Source: Acidobacteriota bacterium
Lineage (GTDB): Bacteria; Acidobacteriota; Blastocatellia; Pyrinomonadales; Pyrinomonadaceae
Direction of reading: 5' to 3'
Length of the DNA: 41,198 nucleotides
Assembly: GCA_029557535.1 (NCBI GenBank)
Contig: JAKQII010000143.1
Span: forward strand, 1-41,198
Made by a program: the position numbers and the translations under genes. How positions within the stretch are numbered: the first letter of the stretch is position 1; each line of letters opens with the position of its first letter. The notes under the pieces were generated by a model. That model was not told the origin of the DNA. It ran no database searches and was given only the letters and a program-made list of their open reading frames with translations. This document shows, one piece after another, positions 1 through 41,198 of the stretch.

Positions 1-10
1 TTGATTTGAT

Positions 11-85
<75 letters not shown>

Positions 86-223
86 ATTTCGATTTGGGAT
101 TGGCGATTTTGGATTTCGGATTGAGTTCCGCGTCAAAAGCGAACCATCCCCGATTTTGAAAGAGCTTGTGAAGCAATTGAAGCGACGCTTTCGGTTTTAC
201 CTGCGGCGTCGCTTCTGGATCTT

Positions 224-299
<76 letters not shown>

Positions 300-368
300 T
301 TGCGCAAATTACGATTCTAGCGGCTGAGAAGGATTTGTCAAGCGGGTCAATTCCAAGACCCATTCCAA

Positions 369-427
369 ATTCCAGGATTCCAAGATTCAAAGATGGCCTC
401 AATTTGGAATCTTGGAATGCCTGGAAT
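369..427. repeat. Near-perfect inverted repeat/hairpin of ATTCCAAGATTC-type motif
   Basis: attccaggattccaagattcaaa (369-391) pairs with tttggaatcttggaatgcctggaat (403-427), 23 matches with two 1-nt gaps, 11-nt loop; lies 13 nt past the stop of the minus-strand SBP gene. Confidence 0.75.
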
Positions 428-439
428 CCTTGGAATCTG

Positions 440-2023
440 CTATTGACTTACCGTAATGTCCTTGACGAAGCTCCAGTCGCCGCTGGCGTTGATCTTGATA
501 TTGCCTATCTTCTTGTTTGCAATGACGGTGTTTGCCGGATACCACAGCGGGAGCATCGGCAGGTCGCGGCTGACGATCTCCTGCGCCTTGATGTAAAGTT
601 CCTTCGCCTTCGCCTTGTCGACGGTGTTCACCGCCTCCTCGATGACCTTGTCGAATTCGGAATTCGAATAACGGGCGCGATTGCGGCCGCCGTTCTTCCG
701 TTCCGGCGACTCGTTCGACGCGAACAGGTCGCGAAGAAAGATCGGGTCCTGGTTGCCGCCGATCCAGATCGCGGTATTGATCTGGAACTGGCCGTTCTTC
801 AAACTGTCGATCATCGCCTGAAATTCGAGCGTTTCGATCTCGACGTTGAACCCGACCTCGCGAAGGGAACTAAGGATGATCTCGGAGTATTGCTTGATTG
901 CCGAATTGCCGGCCGCGAACTTGAACTTCACGAGCTCTCCCTTGTAGCCGGCGTCCTGGAGCAACTGCCTGGCTTTCGCCGGTTCATACGAATATTTGGT
1001 CCCGGGTGTGTACGCCCACGATCCGTCGGGGAGAATTGAATATGCGATCTTCGATTGTCCGCGGAAAAGCTCGTTGATGATTTTCTCGCGATCGATCGCG
1101 TACGCGACGGCCTGGCGGATCCGCGCGTCGTTGAACGGAGTCGCCTGGGTATTGAAGCCGATGTACTGGATGTTTGATCCTGAACCCTGTTCGACCTTGA
1201 GCGCGGGTGCTTCGTTCAGGATCTTGAGGGAGTCGGGCGAAAGATTGGTCGGATTCGGCGCGATGTCAACGCCGCCGCTGAGCAGTTCATTCTGGAGCGC
1301 GCTCGCGTCCGGGATCGTTTTGACAGTTAGCCGCGGGACCTTCGGGGCGCCTTCCCAGTAGTCGGCATTCGCTTCGAGCATGACAATGCTGTTGACCGAA
1401 TTGTAAGAGACGAACTTGAAAGGGCCGCTGCCGACCGGATTCGATTTCTGCGAATCACCCGTGCCTTCGGGAATAATCGGGATCGTCACGAGATTGGAGA
1501 GGGTCTGGTTGATAAGTGCCGGTCTCGTGACCTTGAAGACGACCGTTTTCGGATCGGGCGTCTCGATCGACGTGAAATGCGATACCTTTTTTTCCGCCTT
1601 TTTTTCGGGATCCGACTCATCTGGAACGGTTTCGAAGAAACTTTCTCGTTTGGATCCGTTCGAGGCGAACATCGTATCGAATGAGTATTTGACGTCAGCC
1701 GAGGTCAGGACCTTCCCGTTGTGGAACTTGATGCCGTCCTTCAGGGTGTAGGTGATCGTCAGGCTGTCGTCGCCGATCTTGTAATCGCCGATCTCGCCGA
1801 CGTATTCGAACTTTTCGTTCTTCTTGATCAGCGAGTTGAATATCAATGTCCGGACACGGTCGTCGGCCGCACCCGAGCCGCTTCCCGTCAGGGTGTCGAG
1901 ACTGCCGAACTTGTCCGAAAGGGCGATCGTTACCGAATTCCCGCCGCGGTCCCGGCAACTTATTCCCGCGATCGCGGTAAGTATTGCAAATAATAGAATT
2001 AATGATCGGCCCGGAAAGCTCAT
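440..2023 (-). CDS. ABC transporter substrate-binding lipoprotein, family 5 (oligopeptide/dipeptide type)
   Basis: N-terminal lipoprotein signal with lipobox-like AGISC; DGIKFHNGKVLTSADVKYSFD, NPVGSGPFKFVSY, FNDARIRQAVAYAIDREKI motifs typical of SBP_bac_5. Confidence 0.9.
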   Translation of the reverse strand: MSFPGRSLILLFAILTAIAGISCRDRGGNSVTIALSDKFGSLDTLTGSGSGAADDRVRTLIFNSLIKKNEKFEYVGEIGDYKIGDDSLTITYTLKDGIKFHNGKVLTSADVKYSFDTMFASNGSKRESFFETVPDESDPEKKAEKKVSHFTSIETPDPKTVVFKVTRPALINQTLSNLVTIPIIPEGTGDSQKSNPVGSGPFKFVSYNSVNSIVMLEANADYWEGAPKVPRLTVKTIPDASALQNELLSGGVDIAPNPTNLSPDSLKILNEAPALKVEQGSGSNIQYIGFNTQATPFNDARIRQAVAYAIDREKIINELFRGQSKIAYSILPDGSWAYTPGTKYSYEPAKARQLLQDAGYKGELVKFKFAAGNSAIKQYSEIILSSLREVGFNVEIETLEFQAMIDSLKNGQFQINTAIWIGGNQDPIFLRDLFASNESPERKNGGRNRARYSNSEFDKVIEEAVNTVDKAKAKELYIKAQEIVSRDLPMLPLWYPANTVIANKKIGNIKINASGDWSFVKDITVSQ

Positions 2024-2042
2024 AATAATTTCCTCCGAATAA

Positions 2043-3140
2043 TCAAGATCGCTTCTTCAGATCTCCAACAAGCGCCGAGATCCGTTCAAGCCGCGCAATA
2101 TCAAGGGCCAGCGGCGGCGCAACAAGACTTTTGACCGCGGCGATGCGTCGCAGGGAATAATCGATGCGATCCTCGGTGATCACGCCGTCGCGGACGGCAT
2201 CCAGGACCGCGCGGAAGGCCGACCTTATGTTGTCCGGTGCGTTGCAGACCGCGAGCATGTCGGCGCCCGCCGCGACAGCCATCACGGCGGCTTTGCCAAT
2301 CCCGTAATTTCGCAGGATCGCGCCCATTTCGAGATCGTCGGTGACGACCAGACCCTTGAAACCCATCGTTGCGCGCAATAGTTTGGAGACGATGTTAAAA
2401 CTCAGTGAAGACGGTAGAAGTTTGCCATCCGCGTCGCGTTCCTGCAAGTCGAGATTCGGGAACGCCGCGTGGCCGACCATTACGGCATGAGCGCGCCCTT
2501 CCGCGAAGTGCGTCCGATAAGGCGCGATGTCCGTTTCCGAGAGTTCCTCGAACGTCAGATCGACCACCGGAAGTTCCTCGTGCGAGTCGACCTGGATCGC
2601 GCCGAGTCCGGGGAAGTGCTTAACGCAGCCGATCACTCCGCCGGCCTGAAGTTCGTCGAGATAGACTCCGGACAATTCAGTTGCCGTGGCTGCGTCGTTG
2701 CCGAACGCACGTGAATACAGACCGTTGTTCGATCGCTCGCGTTCGGGAGTGACGATGTCCACCACGGGCGCGAAGTTCATGTTGAATCCAAGCATGCGGA
2801 TCAGTTCCGCCGTCAGCGAGGCGAGCTCGCGTGCGTCGTCTGAGGTCCGCAGGGAAGCCGCGGCCGGCATCGGCTCGGCGATGCGTCTAAGCCGGTCGAC
2901 GAGGCCGCCTTCCTGGTCGAGACTCAGCAGCGGTTCGACCGGCAGCGCCGTCCGCAGCGAACCCGTCAGTTCGCGGGTCGCGGTGGCCTCCCGTATGTTG
3001 CGCGTGAACAGACAGACGCCGCCGGGCGAGATCTCGCCGACAAGTTCGCGCGTCGGACCATCGAACGACGGCCCGGGGATCCCGATAAAGAAAAGCTGAC
3101 CGATTTTTTTCTCGAGGGGAAAAGAAAGGATCGTTTCCAT
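2043..3140 (-). CDS. nagZ: Beta-N-acetylhexosaminidase, GH3 (NagZ-like)
   Basis: KHFPGLGAIQVDSHEELPVVD, VMVGHAAFP, GLVVTDDLEMGAI motifs of GH3 NagZ. Confidence 0.9.
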   Translation of the reverse strand: METILSFPLEKKIGQLFFIGIPGPSFDGPTRELVGEISPGGVCLFTRNIREATATRELTGSLRTALPVEPLLSLDQEGGLVDRLRRIAEPMPAAASLRTSDDARELASLTAELIRMLGFNMNFAPVVDIVTPERERSNNGLYSRAFGNDAATATELSGVYLDELQAGGVIGCVKHFPGLGAIQVDSHEELPVVDLTFEELSETDIAPYRTHFAEGRAHAVMVGHAAFPNLDLQERDADGKLLPSSLSFNIVSKLLRATMGFKGLVVTDDLEMGAILRNYGIGKAAVMAVAAGADMLAVCNAPDNIRSAFRAVLDAVRDGVITEDRIDYSLRRIAAVKSLVAPPLALDIARLERISALVGDLKKRS

Positions 3141-3169
3141 GTGCGGCTTGATTGTAGCAAAACCTCAAG

Positions 3170-3206
3170 CACTTCTTAAAGTGTCTGCCCTGCGACACTT
3201 AAAGTG
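3170..3206. promoter_or_regulatory. Cluster of overlapping palindromes (candidate operator) in the nagZ / CAP-protein divergent intergenic region
   Basis: CACTTcttAAAGTG (3170-3183), CACTTAAAGTG (3196-3206), and CTTAAAGTGTC-tgccctgc-GACACTTAAAG (3175-3205 approx.). Confidence 0.45.
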
Positions 3207-3287
3207 ATTTCTTCGTGGCGGCCCAATGTTGCTTTCAGAGCGGAAAGCGGCGAGAATTCGAGAAAAACCTAACGTGGAGCGTTAACG

Positions 3288-4295
3288 ATGAGATTTCTGT
3301 TGCCGGCACTTCTCTTATTGGTCATTTCGGTTTCGGCTCAGACGCCGTGCTCGGGCGAGGCGGCATTTGGACCGGCGGGATGCGCCGGGGATGAACTCAG
3401 TCCTGATGAAAGGGAGCTTATTCGCCTGGTCAACGAATATCGCCAGCAGAACCGGCTGCCGCCGGTACCGACGTCTGACGCCCTTAGCGCGGTCGCGAAC
3501 CGGCACCTGCTCGACATCACCCAGAACATCGGAAAACTGACGCACGGCTGGAGCAACTGTCCGTACGAACTCTCCAACCCGTCGACGTGGAACTGCATGA
3601 TGGCGGCACCGGTGCGTCTGCGAACGGCGTATTCCGGTAACGGATACGAGAACCTCTACCACAATCTTTACGCCGCAGCGACACCGGCGGCCGCACTCGA
3701 CGCGTGGAAAAAGAGCCAGTTTCACAACGCGTTGATCTTGAATCTCGAAACCTGGAAATCGACCAGATTCGACGCCTTCGGTGTCGCGATCAGCGGCGGT
3801 TGGGCGGCGATGTGGTTTGGGTCACCATCGGATTCCGGGGTTGACCTCGACCGCAAGATCAAGGGGCTCGGCGTAAGTTATGAGCGTGTCGTCCAAGGAC
3901 TGACGGGCGTTCTGAAGATCGAGAAGGAGTCGTCGGTCGGCGACTTCGAGAAGTGGCACGGGACGAACGACGACAAGACGCTCGCGTTGGAGATCTACGG
4001 AAGCGAGTACGACGTTTCCGAAACAAGGATCGGGATAACGGCGCGCCTGACGAGACAGTCGCAGATAACCGCGAACAGCCGCGAAGCGATTTTGACCTTT
4101 TTGAAGAACCTCGGACCGGATTGGCTCGGACGCGAGAAGTGGTTCGACCTCGGATTCGCGAAACTGCTTCGCAATCCGCGTCTTCCGGTAACCGCAAATG
4201 TTCAGAACAGGACGTTTGTGATGAAACTCGAGCCGGCGCGCGGACTTACCGTGACGGTTTCGCCGGCAGCGCGTGCGCAAGCCCGGGAACTTTGA
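3288..4295 (+). CDS. Secreted CAP (SCP/PR-1-like) domain protein
   Basis: Signal peptide MRFLLPALLLLVISVSAQ; ELIRLVNEYRQQNRLPPVPTSDALSAVANRHLLD CAP N-terminal motif. Confidence 0.75.
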   Translation: MRFLLPALLLLVISVSAQTPCSGEAAFGPAGCAGDELSPDERELIRLVNEYRQQNRLPPVPTSDALSAVANRHLLDITQNIGKLTHGWSNCPYELSNPSTWNCMMAAPVRLRTAYSGNGYENLYHNLYAAATPAAALDAWKKSQFHNALILNLETWKSTRFDAFGVAISGGWAAMWFGSPSDSGVDLDRKIKGLGVSYERVVQGLTGVLKIEKESSVGDFEKWHGTNDDKTLALEIYGSEYDVSETRIGITARLTRQSQITANSREAILTFLKNLGPDWLGREKWFDLGFAKLLRNPRLPVTANVQNRTFVMKLEPARGLTVTVSPAARAQAREL

Positions 4296-6959
4296 TCAGA
4301 TGAGGCGCTTTTTGACGTCGGCAAGTATCTCACGGGCTTCCGTGGCGGAGATGCCTTCGACGTCGAGACCCCGAAGTTCGTCGATCACGCTTTCGTTCGT
4401 GACGGCAAATAGCGAGACCTGCGTCGCCGCCCGCGCGGCGCCGGCGCGACTCACCGCACTCGTTTCGGGAGACTCGCCCGGACCCGCATCGCGGAAAACC
4501 GCGAGTTCGTATTTCTCGAGTTTCTGAAGGACGCCCTTCGCCCGCTCGATGACCTTCGGCGGCAGGCCCGCCAGTTTCGCGACCGCGATGCCGTAAGACT
4601 TTGATGCCTTGCCTTTCTGGAGTTTGTGGAGAAAAACGACATTGCCGTCGCGCTCGGCGGCGGTGACCTGAAAATTGCGTGCGCCGGGCAGGTTCTCGGC
4701 GAGTTCGGTCAGTTCGTGATAATGCGTCGCGAACAGCGTCTTTGCCGAGTGCTCGGCTGAATTGTGAAGATACTCGGCGACCGCCCACGCGATCGACAAT
4801 CCGTCAAAGGTCGAAGTCCCGCGGCCGATCTCGTCGAGCAGTATCAGGCTTCGCGGGGTCGCGTTGTGGAGGATTGTCGCGGTTTCGGTCATTTCCACCA
4901 TGAAGGTCGAACGCCCGCTCGCGAGGTCATCGGAAGCACCGACGCGGGTCCAGATGCGGTCGACCAGCGGCAGCCGGGCGTTCGACGCGGGGACGAACGA
5001 TCCGATCTGACCGAGGATCTGGATGATTGCTATCTGCCGGAGCAGTGTGGACTTACCCCCCATGTTGGGGCCGGTGATAATGAGCAGCCGGTCGGTAGAG
5101 TTGTTCAGATAAACGTCGTTCGGAATGAACGTCTCGCCGAGAAAGGCCTCGACGATCGGATGCCGGCCGTTCTTGACGGCGATCTCGTCGCCGTCGTGGA
5201 TTACAGGCGCAACATAATCGCGGCGTGAGGCAGTCTCGGCAAGCGATGCCAGCGCGTCAAGCGCCGCGATCGCCCGGGCGGTCGATTGCAGATCCGCCGT
5301 CACGGCCTTGACGCGTTCACGGACCTCCTGAAAGAGTGCGGTCTCCAGACGGATGATCCGCTCTTCGGCGCCGAGCACCTTCTGTTCCCATTCCTTGAGC
5401 TCGGGCGTCGTGTAGCGTTCGGCATTCGCGAGCGTCTGCCGCCGTTCGTAATCCTCCGGCACCCGGGAGATATTGCCCTTCGAAACCTCGATGAAGTACC
5501 CAAAGACGTTGTTGAACTTGATCTTTAGGTTCCCGATGCCGGTGCGGATCCGCTCCGCCTCTTCGAACCCGGCGATCGTTTGTTTGCCTGATCGGCTGAG
5601 GTTCCGCAGATCGTCAAGCTCGGCGTGGAAGTGGTCGCGAATGACGCCGCCGTCGTTCAAATTGAGCGGCGGGTCGTCGGCGATCGCTTCGGCGATCAGT
5701 CGAACCGTATCCGGCATCTCGCGCAGGCTTTCCGTCAGGGCCAGAAGGAGCAGACTGCCCGCATCCGATAACGCGGTGCGTAGTTCCGGGACAACGCTGA
5801 TCGAACGTCCGAGCGCGAGAAGGTCGCGCGCGGTCGCCGAGCCGAGATTGAGACGTCCGACGAGCCGTTCGAGATCGGCGACTTCCTTCAACAAATACTT
5901 TAACTTGTCGCGGAGCACCGGATCGAGCAGCTCGGAGACGGCACCGAGCCTCGATTCGATCTCCGAACGCTTGATGGAGGGGCGCAAGAGCCATGATTTG
6001 AGAAGCCTCGCTCCCATGCCCGTGACCGTGTTGTCGATGACCGCGAAAAGGCTGCGTTTCGGGCTCTCGCCGCGAGATTCGACGAGTTCGAGGTTCCTTA
6101 TCGTGACCGCATCGAGCACCATATGGGCATGCGCCGCGATAAACCGGAGCTGCGAAATGTGCCCGGCCGCGGATTTCTGGGTTTCACGCGCATAGCGGAG
6201 GCAGGCTCCGGCAGCGCGCAGCGCCTGCCTATGTTCCAGTATTTCGTACGAGATAAGTTCTCTTACTTGAAGTTGTTCCTTAAGCAGCGACTCGGCGTCG
6301 GTTGGATCGAAGTGCCAATCGTCGGCGGCGGTTAGCGACGGGCCGTCCGGATTGCCTCCCGATAGCGCGAAACCGTTTTCCGCGGTTTGTCCGAAGGCGC
6401 CTTCGACGAGGATCCGAAGCGAGTCGGGGAACAGAAGTTCGCGCGGCGCGTAGCTTTCGATGTCGGCGCAGGCCTTCGACCACGAATTGACCCCGGCGTG
6501 TTCGGCCGCGAAGAACTCACCGGTCGAGAGTTCGAGAAACGCGACTCCGAAAGAGTCGCCGACGCCGCACACCGCCGCCAAAAATACCGAGTCGCGGGTA
6601 TCGACGAGCTGCGGATCGATCGCCGTCCCGGGCGTGATCACGCGGACGACGTCGCGGTTCACGAGCTTGACGCCCCTGCCCGCTTCCTCGGTCTGCTCGC
6701 AGATCGCGACACGGAAGCCTTTGCGGACGAGCCGCGCAATGTAGGTTGACGCCGCATGGTGCGGAACGCCGCACATCGGGATCGGATTCGGCGAGTCCTT
6801 CTGGCGCGCGGTGAGCGTGATCTCGAGCTCGCGCGACCCGACGACGGCGTCCTCGTTGAACATCTCGTAGAAATCTCCGAGCCGGAAGAACAGGATCGTT
6901 CCCGGGTATCGTTTCTTGATATCGAGGTATTGCCGGTACATCGGCGTCGGGTTCTGCAT
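4296..6959 (-). CDS. mutS: DNA mismatch repair protein MutS
   Basis: TPMYRQYLDIKKRYPGTILFFRLGDFYEMF; Walker A ITGPNMGGKSTLLRQ; LILLDEIGRGTSTFDGLSIAWA; LFATHYHELTEL. Confidence 0.98.
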   Translation of the reverse strand: MQNPTPMYRQYLDIKKRYPGTILFFRLGDFYEMFNEDAVVGSRELEITLTARQKDSPNPIPMCGVPHHAASTYIARLVRKGFRVAICEQTEEAGRGVKLVNRDVVRVITPGTAIDPQLVDTRDSVFLAAVCGVGDSFGVAFLELSTGEFFAAEHAGVNSWSKACADIESYAPRELLFPDSLRILVEGAFGQTAENGFALSGGNPDGPSLTAADDWHFDPTDAESLLKEQLQVRELISYEILEHRQALRAAGACLRYARETQKSAAGHISQLRFIAAHAHMVLDAVTIRNLELVESRGESPKRSLFAVIDNTVTGMGARLLKSWLLRPSIKRSEIESRLGAVSELLDPVLRDKLKYLLKEVADLERLVGRLNLGSATARDLLALGRSISVVPELRTALSDAGSLLLLALTESLREMPDTVRLIAEAIADDPPLNLNDGGVIRDHFHAELDDLRNLSRSGKQTIAGFEEAERIRTGIGNLKIKFNNVFGYFIEVSKGNISRVPEDYERRQTLANAERYTTPELKEWEQKVLGAEERIIRLETALFQEVRERVKAVTADLQSTARAIAALDALASLAETASRRDYVAPVIHDGDEIAVKNGRHPIVEAFLGETFIPNDVYLNNSTDRLLIITGPNMGGKSTLLRQIAIIQILGQIGSFVPASNARLPLVDRIWTRVGASDDLASGRSTFMVEMTETATILHNATPRSLILLDEIGRGTSTFDGLSIAWAVAEYLHNSAEHSAKTLFATHYHELTELAENLPGARNFQVTAAERDGNVVFLHKLQKGKASKSYGIAVAKLAGLPPKVIERAKGVLQKLEKYELAVFRDAGPGESPETSAVSRAGAARAATQVSLFAVTNESVIDELRGLDVEGISATEAREILADVKKRLI

Positions 6960-7025
6960 GTGTACTGTTCGAGTTCAAGAGTGTAACGCAAACCGCAGCC
7001 AAACTTAAAGGCCGCGCCATCCGCG

Positions 7026-7055
7026 TTGTCCTTCAATTCCCGTATTTGCTAAAAT
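7026..7055 (+). promoter_or_regulatory. Candidate sigma70-type promoter for the polysaccharide locus
   Basis: TTGTCC (7026-7031) - 18 bp - TAAAAT (7050-7055), about 140 bp upstream of the likely wza start. Confidence 0.4.
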
Positions 7056-7196
7056 ACTGTCTTTTGAGGTATTTTGAAGGTTATTTTTGTCCAAATCCGG
7101 CGGCGTGCAGATTGCAAGAAACCAATCGATTGCGGCCCGAATCAAACGATTCCAACCGTGTCCCCTGTGAGAAAAATAAGTTCGGAGTTTGATGTT

Positions 7197-8147
7197 ATGA
7201 ACGCGGTACGAGTTATTTTTTCAATTTTCATCGCGGTTCTGGCAGGCCAGACCGCAATTTCGGCACAGGTGCCTTTGCCGGCCGGCGGTAAGGACGAGCA
7301 CTACCGGATCGGGTATATGGATGTGCTCGAGATCAGCGTTTTCAGGCATTCCGATCTGAACATCCGTGTCGGGATCAATCCCGACGGGACGATCGTGCTG
7401 CCCCGCGCGACGAAACCGATCCAGGCCTACTGCCGGACGGAACGGGAACTTAAGGCGATCATCGAGGAGGATTACAAGAGTTTTCTGAAGAATCCTTATG
7501 TCAACGTCGTCGTCGTCGAGCAGCGCTCGCAATCGTACGGTGTGATGGGGGCCGTCGAAAAACCAGGGAATTTCTTCGTCAACCGGCGGATACCGCTGCT
7601 TGAACTCCTTTCGTTCGCCGGCGGGCCGAACAAGGAAGCCGGATCGCGACTCCTCGTCGCGCGGCTCGGGAGCGCCGCCGCCTGCCGCCTTGGAGCCGAG
7701 AGCGCTCCGAATCCGGAGAAGTTCGAGTTGATGAACTTCAAGATCCGCGATGTACAGGAAGGAAAAAGAAACCTGGTGATGGAGCCCGGTGACGTGGTTT
7801 CGGTGCTGGAGTCCGATTCGATCTTTGTTTACGGCAGCGTCAAGGAGCAGGGCGAGGTCAGGATCAAGGAACCGCGGACGCTCCGTCAGATCATCGCCGC
7901 TGCCGGAGGGTTCGCCGATTCGGCCAAAAAAGACAGCGTCCGGGTTTTCCGGCAAAAGCCCGACAGCAAAGACTGGGAAGAGTTCGTTTACAACATCGGC
8001 GATATCGAGAAGGGAAAGGTCGACGACCCGTTCCTTATGCCGAGCGACATCGTCGCCGTCTCGCTGGACAAGTTCCAGGCAATTCTCAAGAAGGTCACCG
8101 ACGGCGTGACCGGCGGGTTCGGAAATCTCCCGATCCTGATCAAGTAG
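7197..8147 (+). CDS. wza: Polysaccharide export outer-membrane protein (Wza-like, Poly_export/SLBB)
   Basis: ATG at 7197 gives a signal peptide (MNAVRVIFSIFIAVLAGQTAISA); YRIGYMDVLEISVFRHSDLNIRVGINPDGTIVLP and GAVEKPGNFFV SLBB-like repeats. The longer ORF start (7074) lacks a signal peptide at its N-terminus. Confidence 0.9.
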   Translation: MNAVRVIFSIFIAVLAGQTAISAQVPLPAGGKDEHYRIGYMDVLEISVFRHSDLNIRVGINPDGTIVLPRATKPIQAYCRTERELKAIIEEDYKSFLKNPYVNVVVVEQRSQSYGVMGAVEKPGNFFVNRRIPLLELLSFAGGPNKEAGSRLLVARLGSAAACRLGAESAPNPEKFELMNFKIRDVQEGKRNLVMEPGDVVSVLESDSIFVYGSVKEQGEVRIKEPRTLRQIIAAAGGFADSAKKDSVRVFRQKPDSKDWEEFVYNIGDIEKGKVDDPFLMPSDIVAVSLDKFQAILKKVTDGVTGGFGNLPILIK

Positions 8148-8163
8148 TCGCCAGGACGATCGT

Positions 8164-10632
8164 ATGAAAGAAAGTCGCGAGATGATCAAGAAACCGGCAC
8201 CTGAACGGTCGGAAATCGACCGGCCGTATGCCATGGACATGCCGCCGCCGGGAGGTTACGGCGCCTATCGCGAGCTCTACGCGTCCGAAGGGATGCAGCT
8301 CATGGATTACTGGCGCGCGATCCGCAAACGCCTCTGGCTGGTGATCGGGCTGACGGTGCTGGTGACGACGCTGACCGCGATCTATATGGCGCGGCGGCCG
8401 AGCATTTACCAGGCGACGGCGACCGTGCAGGTCGATCTTGAACAGACCAACCCGGACCTTGTCACGAGCGACCGCCGGGTGAGCGTGACAAACCCCGATC
8501 CCGCGTATTTCAACACCCAGCTCCAGCTCCTGACGAGCGAAACGCTCCTGCGGAGAGTCGTCAGGGAGCTCAACCTCGACAGTAACAAGGAGATCCAGTC
8601 GGCGCGGGCCGAGGAGTCGACGTCCGCGTGGCGCGGTTTTCTCAAAGCGATCGGGCTCGCCAGCGACGGCAAGAAAAAGGACGACAAATCCGGCGACCCG
8701 GGGCTGACGTCGAGCAGCGACGAGATGGCCGAAGCCATCCGGCTCGCCCCGTACATCGACATCATCCGCAAGAACCTGAGCGTCGATCCGGTGAGGGAAT
8801 CCCGGCAGACTGTCAAGGAAACGCGTTTGATAAACGTTTCGTTCAGGCACTCAAACCCCCAGTTGTCGGCCGAGATCGTCAACGGGATCGCCGAGGTCTT
8901 CACGAAACAGAATCAGGAGAAACGTTCGGGATCGAGCAAAAAAACGAGCGATTTTCTCGAAGAACGCATTACCGATCTTCAGACGCAGATCAAGAACGAC
9001 GAGGAGAAGATGGCGGAGCTCAAGAAAGGCTCGGGCATCATCAATCTCGACGAACAGACGACGATCGTCCTGCAGCGGCTTGAAGGGCTCAACAAACAGC
9101 TTCTTGACACCGAAAATCTTCGGAAGAACGCCGAAGCGCAGTACAACGCGGTCAAAAACACGCCCGAACAGCTCAATTCTCTGGCCGAAGCGGAAGTGAT
9201 CCGGTACACGACCGAGCGCGAGAACGACATGCGGACGCTCCGCAACCGCGTCCTCGAGCAGACGACGCAGCTTCGGGCCGAACGCGAGAAACTCCTGGTC
9301 GAGTACCAGGTCTCATCGCCCGAGGTGCAGGAGATCGACAAGAAGATCGAAACACTCAACGGCGGTCTGAAGGAGGCGCAGGACAAGAACGAGAAGGATC
9401 TAAGCGATTTCAGGAAGCGCGCTTCGCAGACGATCCTCGACAACCTCAAGACGAAGTACGTGCAGGCGAAGGGACAGGAAGACAAGATCCGCGCCGCGTT
9501 CAACGAACAGTACAACCAGGCGCAGACGCAGAACGGCGCGGCGATCAACATCCGTCTGCTCGAACAGAATCTCGAAACGAACAAGGGTTTCCTGAAAGAT
9601 CTGAACCAACAGCAGAGTTCGAACGTGATCGTCGCCCAAGGGTCCGATAATAATATTTCGATCGCGGAGATCGCGATCCCGCCGGACATTCCGATCGCGC
9701 CGAGGCGGCTCATGACGGTTCTTGCGGCGCTCGTGCTTTCGACGCTCTTCGGCGCCGGCCTTGCGCTGTTCCTCGAATATCTCGACGATACCATCCATTC
9801 GACCGAAGAAGTCGAGAGCCTCTTGCAACTTCCTGCGCTGGCCGCCATCCCGACGATGGATTCGATGCCGAAGCGGCGTCTGCTATTGGTGGGAGGTGCT
9901 TCCGAAGAACCCGATATCAAACCGAATACCGAGCTGCTCATCAACAACGATCCGCGCTCGTCCCTGGCGGAAGCATACCGGCAACTGCGGACGTCGATCC
10001 TGCTTTCGACGGCCGGGCATGCCCCGAAATCGTTGCTGATAACATCGAGCCTTCCGGCCGAAGGGAAGACGACGACGGCCGTCAACACCGCCATCAGTCT
10101 TGCCCAGACGGGCGCCAAAGTGCTGGTGATCGACGCCGATATGCGCCGTCCGAGGTTGCACAGCGTCTTCGGGATCAGCAATGCACAGGGGCTCAGCACG
10201 ATACTTTCGAGCGAGATGCCCGAGAAGGAGGTCGTCGCGACCGCGCAGTACGACGAAGATTCGAAACTGTTTTTGTTGCCTTCGGGGCCGATCCCGCCCA
10301 ATCCGGCCGAACTTATCGGGTCGGAACAAATGTCAAATCTGCTGAGGATCATGCAGGACAACTTCACGCACGTCGTCGTCGATTCGCCGCCGATCGCGTC
10401 GTTCACGGACGGCGTCCTGATCGCTTCGATGGTTGACGGCGTGATCCTCGTCGTTCATTCCGGAAAGAGTTCGCGGCAGGTCGTCAAGCGCGCGCGCCAG
10501 TTTCTTCAGGATGTCGGCGCGAAGATCTTCGGCGTCGTGCTCAACAACGTCAATCTGCGATCGCAGAACGACTACTACTACCAATCCTACTATCATCAGG
10601 ACTACTACCGTCACGACGACGAAGCTCAATGA
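8164..10632 (+). CDS. wzc: Polysaccharide co-polymerase / BY-type tyrosine autokinase (Wzc-like, Wzz + CpsD fusion)
   Basis: Wzz-like N-term with two TM segments, coiled coil, SSLPAEGKTTTAVNTAISLAQTGAKVLVIDADMRRPRLH Walker A/A', C-terminal Tyr cluster NDYYYQSYYHQDYYRHDD. Confidence 0.95.
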   Translation: MKESREMIKKPAPERSEIDRPYAMDMPPPGGYGAYRELYASEGMQLMDYWRAIRKRLWLVIGLTVLVTTLTAIYMARRPSIYQATATVQVDLEQTNPDLVTSDRRVSVTNPDPAYFNTQLQLLTSETLLRRVVRELNLDSNKEIQSARAEESTSAWRGFLKAIGLASDGKKKDDKSGDPGLTSSSDEMAEAIRLAPYIDIIRKNLSVDPVRESRQTVKETRLINVSFRHSNPQLSAEIVNGIAEVFTKQNQEKRSGSSKKTSDFLEERITDLQTQIKNDEEKMAELKKGSGIINLDEQTTIVLQRLEGLNKQLLDTENLRKNAEAQYNAVKNTPEQLNSLAEAEVIRYTTERENDMRTLRNRVLEQTTQLRAEREKLLVEYQVSSPEVQEIDKKIETLNGGLKEAQDKNEKDLSDFRKRASQTILDNLKTKYVQAKGQEDKIRAAFNEQYNQAQTQNGAAINIRLLEQNLETNKGFLKDLNQQQSSNVIVAQGSDNNISIAEIAIPPDIPIAPRRLMTVLAALVLSTLFGAGLALFLEYLDDTIHSTEEVESLLQLPALAAIPTMDSMPKRRLLLVGGASEEPDIKPNTELLINNDPRSSLAEAYRQLRTSILLSTAGHAPKSLLITSSLPAEGKTTTAVNTAISLAQTGAKVLVIDADMRRPRLHSVFGISNAQGLSTILSSEMPEKEVVATAQYDEDSKLFLLPSGPIPPNPAELIGSEQMSNLLRIMQDNFTHVVVDSPPIASFTDGVLIASMVDGVILVVHSGKSSRQVVKRARQFLQDVGAKIFGVVLNNVNLRSQNDYYYQSYYHQDYYRHDDEAQ

Positions 10633-11564
10633 GCGCCGGCGAAAAGCAACCGAGAGTCGAGATAGTCACGCCGGTGCATAACCGGCGTGATATTACTTTG
10701 CAGTGCCTGCGGAGCCTTTCTCGGATCGACCGCGCGGGTCTCGATGTCCATGTCATCGTCGTTGACGACGGGTCGACGGACGGCACCGCCGACGCCATAC
10801 GCGAAGCCTATCCGGACGTCGAGATTATCGCCGGCGACGGCAGTCTGTGGTTCACGGCCGGAACGAACCGCGGGATCGAAGCGGCGATGCGTCACGATCC
10901 CGACTTCGTGCTGACGATGAACGACGATCAGATTTTCGACGAGAGATTTCTGCAACGGATGGTCGGTACGGCGCGCCGGCATCCGCGTTCGGTGGTCGGG
11001 GCGCTGCTGTTGCTGTGGGACGAACCGCATCGGGTCTTTCAGGTTGCGCCGCGATGGGAGACGATGTCGGGTGGGTTCCGGCACTGGGTGCAGCAGACGG
11101 TCTGGACCGTGCCGGAGTCCCCTTTCGAGGTCGAACTGATCGTCGGAAACTGTGTCCTGTTCCCGGCCGAAGCGATCCGCGAGAACGGTCTGATGGATGA
11201 GAAGCGGTTTCCGCATTACGGCGACGCCGAATATACGCCGCGCATGCGCCGGAACGGCTGGAAACTGCTGATCGAGCCCGCCGCGCGCGTCTTTTGCCAG
11301 CCCAACAATCCGCCGCCGCGCGTCAGAAAGATGGGCCTCAGGAAGTTGTTCAGGACCCTTTTCGTCGATCTCGGCAACGCGCATAGCCTGCGCCGCCGTT
11401 TCCTCGCCAACTGGCACGGCGCGCCGACACGGATCGAAGCATTGGTCGCGTTTCCTGTCTTTTTTGCGCGCTGGGCCGCCGGACGGAACATCGAGGGCGG
11501 TTACGCAAATTCCATCCCGGAGCCCCCGCTCAAGGAAACATACTCCATGAAGACCGTCGAGTGA
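10629..11564 (+). CDS. Glycosyltransferase family 2
   Basis: VEIVTPVHNRRDITLQCLRSL...VIVVDDGSTDGTADAI; overlaps the wzc stop by 4 nt (ATGA). Confidence 0.9.
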   Translation: MSAGEKQPRVEIVTPVHNRRDITLQCLRSLSRIDRAGLDVHVIVVDDGSTDGTADAIREAYPDVEIIAGDGSLWFTAGTNRGIEAAMRHDPDFVLTMNDDQIFDERFLQRMVGTARRHPRSVVGALLLLWDEPHRVFQVAPRWETMSGGFRHWVQQTVWTVPESPFEVELIVGNCVLFPAEAIRENGLMDEKRFPHYGDAEYTPRMRRNGWKLLIEPAARVFCQPNNPPPRVRKMGLRKLFRTLFVDLGNAHSLRRRFLANWHGAPTRIEALVAFPVFFARWAAGRNIEGGYANSIPEPPLKETYSMKTVE

Positions 11565-12536
11565 TCAGGGTTTGAGTTCCTCCAGCCAGTAGTCGACCAT
11601 CTCATCGAGCATCGTTTCGAACGTGTATCGAGGTTTCCAGCCGGTCATCCGGCGAAGTTTCGACGAATCACCCTTCAGATTGTGAAGTTCCTCCGGCCGC
11701 AGGTAGCGTTCGTTCACGGACACGAGTTGCTTCCAGTCGAGGCCGAGCCGGCCGAAGACATATTCCACAAGATCCTGAACGCTCTTCGAAACACCGGTCG
11801 CGCAGACAAAATCGTCGGGTGCGGCGAGTTGCAGGATCTGCCACATCGCCTCAACGTAATCTCGGGCGTGGCCCCAGTCCCGCGTCGCCTGCAAATTGCC
11901 GAGCTCAAGCCTGTCCGCCAGTCCGTAATGAATGCGGACCGCCTCCTTGCAGACCTTGTTCGTGACGAAGTTCGTTCCGCGCCGCGGACTTTCGTGGTTG
12001 AAAAGGATCCCGTTGCTGACGAACAGTCTGTACGCGTTGCGGTAGTTCCTCGCGAGGTGGTACGAGAATACCTTTGCGCAGCCGTACGGCGAGACCGGGT
12101 TCATCGGAGTCGTTTCGCGCTGGAAGCCGTCCGGTTCGATGGTGTTCCCGAACATCTCGGATGACGACGCCTGGTAGACACGGATGTCGGGTTTCATGAG
12201 CCGGACGGCCTCAAGGACGTTCACGGTGCTGACGCCGGTCGCGTTCGCGGTATAGATCGGCTGGTCGAAAGATATCCTGACATGAGACTGCGCCGCGAGA
12301 TGGTACAACTCGTCAGGCCGGGTTTCCTTGATAACGTAAACCAGGGACGAGAGATCCGTGATGTCCGCGTAGTGCAAACGTATCCGGTCGCGGATGTGTT
12401 CGATACGCGTCGTCTGCGTTTCGGCGACGGAATTGCGTTTGAGTATGCCAAAGACCTCGTAGCCTTTGTCGAGCAGGAACTCGGCAAGATAGCTGCCGTC
12501 CTGACCGTTGATGCCTGTAATCAGGGCCTTCTTCAT
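11565..12536 (-). CDS. gmd: GDP-mannose 4,6-dehydratase
   Basis: ALITGINGQDGSYLAEFLLDKGYEVFGILKR; ASSSEMFG; NPVSPYGCAKVFSYHLARNYR; LGNLQATRDWGHARDYVEAMW. Confidence 0.95.
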   Translation of the reverse strand: MKKALITGINGQDGSYLAEFLLDKGYEVFGILKRNSVAETQTTRIEHIRDRIRLHYADITDLSSLVYVIKETRPDELYHLAAQSHVRISFDQPIYTANATGVSTVNVLEAVRLMKPDIRVYQASSSEMFGNTIEPDGFQRETTPMNPVSPYGCAKVFSYHLARNYRNAYRLFVSNGILFNHESPRRGTNFVTNKVCKEAVRIHYGLADRLELGNLQATRDWGHARDYVEAMWQILQLAAPDDFVCATGVSKSVQDLVEYVFGRLGLDWKQLVSVNERYLRPEELHNLKGDSSKLRRMTGWKPRYTFETMLDEMVDYWLEELKP

Positions 12537-13444
12537 ATAGTCGAATGCTCTTTGTAATAATCGTAAACTTTTCTTATTCCTTCATTTAACGAAGTAAACT
12601 TAAAGTCGGGTATCAGCGACCGCATTCTCGCATTCGAGACGTCCTTGCGGTACTGACCGTCCGGCGAGATGTTGTCGAAATGGAGCTCGAAGTCATCTTT
12701 TCCGCACGCCCCGAGCGCGATCTCGGCGATCTCACGGATGGTGCGGTTCTCATCTACAGCGACGTTGAACGACTCCGTCAGGTCGGCGTCGATGCAGTGC
12801 CCGATTACCCGGGCGAGGTCGCCGCCGTACATGAATTGCCGCATCGGAGTTCCGGTGCCGAGCAGCCGGATTTCCTTGCGTCCTTCACGTTCTGCCTTAA
12901 TTATCTTCCCTAAAAGCGCTGTCAAATAATGACTTCGCTGTTCATCCACTTTATCAAATTCACCGTAAAGATTGCACGGGATCAGATAGTTGTATTTCAG
13001 CCCGTACTGCTTCGCATAAGCATCGATCTGGACCGCGAGCGATCGCTTGGCGATCGCGTACGGGAAGTTCGTGCTTTGCGGCGCGCCATTGTGCAGATCC
13101 TCCTCGCGCAGCGGGTATGTCGGGTAGGTGTCGGGATAGATGCACGTTGAAAGTACGGCCGTGAGGCGCGAAACCTCGTTCAGCCGCGCGTATTTCAGCA
13201 ACAGGGTGTTCATCAGCAGGTTGTCCTCGATGAACTCCGCCGGGTAGCCGATATTCTCGATGATCCCGCCGACGCGGGCTGCAAGATGCACGATATGATC
13301 CCAGCCGCGTTCGCAGAGGCGTTTCACATCCGCTTCGCTTCTGAGGTCGTAGTCACTCGAAGACAGGTATTCTGCTTCCGGGAGTATCTGCCGCAAATGT
13401 CTGCCGACAAGCCCGGAACCTCCCGTCACCACGATCTTCTTCAT
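12533..13444 (-). CDS. fcl: GDP-L-fucose synthase
   Basis: MKKIVVTGGSGLVGRHL start at 13444; HLAARVGGIIENIGYPAEFIEDNLLMNTLLL; STCIYPDTYPTYPLREEDLHNGAPQSTNFPYAIAKR. Overlaps gmd start by 4 nt. Confidence 0.93.
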   Translation of the reverse strand: MKKIVVTGGSGLVGRHLRQILPEAEYLSSSDYDLRSEADVKRLCERGWDHIVHLAARVGGIIENIGYPAEFIEDNLLMNTLLLKYARLNEVSRLTAVLSTCIYPDTYPTYPLREEDLHNGAPQSTNFPYAIAKRSLAVQIDAYAKQYGLKYNYLIPCNLYGEFDKVDEQRSHYLTALLGKIIKAEREGRKEIRLLGTGTPMRQFMYGGDLARVIGHCIDADLTESFNVAVDENRTIREIAEIALGACGKDDFELHFDNISPDGQYRKDVSNARMRSLIPDFKFTSLNEGIRKVYDYYKEHSTI

Positions 13445-13629
13445 ACCTTCAAACGATACACATTTTGAAAGAGGCGGACAAGTGACCGAACCGGGTAGCC
13501 ATTTCAATTAAAATCAACAAGTTAGCAGGGTTTGCAAGACAGTCGCCGACGATTTTGGTAGAATTCCGACTTCGATTTGCCGAGCTATAAATTACTTTAA
13601 CTGTCGCCGGGCCGACACCTAGAGATCAC

Positions 13630-14859
13630 TTGAACCCTGAACGCCGAGAATTGGCAGCGCCTGAACAGATCGTGTTTGCGTGGAACTACCTCGAGTGGGG
13701 CGGTGCCCAAATGTATTTCCTCGGCATCGCGCGCCGGCTCAAGGGACGCGCGTCGATTCGGTTCGTCTTGCCGAAAGGGACCGGGAGCCAGTTTCTGGAC
13801 TTCTGCGAAGACGCGGGCTTCGAGGTCGAATTCCTTGAGCGCCACGCGGACCTGCTGCCGGCGCCGGGAATCCGCCGGAAGATCGAACGTCATTACCGCA
13901 AGTTGACGTGCGAACTTGAGTTGGTCGGGCATTTACGGCGTTTCGAACCGGCGAAGACGCTGATCCATGTCGAGCTCTCACCGTGGCAGTCGATCCTCGC
14001 GATCGCCGCTCTGGCCCGGCGTTTCGCGACGTGTTCGACGATGCACAATCGGCTTCCTGACGTTCCCGGATGGCGCCGATCGCTTTGGCGGGCGAAATTT
14101 CGCGTCGCCGCGATGCTACGCCGTTACAGGCTCTTTGCGTCCAACTGCGATGCGCGTGAGAGCCTGCGTCCGGTGGCCGCGGCGGAGTGGGTCGAACGGA
14201 TCCCGGTGACATTCACGAACATCGATCCGGACGAGATCGGGTCGGCTTCGAGCGGCGGACGGGATTGGCGGAAGGAACACTCCGTCAGCGAGGATGCGTT
14301 CGTCGTCGTGACGGTCGGACAGTTCATCGACCGCAAGGGACGGTGGGAGACCGCCGAAGCCGCCGCGATTCTGCGCAAACGCGGCGAAAACATTGTGTTC
14401 GTATGGGTTACTAACTCGGAGATCCCGGCCGGCGACCTCGACCGCCTAGCATCTTTCGGGGCCGCGGATTCGTTCAGGCTGGTCCGTTCCGAGGAGGCCG
14501 GCGCATCGCATCTCGAGCTGATGAGGTTTGTCCGCCAAGCCGACGCGTTCGTCCTCGCGAGTCACGTCGAGGGGCTTCCGATCGCGTTGCTTGAGGCGAT
14601 GGCGCTCGGGGTGCCGTCGGTTTCGACGCGGGTAAACGCGATCCCCGAGGCGGTCATCGACGGCGAAACCGGGCTGATCGTCGAACCGCGCGATCCGGAG
14701 TCGCTCGCCGATGCGGTCATGCGCTTGAAAGGCGACCGTCCGCTCGCGGAGCGTCTGGCAGCGGCAGGGAGAGAGAAGGTGATCGCGGAATTCAACGAGA
14801 TCGCCGTCACCGAGGTTGCGTGGAAGGCTTATACGGAAGTTTTCGGAGGCCTCCGATGA
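13630..14859 (+). CDS. Glycosyltransferase family 4 (GT-B)
   Basis: FVVVTVGQFIDRKGRWETAEAAAIL; VLASHVEGLPIALLEAMALGVPSVSTRVNAIPEAV donor-site motif; TTG start candidate. Confidence 0.88.
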   Translation: MNPERRELAAPEQIVFAWNYLEWGGAQMYFLGIARRLKGRASIRFVLPKGTGSQFLDFCEDAGFEVEFLERHADLLPAPGIRRKIERHYRKLTCELELVGHLRRFEPAKTLIHVELSPWQSILAIAALARRFATCSTMHNRLPDVPGWRRSLWRAKFRVAAMLRRYRLFASNCDARESLRPVAAAEWVERIPVTFTNIDPDEIGSASSGGRDWRKEHSVSEDAFVVVTVGQFIDRKGRWETAEAAAILRKRGENIVFVWVTNSEIPAGDLDRLASFGAADSFRLVRSEEAGASHLELMRFVRQADAFVLASHVEGLPIALLEAMALGVPSVSTRVNAIPEAVIDGETGLIVEPRDPESLADAVMRLKGDRPLAERLAAAGREKVIAEFNEIAVTEVAWKAYTEVFGGLR

Positions 14860-16367
14860 GCACGGGGACGAATTCCGCCGGCAGCGTCGCCCGCAATGCG
14901 ATCTACGGTGTGTCGACTTGGCTGCTCCCGCTCGGCATCAGTTTCGTCGCCACGCCGATCATAGTTAAAGCTCTAGGACACAACGGTTACGGGATTTACG
15001 CGCTCGTCCTTGGGTTTGTCGGCTACTCGTTCAATCTCAACACGGGGAGGGCGGTAACCAAGTACGTCGCCGAGTTTTCCGCGAGCGGCGAGACCGATCA
15101 AATCCGCGGCGTCGTTTCGACAACGCTCATCCTGAACCTGATCGTCGGGGCCGCCGGTGCAGCCGTGATCGCCCTGGCCGCCCCGTGGCTCGTGACGCGA
15201 TTGTTTCGGGTGGACGAACAGTTCGCCCCGACGGCGGTTCACGGATTCCACATCGCCGCCGCGATCATTTTCCTGACGATGCTGTCCCAGGTCTTTACCG
15301 CGGCCATCCAGGGATATCAGCGCTACGACCAGTTCTCGAAACTGACGAACCTGTCGAACATCACCAATATCGCGGGAAACCTGGCGCTTGCGTTCTCCGG
15401 ATTCGGCCTCGTCGCGCTTCTTGTCTGGAACGCCGGGGTGATCGGAACGTTCGCCATGCTCTCGTACCTCGTCGCGCGGCGACTCCTGCCCGAAGGCGCT
15501 ATCACGCTCCGTCCGCGGGCCGGGACGCTGCGGACGATCCTGTCGTTCAGCGGGGGGGTTATCGGCTACCAGATCGTTTCCAACCTGACGCTCCTTTTCG
15601 AACGCGGATGGATACTGCGGGAACTCGGCGAGGAACAGCTGACCTTTTACGTCGTCCCGATGACGCTCGGGATTTACATCCACGCCCTGGTCGCGAGTTT
15701 CCTACTCGTGATCTTTCCGCTTTCGAGCGAGATCGGTGCCGACCGCGCGAAGCTCCTGCGAATGTACCTGATCTCGACAAAAGTGGTCTTGTTCATCGTC
15801 GCCTTCGGAGCGCTGCTCCTGGTCCTTGAGAGCCGGCTTTTCCTGACGCTCTGGATGGGGGCTGAACTGGCGGCGAGTTCGGCGCCGGTTCTCGTCGTTC
15901 ACGCCCTGAGCTTCACGGTCGCCGGGCTGCTCGTCGTCACGTGGAATATGGTCGAGGGCCTCGGACGGCCGACGTACAACTTCATGGTCTATTCGGCCTG
16001 CTTCGCCGTTGCGGTCGGCGGGATGATACTTTTCACGCGCGAATACGGGATCATCGGGGCGGCATTGTCGCGTTTTGCCGGATTCGCGCTTCTGCTGTTC
16101 TCGGTGATGTATGTCGAGCGATGGGTTTTCGGTAAAATACAGTATCGGTTCTGGCTCCGGTCGCTCGCGATGATCGCGGCGGCGATCGCCGGGGCAGTGG
16201 CTGTCCTGAAGGGCTCGGAACTGATACTCGATGGTTGGTCGCTGATGATCGCCGGCGCGGCCGGCGCGGGAATCGTCTACGTCGGCATACTTTATGCCGT
16301 CGGTTTTATCGGCGCCGAAGAGATCGGGATCTTACGGAAACTCGTCGGACGCAAACAAACGGCATGA
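14856..16367 (+). CDS. wzx: Oligosaccharide flippase (Wzx-like, MOP superfamily)
   Basis: Polytopic; VARNAIYGVSTWLLPLGISFVATPIIVKALGHNGYGIYALVLGF; ATG at 14856 overlaps upstream TGA. Confidence 0.88.
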   Translation: MSTGTNSAGSVARNAIYGVSTWLLPLGISFVATPIIVKALGHNGYGIYALVLGFVGYSFNLNTGRAVTKYVAEFSASGETDQIRGVVSTTLILNLIVGAAGAAVIALAAPWLVTRLFRVDEQFAPTAVHGFHIAAAIIFLTMLSQVFTAAIQGYQRYDQFSKLTNLSNITNIAGNLALAFSGFGLVALLVWNAGVIGTFAMLSYLVARRLLPEGAITLRPRAGTLRTILSFSGGVIGYQIVSNLTLLFERGWILRELGEEQLTFYVVPMTLGIYIHALVASFLLVIFPLSSEIGADRAKLLRMYLISTKVVLFIVAFGALLLVLESRLFLTLWMGAELAASSAPVLVVHALSFTVAGLLVVTWNMVEGLGRPTYNFMVYSACFAVAVGGMILFTREYGIIGAALSRFAGFALLLFSVMYVERWVFGKIQYRFWLRSLAMIAAAIAGAVAVLKGSELILDGWSLMIAGAAGAGIVYVGILYAVGFIGAEEIGILRKLVGRKQTA

Positions 16368-17050
16368 GCGAATCAATCGAACTGGTGGATCGGGTGACCT
16401 TTATCAAACAGGCGGCGACCGGCCGCCGGACGCTGCATCTTGGCTGCACGAATTGGCCGTACACGGCTGATTCGATCGAGAAGGGAATGCTCCTGCATTT
16501 CGATCTGGAGCGAATGTCGTCGGAACTTTACGGCTTCGACTTCGATCAGAAAGGGATCGACGTCCTCGAGGCGCACGGCTCGCGGAACCTCTACAGGGCC
16601 GATCTCGAGCGGCTCGACGAGGTCGCGCTCGAAACGACCTTCGAGACCATCATCGCCGGCGAGATGATCGAGCATCTGAACAATCCGGGCCGCTTTCTCG
16701 ACGGGGTCAAGCGCTTCATGGATCCGTCGACGGACCTCGTGATCACGACGATCAACGCCTACTCGGCGATGCGGTTCGCGATGTACGGACTGCGCGGCCG
16801 CGGGGGCGTCAACGAACCGGTTCACCCGGACCATGTCGCCTATTATTCTTACCGGACGCTCAAGCTTCTGATCGAACGGAACGGACTCGTTCTCAAACGC
16901 TTCTGTTTTTACGATATCGGCCCCGAGCACCGGCCTTTTCTGCGCTGGTTTTACAAAGCGATAAATGATGTTAGTGTAAAGTTTTCGCCGCAGCTCGGCG
17001 ACGGCGTTATTGCGGTCTGCGGTCTTCCCGGTAACGAGAATGGACGGTAA
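16364..17050 (+). CDS. Class I SAM-dependent methyltransferase
   Basis: RRTLHLGCTNWPYT; FETIIAGEMIEHLNNPGRFLDGVKRFM. Start at MSESIELVD (ATG 16364). Confidence 0.8.
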   Translation: MSESIELVDRVTFIKQAATGRRTLHLGCTNWPYTADSIEKGMLLHFDLERMSSELYGFDFDQKGIDVLEAHGSRNLYRADLERLDEVALETTFETIIAGEMIEHLNNPGRFLDGVKRFMDPSTDLVITTINAYSAMRFAMYGLRGRGGVNEPVHPDHVAYYSYRTLKLLIERNGLVLKRFCFYDIGPEHRPFLRWFYKAINDVSVKFSPQLGDGVIAVCGLPGNENGR

Positions 17051-17723
17051 GAGCATCGAACTTCCCGAGTCTATGGCCGGCCTCGAAACGCACGACAAGG
17101 TGTTCGATCTTGTCCGGCGGTTTCTTGATCGCGGCGCTCGTATCATCGACCTCGGGGCCGGCCAGGGAGCGTTTTCAAAAAGACTTGCGGAGCTCGGCCA
17201 CGAGGTCGTGGCCGTTGATTCCGATCCCGCGAACTGGAAGGTGCCGGGGATCGACGTGCTCAACATCGACCTCGACACCGAATTCGCCGCGGGCATCGGG
17301 CGCGGAGGCTTCGACGCGGTCGTCGCGATCGAGATCGTCGAACATGTCGAGAACCCGTTCGGCTTTGCCCGCGAGGCGGCCAAACTGCTCAAACCGGGCG
17401 GTTTGTTCTTTTTGACGACACCGAATGTCGAGGCCGTCAGTTCACGGCTGATCTTTCTTTACACGGGCCGACTGAAGCATTTCGGCGCCTGGGAAACGGT
17501 CCGGCCGGCGCATATCACGCCGATCTTCCGTTGGAAGCTCGGGATGCTGCTCGCGGAGGCGGGTTTTGAGATCGTCGAGGAGGGCTTCAACCGCTATGAA
17601 CATAAGACCGGAACCAATATCAAGGGCCGGATCGCGGGGATCGCCGCCCGCGCCTTGGACCCTTTCCTGAAAGGCGAAAAAGGCGGTGAGTGCCGGATCG
17701 TCGTGGCACGCAGGACCAATTGA
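17040..17723 (+). CDS. Class I SAM-dependent methyltransferase (UbiG-like fold)
   Basis: GARIIDLGAGQGAFSKRLAELGHEVVAVDSDP; FDAVVAIEIVEHVENPFGFAREAAKLLKPGGLFFLTTPN. ATG 17040. Confidence 0.88.
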   Translation: MDGKSIELPESMAGLETHDKVFDLVRRFLDRGARIIDLGAGQGAFSKRLAELGHEVVAVDSDPANWKVPGIDVLNIDLDTEFAAGIGRGGFDAVVAIEIVEHVENPFGFAREAAKLLKPGGLFFLTTPNVEAVSSRLIFLYTGRLKHFGAWETVRPAHITPIFRWKLGMLLAEAGFEIVEEGFNRYEHKTGTNIKGRIAGIAARALDPFLKGEKGGECRIVVARRTN

Positions 17724-19264
17724 TGAGATCGTTCGGCGAAATAGGAAGAACAAAGCTGATGACCGGCGGTCGCCGGGGGCTCTTCGTGCCGATCGCGCTG
17801 CTTTGGGGGCTGGCCCTTGTTGCCGGCTTTGCATTCCTCGTCTTCGACGAGGGCCTCGGTTCGGCCCTCGGAAGCTACTACCTGATCCCGTGGGCGCTGG
17901 CGGCGGGGGCGGTCGTATTGGCCCCGGCCGCATACTACTTTTACCGCGGCGAGTTCGACCTGTTCCATCCGCTCGTGTTCGGCGTCTGGTCATACATCTT
18001 CCCGGCATTCGTGATCGGCGCGCTTATCATCACGTTCAACATGACGAACAGTTACGTGATGCTCTTCGTGACCGATCCGGAATACACGCTGCCGTTGTCG
18101 CTCGTCTATGTTTCGATGGGCTTTCTCGGGGTCGTCGCCGGCTTTTACCTGCCTCTCGGCCGGTATCTTGCATCGCGGGCGACAAGGATCACGCCGGCAG
18201 GCGAATGGGACATCGACAAGATCTGGTTGCCGGGCGTCGCGCTGTCCCTATCCGGGCTGGCGATCAACATCATCGGGCTGCTTCAGGGCGTCCTCGGTTT
18301 CCAGCGCGTTGACGAGGTCGGCACGTTCGACAGCGCCGTCGTTTTTCTGACGTACATTTTCAACGTCGGCTACGTCATGCTCTGGCTCGGTGTTTTCCAG
18401 ACGCCCCGGCGCAATGGACAGTTCTACCTGATCGTCGCGTTCCTCGTGGCGATGATCCCGCTGCGGATGGCGCTCCAGGGGGGACGCAGCAGCCTCATGC
18501 TGAGCGTGATCTCGATCGCGGTCGGGTTCTGGTACTCGGGACGGCGGCTCAAGTGGCAGCACACGACGGTCTTCGGGGCGATCCTTGTTGTGGCGATCTT
18601 CATCGGGATCATCTACGGGACGACGTTTCGGCGCATCAAGGGATCGGAGGAGCGGATAAACGCCGGGGATTATGCGGGGCAGATCGTCGAGACCTTCAAT
18701 TATTTCTCGCGCACGGACACGGCGCTGATCCTGTCCGAAGGCATGTCGTCGATGGCCGAGCGCATCGAGAATCTGAGTTCGCTCGGAGTCGTTGTGGCGA
18801 ACTACGAGAAGCTCGAACCATACGAGGAGAGCTACGGGTTGAAGAACAACATCGTCAACGACCTGCTGACGGCGTTCGTGCCGCGGTTCGTCTGGCCGGA
18901 CAAACCGAACACTTCGGATCCGCGGGCTTACAGCGAGCTCTATTTCGACTTCGGCGAGAATTCGTTCGCGATCACTCCGTTCGGCGATCTGCTCCGGAAT
19001 TTCGGGGTCATCGGAATTCCGCTCGGGATGGCGATCATCGGTTTCTACTACCGCCTGATCTACGACTATCTGATCGATACGCCCGAACCGCGTCTCTGGA
19101 AGAAGGTCGCCTATTACCCCCTGCTGGCCGCGGTGTCGTTCGAATCGTTCTATGCCACGTTCTTTCCGATCGTGATCCGCGTGCTGTTCGTCGTGGTCGT
19201 GAGCGTCCTGTTCGTCGGCTTCTTTGCGCGAAAGCGGTTCTCCGGATCTTTGGCGGTACGGTAA
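17723..19264 (+). CDS. Wzy-like O-antigen/oligosaccharide repeat-unit polymerase
   Basis: About 10+ hydrophobic segments, large loop between late TM segments, position in a Wzx/Wzy locus; start ATG 17723 overlapping previous TGA. Family call from topology and context. Confidence 0.7.
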   Translation: MRSFGEIGRTKLMTGGRRGLFVPIALLWGLALVAGFAFLVFDEGLGSALGSYYLIPWALAAGAVVLAPAAYYFYRGEFDLFHPLVFGVWSYIFPAFVIGALIITFNMTNSYVMLFVTDPEYTLPLSLVYVSMGFLGVVAGFYLPLGRYLASRATRITPAGEWDIDKIWLPGVALSLSGLAINIIGLLQGVLGFQRVDEVGTFDSAVVFLTYIFNVGYVMLWLGVFQTPRRNGQFYLIVAFLVAMIPLRMALQGGRSSLMLSVISIAVGFWYSGRRLKWQHTTVFGAILVVAIFIGIIYGTTFRRIKGSEERINAGDYAGQIVETFNYFSRTDTALILSEGMSSMAERIENLSSLGVVVANYEKLEPYEESYGLKNNIVNDLLTAFVPRFVWPDKPNTSDPRAYSELYFDFGENSFAITPFGDLLRNFGVIGIPLGMAIIGFYYRLIYDYLIDTPEPRLWKKVAYYPLLAAVSFESFYATFFPIVIRVLFVVVVSVLFVGFFARKRFSGSLAVR

Positions 19265-19286
19265 ATCATCTGTTTACAGAGGTTAG

Positions 19287-20276
19287 ATGGAAAAGATCGT
19301 CTTTACCAACGGCTGCTTCGACATCCTCCATCCGGGACATGTCGATCTCCTCGCGCGGGCGCGGGCGCTCGGAACGCGGCTGATCGTCGGCATCAACAGC
19401 GACGCTTCGGTCAGATCGATCAAGGGCGCGGGGCGGCCGCTCATGACGCAGGATGAGCGTGCCGCCGTCCTGATCGGTCTCGCGGCCGTCGACGAGGTCC
19501 GGGTCTTTGACGAGCCGACGCCGGAAAACCTGATCCGCGAGATCGCTCCCGACGTTCTCGTCAAGGGCGGGGACTGGCCCGAATCGGAGATCATCGGCGC
19601 GGATTTCGTTCGCGCCAGGGGCGGGGAAGTGCATTCGCTGCCGCTTCTCGAAGGACACTCGAGCAGCGCGATCATCGCGCGAAACGGAGTTGCGCCCGGC
19701 AGTCGCGTCAGCGGAGGCGTCGCGGACACACTCCGCGAGCACCTCGAGGTGTTTGATCGTTTGCTCGCCGCAAATGTTGGCGATATTGAGGTTGCCGGGG
19801 CGGCGTTGGTTCACGTCCTGCGCCGCGGCGGGAAGGTCCTGATCTGCGGGAACGGCGGGAGCGCGGCCGACGCCCAGCACTTCGCGGCGGAACTCGTCGG
19901 AAGGTTCGAAGGCGAACGGGCCGGACTTCCTTCGGTCGCCCTGACGACCGACACATCCGCGCTGACGGCGATCACGAACGACTATTCGTTCGAAAGAGTA
20001 TTCGCGCGCCAGGTCGAAGCGCTTGGCCGCGAGGGCGACGCGCTCGTGGCGATCAGCACGAGCGGCAATTCGCCGAACGTGCTCGCCGCGGTCATGGCGG
20101 CGCGCGCCCTTCGAATGGCTACCTTCGGACTGACGGGGGCGAGAGGGAAAAAACTGGCGTCGCTCTGCGATCATGCCGTTCTCGTCCCGTCGGAACGGAC
20201 GGCGCGGATTCAGGAAGCGCACCTGACAGTCATCCATCTTTGGTGCGGGATCATCGACAATGAATTCCGAAGTTAA
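19287..20276 (+). CDS. Bifunctional fusion: D-glycero-beta-D-manno-heptose-1-phosphate adenylyltransferase (HldE C-domain/HldC) + phosphoheptose isomerase (GmhA)
   Basis: N-half: VFTNGCFDILHPGHVDLLARARALG...VDEVRVFDEPTPENLI...DVLVKGGDW (RfaE2). C-half: GGKVLICGNGGSAADAQHFAAELVGRF...VAISTSGNSPNVLAAVMAAR...QEAHLTVIHLWCGIID (GmhA SIS). Confidence 0.92.
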   Translation: MEKIVFTNGCFDILHPGHVDLLARARALGTRLIVGINSDASVRSIKGAGRPLMTQDERAAVLIGLAAVDEVRVFDEPTPENLIREIAPDVLVKGGDWPESEIIGADFVRARGGEVHSLPLLEGHSSSAIIARNGVAPGSRVSGGVADTLREHLEVFDRLLAANVGDIEVAGAALVHVLRRGGKVLICGNGGSAADAQHFAAELVGRFEGERAGLPSVALTTDTSALTAITNDYSFERVFARQVEALGREGDALVAISTSGNSPNVLAAVMAARALRMATFGLTGARGKKLASLCDHAVLVPSERTARIQEAHLTVIHLWCGIIDNEFRS

Positions 20277-21249
20277 AGTGTTGGTTGAGGAAATACTCGT
20301 TAAAGCGCCCCGCGTGCGCGTCCTGGTGGTCGGGGACGTGATGCTCGACCGCTATCATTGGGGAAATGTTTCCAGAATCTCGCCGGAAGCGCCGGTCCCG
20401 GTCGTCAGACTCGAACGGACGACGATCGCGGCGGGCGGGGCCGCCAACGTGGCGGCGAACATCGTCGGCCTTGGCGCGACCGTCCGTCTTTTTGGGCTCA
20501 TCGGCGATGATGCCGAAGGTGATGTCCTGAGGCAGGAGATCGTGCGCGCGGGCGTCGGTGGCGACGATCTGTTCGCGGTCAGGCAGCGGCCTACGACCGT
20601 CAAGACGCGTATCGTCGCTCACGGACAGCATGTCGTCCGGCTCGATCAGGAAGACTCGGCGGCGCTGGACGGTCCGGCGGAGGATGAACTGAACACGCGG
20701 ATAGGTGCCGCGCTGCCGTCGGCGTCGATCGTGATCGTTTCCGACTATGCGAAGGGAATGCTTTCGGACGCCATCCTCGCGCGTCTGATAACGTCAGCGA
20801 GGCGGCTCGGGATTCCGGTTCTCGCCGACCCGAAAGGCAAAGAGTACGGGAAATACGCCGGCGCGACAATGGTCACGCCGAACCAAAAAGAGGCGTTGGA
20901 CGCCTGCGGGCTCGATTCCGAGAACTCACTCGAGGCGGCGGGCCGTAAATTGCTCACGGATCTTGACTTGGAGTCGGTGCTTATCACCCGCGGCGAGGCC
21001 GGAATGAGCCTCTTTCGGGGCGCCGGCGGACCGGTTTCGTTCGCGGCGCGGGCCCGCACGGTCTTCGACGTCACGGGGGCAGGCGACACCGTGATCGCCG
21101 CGCTCGGTACCGCGCTCGGCACCGGCGTCGGACTGTTGGCTGCGGTCGAGTTCGCTAATCTCGCGGCGGGGATCGTCGTCGAGCAGATCGGCACCACCGC
21201 GATCACCGCCTCCCTCGTCAGGGAATACCTGGACGCTCACTCCGATTAA
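20260..21249 (+). CDS. hldA: D-glycero-beta-D-manno-heptose-7-phosphate kinase (HldE N-domain/HldA, PfkB family)
   Basis: VLVVGDVMLDRYHWGNVSRISPEAPVPVVRLERTTIAAGGAANVAANIVGLGATVRLFGLIGDD; VFDVTGAGDTVIAALGTALG. Confidence 0.93.
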   Translation: MNSEVKVLVEEILVKAPRVRVLVVGDVMLDRYHWGNVSRISPEAPVPVVRLERTTIAAGGAANVAANIVGLGATVRLFGLIGDDAEGDVLRQEIVRAGVGGDDLFAVRQRPTTVKTRIVAHGQHVVRLDQEDSAALDGPAEDELNTRIGAALPSASIVIVSDYAKGMLSDAILARLITSARRLGIPVLADPKGKEYGKYAGATMVTPNQKEALDACGLDSENSLEAAGRKLLTDLDLESVLITRGEAGMSLFRGAGGPVSFAARARTVFDVTGAGDTVIAALGTALGTGVGLLAAVEFANLAAGIVVEQIGTTAITASLVREYLDAHSD

Positions 21250-21530
21250 ACCCAGATTACGCATTAGCCGTCCAATCGGGCTGATGCCGAACGGCGCGCC
21301 TAAGAAACACGTGGCGTTCGATTTGTGGCAAATTAGCCGCTGATGAACGCGGATGACGCGGACAATCCATTAAGCCAGATCATGGCGAATTGCGATTCTG
21401 TCGTAATCGACGGCCAAAGTTCGATCAGGTCTGCACTTTCTGCTCAAATCCGCGTTATCTGGGTAAATCGCGGCTAAATCGATCAACGGGGTTGAGGAGC
21501 CGAAGTGTCTATTGCGTAATCTCGGTTAAA
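21246..21530. repeat. Nested inverted-repeat intergenic element (MITE/REP-like)
   Basis: Outer arms 21246-21267 (ttaaacccagattacgcattag) and 21509-21530 (ctattgcgtaatctcggttaaa), 19/22 complementary. Inner arms 21333-21362 (ttagccgctgatgaacgcggatgacgcgga) and 21449-21477 (tccgcgttatctgggtaaatcgcggctaa), about 24/29 complementary. Confidence 0.6.
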
Positions 21531-21592
21531 TGCCCCCGAATGGTAAGCGGACGCCTCAAGTCAGCACGCTTAACTGCTGCAAATAGCACCAT

Positions 21593-22708
21593 TCAGGGCG
21601 CTACCGATCGATAAAGCTCAAGCCATTTCGAGATATTTCCGGAAATATCGAATTCGCGTTCCACGAGCGGGCGGCAGCGGCTTCGCATCTCGCCATATGC
21701 GCTTTCCGAAAGCGACAGCATGCGGTCGATGGCAGCAGCCAGCGACGCCGGCGCATTGTCGGACCAAATGCCGACGCGCTCGTCCTCGAGGATCTTCCAC
21801 GGCGCGCCGCGCGAGGCGATCACCGGCGTTCCCTGGGCGAGCGCTTCGAGAACCACGACGCCGAAATTCTCGGTGTGGGACGGCATCACCATCAGCCTCG
21901 CGTTCGCGAGCAGTGCCTGTTTTTCCCCGCCTTCGACCTGCCCGACAAATCTGACGCGCGACCCGAGGCCGAGCCGCGCGACCAGATCCCTCAGCGGCGC
22001 CTCGAATTCGGGCTTGCCGGTCCCGGCGATCCTCAGCTCGAACCCGGACTCCATGAACCGGGGCGACCGCGATACGGCTTCGATGAGGTTGTCGATCGCC
22101 TTTTTGGGGTGGATCCTGCCGATGAACAGCAGGTAGTCTGCCGCGTTCCTTTGAACCTGATCCGGAATTTCGAGATAGTTCGGGATCCGAACCACCCGCG
22201 CGCCCTCGCCGAACACTTTTCTGATGTAGGCGGACTCCTCATCGCATGTGGAATGATAGACGGGATAGCGCCCGACGAGCAGTTTGAGCAACGCGAGAAT
22301 GGGCTTCTTGCGGCCCTTCGAGTGCTCGAGCGCGATCGGGTCGAGTTCGCCGCGCGGCGACCAGAGCAGCTTCTTTCCCAGGATCCGCGCGACGATACCG
22401 GTGGCGAACGCCGCGGGATAAAAGACCGAGGAGACGTGCACGATGTCGTTCACGCGAACGCGGCGGATCGCCAGCAGCGTTTGCTTGAGCGGAAAATTGA
22501 GGTTCGGTGTCCGGACGTAGATCGTCCGGATGCCCTCGACCTTCGCCCATTCGTTGAGCGGCGTTCCCGGGCCAAGGCCCTTGTCGGACGCGACGACCTC
22601 CGGGAGAAGGCCCTCGGCCGCGAGGTTCTTCGCGATCCAGTAGACGGAATTGGCCGGGCCGCCGGCCTGCGACGGATAAAAGACCTCGACCGGATAAAGG
22701 ATCTTCAT
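21593..22708 (-). CDS. Glycosyltransferase family 4 (GT-B)
   Basis: MKILYPVEVFYPSQAGGPANSVYWIAKNLAAEG; LLFIGRIHPKKAIDNLIEAV; VMPSHTENFGVVVLEALAQGTPVIAS. Start at 22708. Confidence 0.9.
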   Translation of the reverse strand: MKILYPVEVFYPSQAGGPANSVYWIAKNLAAEGLLPEVVASDKGLGPGTPLNEWAKVEGIRTIYVRTPNLNFPLKQTLLAIRRVRVNDIVHVSSVFYPAAFATGIVARILGKKLLWSPRGELDPIALEHSKGRKKPILALLKLLVGRYPVYHSTCDEESAYIRKVFGEGARVVRIPNYLEIPDQVQRNAADYLLFIGRIHPKKAIDNLIEAVSRSPRFMESGFELRIAGTGKPEFEAPLRDLVARLGLGSRVRFVGQVEGGEKQALLANARLMVMPSHTENFGVVVLEALAQGTPVIASRGAPWKILEDERVGIWSDNAPASLAAAIDRMLSLSESAYGEMRSRCRPLVEREFDISGNISKWLELYRSVAP

Positions 22709-22712
22709 GTGA

Positions 22713-24563
22713 TCAGAAGCGGTTGGCGTCGAGCCAATCGGAAAGCACGACGAGGTGCCAGACATGCGACCAGAGAACGCCGGAGCGCCGTTCGGAAAAG
22801 TCGTCCCAGAGCCGGGTCAGACGTCCGGGATCGAGCAGCGCCCGCCCGGCGAGCGCCGCGATCCGTGCTTCGCAAAACTCCCGCAGTTCCGCGCGCATCC
22901 ACTTTTCCCAAGGCAGGACGAACCCCATTTTTGGCCTGTGCACGATCGAATCGGGAAGGAGCGGCGCGAGCGAGTCCACCAGGAGCCGTTTCGGGAAGTC
23001 CGGATATTTGTATTCGTCGGGGATCTCGAGGACATATTCGACCAGCTCGTAATCGAAGAACGGTTCGCGGACCTCAAGGGCCGACGCCATGCTGAACTGG
23101 TCCGCGTCCTTGAGCAGCACGTTCTGGGTGTAACCTAGAAACTCGGCGATCGAGAACTGGCTCAGAAGCGGAAATTCGGCGATTGCCGCGGCGCGGCCCG
23201 CCAGTTCCTTGGTGATGTTGAAGGTGTCCGGCTTCCCGCCTTCAAGTTCGCAGATCAGCCGATCGGAAAGGACCTGCCGGGTCCGCGGATAAAAGTGCTC
23301 GATCCCGTTTCCGGACTCAAGGACAGCGCCGATCCGCTGGTGCTTCGAGTTTGCCGACAGGGCAAGGACGGCACCCGCGGCGCGGCGTACGATCCGCGGC
23401 GTGAGCGAAACCGCCCCGCGGCGGAACTTCAGCCAGTTGATGAAGTTCGGGTAGCCGGCGAAAAGCTCGTCACCGCCGACTCCCGACAGCGCGACCTTGA
23501 GGCCGGCGGCGCGTGTCGCCTTCGAGACGACGTAAGTGTTGACCCCGTCGCCGCTTGGCGAATCGGCGCCGGCGAGCGCGGCCGGAAGCGATTCGAGAAA
23601 GTCGCCCGCGCGGAGCCGCACGCTCTGGTGATCGGTCCCGAACCTTTTCGCGATCGTCTCGGCGTGGACCGATTCATCGAACTCAGGCTCCTCGAAATTG
23701 ACGGAAAAGGTGCTGACCGGCGCGTCGCTGATCTGCGACATCAGGGCGACGATCGCGCTCGAATCGATCCCGCCCGACAGAAAGGCTCCGAGCCGGACGT
23801 CGCTGACCAGGCGGCGTTTGACCGAGTTTTCGAGCAGTCCGCGAATCCGTTCGCGGACCTCGGGTGCGGACTTTTCGCTGAATGCTCCGCGGCGGCCGTC
23901 GATCGACCAGTAGCGGCCGGTGCGCAGCCCGCCCGTGCCGAATTTCGCCCAGCAGCCCGCGGGAAGCTGGCGGATGCCCGCAACGATCGTTCCGGGCGAG
24001 TACACGGACTGGAACGCCAGGTAATCGCGGAGTCCGGCCCGGTCGATCGTCCGGTCGGCAAGACCCGAGGCGAGAACGGAGCGGATCTCCGAGGCGAAGA
24101 CAAGATTCCTGCCGGTTAGGCAGTAATAGAGCGGCTTGACGCCCATCCGGTCGCGGGCAAGAAAAAGCTCGCGCGTCAGGCGGTCCCAGATGGCGAACGC
24201 GAACATCCCGTTGAGCATGGCGAGGCAGTCGCTTCCGAACCGCTCGTAAGCGGCGAGGATGGTCTCCGTGTCCGACGCGGTGCGGAACGGATATTCGGGC
24301 ATTCGCTCACGGACCTCGCCGAAATTGTAAATCTCGCCGTTAAATGTGATTATGAAACGGTTTTCCGTGTCCGACATCGGCTGGTTGGCGCTCTCTGAGA
24401 GATCGATGATCGAAAGCCGCCGGTGTCCGAGCGCGATGCCTTCGTCGATAAATCGCCCGGCGGCGTCGGGTCCGCGGTGGGCCAGCCGGCCGGTCATCGC
24501 ATCGATCGCCGCTTCGGCATGCTCGCGTTCCATCGGGCCGGCCAGACCGGCTATTCCGCACAT
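22713..24563 (-). CDS. asnB: Asparagine synthase (glutamine-hydrolysing) homologue
   Basis: MCGIAGLAG N-terminal Cys nucleophile at start 24563; HRRLSIIDLSESANQPM; LGAFLSGGIDSSAIVALMS PP-loop; GVGGDELFAGYP. Confidence 0.93.
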   Translation of the reverse strand: MCGIAGLAGPMEREHAEAAIDAMTGRLAHRGPDAAGRFIDEGIALGHRRLSIIDLSESANQPMSDTENRFIITFNGEIYNFGEVRERMPEYPFRTASDTETILAAYERFGSDCLAMLNGMFAFAIWDRLTRELFLARDRMGVKPLYYCLTGRNLVFASEIRSVLASGLADRTIDRAGLRDYLAFQSVYSPGTIVAGIRQLPAGCWAKFGTGGLRTGRYWSIDGRRGAFSEKSAPEVRERIRGLLENSVKRRLVSDVRLGAFLSGGIDSSAIVALMSQISDAPVSTFSVNFEEPEFDESVHAETIAKRFGTDHQSVRLRAGDFLESLPAALAGADSPSGDGVNTYVVSKATRAAGLKVALSGVGGDELFAGYPNFINWLKFRRGAVSLTPRIVRRAAGAVLALSANSKHQRIGAVLESGNGIEHFYPRTRQVLSDRLICELEGGKPDTFNITKELAGRAAAIAEFPLLSQFSIAEFLGYTQNVLLKDADQFSMASALEVREPFFDYELVEYVLEIPDEYKYPDFPKRLLVDSLAPLLPDSIVHRPKMGFVLPWEKWMRAELREFCEARIAALAGRALLDPGRLTRLWDDFSERRSGVLWSHVWHLVVLSDWLDANRF

Positions 24564-24784
24564 ATTGAAGAGCATACAACAAAGCCGCTCAGGTTGGACA
24601 ACGGGTCGCGGACCGCTCCGGCCGGAACCTGTTCAGAAATTACCTGAGGTTTTTTCGGGTGAATTCTGGAGTTTTCGTGAAATCGGATTGCAAATCACCC
24701 GTAACTGTGGCAAATACGGTAATTATCGGTTCATGTCATGGTTGAGATGTCGGCGCGGCGACGATTAGAGACCACATTAAGTCA

Positions 24785-25672
24785 ATGAAAGTACTTGTAT
24801 TCGGCGCCACAGGCATGCTCGGTCACGCGATACTTTCGCGCTGGCAGGATCGTTTCGACGTTTTCGGCGTGATGCGGGGCAAGTTCGAACGGATCGAGCG
24901 GTTACGGATACTCGAACGCGGCCGCGCGTTCGACGGCGTCGACGTCAGGGACGAGGGCAGTGTGAGGATGGTCGTTGAAGCCGTCCGGCCCGACGTGATA
25001 TTCAACGCGGTCGGCATTATCAAGCAGCTCCCGAGCTCGATGAACGTCGTCGATACGCTCGAGATAAACTCCATCTTCCCGCACCGGCTGGCGGGGCTGG
25101 CGGCAGAATTCGGCGCCCGTCTCGTCAACGTCAGCACCGATTGCGTGTTCTCGGGGTCGAAGGGCATGTACACGGAATCGGATCAGCCCGACGCGCTGGA
25201 CCTGTACGGCGTCAGCAAGCGATTCGGAGAGGTCGCCGAGGGAAACTGCCTGACCGTCAGAACTTCGATCATCGGGCCCGAGATCGGAAGTTCGCACAGC
25301 CTGCTGGACTGGTTCCTCGGAAACGAAGGCGGGGAGGTGAAGGGTTACAGCAACGCCGTTTTTTCGGGCTTTCCGACGGTGGTTCTGGCCGATATTCTCG
25401 GCGACGTCATCGAGCGACCTCCGGATCTGGCCGGGCTATTTCACGTTTCCGCCGAGCCGATCGACAAGTTCACGCTCCTGCAGCTGGTCCGTGACGCCTA
25501 CGGCGCGCGGATCGCGATCGTCCCGGACGGGGAGCTCGTCATCGACCGGAGCCTGGACTCCGGTCGGTTCCGTGAGGCAACGGGCTTTGTCCCGCGCCCG
25601 TGGCCCGCGATGATACGCGAGATGGCGGCGGCGGACACCCGGCGTTTACAAACGCCCGAAAACCTAAAATAA
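24785..25672 (+). CDS. SDR, RmlD-like reductase (FnlB/WbjC/CapF-type candidate)
   Basis: KVLVFGATGMLGHAILSRW; RLVNVSTDCVFSGSKGMYTESDQPDALDLYGVSKRFGE; adjacent to FnlA- and FnlC-like genes. Confidence 0.85.
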   Translation: MKVLVFGATGMLGHAILSRWQDRFDVFGVMRGKFERIERLRILERGRAFDGVDVRDEGSVRMVVEAVRPDVIFNAVGIIKQLPSSMNVVDTLEINSIFPHRLAGLAAEFGARLVNVSTDCVFSGSKGMYTESDQPDALDLYGVSKRFGEVAEGNCLTVRTSIIGPEIGSSHSLLDWFLGNEGGEVKGYSNAVFSGFPTVVLADILGDVIERPPDLAGLFHVSAEPIDKFTLLQLVRDAYGARIAIVPDGELVIDRSLDSGRFREATGFVPRPWPAMIREMAAADTRRLQTPENLK

Positions 25673-25680
25673 TTGTTGCG

Positions 25681-26733
25681 ATGAAATCACTTGAAGGAAA
25701 GCGGATCCTTGTCACCGGCGGCACCGGATCGCTCGGAAAGACGCTTGTGCGGCGCTTGCTCGGCGGATCCGCGGGACGTCCGGCGAAGATCACCGTCTAC
25801 TCGCGCGACGAGGCGAAGCAGCACTATATGCGTCTCGAATACATGCACCGCGAGCATGCCACGGATGACGTTATCTATCAGAATTCACAGGACTTATTGA
25901 GTTTCAGGATCGGCGATGTGCGCGACCTGCCGGCGGTCGCGCGGGCGATGCGCGAGGCTGACGTGGTGTTTCATGCGGCGGCGCTCAAACAGGTTCCGTC
26001 GTGCGAGTATTTTCCGTTCGAGGCGGTCCAGACCAACGTCATCGGGGCGCAGAATCTTGTCCGTGCGGTACGCGAGTACCATCTTCCGATCGAGCGGATC
26101 GTCGGAATCTCGACCGACAAGGCCTGCAAGCCGATCAACGTCATGGGGATGACCAAGGCGCTCCAGGAACGGATCCTGCTCGAGGCGAACCGCGATTGCC
26201 CGGGGACCGTATTTACCTGCGTTCGGTACGGAAACGTCATCGCCTCGCGCGGTTCGATCATCCCGCTGTTCGTCGAACAGATCTCGAAGGCGCAGCCGCT
26301 GACGATCACGATGCCCGAGATGACGCGTTTTCTCCTGAGCCTCGAGCGGGCCGTCGATACCGTGCTCGCGGCGGTCGGCGGCGGCGGGCCGGGCGAGACA
26401 TACGTTCCGAAGGTGCTCTCGGCGAAGATCACCGACGTTGCGCTGGCGCTGATGGGCGGCAAGGGCCTCCCGCTCGTCTACACGGGGATCCGTCCCGGCG
26501 AGAAGATCCACGAGATCATGGTCTCCGAAGAGGAGATCCACCGGACCGTCGAGCGCGGCGACTATTACGTCATCCTTCCGGTTCTGCCGGAGTTGCGGGC
26601 GGGCGGCGACCTCGTGCCCGCGCTCGAAAGCGAATACTCGTCGAAGGACGGAAATATCTCCGGCGACGAACTGCGGAGCCTGCTGAGCGGGGCCGACGAC
26701 GAGATCCGGCGGTTCCTGACAAAGACATCCTGA
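25681..26733 (+). CDS. UDP-GlcNAc 4,6-dehydratase/5-epimerase family (FnlA/WbjB/CapE-like)
   Basis: GKRILVTGGTGSLGKTLVRRLL; YSRDEAKQHYMRLEY; VFHAAALKQVPSCEYFPFEAVQTNVIGAQNLV; STDKACKPINVMGMTKALQERI. Confidence 0.88.
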   Translation: MKSLEGKRILVTGGTGSLGKTLVRRLLGGSAGRPAKITVYSRDEAKQHYMRLEYMHREHATDDVIYQNSQDLLSFRIGDVRDLPAVARAMREADVVFHAAALKQVPSCEYFPFEAVQTNVIGAQNLVRAVREYHLPIERIVGISTDKACKPINVMGMTKALQERILLEANRDCPGTVFTCVRYGNVIASRGSIIPLFVEQISKAQPLTITMPEMTRFLLSLERAVDTVLAAVGGGGPGETYVPKVLSAKITDVALALMGGKGLPLVYTGIRPGEKIHEIMVSEEEIHRTVERGDYYVILPVLPELRAGGDLVPALESEYSSKDGNISGDELRSLLSGADDEIRRFLTKTS

Positions 26734-26740
26734 AAATATT

Positions 26741-27838
26741 ATGAAGATCATGACGATCTTCGGGACCCGCCCGGAGATCATTCGGCTGAGCGTCATTCTG
26801 AAACTTCTCGACCAGCACGCGGAGCACGTCACGGTCCACACCGGACAGAACTTCTCCGAGAGCCTGAGCGACATCTTTCTGCGCGACCTCGGCGTCCGGA
26901 CGCCCGATGAACACCTCGGGATAAAGTCTTCGAGCTTCGGCGAGCAGGTCGGCCAGATTCTGTCGCGGACCGACGCCGTCATCGAGAAGCACCGGCCCGA
27001 CCGGGTCCTGATCCTCGGCGACACGAACAGCGCGCTTTCGGCGATCGTCGCCGCCCGCCGCGGGATCCCGGTCTTTCACATGGAGGCCGGAAACCGGTGC
27101 TACGACGACCGTGTCCCGGAAGAGGTCAACCGCCGGATCATCGATCATTCGAGCGCGTTTCTGATGCCGTACACCGAGCGCAGCAAGGAAAACCTGGTGC
27201 GCGAGGGCATCGAGCGGGAACGGATATTCGTCACGGGTAACCCGATCAATGAGGTGCTGAGGGCGTTCGGGACCGATATCGAGTCCAGCACGGCGCTCGA
27301 GTCGCACGGCGTCAAGCCGTACGAGTACTTTCTCGTAACGCTCCACCGGGCCGAGAACGTAGACCTTGGGGAGCGCTTGCGCGCGATCTTCGACGGGTTC
27401 GAAGGCGTCTCGAAAGAGTTCGCCAGACCGATCCTCGTGAGCGTCCATCCGCGGACCGCGGAAAAACTCGTCAAGTTCGGGCTCAAACCCGACAGCGGCC
27501 GCATCAAACTATTGCGTCCGCTTGGTTTCTTCGATTTCGTCAAGCTTGAGAAGAACGCGCTCGCGGTACTCACGGACAGCGGGACCGTGCAGGAGGAGTG
27601 CGCGATCTTCGGCGTTCCGAACGTGACGGTGAGGGATGTTACGGAACGGCCGGAGACGCTCGAATGCGGCAGCAACATCATCAGCGGCGCGGATCCGTCG
27701 GCGATCCTCGGCGGCGCCCGGATCGCGCTGTCGCAGACCGCCGACTGGAAACCGCCGCGCGAATATACTGCCGAGAACGTTTCTCAGGTGGTCACGAAGA
27801 TCGTTCTCGGGCACGCCAGTATCCGGCGGCACGTCTGA
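26741..27838 (+). CDS. UDP-N-acetylglucosamine 2-epimerase family, non-hydrolysing (FnlC/WbjD/WecB-like)
   Basis: KIMTIFGTRPEIIRLSVILKLLDQHAEHVTVHTGQNFSESLSDIF; VFHMEAGNRCYDDRVPEEVNRRIIDHSS; LTDSGTVQEECAIFGVPNVTVRDVTERPETLECGSN. Confidence 0.92.
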   Translation: MKIMTIFGTRPEIIRLSVILKLLDQHAEHVTVHTGQNFSESLSDIFLRDLGVRTPDEHLGIKSSSFGEQVGQILSRTDAVIEKHRPDRVLILGDTNSALSAIVAARRGIPVFHMEAGNRCYDDRVPEEVNRRIIDHSSAFLMPYTERSKENLVREGIERERIFVTGNPINEVLRAFGTDIESSTALESHGVKPYEYFLVTLHRAENVDLGERLRAIFDGFEGVSKEFARPILVSVHPRTAEKLVKFGLKPDSGRIKLLRPLGFFDFVKLEKNALAVLTDSGTVQEECAIFGVPNVTVRDVTERPETLECGSNIISGADPSAILGGARIALSQTADWKPPREYTAENVSQVVTKIVLGHASIRRHV

Positions 27839-27845
27839 CCATAAG

Positions 27846-29093
27846 ATGACTGATTCCGAACGCGCCCGGGCGCGCCGCCGGCGCCTCTGGGTCATCACCG
27901 AACTGTACTATCCGGAGGAGACCTCGACGGGGTATTACCTGACGCGGATCGCCGAGGGGCTGGCCGGAGATTTCGACGTGCGGGTGATTTGCGGCCAGCC
28001 GAACTACCTGGCCCGCGGAATCAAGGCGCCGCGGCGCGAAATCCACCGCGGGGTCGGGATCCGGCGCGTGCGCGGAACGACGCTTGACAAGAACGTCATC
28101 GCCTTCCGGATCATCAACATGCTGACCCTCGGGATCTCGGCGTTCACGGCCGCGCTTTTCAGTTTCGGGCGCGGGGACGGGGTGCTCGTCGTCACGACAC
28201 CGCCGACGCTGCCGTTCATCGCGGCGGTGGCGGCGCTCTTCAGGGGCGCCGGCTACGTCCTGCTGATCCACGACAACTACCCCGAGATCATCGTCGCCGC
28301 GGGAAAATCAAAGCCAGGGTCGCTGTTCGTGAGAATCGCGGGGCATTTCAACCGCTGGCTTTACAAGTACGCGGCGAAGATCATTGTCGTCGGCCGCGAC
28401 ATGAGGGAACTGGTCGGACGGAAAACGGAAGGGCTCGGCGTCCCGATCGACACGATCCCGAACTGGGCTGAACTCGAGCGCGTCGAACCGCGGCCGAGGG
28501 CAGAAAACGCGCTGTTGCGCGATTTGGGGATCGATGACCGGATAGTTCTCCTTTACGCGGGCAACATGGGATATCCGAACGATCTTGAGACGATCGTCGG
28601 GTGCGCGGGCGAACTCGCCGCCGATCCGCGGTTCGCTTTCGTCTTTCTCGGGGCCGGGGTCAAGCGGAAATGGCTCGAAGGCGAGGTTGCGCGGCTTGAT
28701 CTGCGGAACGTTCATGTCCTCGATCCGCGCCCGAGGGACGAACAGATCGAGTTTCTCAACGCCTGCGACGTCGGGGTCGTGAGCCTCGTCGGCAGGATGT
28801 GGGGCGTTTCGATGCCGAGCCGGACATACAACATCCTGGCTGCCGGAAAGCCGATCCTCGCCTTGACGGAAGCGGGTTCGGAACTCGACCTGGTCGTCCG
28901 CGAAGATGCGGTCGGCTGGTCGGTGCGGCCGGGCGACCGTACGGCGCTCCGAGACGCGCTCGGGGAGATCGCCGCGGCGCGGGATTCATTTGACGAGATG
29001 GGGCGGCGCGCCCGCGAGGCGGCCGTCGGACGCTATTCGCTGGAAACGGCGGTCGGACGCTACCGGGCGTCCCTGCGCGGGGTCTGGAAATGA
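27846..29093 (+). CDS. Glycosyltransferase family 4, WbuB/WbjE-like (candidate L-FucNAc transferase)
   Basis: LWVITELYYPEETSTGYYLTRIAEGLA; NMGYPNDLETIVGCAGELA; directly follows the Fnl-like genes as in FucNAc clusters. ATG 27846. Confidence 0.85.
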   Translation: MTDSERARARRRRLWVITELYYPEETSTGYYLTRIAEGLAGDFDVRVICGQPNYLARGIKAPRREIHRGVGIRRVRGTTLDKNVIAFRIINMLTLGISAFTAALFSFGRGDGVLVVTTPPTLPFIAAVAALFRGAGYVLLIHDNYPEIIVAAGKSKPGSLFVRIAGHFNRWLYKYAAKIIVVGRDMRELVGRKTEGLGVPIDTIPNWAELERVEPRPRAENALLRDLGIDDRIVLLYAGNMGYPNDLETIVGCAGELAADPRFAFVFLGAGVKRKWLEGEVARLDLRNVHVLDPRPRDEQIEFLNACDVGVVSLVGRMWGVSMPSRTYNILAAGKPILALTEAGSELDLVVREDAVGWSVRPGDRTALRDALGEIAAARDSFDEMGRRAREAAVGRYSLETAVGRYRASLRGVWK

Positions 29094-30046
29094 AGGTCCT
29101 CGTCACCGGAGCCACTGGCTTTGTCGGCGGGGCGATCGCGCGGCGGCTGGCCGTCGATCCCGATATGCGCGTTTATGCGGCGGGGAGGAGTGGGCATATG
29201 CAACCGACCGAGCCGAACGTCGTCCCGGTAACGCTCGACGTGACCTCTGGGGAGGCTTTCGCCGCCGCCGCCGGGCATGGACCGTTCGACGCCGTGGTCC
29301 ATGCGGCGGGACTGGCGCATCGGTTCGCCGGCGCGAGCCCGGCGGAATTCGAGGCCGTAAATGTCCGCGGAGCGGCCAATGCCGCGCGGCTTGCAGCGGA
29401 GTCGGGCGCGCGGTTCGTTCAGGTCAGCTCGGTGTCGGTATACGGGGAACACGGCGCGCGCGAGGTCGATGAGACCGCCGAATGCCGGCCGGCCGGCGCC
29501 TACGGCCGCTCCAAGCTCGCGGCCGAGCGTGCCGTCGCCGATGAATATGGAAGCGGTGCATGGATTCTTCGGCTGGCGACCGTCGTCGGACCCGGCGATC
29601 CCGGCAATGTTGCGCGTCTGATAACGGCAATGGCTCGCGGTCGGTTCGTTCAGTTCGGACGGGGCCGCAACCGAAAAACGTTCGTCCCGGTCGACGACGT
29701 CGCCGACATCGTTTGGGCGATCGTTGCCTCGGACGCCGGCGGCGGGACCTACAACGTCGCGGGCGCGCCGGTCACGGTCGCCGAGGTGGTCGCCGCCATC
29801 CGCGGAACGCTCGGGCTCAAAGCGACGGCGGTCCGGCTTCCGATGGCACCGTTTTCCGCCGCAGCCTGGGTGAACCGGCATACTTTTCGGCTGCCGGCGG
29901 TCGAAAGGGCCGCACGGCTGCTCGCGAAGTGGTCGTCGGACGACGTTTTCTCGGGCGAAAGGCTTCGGGCCGAATGGGGACTTGCGCCCGAAAGGGATAT
30001 TTTGAGCGAGATCGCGCGGGAAACGTCCGCGATCGCGGGTCTGTGA
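29090..30046 (+). CDS. NAD-dependent epimerase/dehydratase (WbjF/WbpV-like SDR)
   Basis: MKVLVTGATGFVGGAIARRLA; VQVSSVSVYGEHG...YGRSKLAAERAV; precedes a wbpL-like gene. Overlaps upstream stop (ATGA). Confidence 0.85.
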   Translation: MKVLVTGATGFVGGAIARRLAVDPDMRVYAAGRSGHMQPTEPNVVPVTLDVTSGEAFAAAAGHGPFDAVVHAAGLAHRFAGASPAEFEAVNVRGAANAARLAAESGARFVQVSSVSVYGEHGAREVDETAECRPAGAYGRSKLAAERAVADEYGSGAWILRLATVVGPGDPGNVARLITAMARGRFVQFGRGRNRKTFVPVDDVADIVWAIVASDAGGGTYNVAGAPVTVAEVVAAIRGTLGLKATAVRLPMAPFSAAAWVNRHTFRLPAVERAARLLAKWSSDDVFSGERLRAEWGLAPERDILSEIARETSAIAGL

Positions 30047-31044
30047 TGATCAACTGGATCGCCGCCATCAGCATCTGTTCGTTCCTGGCCTCTGTTGCGG
30101 GCGTGGCCGCGGTTCGCCGCTGGAGCCTGCGCCGGAACGTGATCGATGTTCCCAATGAACGGAGTTCCCATTTGGATCCGACTCCCAGAGGCGGCGGACT
30201 GCTCATCTTCCTGACCGGCCTCGCCGCGTACGTTGTCCACGGACTCGCGACCGGCGCCGGCGTTTCCTGGGGTTTTGCCGCCGGCGCGGTGATCGTCGCG
30301 ATCGTCAGCTTCCTCGACGATCTCGGACACGTCGCCGTCCCGATCAGGCTCGGCGCGCATGCCGCGGCGGCGGTTCTCGTCGTCGCGGACACCGGAGGGT
30401 TCGCGCCGTTTTTTCCGGAGGCGGGATGGATCGCCTGCCCGGCCTCGGTCGTCTGGATCGTCTGGCTGGTGAACGCCTACAACTTCATGGACGGGATCGA
30501 CGGGATCGCGGGCATCCAGGCGGTGACGGCGGGAGCCGGATGGGCGGCGATCGGTTGGATTGCCGGCGAGCCCGCGGTTTCGGTCCTGGGAGCGGCCCTC
30601 GCCGCCGGATCGGCGGGCTTTCTGGTTCACAATTGGGCTCCCGCACGGATATTCATGGGTGACGTCGGTGCCGCCTTTCTCGGCTTCGCGTTCGCCGCCG
30701 TCCCGTTTCTCGGAACGGGAAGCGAAAGGTCCGCGCTCGGGTCTCTCGCCGTCTTCCCGGTCTGGTTCTTTCTGCTCGACTCGGTGTTCACGTTGCTGCG
30801 GCGCGCGCTCCGCGGGGAAAAGGTCTGGCGCGCCCATCGTGAGCACATCTACCAGCGTCTGGTGATCGCCGGCCTGAGCCATGCCAGGGTCGCATCGGTC
30901 TACGGGGTTCTTTCGGCCGCGGTCACCTTTGTTGCCGCGATGGTGCTTTCGGGACCGCGGTATCCGGTCGCGGTTGCCTGGCTCGTTGCCGTACTGCTGT
31001 CTTCAGTTCTTCCGGCCCTGGTCTGCCTAAGGGCGCGGGCGTGA
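30046..31044 (+). CDS. Undecaprenyl-phosphate N-acetylhexosamine-1-phosphate transferase (WbpL/WecA-like, MraY family)
   Basis: VIDVPNERSSHLDPTPRGGGLLIF; VNAYNFMDGIDGIAG; WAPARIFMGDVGAAFLGF; RAHREHIYQRLV. ATG 30046. Confidence 0.9.
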   Translation: MINWIAAISICSFLASVAGVAAVRRWSLRRNVIDVPNERSSHLDPTPRGGGLLIFLTGLAAYVVHGLATGAGVSWGFAAGAVIVAIVSFLDDLGHVAVPIRLGAHAAAAVLVVADTGGFAPFFPEAGWIACPASVVWIVWLVNAYNFMDGIDGIAGIQAVTAGAGWAAIGWIAGEPAVSVLGAALAAGSAGFLVHNWAPARIFMGDVGAAFLGFAFAAVPFLGTGSERSALGSLAVFPVWFFLLDSVFTLLRRALRGEKVWRAHREHIYQRLVIAGLSHARVASVYGVLSAAVTFVAAMVLSGPRYPVAVAWLVAVLLSSVLPALVCLRARA

Positions 31045-31099
31045 TTTCGTATCTTGAGCAATTTCAATCAAATAAGCGTGGAGTAACGCGTGAATTGTC

Positions 31100-31128
31100 T
31101 TGATAATTACCAATAGGCGTGACATAAT
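31100..31128 (+). promoter_or_regulatory. Strong sigma70-like promoter candidate for the PqqD/Cys-rich gene
   Basis: TTGATA (31100-31105) - exactly 17 bp - CATAAT (31123-31128); about 100-nt 5' leader to ATG 31236. Confidence 0.6.
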
Positions 31129-31235
31129 CTCTCGGACGTTGTAACGATTGATCGATATTTTTGTATTTGAAAGTTGATTTTGGTTCGATAAACCTTAACC
31201 AGACCCAGACCATGGAGAAACTGCAGGAGGAGACA

Positions 31236-31745
31236 ATGACGAATTCACAAATCCCGAAAGCTCGCAAGAATGGATTGGTGATACAGGAAACAGGGGACGA
31301 AGTGCTCGTTTATGATGTAGACAGCAACCGCGCGCATTGCCTTAACCGCACCGCCGCCTTCGTTTGGAAGTCATGTGACGGTCGAAGGTCGGTTCCGGAG
31401 ATTGCCGCTCTCCTCGGAAAAGAACTCGCGAACAAGGTCGACGAGGATCTGGTGTGGCTCGCGATCGATCAGCTTTCAAACGAGAGCCTTCTCGAATCGG
31501 GCATCAGGTTGAAACGGAGCGGTTTTTCCAGGCGTGACGCGATCCGGAAGATCGGCCTCGCGGCCGCTGTCACGCTTCCGGTGGTCGCGATGCTCAGTTT
31601 CCCGAACGGCGCGCTGGCGGTGACCTGCGCGGCGTCCTATTGCGGCACAAACGATCCGGGAAACGGTTGCGGCGGCGGCCAGTATTGCTGCAACAGCGGT
31701 GGTCTCTATCGGTGCCAGGTCGCGCCGTGTTCCACTCCTTGCTAG
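31236..31745 (+). CDS. PqqD-domain protein with internal twin-arginine-like signal and 8-Cys C-terminal tail (candidate RiPP-like precursor/carrier)
   Basis: aggagg SD at 31225-31230 before ATG 31236. PqqD-like VLVYDVDSNRAHCLNRTAAFVWKSCDGRRSVPEIAALL; FSRRDAIRKIGLAAAVTLPVVAMLSFPNGALA; tail VTCAASYCGTNDPGNGCGGGQYCCNSGGLYRCQVAPCSTPC. Confidence 0.88.
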   Translation: MTNSQIPKARKNGLVIQETGDEVLVYDVDSNRAHCLNRTAAFVWKSCDGRRSVPEIAALLGKELANKVDEDLVWLAIDQLSNESLLESGIRLKRSGFSRRDAIRKIGLAAAVTLPVVAMLSFPNGALAVTCAASYCGTNDPGNGCGGGQYCCNSGGLYRCQVAPCSTPC

Positions 31746-31769
31746 TTGTCCCGCAGAATTGCATTGTAG

Positions 31770-31803
31770 AATTGGCTTGAGGTCTCCTCAGGCCAATTTT
31801 TTT
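31770..31803 (+). terminator. Intrinsic terminator/attenuator between the PqqD/Cys-rich gene and the hprK-like gene
   Basis: AATTGGCTTGAGG-tct-CCTCAGGCCAATT (13-bp stem with one G-T pair) followed directly by TTTTT (31799-31803). Confidence 0.88.
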
Positions 31804-31804
31804 C

Positions 31805-32650
31805 ATGCACGAGGCGTTTCAGCACGATTTCGAAACCGGACGGTGGTCCGGCCGTATTGGATTCGCGCTTCACGGCGTGAGCTTCGGAATCCGGTTCGAC
31901 GACGCGGCCGCCGGGGAAGTGGTCCGCCGGATCGTCCCGCGCGCCGCCCTTCCCTCTGACTACCTTTCGTCCGAACACCGGTTTTCACTGATCTCGGCCG
32001 GCGGAGACGGTGCGAACGGCCTTTTTTTTGATACGCGGGATTTCGAGCCCGTCTTGAAGTTCGACCGGCTGGACGGCGGCACGGAAAAGGGACTCGAAAC
32101 CAAATTCCAGTTCGCGCTCGCGCTGGCGGCGGCACCGAGGCTTTTCTTTCTTCACGCCGGTGCCGTCGCGATCGGGAACATCGGAGTCCTCGTTCTGGGC
32201 CGGACGGGGTCCGGCAAAACCACACTCGTCGGCGAATTGCTCAGACGCGGGGCGGACCTCTGCACCGACGACTGCGCGATCCTCGATCCCGCCGGAAATC
32301 TCTACCCGAATCCGGCGCCGCTGGCGGTCAGGACCGGAGACGGACGCGCGTTCAGGGGGCCGGAGGAGTTCGGATCAATCGCCGCGTCGCGGGTCGTTCC
32401 CGTCGCTCTCGTCGTGGCGGCCCGCTATGAGCACGGCGCGGCTTGGGCACCCGAAGCGGAAGCGTCCGGCGGCGGCGCGTTCAACGTTCTCGGCAATCTG
32501 TTTTACCCGCCGGCGATCCGCGAGTTTCCGAGGGAGACCCTCGGGTTTGCGGGACTTATTGCGAAACGGGGGATCTATTCGGGAACCAGGGGGGAAGCGA
32601 CGGAAGTCGCTGAATGGATCTTCGGGACGATCGGACGGGGGCATGGATGA
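31805..32650 (+). CDS. HPr kinase/phosphorylase-like protein (HprK-related kinase)
   Basis: RLFFLHAGAVAIGNIGVLVLGRTGSGKTTLVGELLRRGADLCTDDCAILD: HAGAVA plus Walker A typical of HprK-like kinases. Confidence 0.85.
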   Translation: MHEAFQHDFETGRWSGRIGFALHGVSFGIRFDDAAAGEVVRRIVPRAALPSDYLSSEHRFSLISAGGDGANGLFFDTRDFEPVLKFDRLDGGTEKGLETKFQFALALAAAPRLFFLHAGAVAIGNIGVLVLGRTGSGKTTLVGELLRRGADLCTDDCAILDPAGNLYPNPAPLAVRTGDGRAFRGPEEFGSIAASRVVPVALVVAARYEHGAAWAPEAEASGGGAFNVLGNLFYPPAIREFPRETLGFAGLIAKRGIYSGTRGEATEVAEWIFGTIGRGHG

Positions 32651-33546
32651 AATCTGACCGTCCCGAAACGAATCTTGACGACGCAGCGAAGTTCGGAATG
32701 CTTCAATACAAGGTCGCCGAGCACGAGCTTGCGTCGATCTGGCGGACATTCCGACAGGCCGGGCTGCACCCGATTCTGATCAAGGGCTGGGCGGCGGCGC
32801 AGTACTATCCCGAACCGTGGACGCGTTCGCTCGGGGATTTCGACCTCGCGTTCCCGGCCGCCGAGTACCGGAACGCGGAGGCCGTTTGCGCCGGTAATCT
32901 GCCGAACCGGACGGATCTTCACCGGGAGCTTCGTCATCTCGATACCGAACGATGGGAACGGCTCCTCGAAAGGTCGGTTGAGCTTGAATGCGCCGGCGAG
33001 ATTATCCGGGTGCTGTGCCCCGAGGACCATCTGCGGGTGCTTTGCGTTCACTGGCTCAACGACGGCGGCGCGTACCGGGACCGGCTCCGGGACATCGGAA
33101 ATCTGCTGACGAAACACCGCGGGTCATTCGATTGGGAATTGTGTTTGGCGCCGCTGACGGCGGTCCGCCGGCGCTGGATCGAGGTCGCCGTCGCTCTCGC
33201 CGACCGCTATCTCGAGGATACTGACCTCTCGTTCGTCCCTTTCGCGGCGAAATTCGGCACGGTCCCGGGCTGGGTGATCAAAGCCCTTGAACGCGAATGG
33301 GGGTCCGGGAGGCGGCTTGTGCCGCTTCATTTCGTGCTGCGCGAACCGAAGGAACTCCTGATCCAGATAGGGAAGAGGCTCCCGCCCAATCCGATCCAGT
33401 CGACGATCGAACTCGAGGCCGATCTTGACGAGCGCCCGCGTGCAATGATCCAGACGGCGAACCTCTTTAAGCGGATAAGCCCGTCGTACAAGCGTGTTTG
33501 GCCGGCGCTGAAACGACTGCTGGGACCCGGACCGAGGAACTGGTGA
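32647..33546 (+). CDS. Nucleotidyltransferase family protein (NTP_transf_5-like)
   Basis: AGLHPILIKGWAAAQYYPEPWTRSLGDFDLAFP (KG...R..GD.D motif); LCPEDHLRVLCVHWLNDGGAYRDRLRDIGNLL. ATG 32647 overlaps hprK-like stop. Confidence 0.82.
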   Translation: MKSDRPETNLDDAAKFGMLQYKVAEHELASIWRTFRQAGLHPILIKGWAAAQYYPEPWTRSLGDFDLAFPAAEYRNAEAVCAGNLPNRTDLHRELRHLDTERWERLLERSVELECAGEIIRVLCPEDHLRVLCVHWLNDGGAYRDRLRDIGNLLTKHRGSFDWELCLAPLTAVRRRWIEVAVALADRYLEDTDLSFVPFAAKFGTVPGWVIKALEREWGSGRRLVPLHFVLREPKELLIQIGKRLPPNPIQSTIELEADLDERPRAMIQTANLFKRISPSYKRVWPALKRLLGPGPRNW

Positions 33547-34070
33547 GCGAAATTTTGTTGACTATCGATACTTCTCAGTCGGCCGCGAGCGCGGCCGTCT
33601 TCAGGAACGCCGAACTCCTGTCGTCGGCGCTCGCGGAGTCGGGGATGCAGGCATCGGCCGGGATCGCCGAACTCGTCGCCGTCGTCCTCACACGCGCGGG
33701 CGTCGGGCGCGGAGAGATCGGCCGGATAACGGTCAGCACCGGACCGGGAAGCCTTACCGGACTGAGGGTCGGGCTCGCTTTCGCGCGCGGTCTGGCCGAC
33801 GCGCTCGGGATCGAATGTGTTGAGCGATCGTTGTTTTCATTCGGCGGCGGCGGGATCGAGGCGGCGTACGCGGGCAGCGGAATGGTGACATTCGTCGATG
33901 GCGGAGAACCCGTTTCGGTCGCGTTTGACGATTGGGTAACGGCGGCGGCGGTGTCCGCAAGGGTATGGACGGTAAGCGCGGACCTCGGGGCGCGGATCGA
34001 GCGGTCGGACGGGCCGTCGCCGCGATATGTCGTCGGAGCTCCGGCGGCGTGTTTGCTGGGAGCGGGATGA
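33543..34070 (+). CDS. tsaB: tRNA threonylcarbamoyladenosine biosynthesis protein TsaB
   Basis: ILLTIDTSQSAASAAVF; ITVSTGPGSLTGLRVGLAFARGLADALGI. GTG start 33543 overlaps upstream TGA. Confidence 0.88.
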   Translation: MSEILLTIDTSQSAASAAVFRNAELLSSALAESGMQASAGIAELVAVVLTRAGVGRGEIGRITVSTGPGSLTGLRVGLAFARGLADALGIECVERSLFSFGGGGIEAAYAGSGMVTFVDGGEPVSVAFDDWVTAAAVSARVWTVSADLGARIERSDGPSPRYVVGAPAACLLGAG

Positions 34071-34567
34071 AGACGACAGCCGCTTACGAGATCAGGGAGA
34101 TGAGACCGGAAGATGCGCCGGCGGTCAAGGCGCTCGAGATCGAGGCGGGGTTGAGCCCATGGCCGGTGGCTGACTATGCGGCCGAAGCGGTGCGCGGCGA
34201 TTCGGCGGCGCATGTCGCGGAAAGGCGCGGGAAGGTCATCGGATTTATTATTGCGCGTCTGATAACGATAAGAAATCACCCCACCCATTCCGACGCGTCG
34301 ATGACGAGCCTTGAGATCTATAACCTCGCGGTTTCCCGTGTCGCGCGCCGCGAAGGCATCGGCGAAAGCCTTTTCCGCGTCGCCGTCGCCGCCGGGCGCA
34401 GGACCGGATCCGTCGATTCCGCGGAGCTTGAGGTGAGGCGCGCGAACACGGGGGCGATCCGCTTCTACGAGCAACTCGGATTCAGGCGGACGGGGCTCCG
34501 GCGTTCATTCTACGTGAACCCGGCCGACGATGCCGTGCAGATGACCGCCGACCTGATGAATGCTTGA
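34067..34567 (+). CDS. rimI: GNAT acetyltransferase, RimI-like (ribosomal protein S18-alanine N-acetyltransferase)
   Basis: YEIREMRPEDAPAVKALEIEAGLSPWP; LEVRRANTGAIRFYEQLGFRRTGLRRSFYVNPADDAVQM; tsaB neighbour. ATG 34067. Confidence 0.85.
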   Translation: MKTTAAYEIREMRPEDAPAVKALEIEAGLSPWPVADYAAEAVRGDSAAHVAERRGKVIGFIIARLITIRNHPTHSDASMTSLEIYNLAVSRVARREGIGESLFRVAVAAGRRTGSVDSAELEVRRANTGAIRFYEQLGFRRTGLRRSFYVNPADDAVQMTADLMNA

Positions 34568-34592
34568 TTGAGGTTCGAACATATACTAATAT
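34564..34592 (+). promoter_or_regulatory. Candidate promoter for the small DUF465-like gene
   Basis: TTGATT (34564-34569) - 17 bp - TAATAT (34587-34592), overlapping the rimI stop. Confidence 0.4.
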
Positions 34593-34666
34593 TCGACTAG
34601 TTTCACGACGAGTTCTCCCGCTCTCCGCCGGTGAAATGAAACTACAACAAGTGAGGAAAAACCGCC

Positions 34667-34897
34667 ATGGACACTGCAACGTTGGAAACCGTTAGAGAAG
34701 AACTTCTCAAAGACAACCAAAACTTCCGCGATCTCGCCCAAAGACATCACAATTACGAGGCGAGATTGACAGAAATCGCGGAACTGACGTATCCGAGCGA
34801 CGAGGAAATACTTGAGGAATCGGTTCTCAAAAAGAAGAAGTTAGCGGTTAAAGACGAAATGTATGCGATGATCCAGGAACACTCAAAGTCACACTAG
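34667..34897 (+). CDS. Small DUF465/YdcH-like protein (76 aa)
   Basis: FRDLAQRHHNYEARLTEIAELTYPSDEEILEESVLKKKKLAVKDEMYAMI: H..YE..L..L...L.....L..LKKKKL.LKDE pattern. Confidence 0.8.
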   Translation: MDTATLETVREELLKDNQNFRDLAQRHHNYEARLTEIAELTYPSDEEILEESVLKKKKLAVKDEMYAMIQEHSKSH

Positions 34898-34919
34898 GCT
34901 TGATCCAGAACGTTAAGGG

Positions 34920-34955
34920 CGGCACGGCGGAAAGGAATTCCGGCGCGCCGTTTTT
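34920..34955 (+). terminator. Intrinsic terminator between convergent genes
   Basis: CGGCACGGCGGAA-aggaa-TTCCGGCGCGCCG-TTTTT (stem with two mismatches). Confidence 0.6.
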
Positions 34956-36061
34956 CATTCGGAACAGGACTTTGCGAATGAATAGACGGTTTGGGTAGTA
35001 ACGACTGCAACGCTGCCGTCCGCCCCCGGAGCAACGGCGAGAATCCGCATCCCATCATCGACGGGCAGGGAATTGACGGGTTTTCCCGTCCCGAGAGAGT
35101 GGATTTCGACGGTCATCCGAAGCCGGTTCGGGACGAAGAAATATCCGGAGGATACGATCGGAGGGTCGAGCACGCGGTCCCCGATCCGCGACTTCCAATC
35201 GACCGTACCGCGTCGGAGATTGAGCTTGTAGACAAAGTTGTCGGTCGATCCGAAAAGAACAGACGTCCCGGCGCCGACGGCTCCGGTGACGGTTCCTCCG
35301 GTCCTGAAGCGCCACCGCGCATCGCCGTTTTCCGGATCCACCAGCACGAAGTCGCCGTTTCCGGCGAGTGCGAAGATCCCCGCATCGTCGTCTCCACCGA
35401 ACACCCGGACATAGTCGGCCGCCGGCAACTCGCCTTCAACGTTCCCGTCGCTGAGCCGGACGACCGCAAAGCCGGAGTCCCGTTTCAGCAGGATCCTCGC
35501 CGCGCCGGCCGCAACACCATCGGCAATTGAAAGATCCGGTTGCGTCGTGGTCCAGATTCTCGAACCCGTCAATGACGATACAGCAGTTACCCCGCCCTCC
35601 ACCGACTTCAGCAGGAGTATGCCGTCAATGGAACCGGCCGCGGAAAATTCCATCTTCGGAAACCGCCGGATCTCCCGCGACAGCCCGGACTCACCGGAAA
35701 AATGCCTGAGGACGAATGAATCACCCGATTCAAAGAGGCCGAATGCCGTGCCGTCCGGCAAATAACCGGGAGAACCGACGATACGGCCGCCGGAATCCGT
35801 GGTCCAGGAGTTGCGAAGTCCGTTTATTGAGTATTTTCGGAGGTGGGGGAGGGAGGCGAGGAGTATGTTGGCGTTATCGTTATCAGACGCGAAGAGCGGG
35901 AAATCAGTCCGTTCCGAACTGATCCGAGCGCAGACACGCAGCGGTTCGTCGAATCGTGCCGCGTCCTGGCCGGGGACCGCAATCGCACCGAGGATCAGGA
36001 GAAATCCGGCGAATGCGGCGGCCAGGCGGCTTGAATGAATGTCGGGCGTGTCGATTTTCAT
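34955..36061 (-). CDS. PQQ-like beta-propeller repeat protein, exported
   Basis: Signal peptide-like N-term; repeated VDPENGDARWRFRTGGTVTGAVGAGTSVLFGSTDNFVYKLNLRRGTVDWKSRIGDRV blades. Confidence 0.78.
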   Translation of the reverse strand: MKIDTPDIHSSRLAAAFAGFLLILGAIAVPGQDAARFDEPLRVCARISSERTDFPLFASDNDNANILLASLPHLRKYSINGLRNSWTTDSGGRIVGSPGYLPDGTAFGLFESGDSFVLRHFSGESGLSREIRRFPKMEFSAAGSIDGILLLKSVEGGVTAVSSLTGSRIWTTTQPDLSIADGVAAGAARILLKRDSGFAVVRLSDGNVEGELPAADYVRVFGGDDDAGIFALAGNGDFVLVDPENGDARWRFRTGGTVTGAVGAGTSVLFGSTDNFVYKLNLRRGTVDWKSRIGDRVLDPPIVSSGYFFVPNRLRMTVEIHSLGTGKPVNSLPVDDGMRILAVAPGADGSVAVVTTQTVYSFAKSCSE

Positions 36062-36159
36062 CGCCGAAAGTTTCTTGATGCGGGAAATATGAGGAAAAGT
36101 TTGCTAGAATTTCGGTACACGTTCATACGTTGCAGAATTTTTTACAGGAGAACGACCTT

Positions 36160-36609
36160 ATGTCATTCAACAAGATCATCATTGTCGGAAATCTCGGACG
36201 CGATCCGGAACTCCGATACACGCCTCAGGGCGACGCGGTATGCAATTTCTCCGTCGCCGTCAATGAAAAGAAGCGCGACAAGGCCGGCGAACTTCAGGAC
36301 ATCACCTCCTGGTTTCGCGTGACGCTCTGGCGCCGGCAGGCCGAAAACGCCGCGAAATACCTCACGAAAGGAAGCCCGGTCTATATCGAGGGCCGGCTCC
36401 ACGTCGACGAGTGGACCGACCGCGACGGAAAGAACCGCTACACGCTCGAGGTCACCGGGACCGACATGCAGTTTCTCGGTGTCCGCGGCGCCGATTCCGA
36501 TTCTCCGTCGGAGGCCGCTTATTCCGGCGGGGCCGTTGGTTCGTCAGCGACCGCTTCGGCCCCGGTAGCGTCCGGCGGCGGAGGTGGCGACGACGATATT
36601 CCTTTCTGA
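36160..36609 (+). CDS. ssb: Single-stranded DNA-binding protein
   Basis: MSFNKIIIVGNLGRDPELRYTPQGDAVCNFSVAVNEK...WFRVTLWRRQAENAAKYLTKGSPVYIEGRL; acidic tail DDDIPF. Confidence 0.97.
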   Translation: MSFNKIIIVGNLGRDPELRYTPQGDAVCNFSVAVNEKKRDKAGELQDITSWFRVTLWRRQAENAAKYLTKGSPVYIEGRLHVDEWTDRDGKNRYTLEVTGTDMQFLGVRGADSDSPSEAAYSGGAVGSSATASAPVASGGGGGDDDIPF

Positions 36610-36634
36610 AACCCGATCTCGGCCCGATAATCAG

Positions 36635-36657
36635 AGGCCCGGCGATCCCGGGCCTTA
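36635..36657. terminator. Hairpin between convergent ssb and accA
   Basis: AGGCCCGG-cgatc-CCGGGCCT followed by TTATT; overlaps the accA stop. Confidence 0.5.
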
Positions 36658-37497
36658 TTCGACCCAACGCCCCATCGCACGGAATTTCTCGTAGCGCTTC
36701 TTGAGCAGCTGCTCGGGATCCGTCTGTGTCAGTTCAGACAACTCCTTTGTCAGGATCTCACGCAGGGCCGCGAACCGTTCGTCGTCCGACGCGCTCCCTT
36801 CGTCCGGCATTACCCAGCTGCCGTCTCCGAAATCTTCGCGGATAACGCCGTCGATGATGCCGAGTTTCTTTAAATCGTCGGCCGTCAGTCGCAGCCCCGC
36901 CGCCGCCGCCGGAGCCTTCGCCGCGTCCTTCCAGAGGATCGCCGCGCAGCCTTCGGGCGTGATCACCGAATAAACCGCGTTCTCGAGCATCAGCACGCGG
37001 TCGCCGACACCGATCGCCAGCGCGCCGCCCGATCCGCCCTCGCCAAGGACGACGACGATCACGGGCACCCGCAGCGAGGCCATCTCCCGCAGATTGAAGG
37101 CGATCGCCTCCGCCTGGCCGCGTTCCTCGGCGTCGATCCCGGGATATGCGCCGGGCGTATCGACAAAGGTGATCACCGGCCGGCCGAACTTCTCCGCGAG
37201 TTTCATGAGCCTGAGCGCTTTCCGGTAGCCCTCGGGCTTTGGCATCGCGAAATTGCGGAACCGGCGCTGGTTCATGTCGCGCCCCTTCTGCTGGCCCGCG
37301 ACCGCGACCTCGAAGCGTCCGAGCTTGGCAAATCCGCAGACCATCGCCGGATCGTCCGCGAACCGCCGGTCGCCGTGGATCTCGACAAAATCGTCAAAGA
37401 CCGCCTCGAGCAGATCGTTCGTATACGGGCGTTTCGGATTCCGGGCTTCCTGCACCCGCGAATACGCGCCCTCTTCGCGTTCACCTAAAGTTTCCAT
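36655..37497 (-). CDS. accA: Acetyl-CoA carboxylase carboxyltransferase subunit alpha
   Basis: ARNPKRPYTNDLLEAVFDDFVEIHGDRRFADDPAMVCGFAKLG...QQKGRDMNQRRFRNFAMPKPEGYRKALRLMKLAEKFGRPVITFVDTPGAYPGIDAEERGQAEAIAFNLREM. Confidence 0.96.
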   Translation of the reverse strand: METLGEREEGAYSRVQEARNPKRPYTNDLLEAVFDDFVEIHGDRRFADDPAMVCGFAKLGRFEVAVAGQQKGRDMNQRRFRNFAMPKPEGYRKALRLMKLAEKFGRPVITFVDTPGAYPGIDAEERGQAEAIAFNLREMASLRVPVIVVVLGEGGSGGALAIGVGDRVLMLENAVYSVITPEGCAAILWKDAAKAPAAAAGLRLTADDLKKLGIIDGVIREDFGDGSWVMPDEGSASDDERFAALREILTKELSELTQTDPEQLLKKRYEKFRAMGRWVE

Positions 37498-40400
37498 GTA
37501 ACCTTGCACCCCTCGCTTAACAATTCGGATTCGAGCCGGCCCGATCCGCGGATCCGCAACGGTTCCGCATGGACCGTGACGATCTTTCCGGCGCCGGCCG
37601 GAACGTCGAGATAGACGTCGCACTGACCCTGTTCGCGGCTGAGCAGCGACAGGAGCCGGTCGATCCGGCGGCCGTCCGCGGCGTCTTCAGGGAGCGTGAC
37701 CACGACGCTCCGTGCGGCGTGCGGAACAGCGTCAGCGAGAAGGCGCGCATTTTCGGCGATGACCGTGATATCGGGTCCGTCCGCTGATTCGACGCGTCCT
37801 TCGACGACCAGTATCTCATCATCGCGGATCAATGCCGAACAGCGGGAGTAGCTTTCCGACCAGACGAGGCATTTGACTCCGCCGGACCGGTCATCGAGCC
37901 GGAAGCTGCAGAACCTGTTGCCCTTCCGGCTCTGACGCACCTGCACGCCGGAGACGATCCCCGCGAGCGTCACCTGCCGGCCCGCGGAAAGCTCGCCGTC
38001 GGCGACTTCGGTGATGCCCAGTTCCTCGAGGCTCCGGCGGTGCTCGTCGAGCGGATGGCTCGAAAGATAGAATCCGACGGCCGCCTTCTCGAGCCGGGAA
38101 AGCTCGGTCGTCGACCACGGGTCGGACTCCGGAACTATCTCCCGCCAGTCCGCCTGAAAACCGCCGGTCGCCTCTCCGAAGAGGGCCGTCTGCCCCTTCA
38201 TCCGGTCGTTCGCCAGCGACTGCCCGTGGGCGAGTATCTTTTCGATCCCGCCGTAGAGCCTTGCCCTCCACGCGGTGGGCGCGAGGTCCGCCGGCTTGAG
38301 CGAGTCGAAGGCCCCGGCGGCGGCGAGGCTTTCCATCGCCTTCCGGTTGACCGCGCCGGCCCCGACGCGCTCTACGAAATCAAGGATCGACGCGAAGCGC
38401 GAGGAGCCGCGCGCCTCGATGATCGCCGCCACGCTCGCCGAACCGATGCCTTTGATCGCCGTCAGCCCGAACCTGACGGCGCCGTCGAGCGCGGTGAATC
38501 CCTCGTCGCTCTCGTTGATGTCCGGAGGCAGCAGTTCCAGGCCGGCGGCGCGCAGTTCCTTCGAGTATTTGTAAACCTTGGCGCTGTCCTGCGCTTCATG
38601 TGAAAGCACGCTTGCATAGAAATAAGCAGGGAAATGCGCTTTAAGATAAGCAGTCTGGAAAGCAAGGTAAGCGTACGCGACGCTGTGGCTCCGGTTGAAG
38701 CCGTAATCGGCGAACTGGGCCATCAGGTTGAAGATCGCCGCCGCCTTGTCCTCGGGCACGCCGTTAAGCACCGCGCCGGAAATGAACTTCTCCTCATGCT
38801 TCGCCATTTCCTCGCGCTTTTTCTTGCCCATGGCGCGACGCATCATGTCGGCCTCGCCGAGCGAATAGCCCGCGAGTTTCTGCGCGAGCTGCATGATCTG
38901 CTCCTGATAAACAAGGATCCCGAAGGTGTTCTTGAGAATCTCCTCCATCGAATCGACGATGTACTCGACCCGCTTTTCGCCGCGGTGCCGCGCGATGAAG
39001 TCATCGACCATTCCGCCGTCGAGCGGACCGGGCCGGTAAAGAGCGTTAAGCGCCGCGAGATCCTCGAGTTCCTTCGGTTTTAAGCGGCGGCAGATCTCCT
39101 GCATCCCCGACGATTCGAACTGAAAGATCGCCTCGGTCCGGCCCTCCGCGAAGAGGCTCATCGCCGCCGTGTCGTTTAGCGGGACCGCGCTCCAGTCGAT
39201 CTCCACACCGCGCTTTGCTTTAAGATGTTTTAAGCAGTCGTTAATCACCGTCAGCGTGGTCAGCGCGAGAAAATCCATCTTAAGCATCCCGACGGCCTCG
39301 AGATCGCCCATCGTATACTGGCTCGTGAGTTCGGCCTTCGCCGATTCGGCGACGGGCACGATCTCGTGCAGCGGCCTCGGCGAGATGACGACGCCCGCGG
39401 CATGGACCGACGTGTGCCGCGAGCAGCCCTCGAGCACGCGCGCCAGGGCGACGAGGTCACGGACCTGTTCGTTCGTTTCGATCAGCGACCGGAGTTCCGG
39501 GACCTGCTCGATCGCCTGCGCGATCGAGACGTTGCGGCCGCGGACCGGCGGCGGGATGAGCTTGGCGACGCGCTCGACGTCGCCGTACGGCATGTTGAGC
39601 GCGCGGCCGACATCCTTGATCGCGGCTTTCGAGGCCATCGTCCCAAAGGTGATGATCTGGCAGACGGAGTCCCGGCCGTAGAACTCCGTGACGTGGTTGA
39701 TGACGTCGCCGCGGCCGCGGACGCAGAAGTCAATGTCGATGTCGGGCATCGAAATACGCTCGGGGTTGAGGAACCGTTCAAACAGGAGGTCGTACTGCAG
39801 CGGGTCGACGTCGGTGATCCCGAGCGAATACGCGACGAGCGAACCGGCGGCCGACCCGCGGCCCGGCCCGACCGGGATCGAGCGCTTCTTCGCGTATTCG
39901 ATGAACTCCCAGACGATCAGGAAATACCCGGAAAATCCCATCTTGCGGATCATTCCGATCTCCGTATCGAGACGCGCGCCGTAGTCCGCGAGCGGGTATT
40001 TCAGCGTGCCGTTCGCGAGCATCGGTTCCCAGACTGTCGCCCGCCGATGCGCGAAACCGTCGCGCACGACCTTCTCGAAATACTCGTCGGCCGTCGCGCA
40101 GCCCGACTCGGGCGGGATCGGATAGTTCGGCAGCGTCAGGCTGTCGCCGAGCGGCAGCTCGAGCGCGCAGCGTTCGGCGATCGCGGCCGTATTCCGCAGC
40201 GCTTCCGGATAATCCTTTCCGAGCGCCCGCCACATCTCGTCGGCCGTCCGCACGTAGTACTTCGTCGATCCGAGCCGGGTGCGGGTCGTTTCGGCCATCG
40301 TCCGCCCCTCGCCGATGCAGAGCAGCACCTCGTGGGCGCGGGCATCCTCTTCGTTCAGGTAGTAGGCGTCGTTGGTCGCCACGAGCCCGACGCCGACCTC

Positions 40401-41024
40401 GTCCGCGAGCGCCGCGAGCAACCGGTTCGTTTCCGCGTCGGACGCGAGACCGTGGTCCTGGATCTCGACGAAGAAGTCCCGGGCACCGAAAGTGTCCCGG
40501 AAGAACGCGGCGGTCTCGGCCGCGCGGTCGCGGTTGCCGTTCTGCAGATAGTGGTTGAGCGCGCCGTGCTCACCGCCGGATAGCGCGATCAGTCCGGCGG
40601 ACCGTTCCGCCAGGATCTCGGCGTCGATCCGCGGCCGGTGATGGAAACCTTCGGTGAACGCCTTTGACGCCAGCCAGACGAGGTTCCGGTAGCCTTCGAG
40701 GTCGCGCGCGAGAAGGACCAGCGGATAGAAGGGCTTTTCGCCGGGCTTGAGCGCGCCCGTACGGTCGAAGCGGCTCCCGAACGTCAGGAGCGCCTCGTAG
40801 CCGATGATCGGACGGATGCCCTGCGCGCGCAGCTTGTTGTAAAAGGTGATCGCCCCGTAAAGGTTGCCGGAATCGGTGATCGCGCAGGCCTCCGTGCCCG
40901 TCTCGGCGAGCTTCGCCGCGAGGTGCTTGATTTGGATTGCACTTTGCAAGAGGCTATAATCCGTATGCAAGTGGAGATGTACGAATTGGCCTGTCTGTGT
41001 CCTCTCGTTCGCGGTATTCGGCAT
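37485..41024 (-). CDS. dnaE: DNA polymerase III subunit alpha
   Basis: PHP domain FVHLHLHTDYSLLQSAIQIKHLA; VGPGRGSAAGSLVAYSLGITDVDPLQYDLLFERFLNPERISMPDIDIDFC; AYRPGPLDGGMVDDFIARHRG-type palm. Start MPNTANER at 41024 preferred. Confidence 0.97.
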   Translation of the reverse strand: MPNTANERTQTGQFVHLHLHTDYSLLQSAIQIKHLAAKLAETGTEACAITDSGNLYGAITFYNKLRAQGIRPIIGYEALLTFGSRFDRTGALKPGEKPFYPLVLLARDLEGYRNLVWLASKAFTEGFHHRPRIDAEILAERSAGLIALSGGEHGALNHYLQNGNRDRAAETAAFFRDTFGARDFFVEIQDHGLASDAETNRLLAALADEVGVGLVATNDAYYLNEEDARAHEVLLCIGEGRTMAETTRTRLGSTKYYVRTADEMWRALGKDYPEALRNTAAIAERCALELPLGDSLTLPNYPIPPESGCATADEYFEKVVRDGFAHRRATVWEPMLANGTLKYPLADYGARLDTEIGMIRKMGFSGYFLIVWEFIEYAKKRSIPVGPGRGSAAGSLVAYSLGITDVDPLQYDLLFERFLNPERISMPDIDIDFCVRGRGDVINHVTEFYGRDSVCQIITFGTMASKAAIKDVGRALNMPYGDVERVAKLIPPPVRGRNVSIAQAIEQVPELRSLIETNEQVRDLVALARVLEGCSRHTSVHAAGVVISPRPLHEIVPVAESAKAELTSQYTMGDLEAVGMLKMDFLALTTLTVINDCLKHLKAKRGVEIDWSAVPLNDTAAMSLFAEGRTEAIFQFESSGMQEICRRLKPKELEDLAALNALYRPGPLDGGMVDDFIARHRGEKRVEYIVDSMEEILKNTFGILVYQEQIMQLAQKLAGYSLGEADMMRRAMGKKKREEMAKHEEKFISGAVLNGVPEDKAAAIFNLMAQFADYGFNRSHSVAYAYLAFQTAYLKAHFPAYFYASVLSHEAQDSAKVYKYSKELRAAGLELLPPDINESDEGFTALDGAVRFGLTAIKGIGSASVAAIIEARGSSRFASILDFVERVGAGAVNRKAMESLAAAGAFDSLKPADLAPTAWRARLYGGIEKILAHGQSLANDRMKGQTALFGEATGGFQADWREIVPESDPWSTTELSRLEKAAVGFYLSSHPLDEHRRSLEELGITEVADGELSAGRQVTLAGIVSGVQVRQSRKGNRFCSFRLDDRSGGVKCLVWSESYSRCSALIRDDEILVVEGRVESADGPDITVIAENARLLADAVPHAARSVVVTLPEDAADGRRIDRLLSLLSREQGQCDVYLDVPAGAGKIVTVHAEPLRIRGSGRLESELLSEGCKVTWKL

Positions 41025-41044
41025 TGCGTTCGTCTGTAGAAGAT

Positions 41045-41198
41045 ATGAAAAAAGTCTATCTTGAAACATTCGGTTGTCAAATGAATGTTTCCGATTCGGA
41101 GCGGGTCCTGACGACCCTCGCCGGGGACGGTTACGAGGTCACGGGCGACGAACATTCGGCTGAGATCGTGATCTTCAATACCTGTTCCGTCCGCGAGA
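41045..41198 (+). CDS. miaB: tRNA-2-methylthio-N6-dimethylallyladenosine synthase (partial, runs off window)
   Basis: ATG 41045: MKKVYLETFGCQMNVSDSERVLTTLAGDGYEVTGDEHSAEIVIFNTCSVR, the UPF0004 N-terminal domain of MiaB with GCQMN and NTCSVR. Not in the ORF track because it is truncated. Confidence 0.93.
   Translation, partial: MKKVYLETFGCQMNVSDSERVLTTLAGDGYEVTGDEHSAEIVIFNTCSVRE

Follow-up and report, generated by a model that had tools for sequence, protein, structure and literature searches.

What might a PqqD-domain protein with a cysteine-rich tail, an HprK-like kinase and an NTP_transf_5 nucleotidyltransferase do together? Their genes, here named PRE, KIN and NTP, follow one another in a 41,198-nucleotide stretch of an Acidobacteriota genome (contig JAKQII010000143.1; hereafter, the window). 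A preliminary description of this DNA had reported the trio, with eight cysteines in the tail and an ATGA overlap between KIN and NTP, and had proposed that the PqqD domain acts as a recognition element in cis. All three genes, the eight cysteines and the overlap are indeed present (Table 1). It had overlooked a twin-arginine signal inside PRE (residues 97-128), a strong intrinsic terminator that separates PRE from KIN, two further PRE-KIN pairs elsewhere in the same genome, and split relatives known as HPr-rel-A.

Table 1 Features of the PRE-KIN-NTP cassette and the basis of each assignment.
Feature	Positions in the window	Strand	Basis
Candidate sigma-70-type PRE promoter, TTGATA-17-CATAAT, TG before the -10 element	31100..31128	+	consensus match only
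PRE Shine-Dalgarno sequence AGGAGGAG, clear	31225..31232	+	sequence
PRE, putative RRE-Tat-Cys-rich precursor, 169 residues	31236..31745	+	sequence, profile and family comparison
PRE PqqD/RRE domain, residues 1-90	31236..31505	+	PF05402 4e-8; AlphaFold2 pLDDT>90; Foldseek
PRE internal twin-arginine signal GFSRRDAIRKIGLAAAVTLPVVAMLSFPNGALA, residues 97-128, AxA site	31524..31619	+	pattern and family conservation
PRE predicted exported tail VTCAASYCGTNDPGNGCGGGQYCCNSGGLYRCQVAPCSTPC, 41 residues (129-169), 8 Cys	31620..31742	+	sequence
PRE Thr130, directly ahead of the first tail Cys, candidate acceptor	31623..31625	+	Ser/Thr bias in the family; inference
Intrinsic terminator/attenuator in the PRE-KIN gap, hairpin then 7 T	31768..31804	+	MFE z -4.35
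KIN, HprK-like peptide-kinase candidate, 281 residues, H-K-D-D residues	31805..32650	+	profile, fold, alignment
NTP, NTP_transf_5 protein, invariant GDxDL and D-x-H	32647..33546	+	profile, alignment

The N-terminal part of PRE scores above the cut-off of the Pfam PqqD family. In the AlphaFold2 model, this part is composed of three strands (residues 14-19, 22-27 and 32-36) and three helices (38-46, 53-64 and 70-82), all confidently predicted. Foldseek returned the TbiB1-leader complex (PDB 5v1u) as the best match of the domain (E 2.4e-4, TMt 0.73), and the nearest folds are those of lasso-peptide B1-leader complexes; a sequence search of the PDB with PRE gave no match. The predicted structure thus supports an RRE-like domain, that is, a RiPP recognition element, in the same polypeptide as its presumed substrate. 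The domain is a candidate for binding a precursor or leader, as judged from the fold match to leader-bound TbiB1. The model does not show the tail docked on the RRE (low confidence). In the RRE-Finder survey, 21% of PF05402 proteins are longer than 110 residues without any other Pfam domain, and the PRE family fits there (PMC12710340). The fusions discussed in that survey likewise join a PqqD-type RRE to something else, in those cases enzymes; kinase, Tat and cysteine are absent from its text (PMC12710340).

KIN matches Pfam Hpr_kinase_C at 1.7e-5, below the cut-off of this model. On the other hand, its family is predicted with a pLDDT of 92 and adopts a PEPCK/HprK-type fold (AlphaFold2, Foldseek). 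Its catalytic residues are almost constant: the histidine is found in 61/63 sequences, the lysine and the first aspartate in 63/63, and an acid at the second position in 62/63 (E in 57, D in 5), where the window KIN has D-D at its acid positions. Hence, the modelled KIN displays both the H-K-D-D residues and the fold of HprK-like peptide kinases. NTP matches NTP_transf_5 at 1e-18, above its cut-off, and the G-D-x-D and D-x-H residues of its family are nearly or fully invariant. The structure predictions that the preliminary description had called for place PRE with RRE folds and KIN with PEPCK/HprK folds, and the identification of the three genes in that description is confirmed.

The three genes also occur together. 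Among 97 genomes, KIN is present in 48 of the 50 that have PRE (Fisher p 1.8e-21) and NTP in 46 of the 50 (p 3e-17). When one genome per genus is retained, KIN and NTP are each found in 25 of 26 PRE genomes (p 5e-12). Conserved co-occurrence was the test that the preliminary description had set for its own proposal, and the outcome is decisive: KIN and NTP are constant partners of PRE, and the trio is found again in other genera and phyla. At the level of single loci (95 distinct PRE loci, two multi-copy genomes left out), KIN lies on the same strand within 1.5 kb of PRE in 57 cases and is absent there in 38, NTP is found in 67, and both are found in 48, of which 45 are ordered KIN-PRE-NTP. 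The PRE-KIN-NTP order of the window occurs where the kinases are divergent and form a small subclade (the window, L084 and L107; support 100/99). At L107 (7147-9435), two different KIN genes flank one PRE and are followed by NTP, an arrangement that may be ancestral to the window order.

One alternative would make the pair a toxin-antitoxin or defence unit, with the NTP_transf_5 protein as a nucleotidyltransferase toxin and the HprK-like protein as its kinase. The Vibrio NTP does show a weak similarity to AbiEii (0.04), and KIN weakly matches defence models, through the P-loop only. However, neither PRE nor NTP has a PADLOC match, a secreted third component is conserved, and the chromosomal position of the cassette is stable in many genomes, which makes this explanation extremely improbable.

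The RRE-Tat-Cys fusion is observed in 58 of 97 relatives identified by profile search. Among 297 sampled genomes of the phylum, the family clusters in the class to which the window genome belongs. It was also detected in Gemmatimonadota, Chloroflexota, Vicinamibacteria and one MAG titled Abditibacteriaceae, by a scan of the collection that is biased towards near relatives, having used the closer alignment A6 (the wide alignment A5 was too diverse). A KIN-PRE pair is carried by the large plasmid of Gemmatirosa kalamazoonensis KBS708 (NZ_CP007129, L176), a named strain whose genome is complete, which makes the cassette experimentally reachable.

The middle part of PRE carries the features of a Tat substrate: an S/T-R-R motif, a hydrophobic stretch and an AxA site. 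This Tat-type pattern is found in 94/99 members of the PRE family versus 27/860 neighbouring control genes (3.1%), and TatC is present in 6/6 genomes tested. The NCBIfam Tat model TIGR01409 gives the window PRE a score of 10.1, below its cut-off of 16.7, so that the case for the signal rests on its conservation in the family. Export of the product, already put forward in the preliminary description, is very likely and is explained by this built-in signal; dependence on Tat is suggested by the sequence pattern. A lipoprotein was considered and rejected, as the lipobox L-[AS]-[GA]-C is missing before the first tail cysteine, where the window has AVT-C. In the family, position -3 relative to this cysteine is mostly Ala and position -1 mostly Ser or Thr.

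The tail itself shows two regularities. First, the number of tail cysteines ranges from 2 to 18 and is even in 130 of 133 distinct precursors; of the three exceptions, two appear to be truncated. The nominal p value (4e-35) comes from related, hence non-independent, sequences, and the effect persists among paralogs only 27% identical. An even number suggests that all the cysteines are paired, most simply as disulfides, rather than used one at a time in thioethers or azoles, which the parity disfavours. No recurrent neighbour family of lanthipeptide, sactipeptide or azole type was noticed in the neighbourhoods of the clustered loci. Second, a Ser or Thr directly precedes the first tail cysteine in 88/133 precursors (66%), as compared to 18% before the other cysteines, again among sequences that are not independent. 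After cleavage at the AxA site, this residue would lie near the mature N-terminus, as does Ser3 of the BsfK substrate; Thr130 of the window PRE may thus be an acceptor site.

The even cysteine count, together with a knottin-like C-C-CC-C-C spacing in 28/98 tails, recalls inhibitor cystine knots, and the tail of one relative weakly matches Pfam cystine-knot families, below threshold. The eight cysteines of the window tail do not fall among these 28, and it is not classified as a knottin. One could nevertheless imagine an ordinary mini-protein family, structural or toxin-like and in part knottin-like, that is secreted and has acquired a vestigial PqqD domain, with KIN and NTP as neighbours of other function. 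We consider this quite improbable in view of the near-perfect co-occurrence of PRE with KIN and NTP at the genome level, the fact that the RRE is the best-conserved part of PRE, and the retention of all the parts in the split form described below.

Overall, we find it rather probable that the cassette makes a disulfide-rich peptide that carries its RRE in cis, is phosphorylated by KIN and modified by NTP before export, leaves the cell through Tat, and has a split counterpart in HPr-rel-A. According to this scheme, the N-terminal RRE of PRE would stay in the cytoplasm and recruit KIN and NTP in cis, an arrangement in line with the recognition role proposed in the preliminary description, given an RRE-like domain fused to the presumed substrate and two constant partners. 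KIN would phosphorylate a Ser or Thr of the tail, most likely the one directly before the first cysteine (Thr130). NTP would then extend the phosphate with a nucleotidyl or sugar-phosphate group, in the way that PsmK and PsmN jointly act in pseudomycoidin. The internal twin-arginine signal would send the tail through Tat, signal peptidase would cut after A128, and all the tail cysteines would pair as disulfides outside the cell. We infer the phosphorylation of the tail, its site, the order of the steps, an extracellular function and any anchoring to exopolysaccharide.

Precedents for this chemistry come from lasso peptides. In lasso clusters, a kinase of this type phosphorylates a precursor Ser and uses the H-K-D-D residues (PMC10368454, PMC9266682). 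The RRE protein BsfB1 accelerates the HprK-like kinase BsfK on core Ser3 (PMC10368454). In the PsmK-PsmN pair of pseudomycoidin, the nucleotidyltransferase PsmN is required for hexosylation of the phospho-Ser (PMC9266682). By analogy, NTP probably transfers a nucleotidyl or glycosyl group onto the tail; these systems are a precedent for the window cassette, not a proof. Phosphorylated or glycosylated lasso peptides (paeninodin with PadeK, BsfK/BsfB1/BsfN, PsmK/PsmN) share with it an RRE and an HprK-like kinase, and some of them a nucleotidyltransferase. In contrast, the window family has its RRE fused to the substrate, even cysteine numbers, and a Tat-type signal where lasso clusters use an ABC exporter. 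The cassette was not assigned to a lasso cluster, as neither a B2 peptidase nor a C cyclase lies beside it; the preliminary description had rightly seen no transglutaminase-like lasso protease nearby. Transglut_core3 (PF13471) is absent from 6/10 cassette genomes tested. A homologue of this B2-type family (E 1.1e-21) is encoded on another contig of the window genome (G000:C245:3671-3940) and possibly belongs to a separate lasso cluster. The window also encodes an asparagine synthetase (22713-24575, minus strand) within the exopolysaccharide locus; it starts with MCGIAG and is glutamine-dependent, and is therefore not evidence for a lasso cyclase.

The surroundings of the cassette raise the question of a glycan partner. 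Next to it, on the upstream side, lies the exopolysaccharide locus (Wzz/Wzc, a MatE-type flippase, glycosyltransferases, UDP-GlcNAc 2-epimerase and a WecA-like protein), and TsaB lies downstream. This position recurs in many genomes, and a split cassette of Sphingomonas adjoins glmU and glmS. A glycan link of the peptide, which the preliminary description had put forward as a possibility, is plausible, but the arrangement may only reflect shared synteny. In a more explicit version, KIN and NTP would make a sugar-phosphate handle on the peptide, which neighbouring glycan enzymes would extend or ligate; the role of PsmN in hexosylation points in the same direction (PMC9266682). However, the neighbourhood, which TsaB, RimI, SSB, AccA and DnaE share, could be vertically inherited, and about 80 PRE copies in the two multi-copy genomes (G029 and G040) are not beside KIN or NTP. 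We regard this version as somewhat unlikely.

These two genomes belong to the same family as the window genome. G029 (L071-L075) has 44 PRE genes with one KIN and one NTP; G040 (L056-L070) has 38 PRE genes and one recognisable KIN, without NTP, indicating that NTP is not always needed. Many of the copies are orphans or stand in tandem, four genes at most, and a few have internal stops. Within multi-copy genomes, paralogs are 46-54% identical in the leader and 27% in the tails, which resembles the conserved leader and hypervariable core of RiPP precursor families. Sequence comparison thus portrays a rapidly expanding repertoire of precursors served by one kinase, and in the proposed scheme that single kinase would act on all of the roughly 40 precursors of such a genome. 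The window genome encodes two more PRE-type proteins on another contig, each with an HprK-like kinase nearby.

The same contrast between leader and tails could also be read as a checkpoint, in which KIN would phosphorylate the PqqD domain or the linker and thereby release the Tat signal, the secreted peptide remaining unmodified apart from its disulfides. The PqqD domain would then resemble a cis version of the Tat proofreading chaperones. A fixed kinase alongside many different tails, a Tat signal placed directly behind the RRE, and the third of tails that have no Ser or Thr ahead of the first cysteine would all suit such a mechanism. On the other hand, it explains neither the nucleotidyltransferase nor the enrichment of Ser and Thr at the start of the tail, and the relatives of KIN in lasso clusters modify core or C-terminal residues. 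We judge it unlikely.

The hairpin between PRE and KIN is strong, and terminators follow 36/135 PRE genes, as compared to 4/135 shuffled sequences and 1/47 KIN genes. A generic terminator scanner alone gave no excess over shuffles, so that the comparison across loci carries the evidence. A partial terminator after PRE would keep the precursor in excess over the products of the downstream genes.

Further indications come from HPr-rel-A, the name under which NCBI annotates a three-gene system of a PqqD-type "peptide chaperone" (TIGR04353), a kinase (TIGR04352) and a nucleotidyltransferase. Like these systems, the window combines PqqD-type, HprK-like and NTP_transf_5 components in one operon. Six HPr-rel-A loci were compared, from a Sphingomonas plasmid, a Vibrio plasmid and four Acidobacteriota genomes, the latter identified by TIGR04352 matches above the cut-off. 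In 6/6, the PqqD or PqqD-like gene is directly preceded by a gene for a small Tat-signal protein. These proteins have an N-terminal extension of 17-35 residues, an RR pair, a hydrophobic stretch and AxA. As 3.1% of the control genes show the pattern, its presence at all six loci corresponds to P about 1e-9, a post hoc value, since the Tat pattern was relaxed after a stricter one had missed 4/6 of the split-form peptides (it was rescored on the same control genes). In the Vibrio alfacsensis plasmid, the PqqD-like protein is an unannotated 84-residue ORF (L178:5715-5969), matched by no model, that sits between the Tat-signal protein and the HprK-related kinase A.

HPr-rel-A systems have a free-standing PqqD and, as a separate protein, a Tat peptide with its own N-terminal extension, whereas in the window family PqqD, Tat signal and Cys-rich tail form one protein. 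The architecture of the window thus looks like a fused form of the annotated cassette, and the finding of the same parts both split and fused provides a gene-fusion argument that RRE and Tat peptide work together. By the same argument, HPr-rel-A would be the split form of the scheme, with a Tat-signal peptide bearing an N-terminal leader and a separate RRE, and the Tat-signal peptide is likely the substrate of these systems. This proposal makes the function of HPr-rel-A cassettes testable; no description of a substrate was found in the open literature. The two forms are nevertheless distinct. A long, fully supported branch separates the KIN family from the HPr-rel-A kinases. The window KIN was not retained as a TIGR04352 member (32.5 bits for a cut-off of 200), nor were the PRE relatives as TIGR04353 members (0/40 above the cut-off).

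The cassette thus holds an intermediate place, with HPr-rel-A cassettes on one side and phosphorylated RiPPs that depend on an RRE on the other, and there is a substantial chance that it constitutes a class of its own. More specifically, we tentatively propose, with slightly less than even confidence, a new class of ribosomal peptides: Tat-exported, disulfide-rich (glyco)phospho-peptides with their own RRE, a kinase and a nucleotidyltransferase acting in cis, and HPr-rel-A as the split form. No description of an RRE-Tat-Cys cassette was found in the open literature searched, and among the results listed there was no open-access paper on TIGR04352, TIGR04353, HPr-rel-A or RiPPs with twin-arginine signals (subscription papers were outside the scope). 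If the proposal holds, this would be a RiPP design that unites recognition element and core in one protein. The family, with 38 and 44 copies in two genomes, also uncovers a large pool of presumably disulfide-rich, exported peptides in soil Acidobacteria mostly known from metagenomes.

Other genes were observed around members of the family. At L070 (5398-6033, minus strand), a 2OG-Fe(II) oxygenase (PF13640, 1.4e-8) adjoins four tandem PRE genes and is possibly an additional tailoring hydroxylase. Homologous 410-residue proteins are encoded between PRE and other genes at L005 (3372-4607, contig C26 of the window genome) and L056 (5827-7083); the L005 protein contains HxD. Finally, the window genome encodes a free-standing 85-residue PqqD-type protein with no kinase nearby (L006, G000:C292:2751-3008), flanked by multihaem-cytochrome-like and glutamate racemase-like genes.

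Follow-up and report, generated by a model that had tools for sequence, protein, structure and literature searches.

A 169-codon gene on the forward strand (31236-31745) of the window, i.e. of the whole 41,198-nucleotide stretch of DNA analysed here, is best explained as encoding the precursor of an exported disulfide-rich mini-protein, in which a PqqD domain would stay in the cytosol and a real internal Tat signal would lead to the release of the C-terminal tail; we place the probability of this reading at about 65%. The 169-aa protein consists of (i) a PqqD/RRE domain with a linker (residues 1-97; 31236-31526, forward strand), (ii) an internal Tat-type signal, SRRDAIRKIGLAAAVTLPVVAMLSFPNGALA (residues 98-128; 31527-31619, forward strand), assigned on the invariance of its arginine pair, the Ala at the presumed cut and Tat models, which runs from SRRDAIRKIG through an h-region to ALA, and (iii) a 41-aa disulfide-rich tail with 8 Cys, VTCAASYCGTNDPGNGCGGGQYCCNSGGLYRCQVAPCSTPC (residues 129-169; 31620-31742, forward strand), which is the presumed released peptide and has the framework C-x4-C-x8-C-x5-CC-x7-C-x4-C-x3-C. 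The original prediction of a PqqD domain followed by an SRR twin arginine, a hydrophobic core and an ALA site matched the sequence exactly, from the start of SRR (31527) to the end of the last Cys codon (31742), and its cysteine framework was reproduced as written; neither the large paralogous family nor the kinase and nucleotidyltransferase-like companions described below had been mentioned.

The ATG is preceded by a strong Shine-Dalgarno sequence (AGGAGGAG; 31225-31232, forward strand), which, together with low dN/dS across all three parts of the protein, excludes the possibility that the open reading frame is a frame artefact. A promoter-like site (TTGATA-17-CATAAT, the second hexamer being preceded by TG; 31100-31128, forward strand) was inferred upstream of the gene from a consensus scan only, which found 2 such sites versus 0.6 expected from shuffled sequences. 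A terminator-like stem-loop with a T run (31781-31802, forward strand), located between this gene and the following kinase gene, is weak, the scan result being near the shuffle mean.

Alignment of the relatives, which had been proposed as a check of the SRR motif and the hydrophobic segment, revealed that both arginines are invariant (141/141 unique relatives) and that the hydrophobic segment and the A-x-A site are also kept. The residue preceding the arginine pair is S, T or N in 131 of the 141 relatives, and the second and third residues after it are hydrophobic, so that the signal context matches the Tat consensus S-R-R-x-hydrophobic-hydrophobic-K/R. The published consensus is S-R-R-x-F-L-K, in which hydrophobicity at the F position is important (PMC7317946). 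Since the same arrangement, with invariant arginines, recurs in 141 unique relatives, a signal arising by chance could be excluded.

The best 15-residue Kyte-Doolittle window of the hydrophobic segment has a median hydropathy of 2.24. The stretch is therefore long enough to remain uncleaved and to serve, after insertion by Tat or Sec, as a single membrane anchor, which would leave the PqqD domain in the cytosol and tether the tail on the outer face as a receptor or surface patch; the strong conservation of the PqqD domain is likewise in favour of this arrangement. We nevertheless consider it unlikely, although it cannot be neglected, since the Ala at the presumed cut (kept in 122/141 relatives) and the common occurrence of S or T at position +2 after it argue for signal peptidase cleavage, and since two near-invariant prolines (138/141 and 139/141) would make the segment a poor stable anchor. 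These prolines belong to a near-invariant P-x3-S-x3-P motif, which goes beyond what Tat needs; its Ser is found in 121 of the 141 relatives and is replaced by Met in the window copy (31527-31619). Together with the S/T at +2, this motif is perhaps a second recognition site.

The tails of the homologues, too, have paired cysteines, judged by their number, although the tails themselves vary strongly. Of 132 copies, 128 Cys-bearing tails were counted (in a few the tail was missing or cut in the alignment), and 127 of these contain an even number of Cys; the single odd one ends in a sequence that looks frameshifted, by inference. The evenness holds by framework (113 of 114 distinct ones) as well as by cluster (82 of 83 clusters at 60% identity), and therefore relatedness is not its explanation. 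It indicates, as far as can be judged from sequence, complete disulfide pairing outside the cytoplasm. Cysteine accounts for 15% of the residues of the tails versus 2% of those of the PqqD part, with as many as 22 Cys per tail and 114 frameworks among 128 tails; in one relative (L011, genome G002) the tail agrees with that of the window copy in its first five Cys and how they are spaced (4-8-5-CC).

Selection was estimated from 14 independent close pairs. Nonsynonymous difference per site amounted to 0.066 in the PqqD domain, 0.069 in the signal and 0.24 in the tail, and dN/dS to 0.07, 0.08 and 0.21, respectively. On this estimate purifying selection is strong and holds the signal no less tightly than the PqqD domain, while the tail changes about 3.5 times faster and yet remains Cys-paired.

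ICK-like spacing was detected in 25 of 128 tails (2.7 in shuffles), and the omega-atracotoxin and UPF0506 models matched four and three relatives, respectively (E about 1e-5). Such matches describe spacing and fold class, not activity. The term "knottin-like", originally applied to the window copy, thus holds by pattern for these 25 tails; the window copy itself does not meet the ICK six-Cys spacing and lies just outside it (x8 between the second and third Cys, x7 after CC), and the topology is unknown. In contrast to knottins, the tails are bacterial and are located behind a PqqD domain, and most of them, including that of the window, have other frameworks. For the tail, the AlphaFold2 (AF2) model, with pLDDT about 50 or lower, gave no usable information.

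The richness in Cys, together with the fact that Tat often carries metalloproteins (PMC7317946), raises the alternative of a tail domain that binds metal or a cluster and folds while still in the cytosol, hence the use of Tat. This is improbable in view of the extreme variability of the frameworks, the even Cys number in all tails but one, the scarcity of His (0.3% of tail residues), the enrichment of ICK-like patterns and the matches of knottin-type Pfam models to some tails.

Export through Sec, with the arginine pair supplying merely positive-inside charge, would suit an internal hydrophobic segment preceded by basic residues, but is very improbable, because the pair is never replaced, not even by lysine. 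In contrast, the basic position that follows the two hydrophobic residues swaps freely (80 K and 49 R in 141 relatives), and this provides an internal control: mere positive charge would permit lysine at the arginine pair too. Moreover, the Tat consensus surrounds the pair, and Tat models match the relatives (TAT_signal_seq 21/99, formate_TAT 41/99, at E<=1), if only weakly; the window copy alone scored 10.1 bits with the Tat model, below the cut-off of 16.7. The least credible alternative is that of two products, a full-length PqqD protein and a conventional Tat precursor with N-terminal signal, translated from a start of its own shortly ahead of SRR, for which an ATG at most 20 codons ahead of SRR (39/132 relatives) and a TTG a few codons ahead of it in the window could speak, and which is mostly excluded because the alternative start is not conserved (start codon plus Shine-Dalgarno-like sequence in just 8/132) and because the linker, from an LL pair at the end of the PqqD domain to the arginine pair, is 14-16 residues long in 122 of 132 relatives.

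The precursor therefore meets the tests of a Tat substrate with respect to arginine context, h-region with A-x-A site and machinery, TatC and TatA being present in its own genome; it does not meet that of N-terminal position, since 90-209 aligned residues (median 102) stand ahead of the arginine pair. Of the checks proposed originally, all those feasible in silico favour the proposed internal Tat-like signal exporting a small peptide, whereas export and cleavage have not been shown.

The PqqD/RRE assignment is supported by both a Pfam match and a winged RRE fold. PF05402 covers residues 22-64 of the window protein (E=4e-8, above its cut-off), and all 99 relatives match this model at E<=0.1. 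AlphaFold2 predicted a domain of 3 strands and 3 helices with high confidence (pLDDT about 97 for residues 11-50 and at least 93 up to residue 80), and then a helix at residues 99-113, starting from the arginine pair, followed by the low-confidence tail. Foldseek matched the domain best to solved folds of lasso RREs (TbiB1, with leader, TM 0.75 by target, and a second B1 protein) and to PqqD as part of PqqCD. The domain is probably a built-in (cis) form of the RRE, which delivers a peptide to the enzymes that modify it in lasso and PQQ pathways; leader binding is inferred only. A PDB search with the profile of the PqqD-signal-tail family found no sequence relatives. A true PQQ chaperone or a member of the HPr-rel-A system was ruled out, as the scores remained under the cut-offs.

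Within the same GTDB family (Pyrinomonadaceae) matches were found in 84 of the 119 genomes searched. On another contig, the own genome carries two more full-length copies (L002, L003); it also has a PqqD-only relative without signal or tail (L004:1495-1752), located downstream of a gene whose product contains several CxxCH motifs. Two genomes, IP29b_bin.76 (G007) and SSF56 (G033), contain at least 30 copies each among the scored matches; the PqqD-signal-tail proteins form a large paralogous family. The copies of these two genomes (L056-L075) are scattered and mostly stand alone, without kinase or nucleotidyltransferase genes; their tails reach 143 aa, and several are arranged in tandem (four in L064). 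A wide scan placed relatives in Pyrinomonadaceae and other Acidobacteriota MAGs, and a phylum sample contained full-length relatives in other families and classes, the weak matches being mostly plain PqqD domains. Outside the phylum, a plasmid of Gemmatirosa kalamazoonensis (Gemmatimonadota) encodes one relative with SRR, SIVAP, an A-x-A site and six tail Cys. No relative was found in viral contigs, which excludes a phage origin of the gene.

In the window the gene is preceded by a gene for a WecA/MraY-like glycosyltransferase (PF00953; 30079-31044, forward strand), which ends a polysaccharide gene cluster and is a conserved upstream neighbour in most single-copy loci. It is followed by genes for a 281-aa HprK-like kinase (31805-32650, forward strand; HprK_rel_A 4.5e-8, hpr-ser 4e-6, both below cut-off) and an NTP_transf_5 protein (PF14907, E=1e-18; 32614-33546, forward strand), another conserved neighbour, whose true start is probably the ATG at 32647, overlapping the kinase stop. 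Residues H117, G137, K138 and D155 of the kinase are invariant in 64 aligned relatives; a PDB search with the kinase returned no sequence relatives. The kinase gene adjoins the PqqD-signal-tail gene in most single-copy loci, where the usual order is WecA-like, HprK-like kinase, PqqD-signal-tail, NTP_transf_5, TsaB, RimI; the window differs in that the precursor lies ahead of the kinase. Linkage of kinase, precursor and NTP_transf_5 was also observed in divergent loci without the WecA gene. The kinase and/or NTP_transf_5 lie at most 3 kb away for 71 of 132 copies, and neither does for the other 61, some of which are near contig ends. The two copy-rich genomes have kept the kinase at the ancestral locus with no linked precursor, so that, if it acts on the scattered copies at all, it would do so in trans.

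Several loci contain additional genes. On plasmid 1 of G. kalamazoonensis (L189:2568-6830) an HprK-like kinase and the PqqD-Tat-6Cys precursor are accompanied by a MauE protein (PF07291) whose C-terminal half contains a CxxC motif, a possible disulfide-forming partner, and NTP_transf_5 is encoded on the other strand. In divergent loci (L054, L055, L164, L165, L181, L193) the trio or parts of it occur with O-antigen-ligase-like and TPR proteins; four of these (L054, L055, L165, L181) have a similar 936-1021-aa protein nearby, which in L054 is a C25 (gingipain-type) peptidase. Related 411-414-aa proteins, not assignable to any known family, are encoded directly 3' of two precursors in different genomes (L003:2119-3354, L067:7842-9086). 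An H-x-D...H pattern was noticed in them by eye; their assignment as iron/2-oxoglutarate oxygenases was rejected, there being no Pfam match and, for the L067 copy, no PDB match.

The arrangement has partial counterparts in known systems. Dual Sec-Tat membrane proteins, e.g. actinobacterial Rieske proteins (Tooke et al. 2017, PMC5449189), have been described with internal Tat signals; their twin-arginine signal likewise lies directly ahead of the last hydrophobic segment, and their C-terminal domain is exported by Tat. Their signal is, however, preceded by membrane helices, whereas here it follows an RRE domain, which is soluble, and the segment seems to be cleavable. In lasso peptide clusters, HprK-type kinases with H-K-D-D residues, comparable to H117/K138/D155 here, phosphorylate a Ser of the precursor, and hexose addition requires a nucleotidyltransferase homologue (PMC9266682). 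The lasso tailoring trio (B1 RRE, PadeK/ThcoK/PsmK kinase, PsmN) resembles the present loci in its RRE, its HprK-type H-K-D kinase and an adjoining nucleotidyltransferase-like protein, TbiB1 being the best match to the RRE fold. It differs in that here RRE and presumed substrate form one chain, Tat would be the export route and the tail is disulfide-rich, not a lasso. No lasso B2 protease or C cyclase was recognised among the neighbour genes examined; an Asn-synthetase-like gene (22713-24575) belongs to the polysaccharide cluster and is located on the opposite strand at a distance of 7 kb. By analogy with lasso peptides, the kinase/NTP_transf_5 pair may decorate the precursor. The HPr-rel-A system (NCBIfam TIGR04352 kinase, TIGR04353 PqqD) comprises distantly related kinase and PqqD homologues, but our kinase reaches only 32.5 bits against a cut-off of 200, and the models of that system have neither signal nor tail. 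TIGR04353 did not match the window protein at E<=1 and matched 34 of 99 relatives weakly.

For the exported mini-protein precursor, the signal motif, Cys pairing, selection and gene linkage rest on comparison among relatives, while translocation, cleavage, modification and final role are inferred. The PqqD/RRE domain would fold in the cytosol and remain there as a handle. Before export, the HprK-like kinase and the NTP_transf_5 protein would probably modify a Ser/Thr of the precursor, by phosphorylation or in some other way; Tat being strictly post-translational, time would be left for this. The Tat translocon would then carry only the C-terminal tail across the membrane by means of the genuine internal signal, signal peptidase would cut after A-x-A to free a tail of about 25-140 residues, and the freed tail would oxidise fully outside, VKOR being present in the own genome. 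Because of their fast change and multiplication, the released tails would most likely act outside the cytoplasm, on other cells, surfaces or the own envelope. Tat prefers folded cargo, and that of E. coli rejected an scFv lacking its cytoplasmic disulfides, although short unstructured regions can be tolerated (PMC6708511). An unoxidised Cys-rich tail would thus be odd as Tat cargo, and the tails would have to be tolerated or folded otherwise first.

The variable tail behind a conserved N-terminal part and the proximity of kinase/NTP_transf_5 genes noted above would be compatible with a RiPP precursor but do not establish one, modification being unproven. We can only tentatively suggest, with the odds rather against it, a new class of ribosomal peptides, in which recognition element and substrate are joined in cis, an internal Tat signal exports the C-terminal part only, the kinase and nucleotidyltransferase decorate it before export, and some genomes have expanded to at least 30 hypervariable, disulfide-rich products, on all of which one kinase locus would act in trans.

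No Pfam or NCBIfam model spans the PqqD-signal-tail arrangement, and no paper found in our literature search connects PqqD to Tat or to Cys-rich tails. Tat signals in internal position have been described, as have RREs and HprK-type kinases in lasso clusters; what is new is their combination in one chain. The family points to undescribed exported mini-proteins in a soil-type acidobacterium and its many relatives, export being inferred. If this is true, a family that is abundant in nature uses a Tat signal that functions after a folded soluble domain, which would challenge the working rule that Tat signals are N-terminal and the predictors built on it. The family would also represent a library, provided by nature, of disulfide-rich mini-proteins of Acidobacteriota, most of which are uncultured, and possibly a new logic of peptide natural products, with recognition element and substrate as a single chain.
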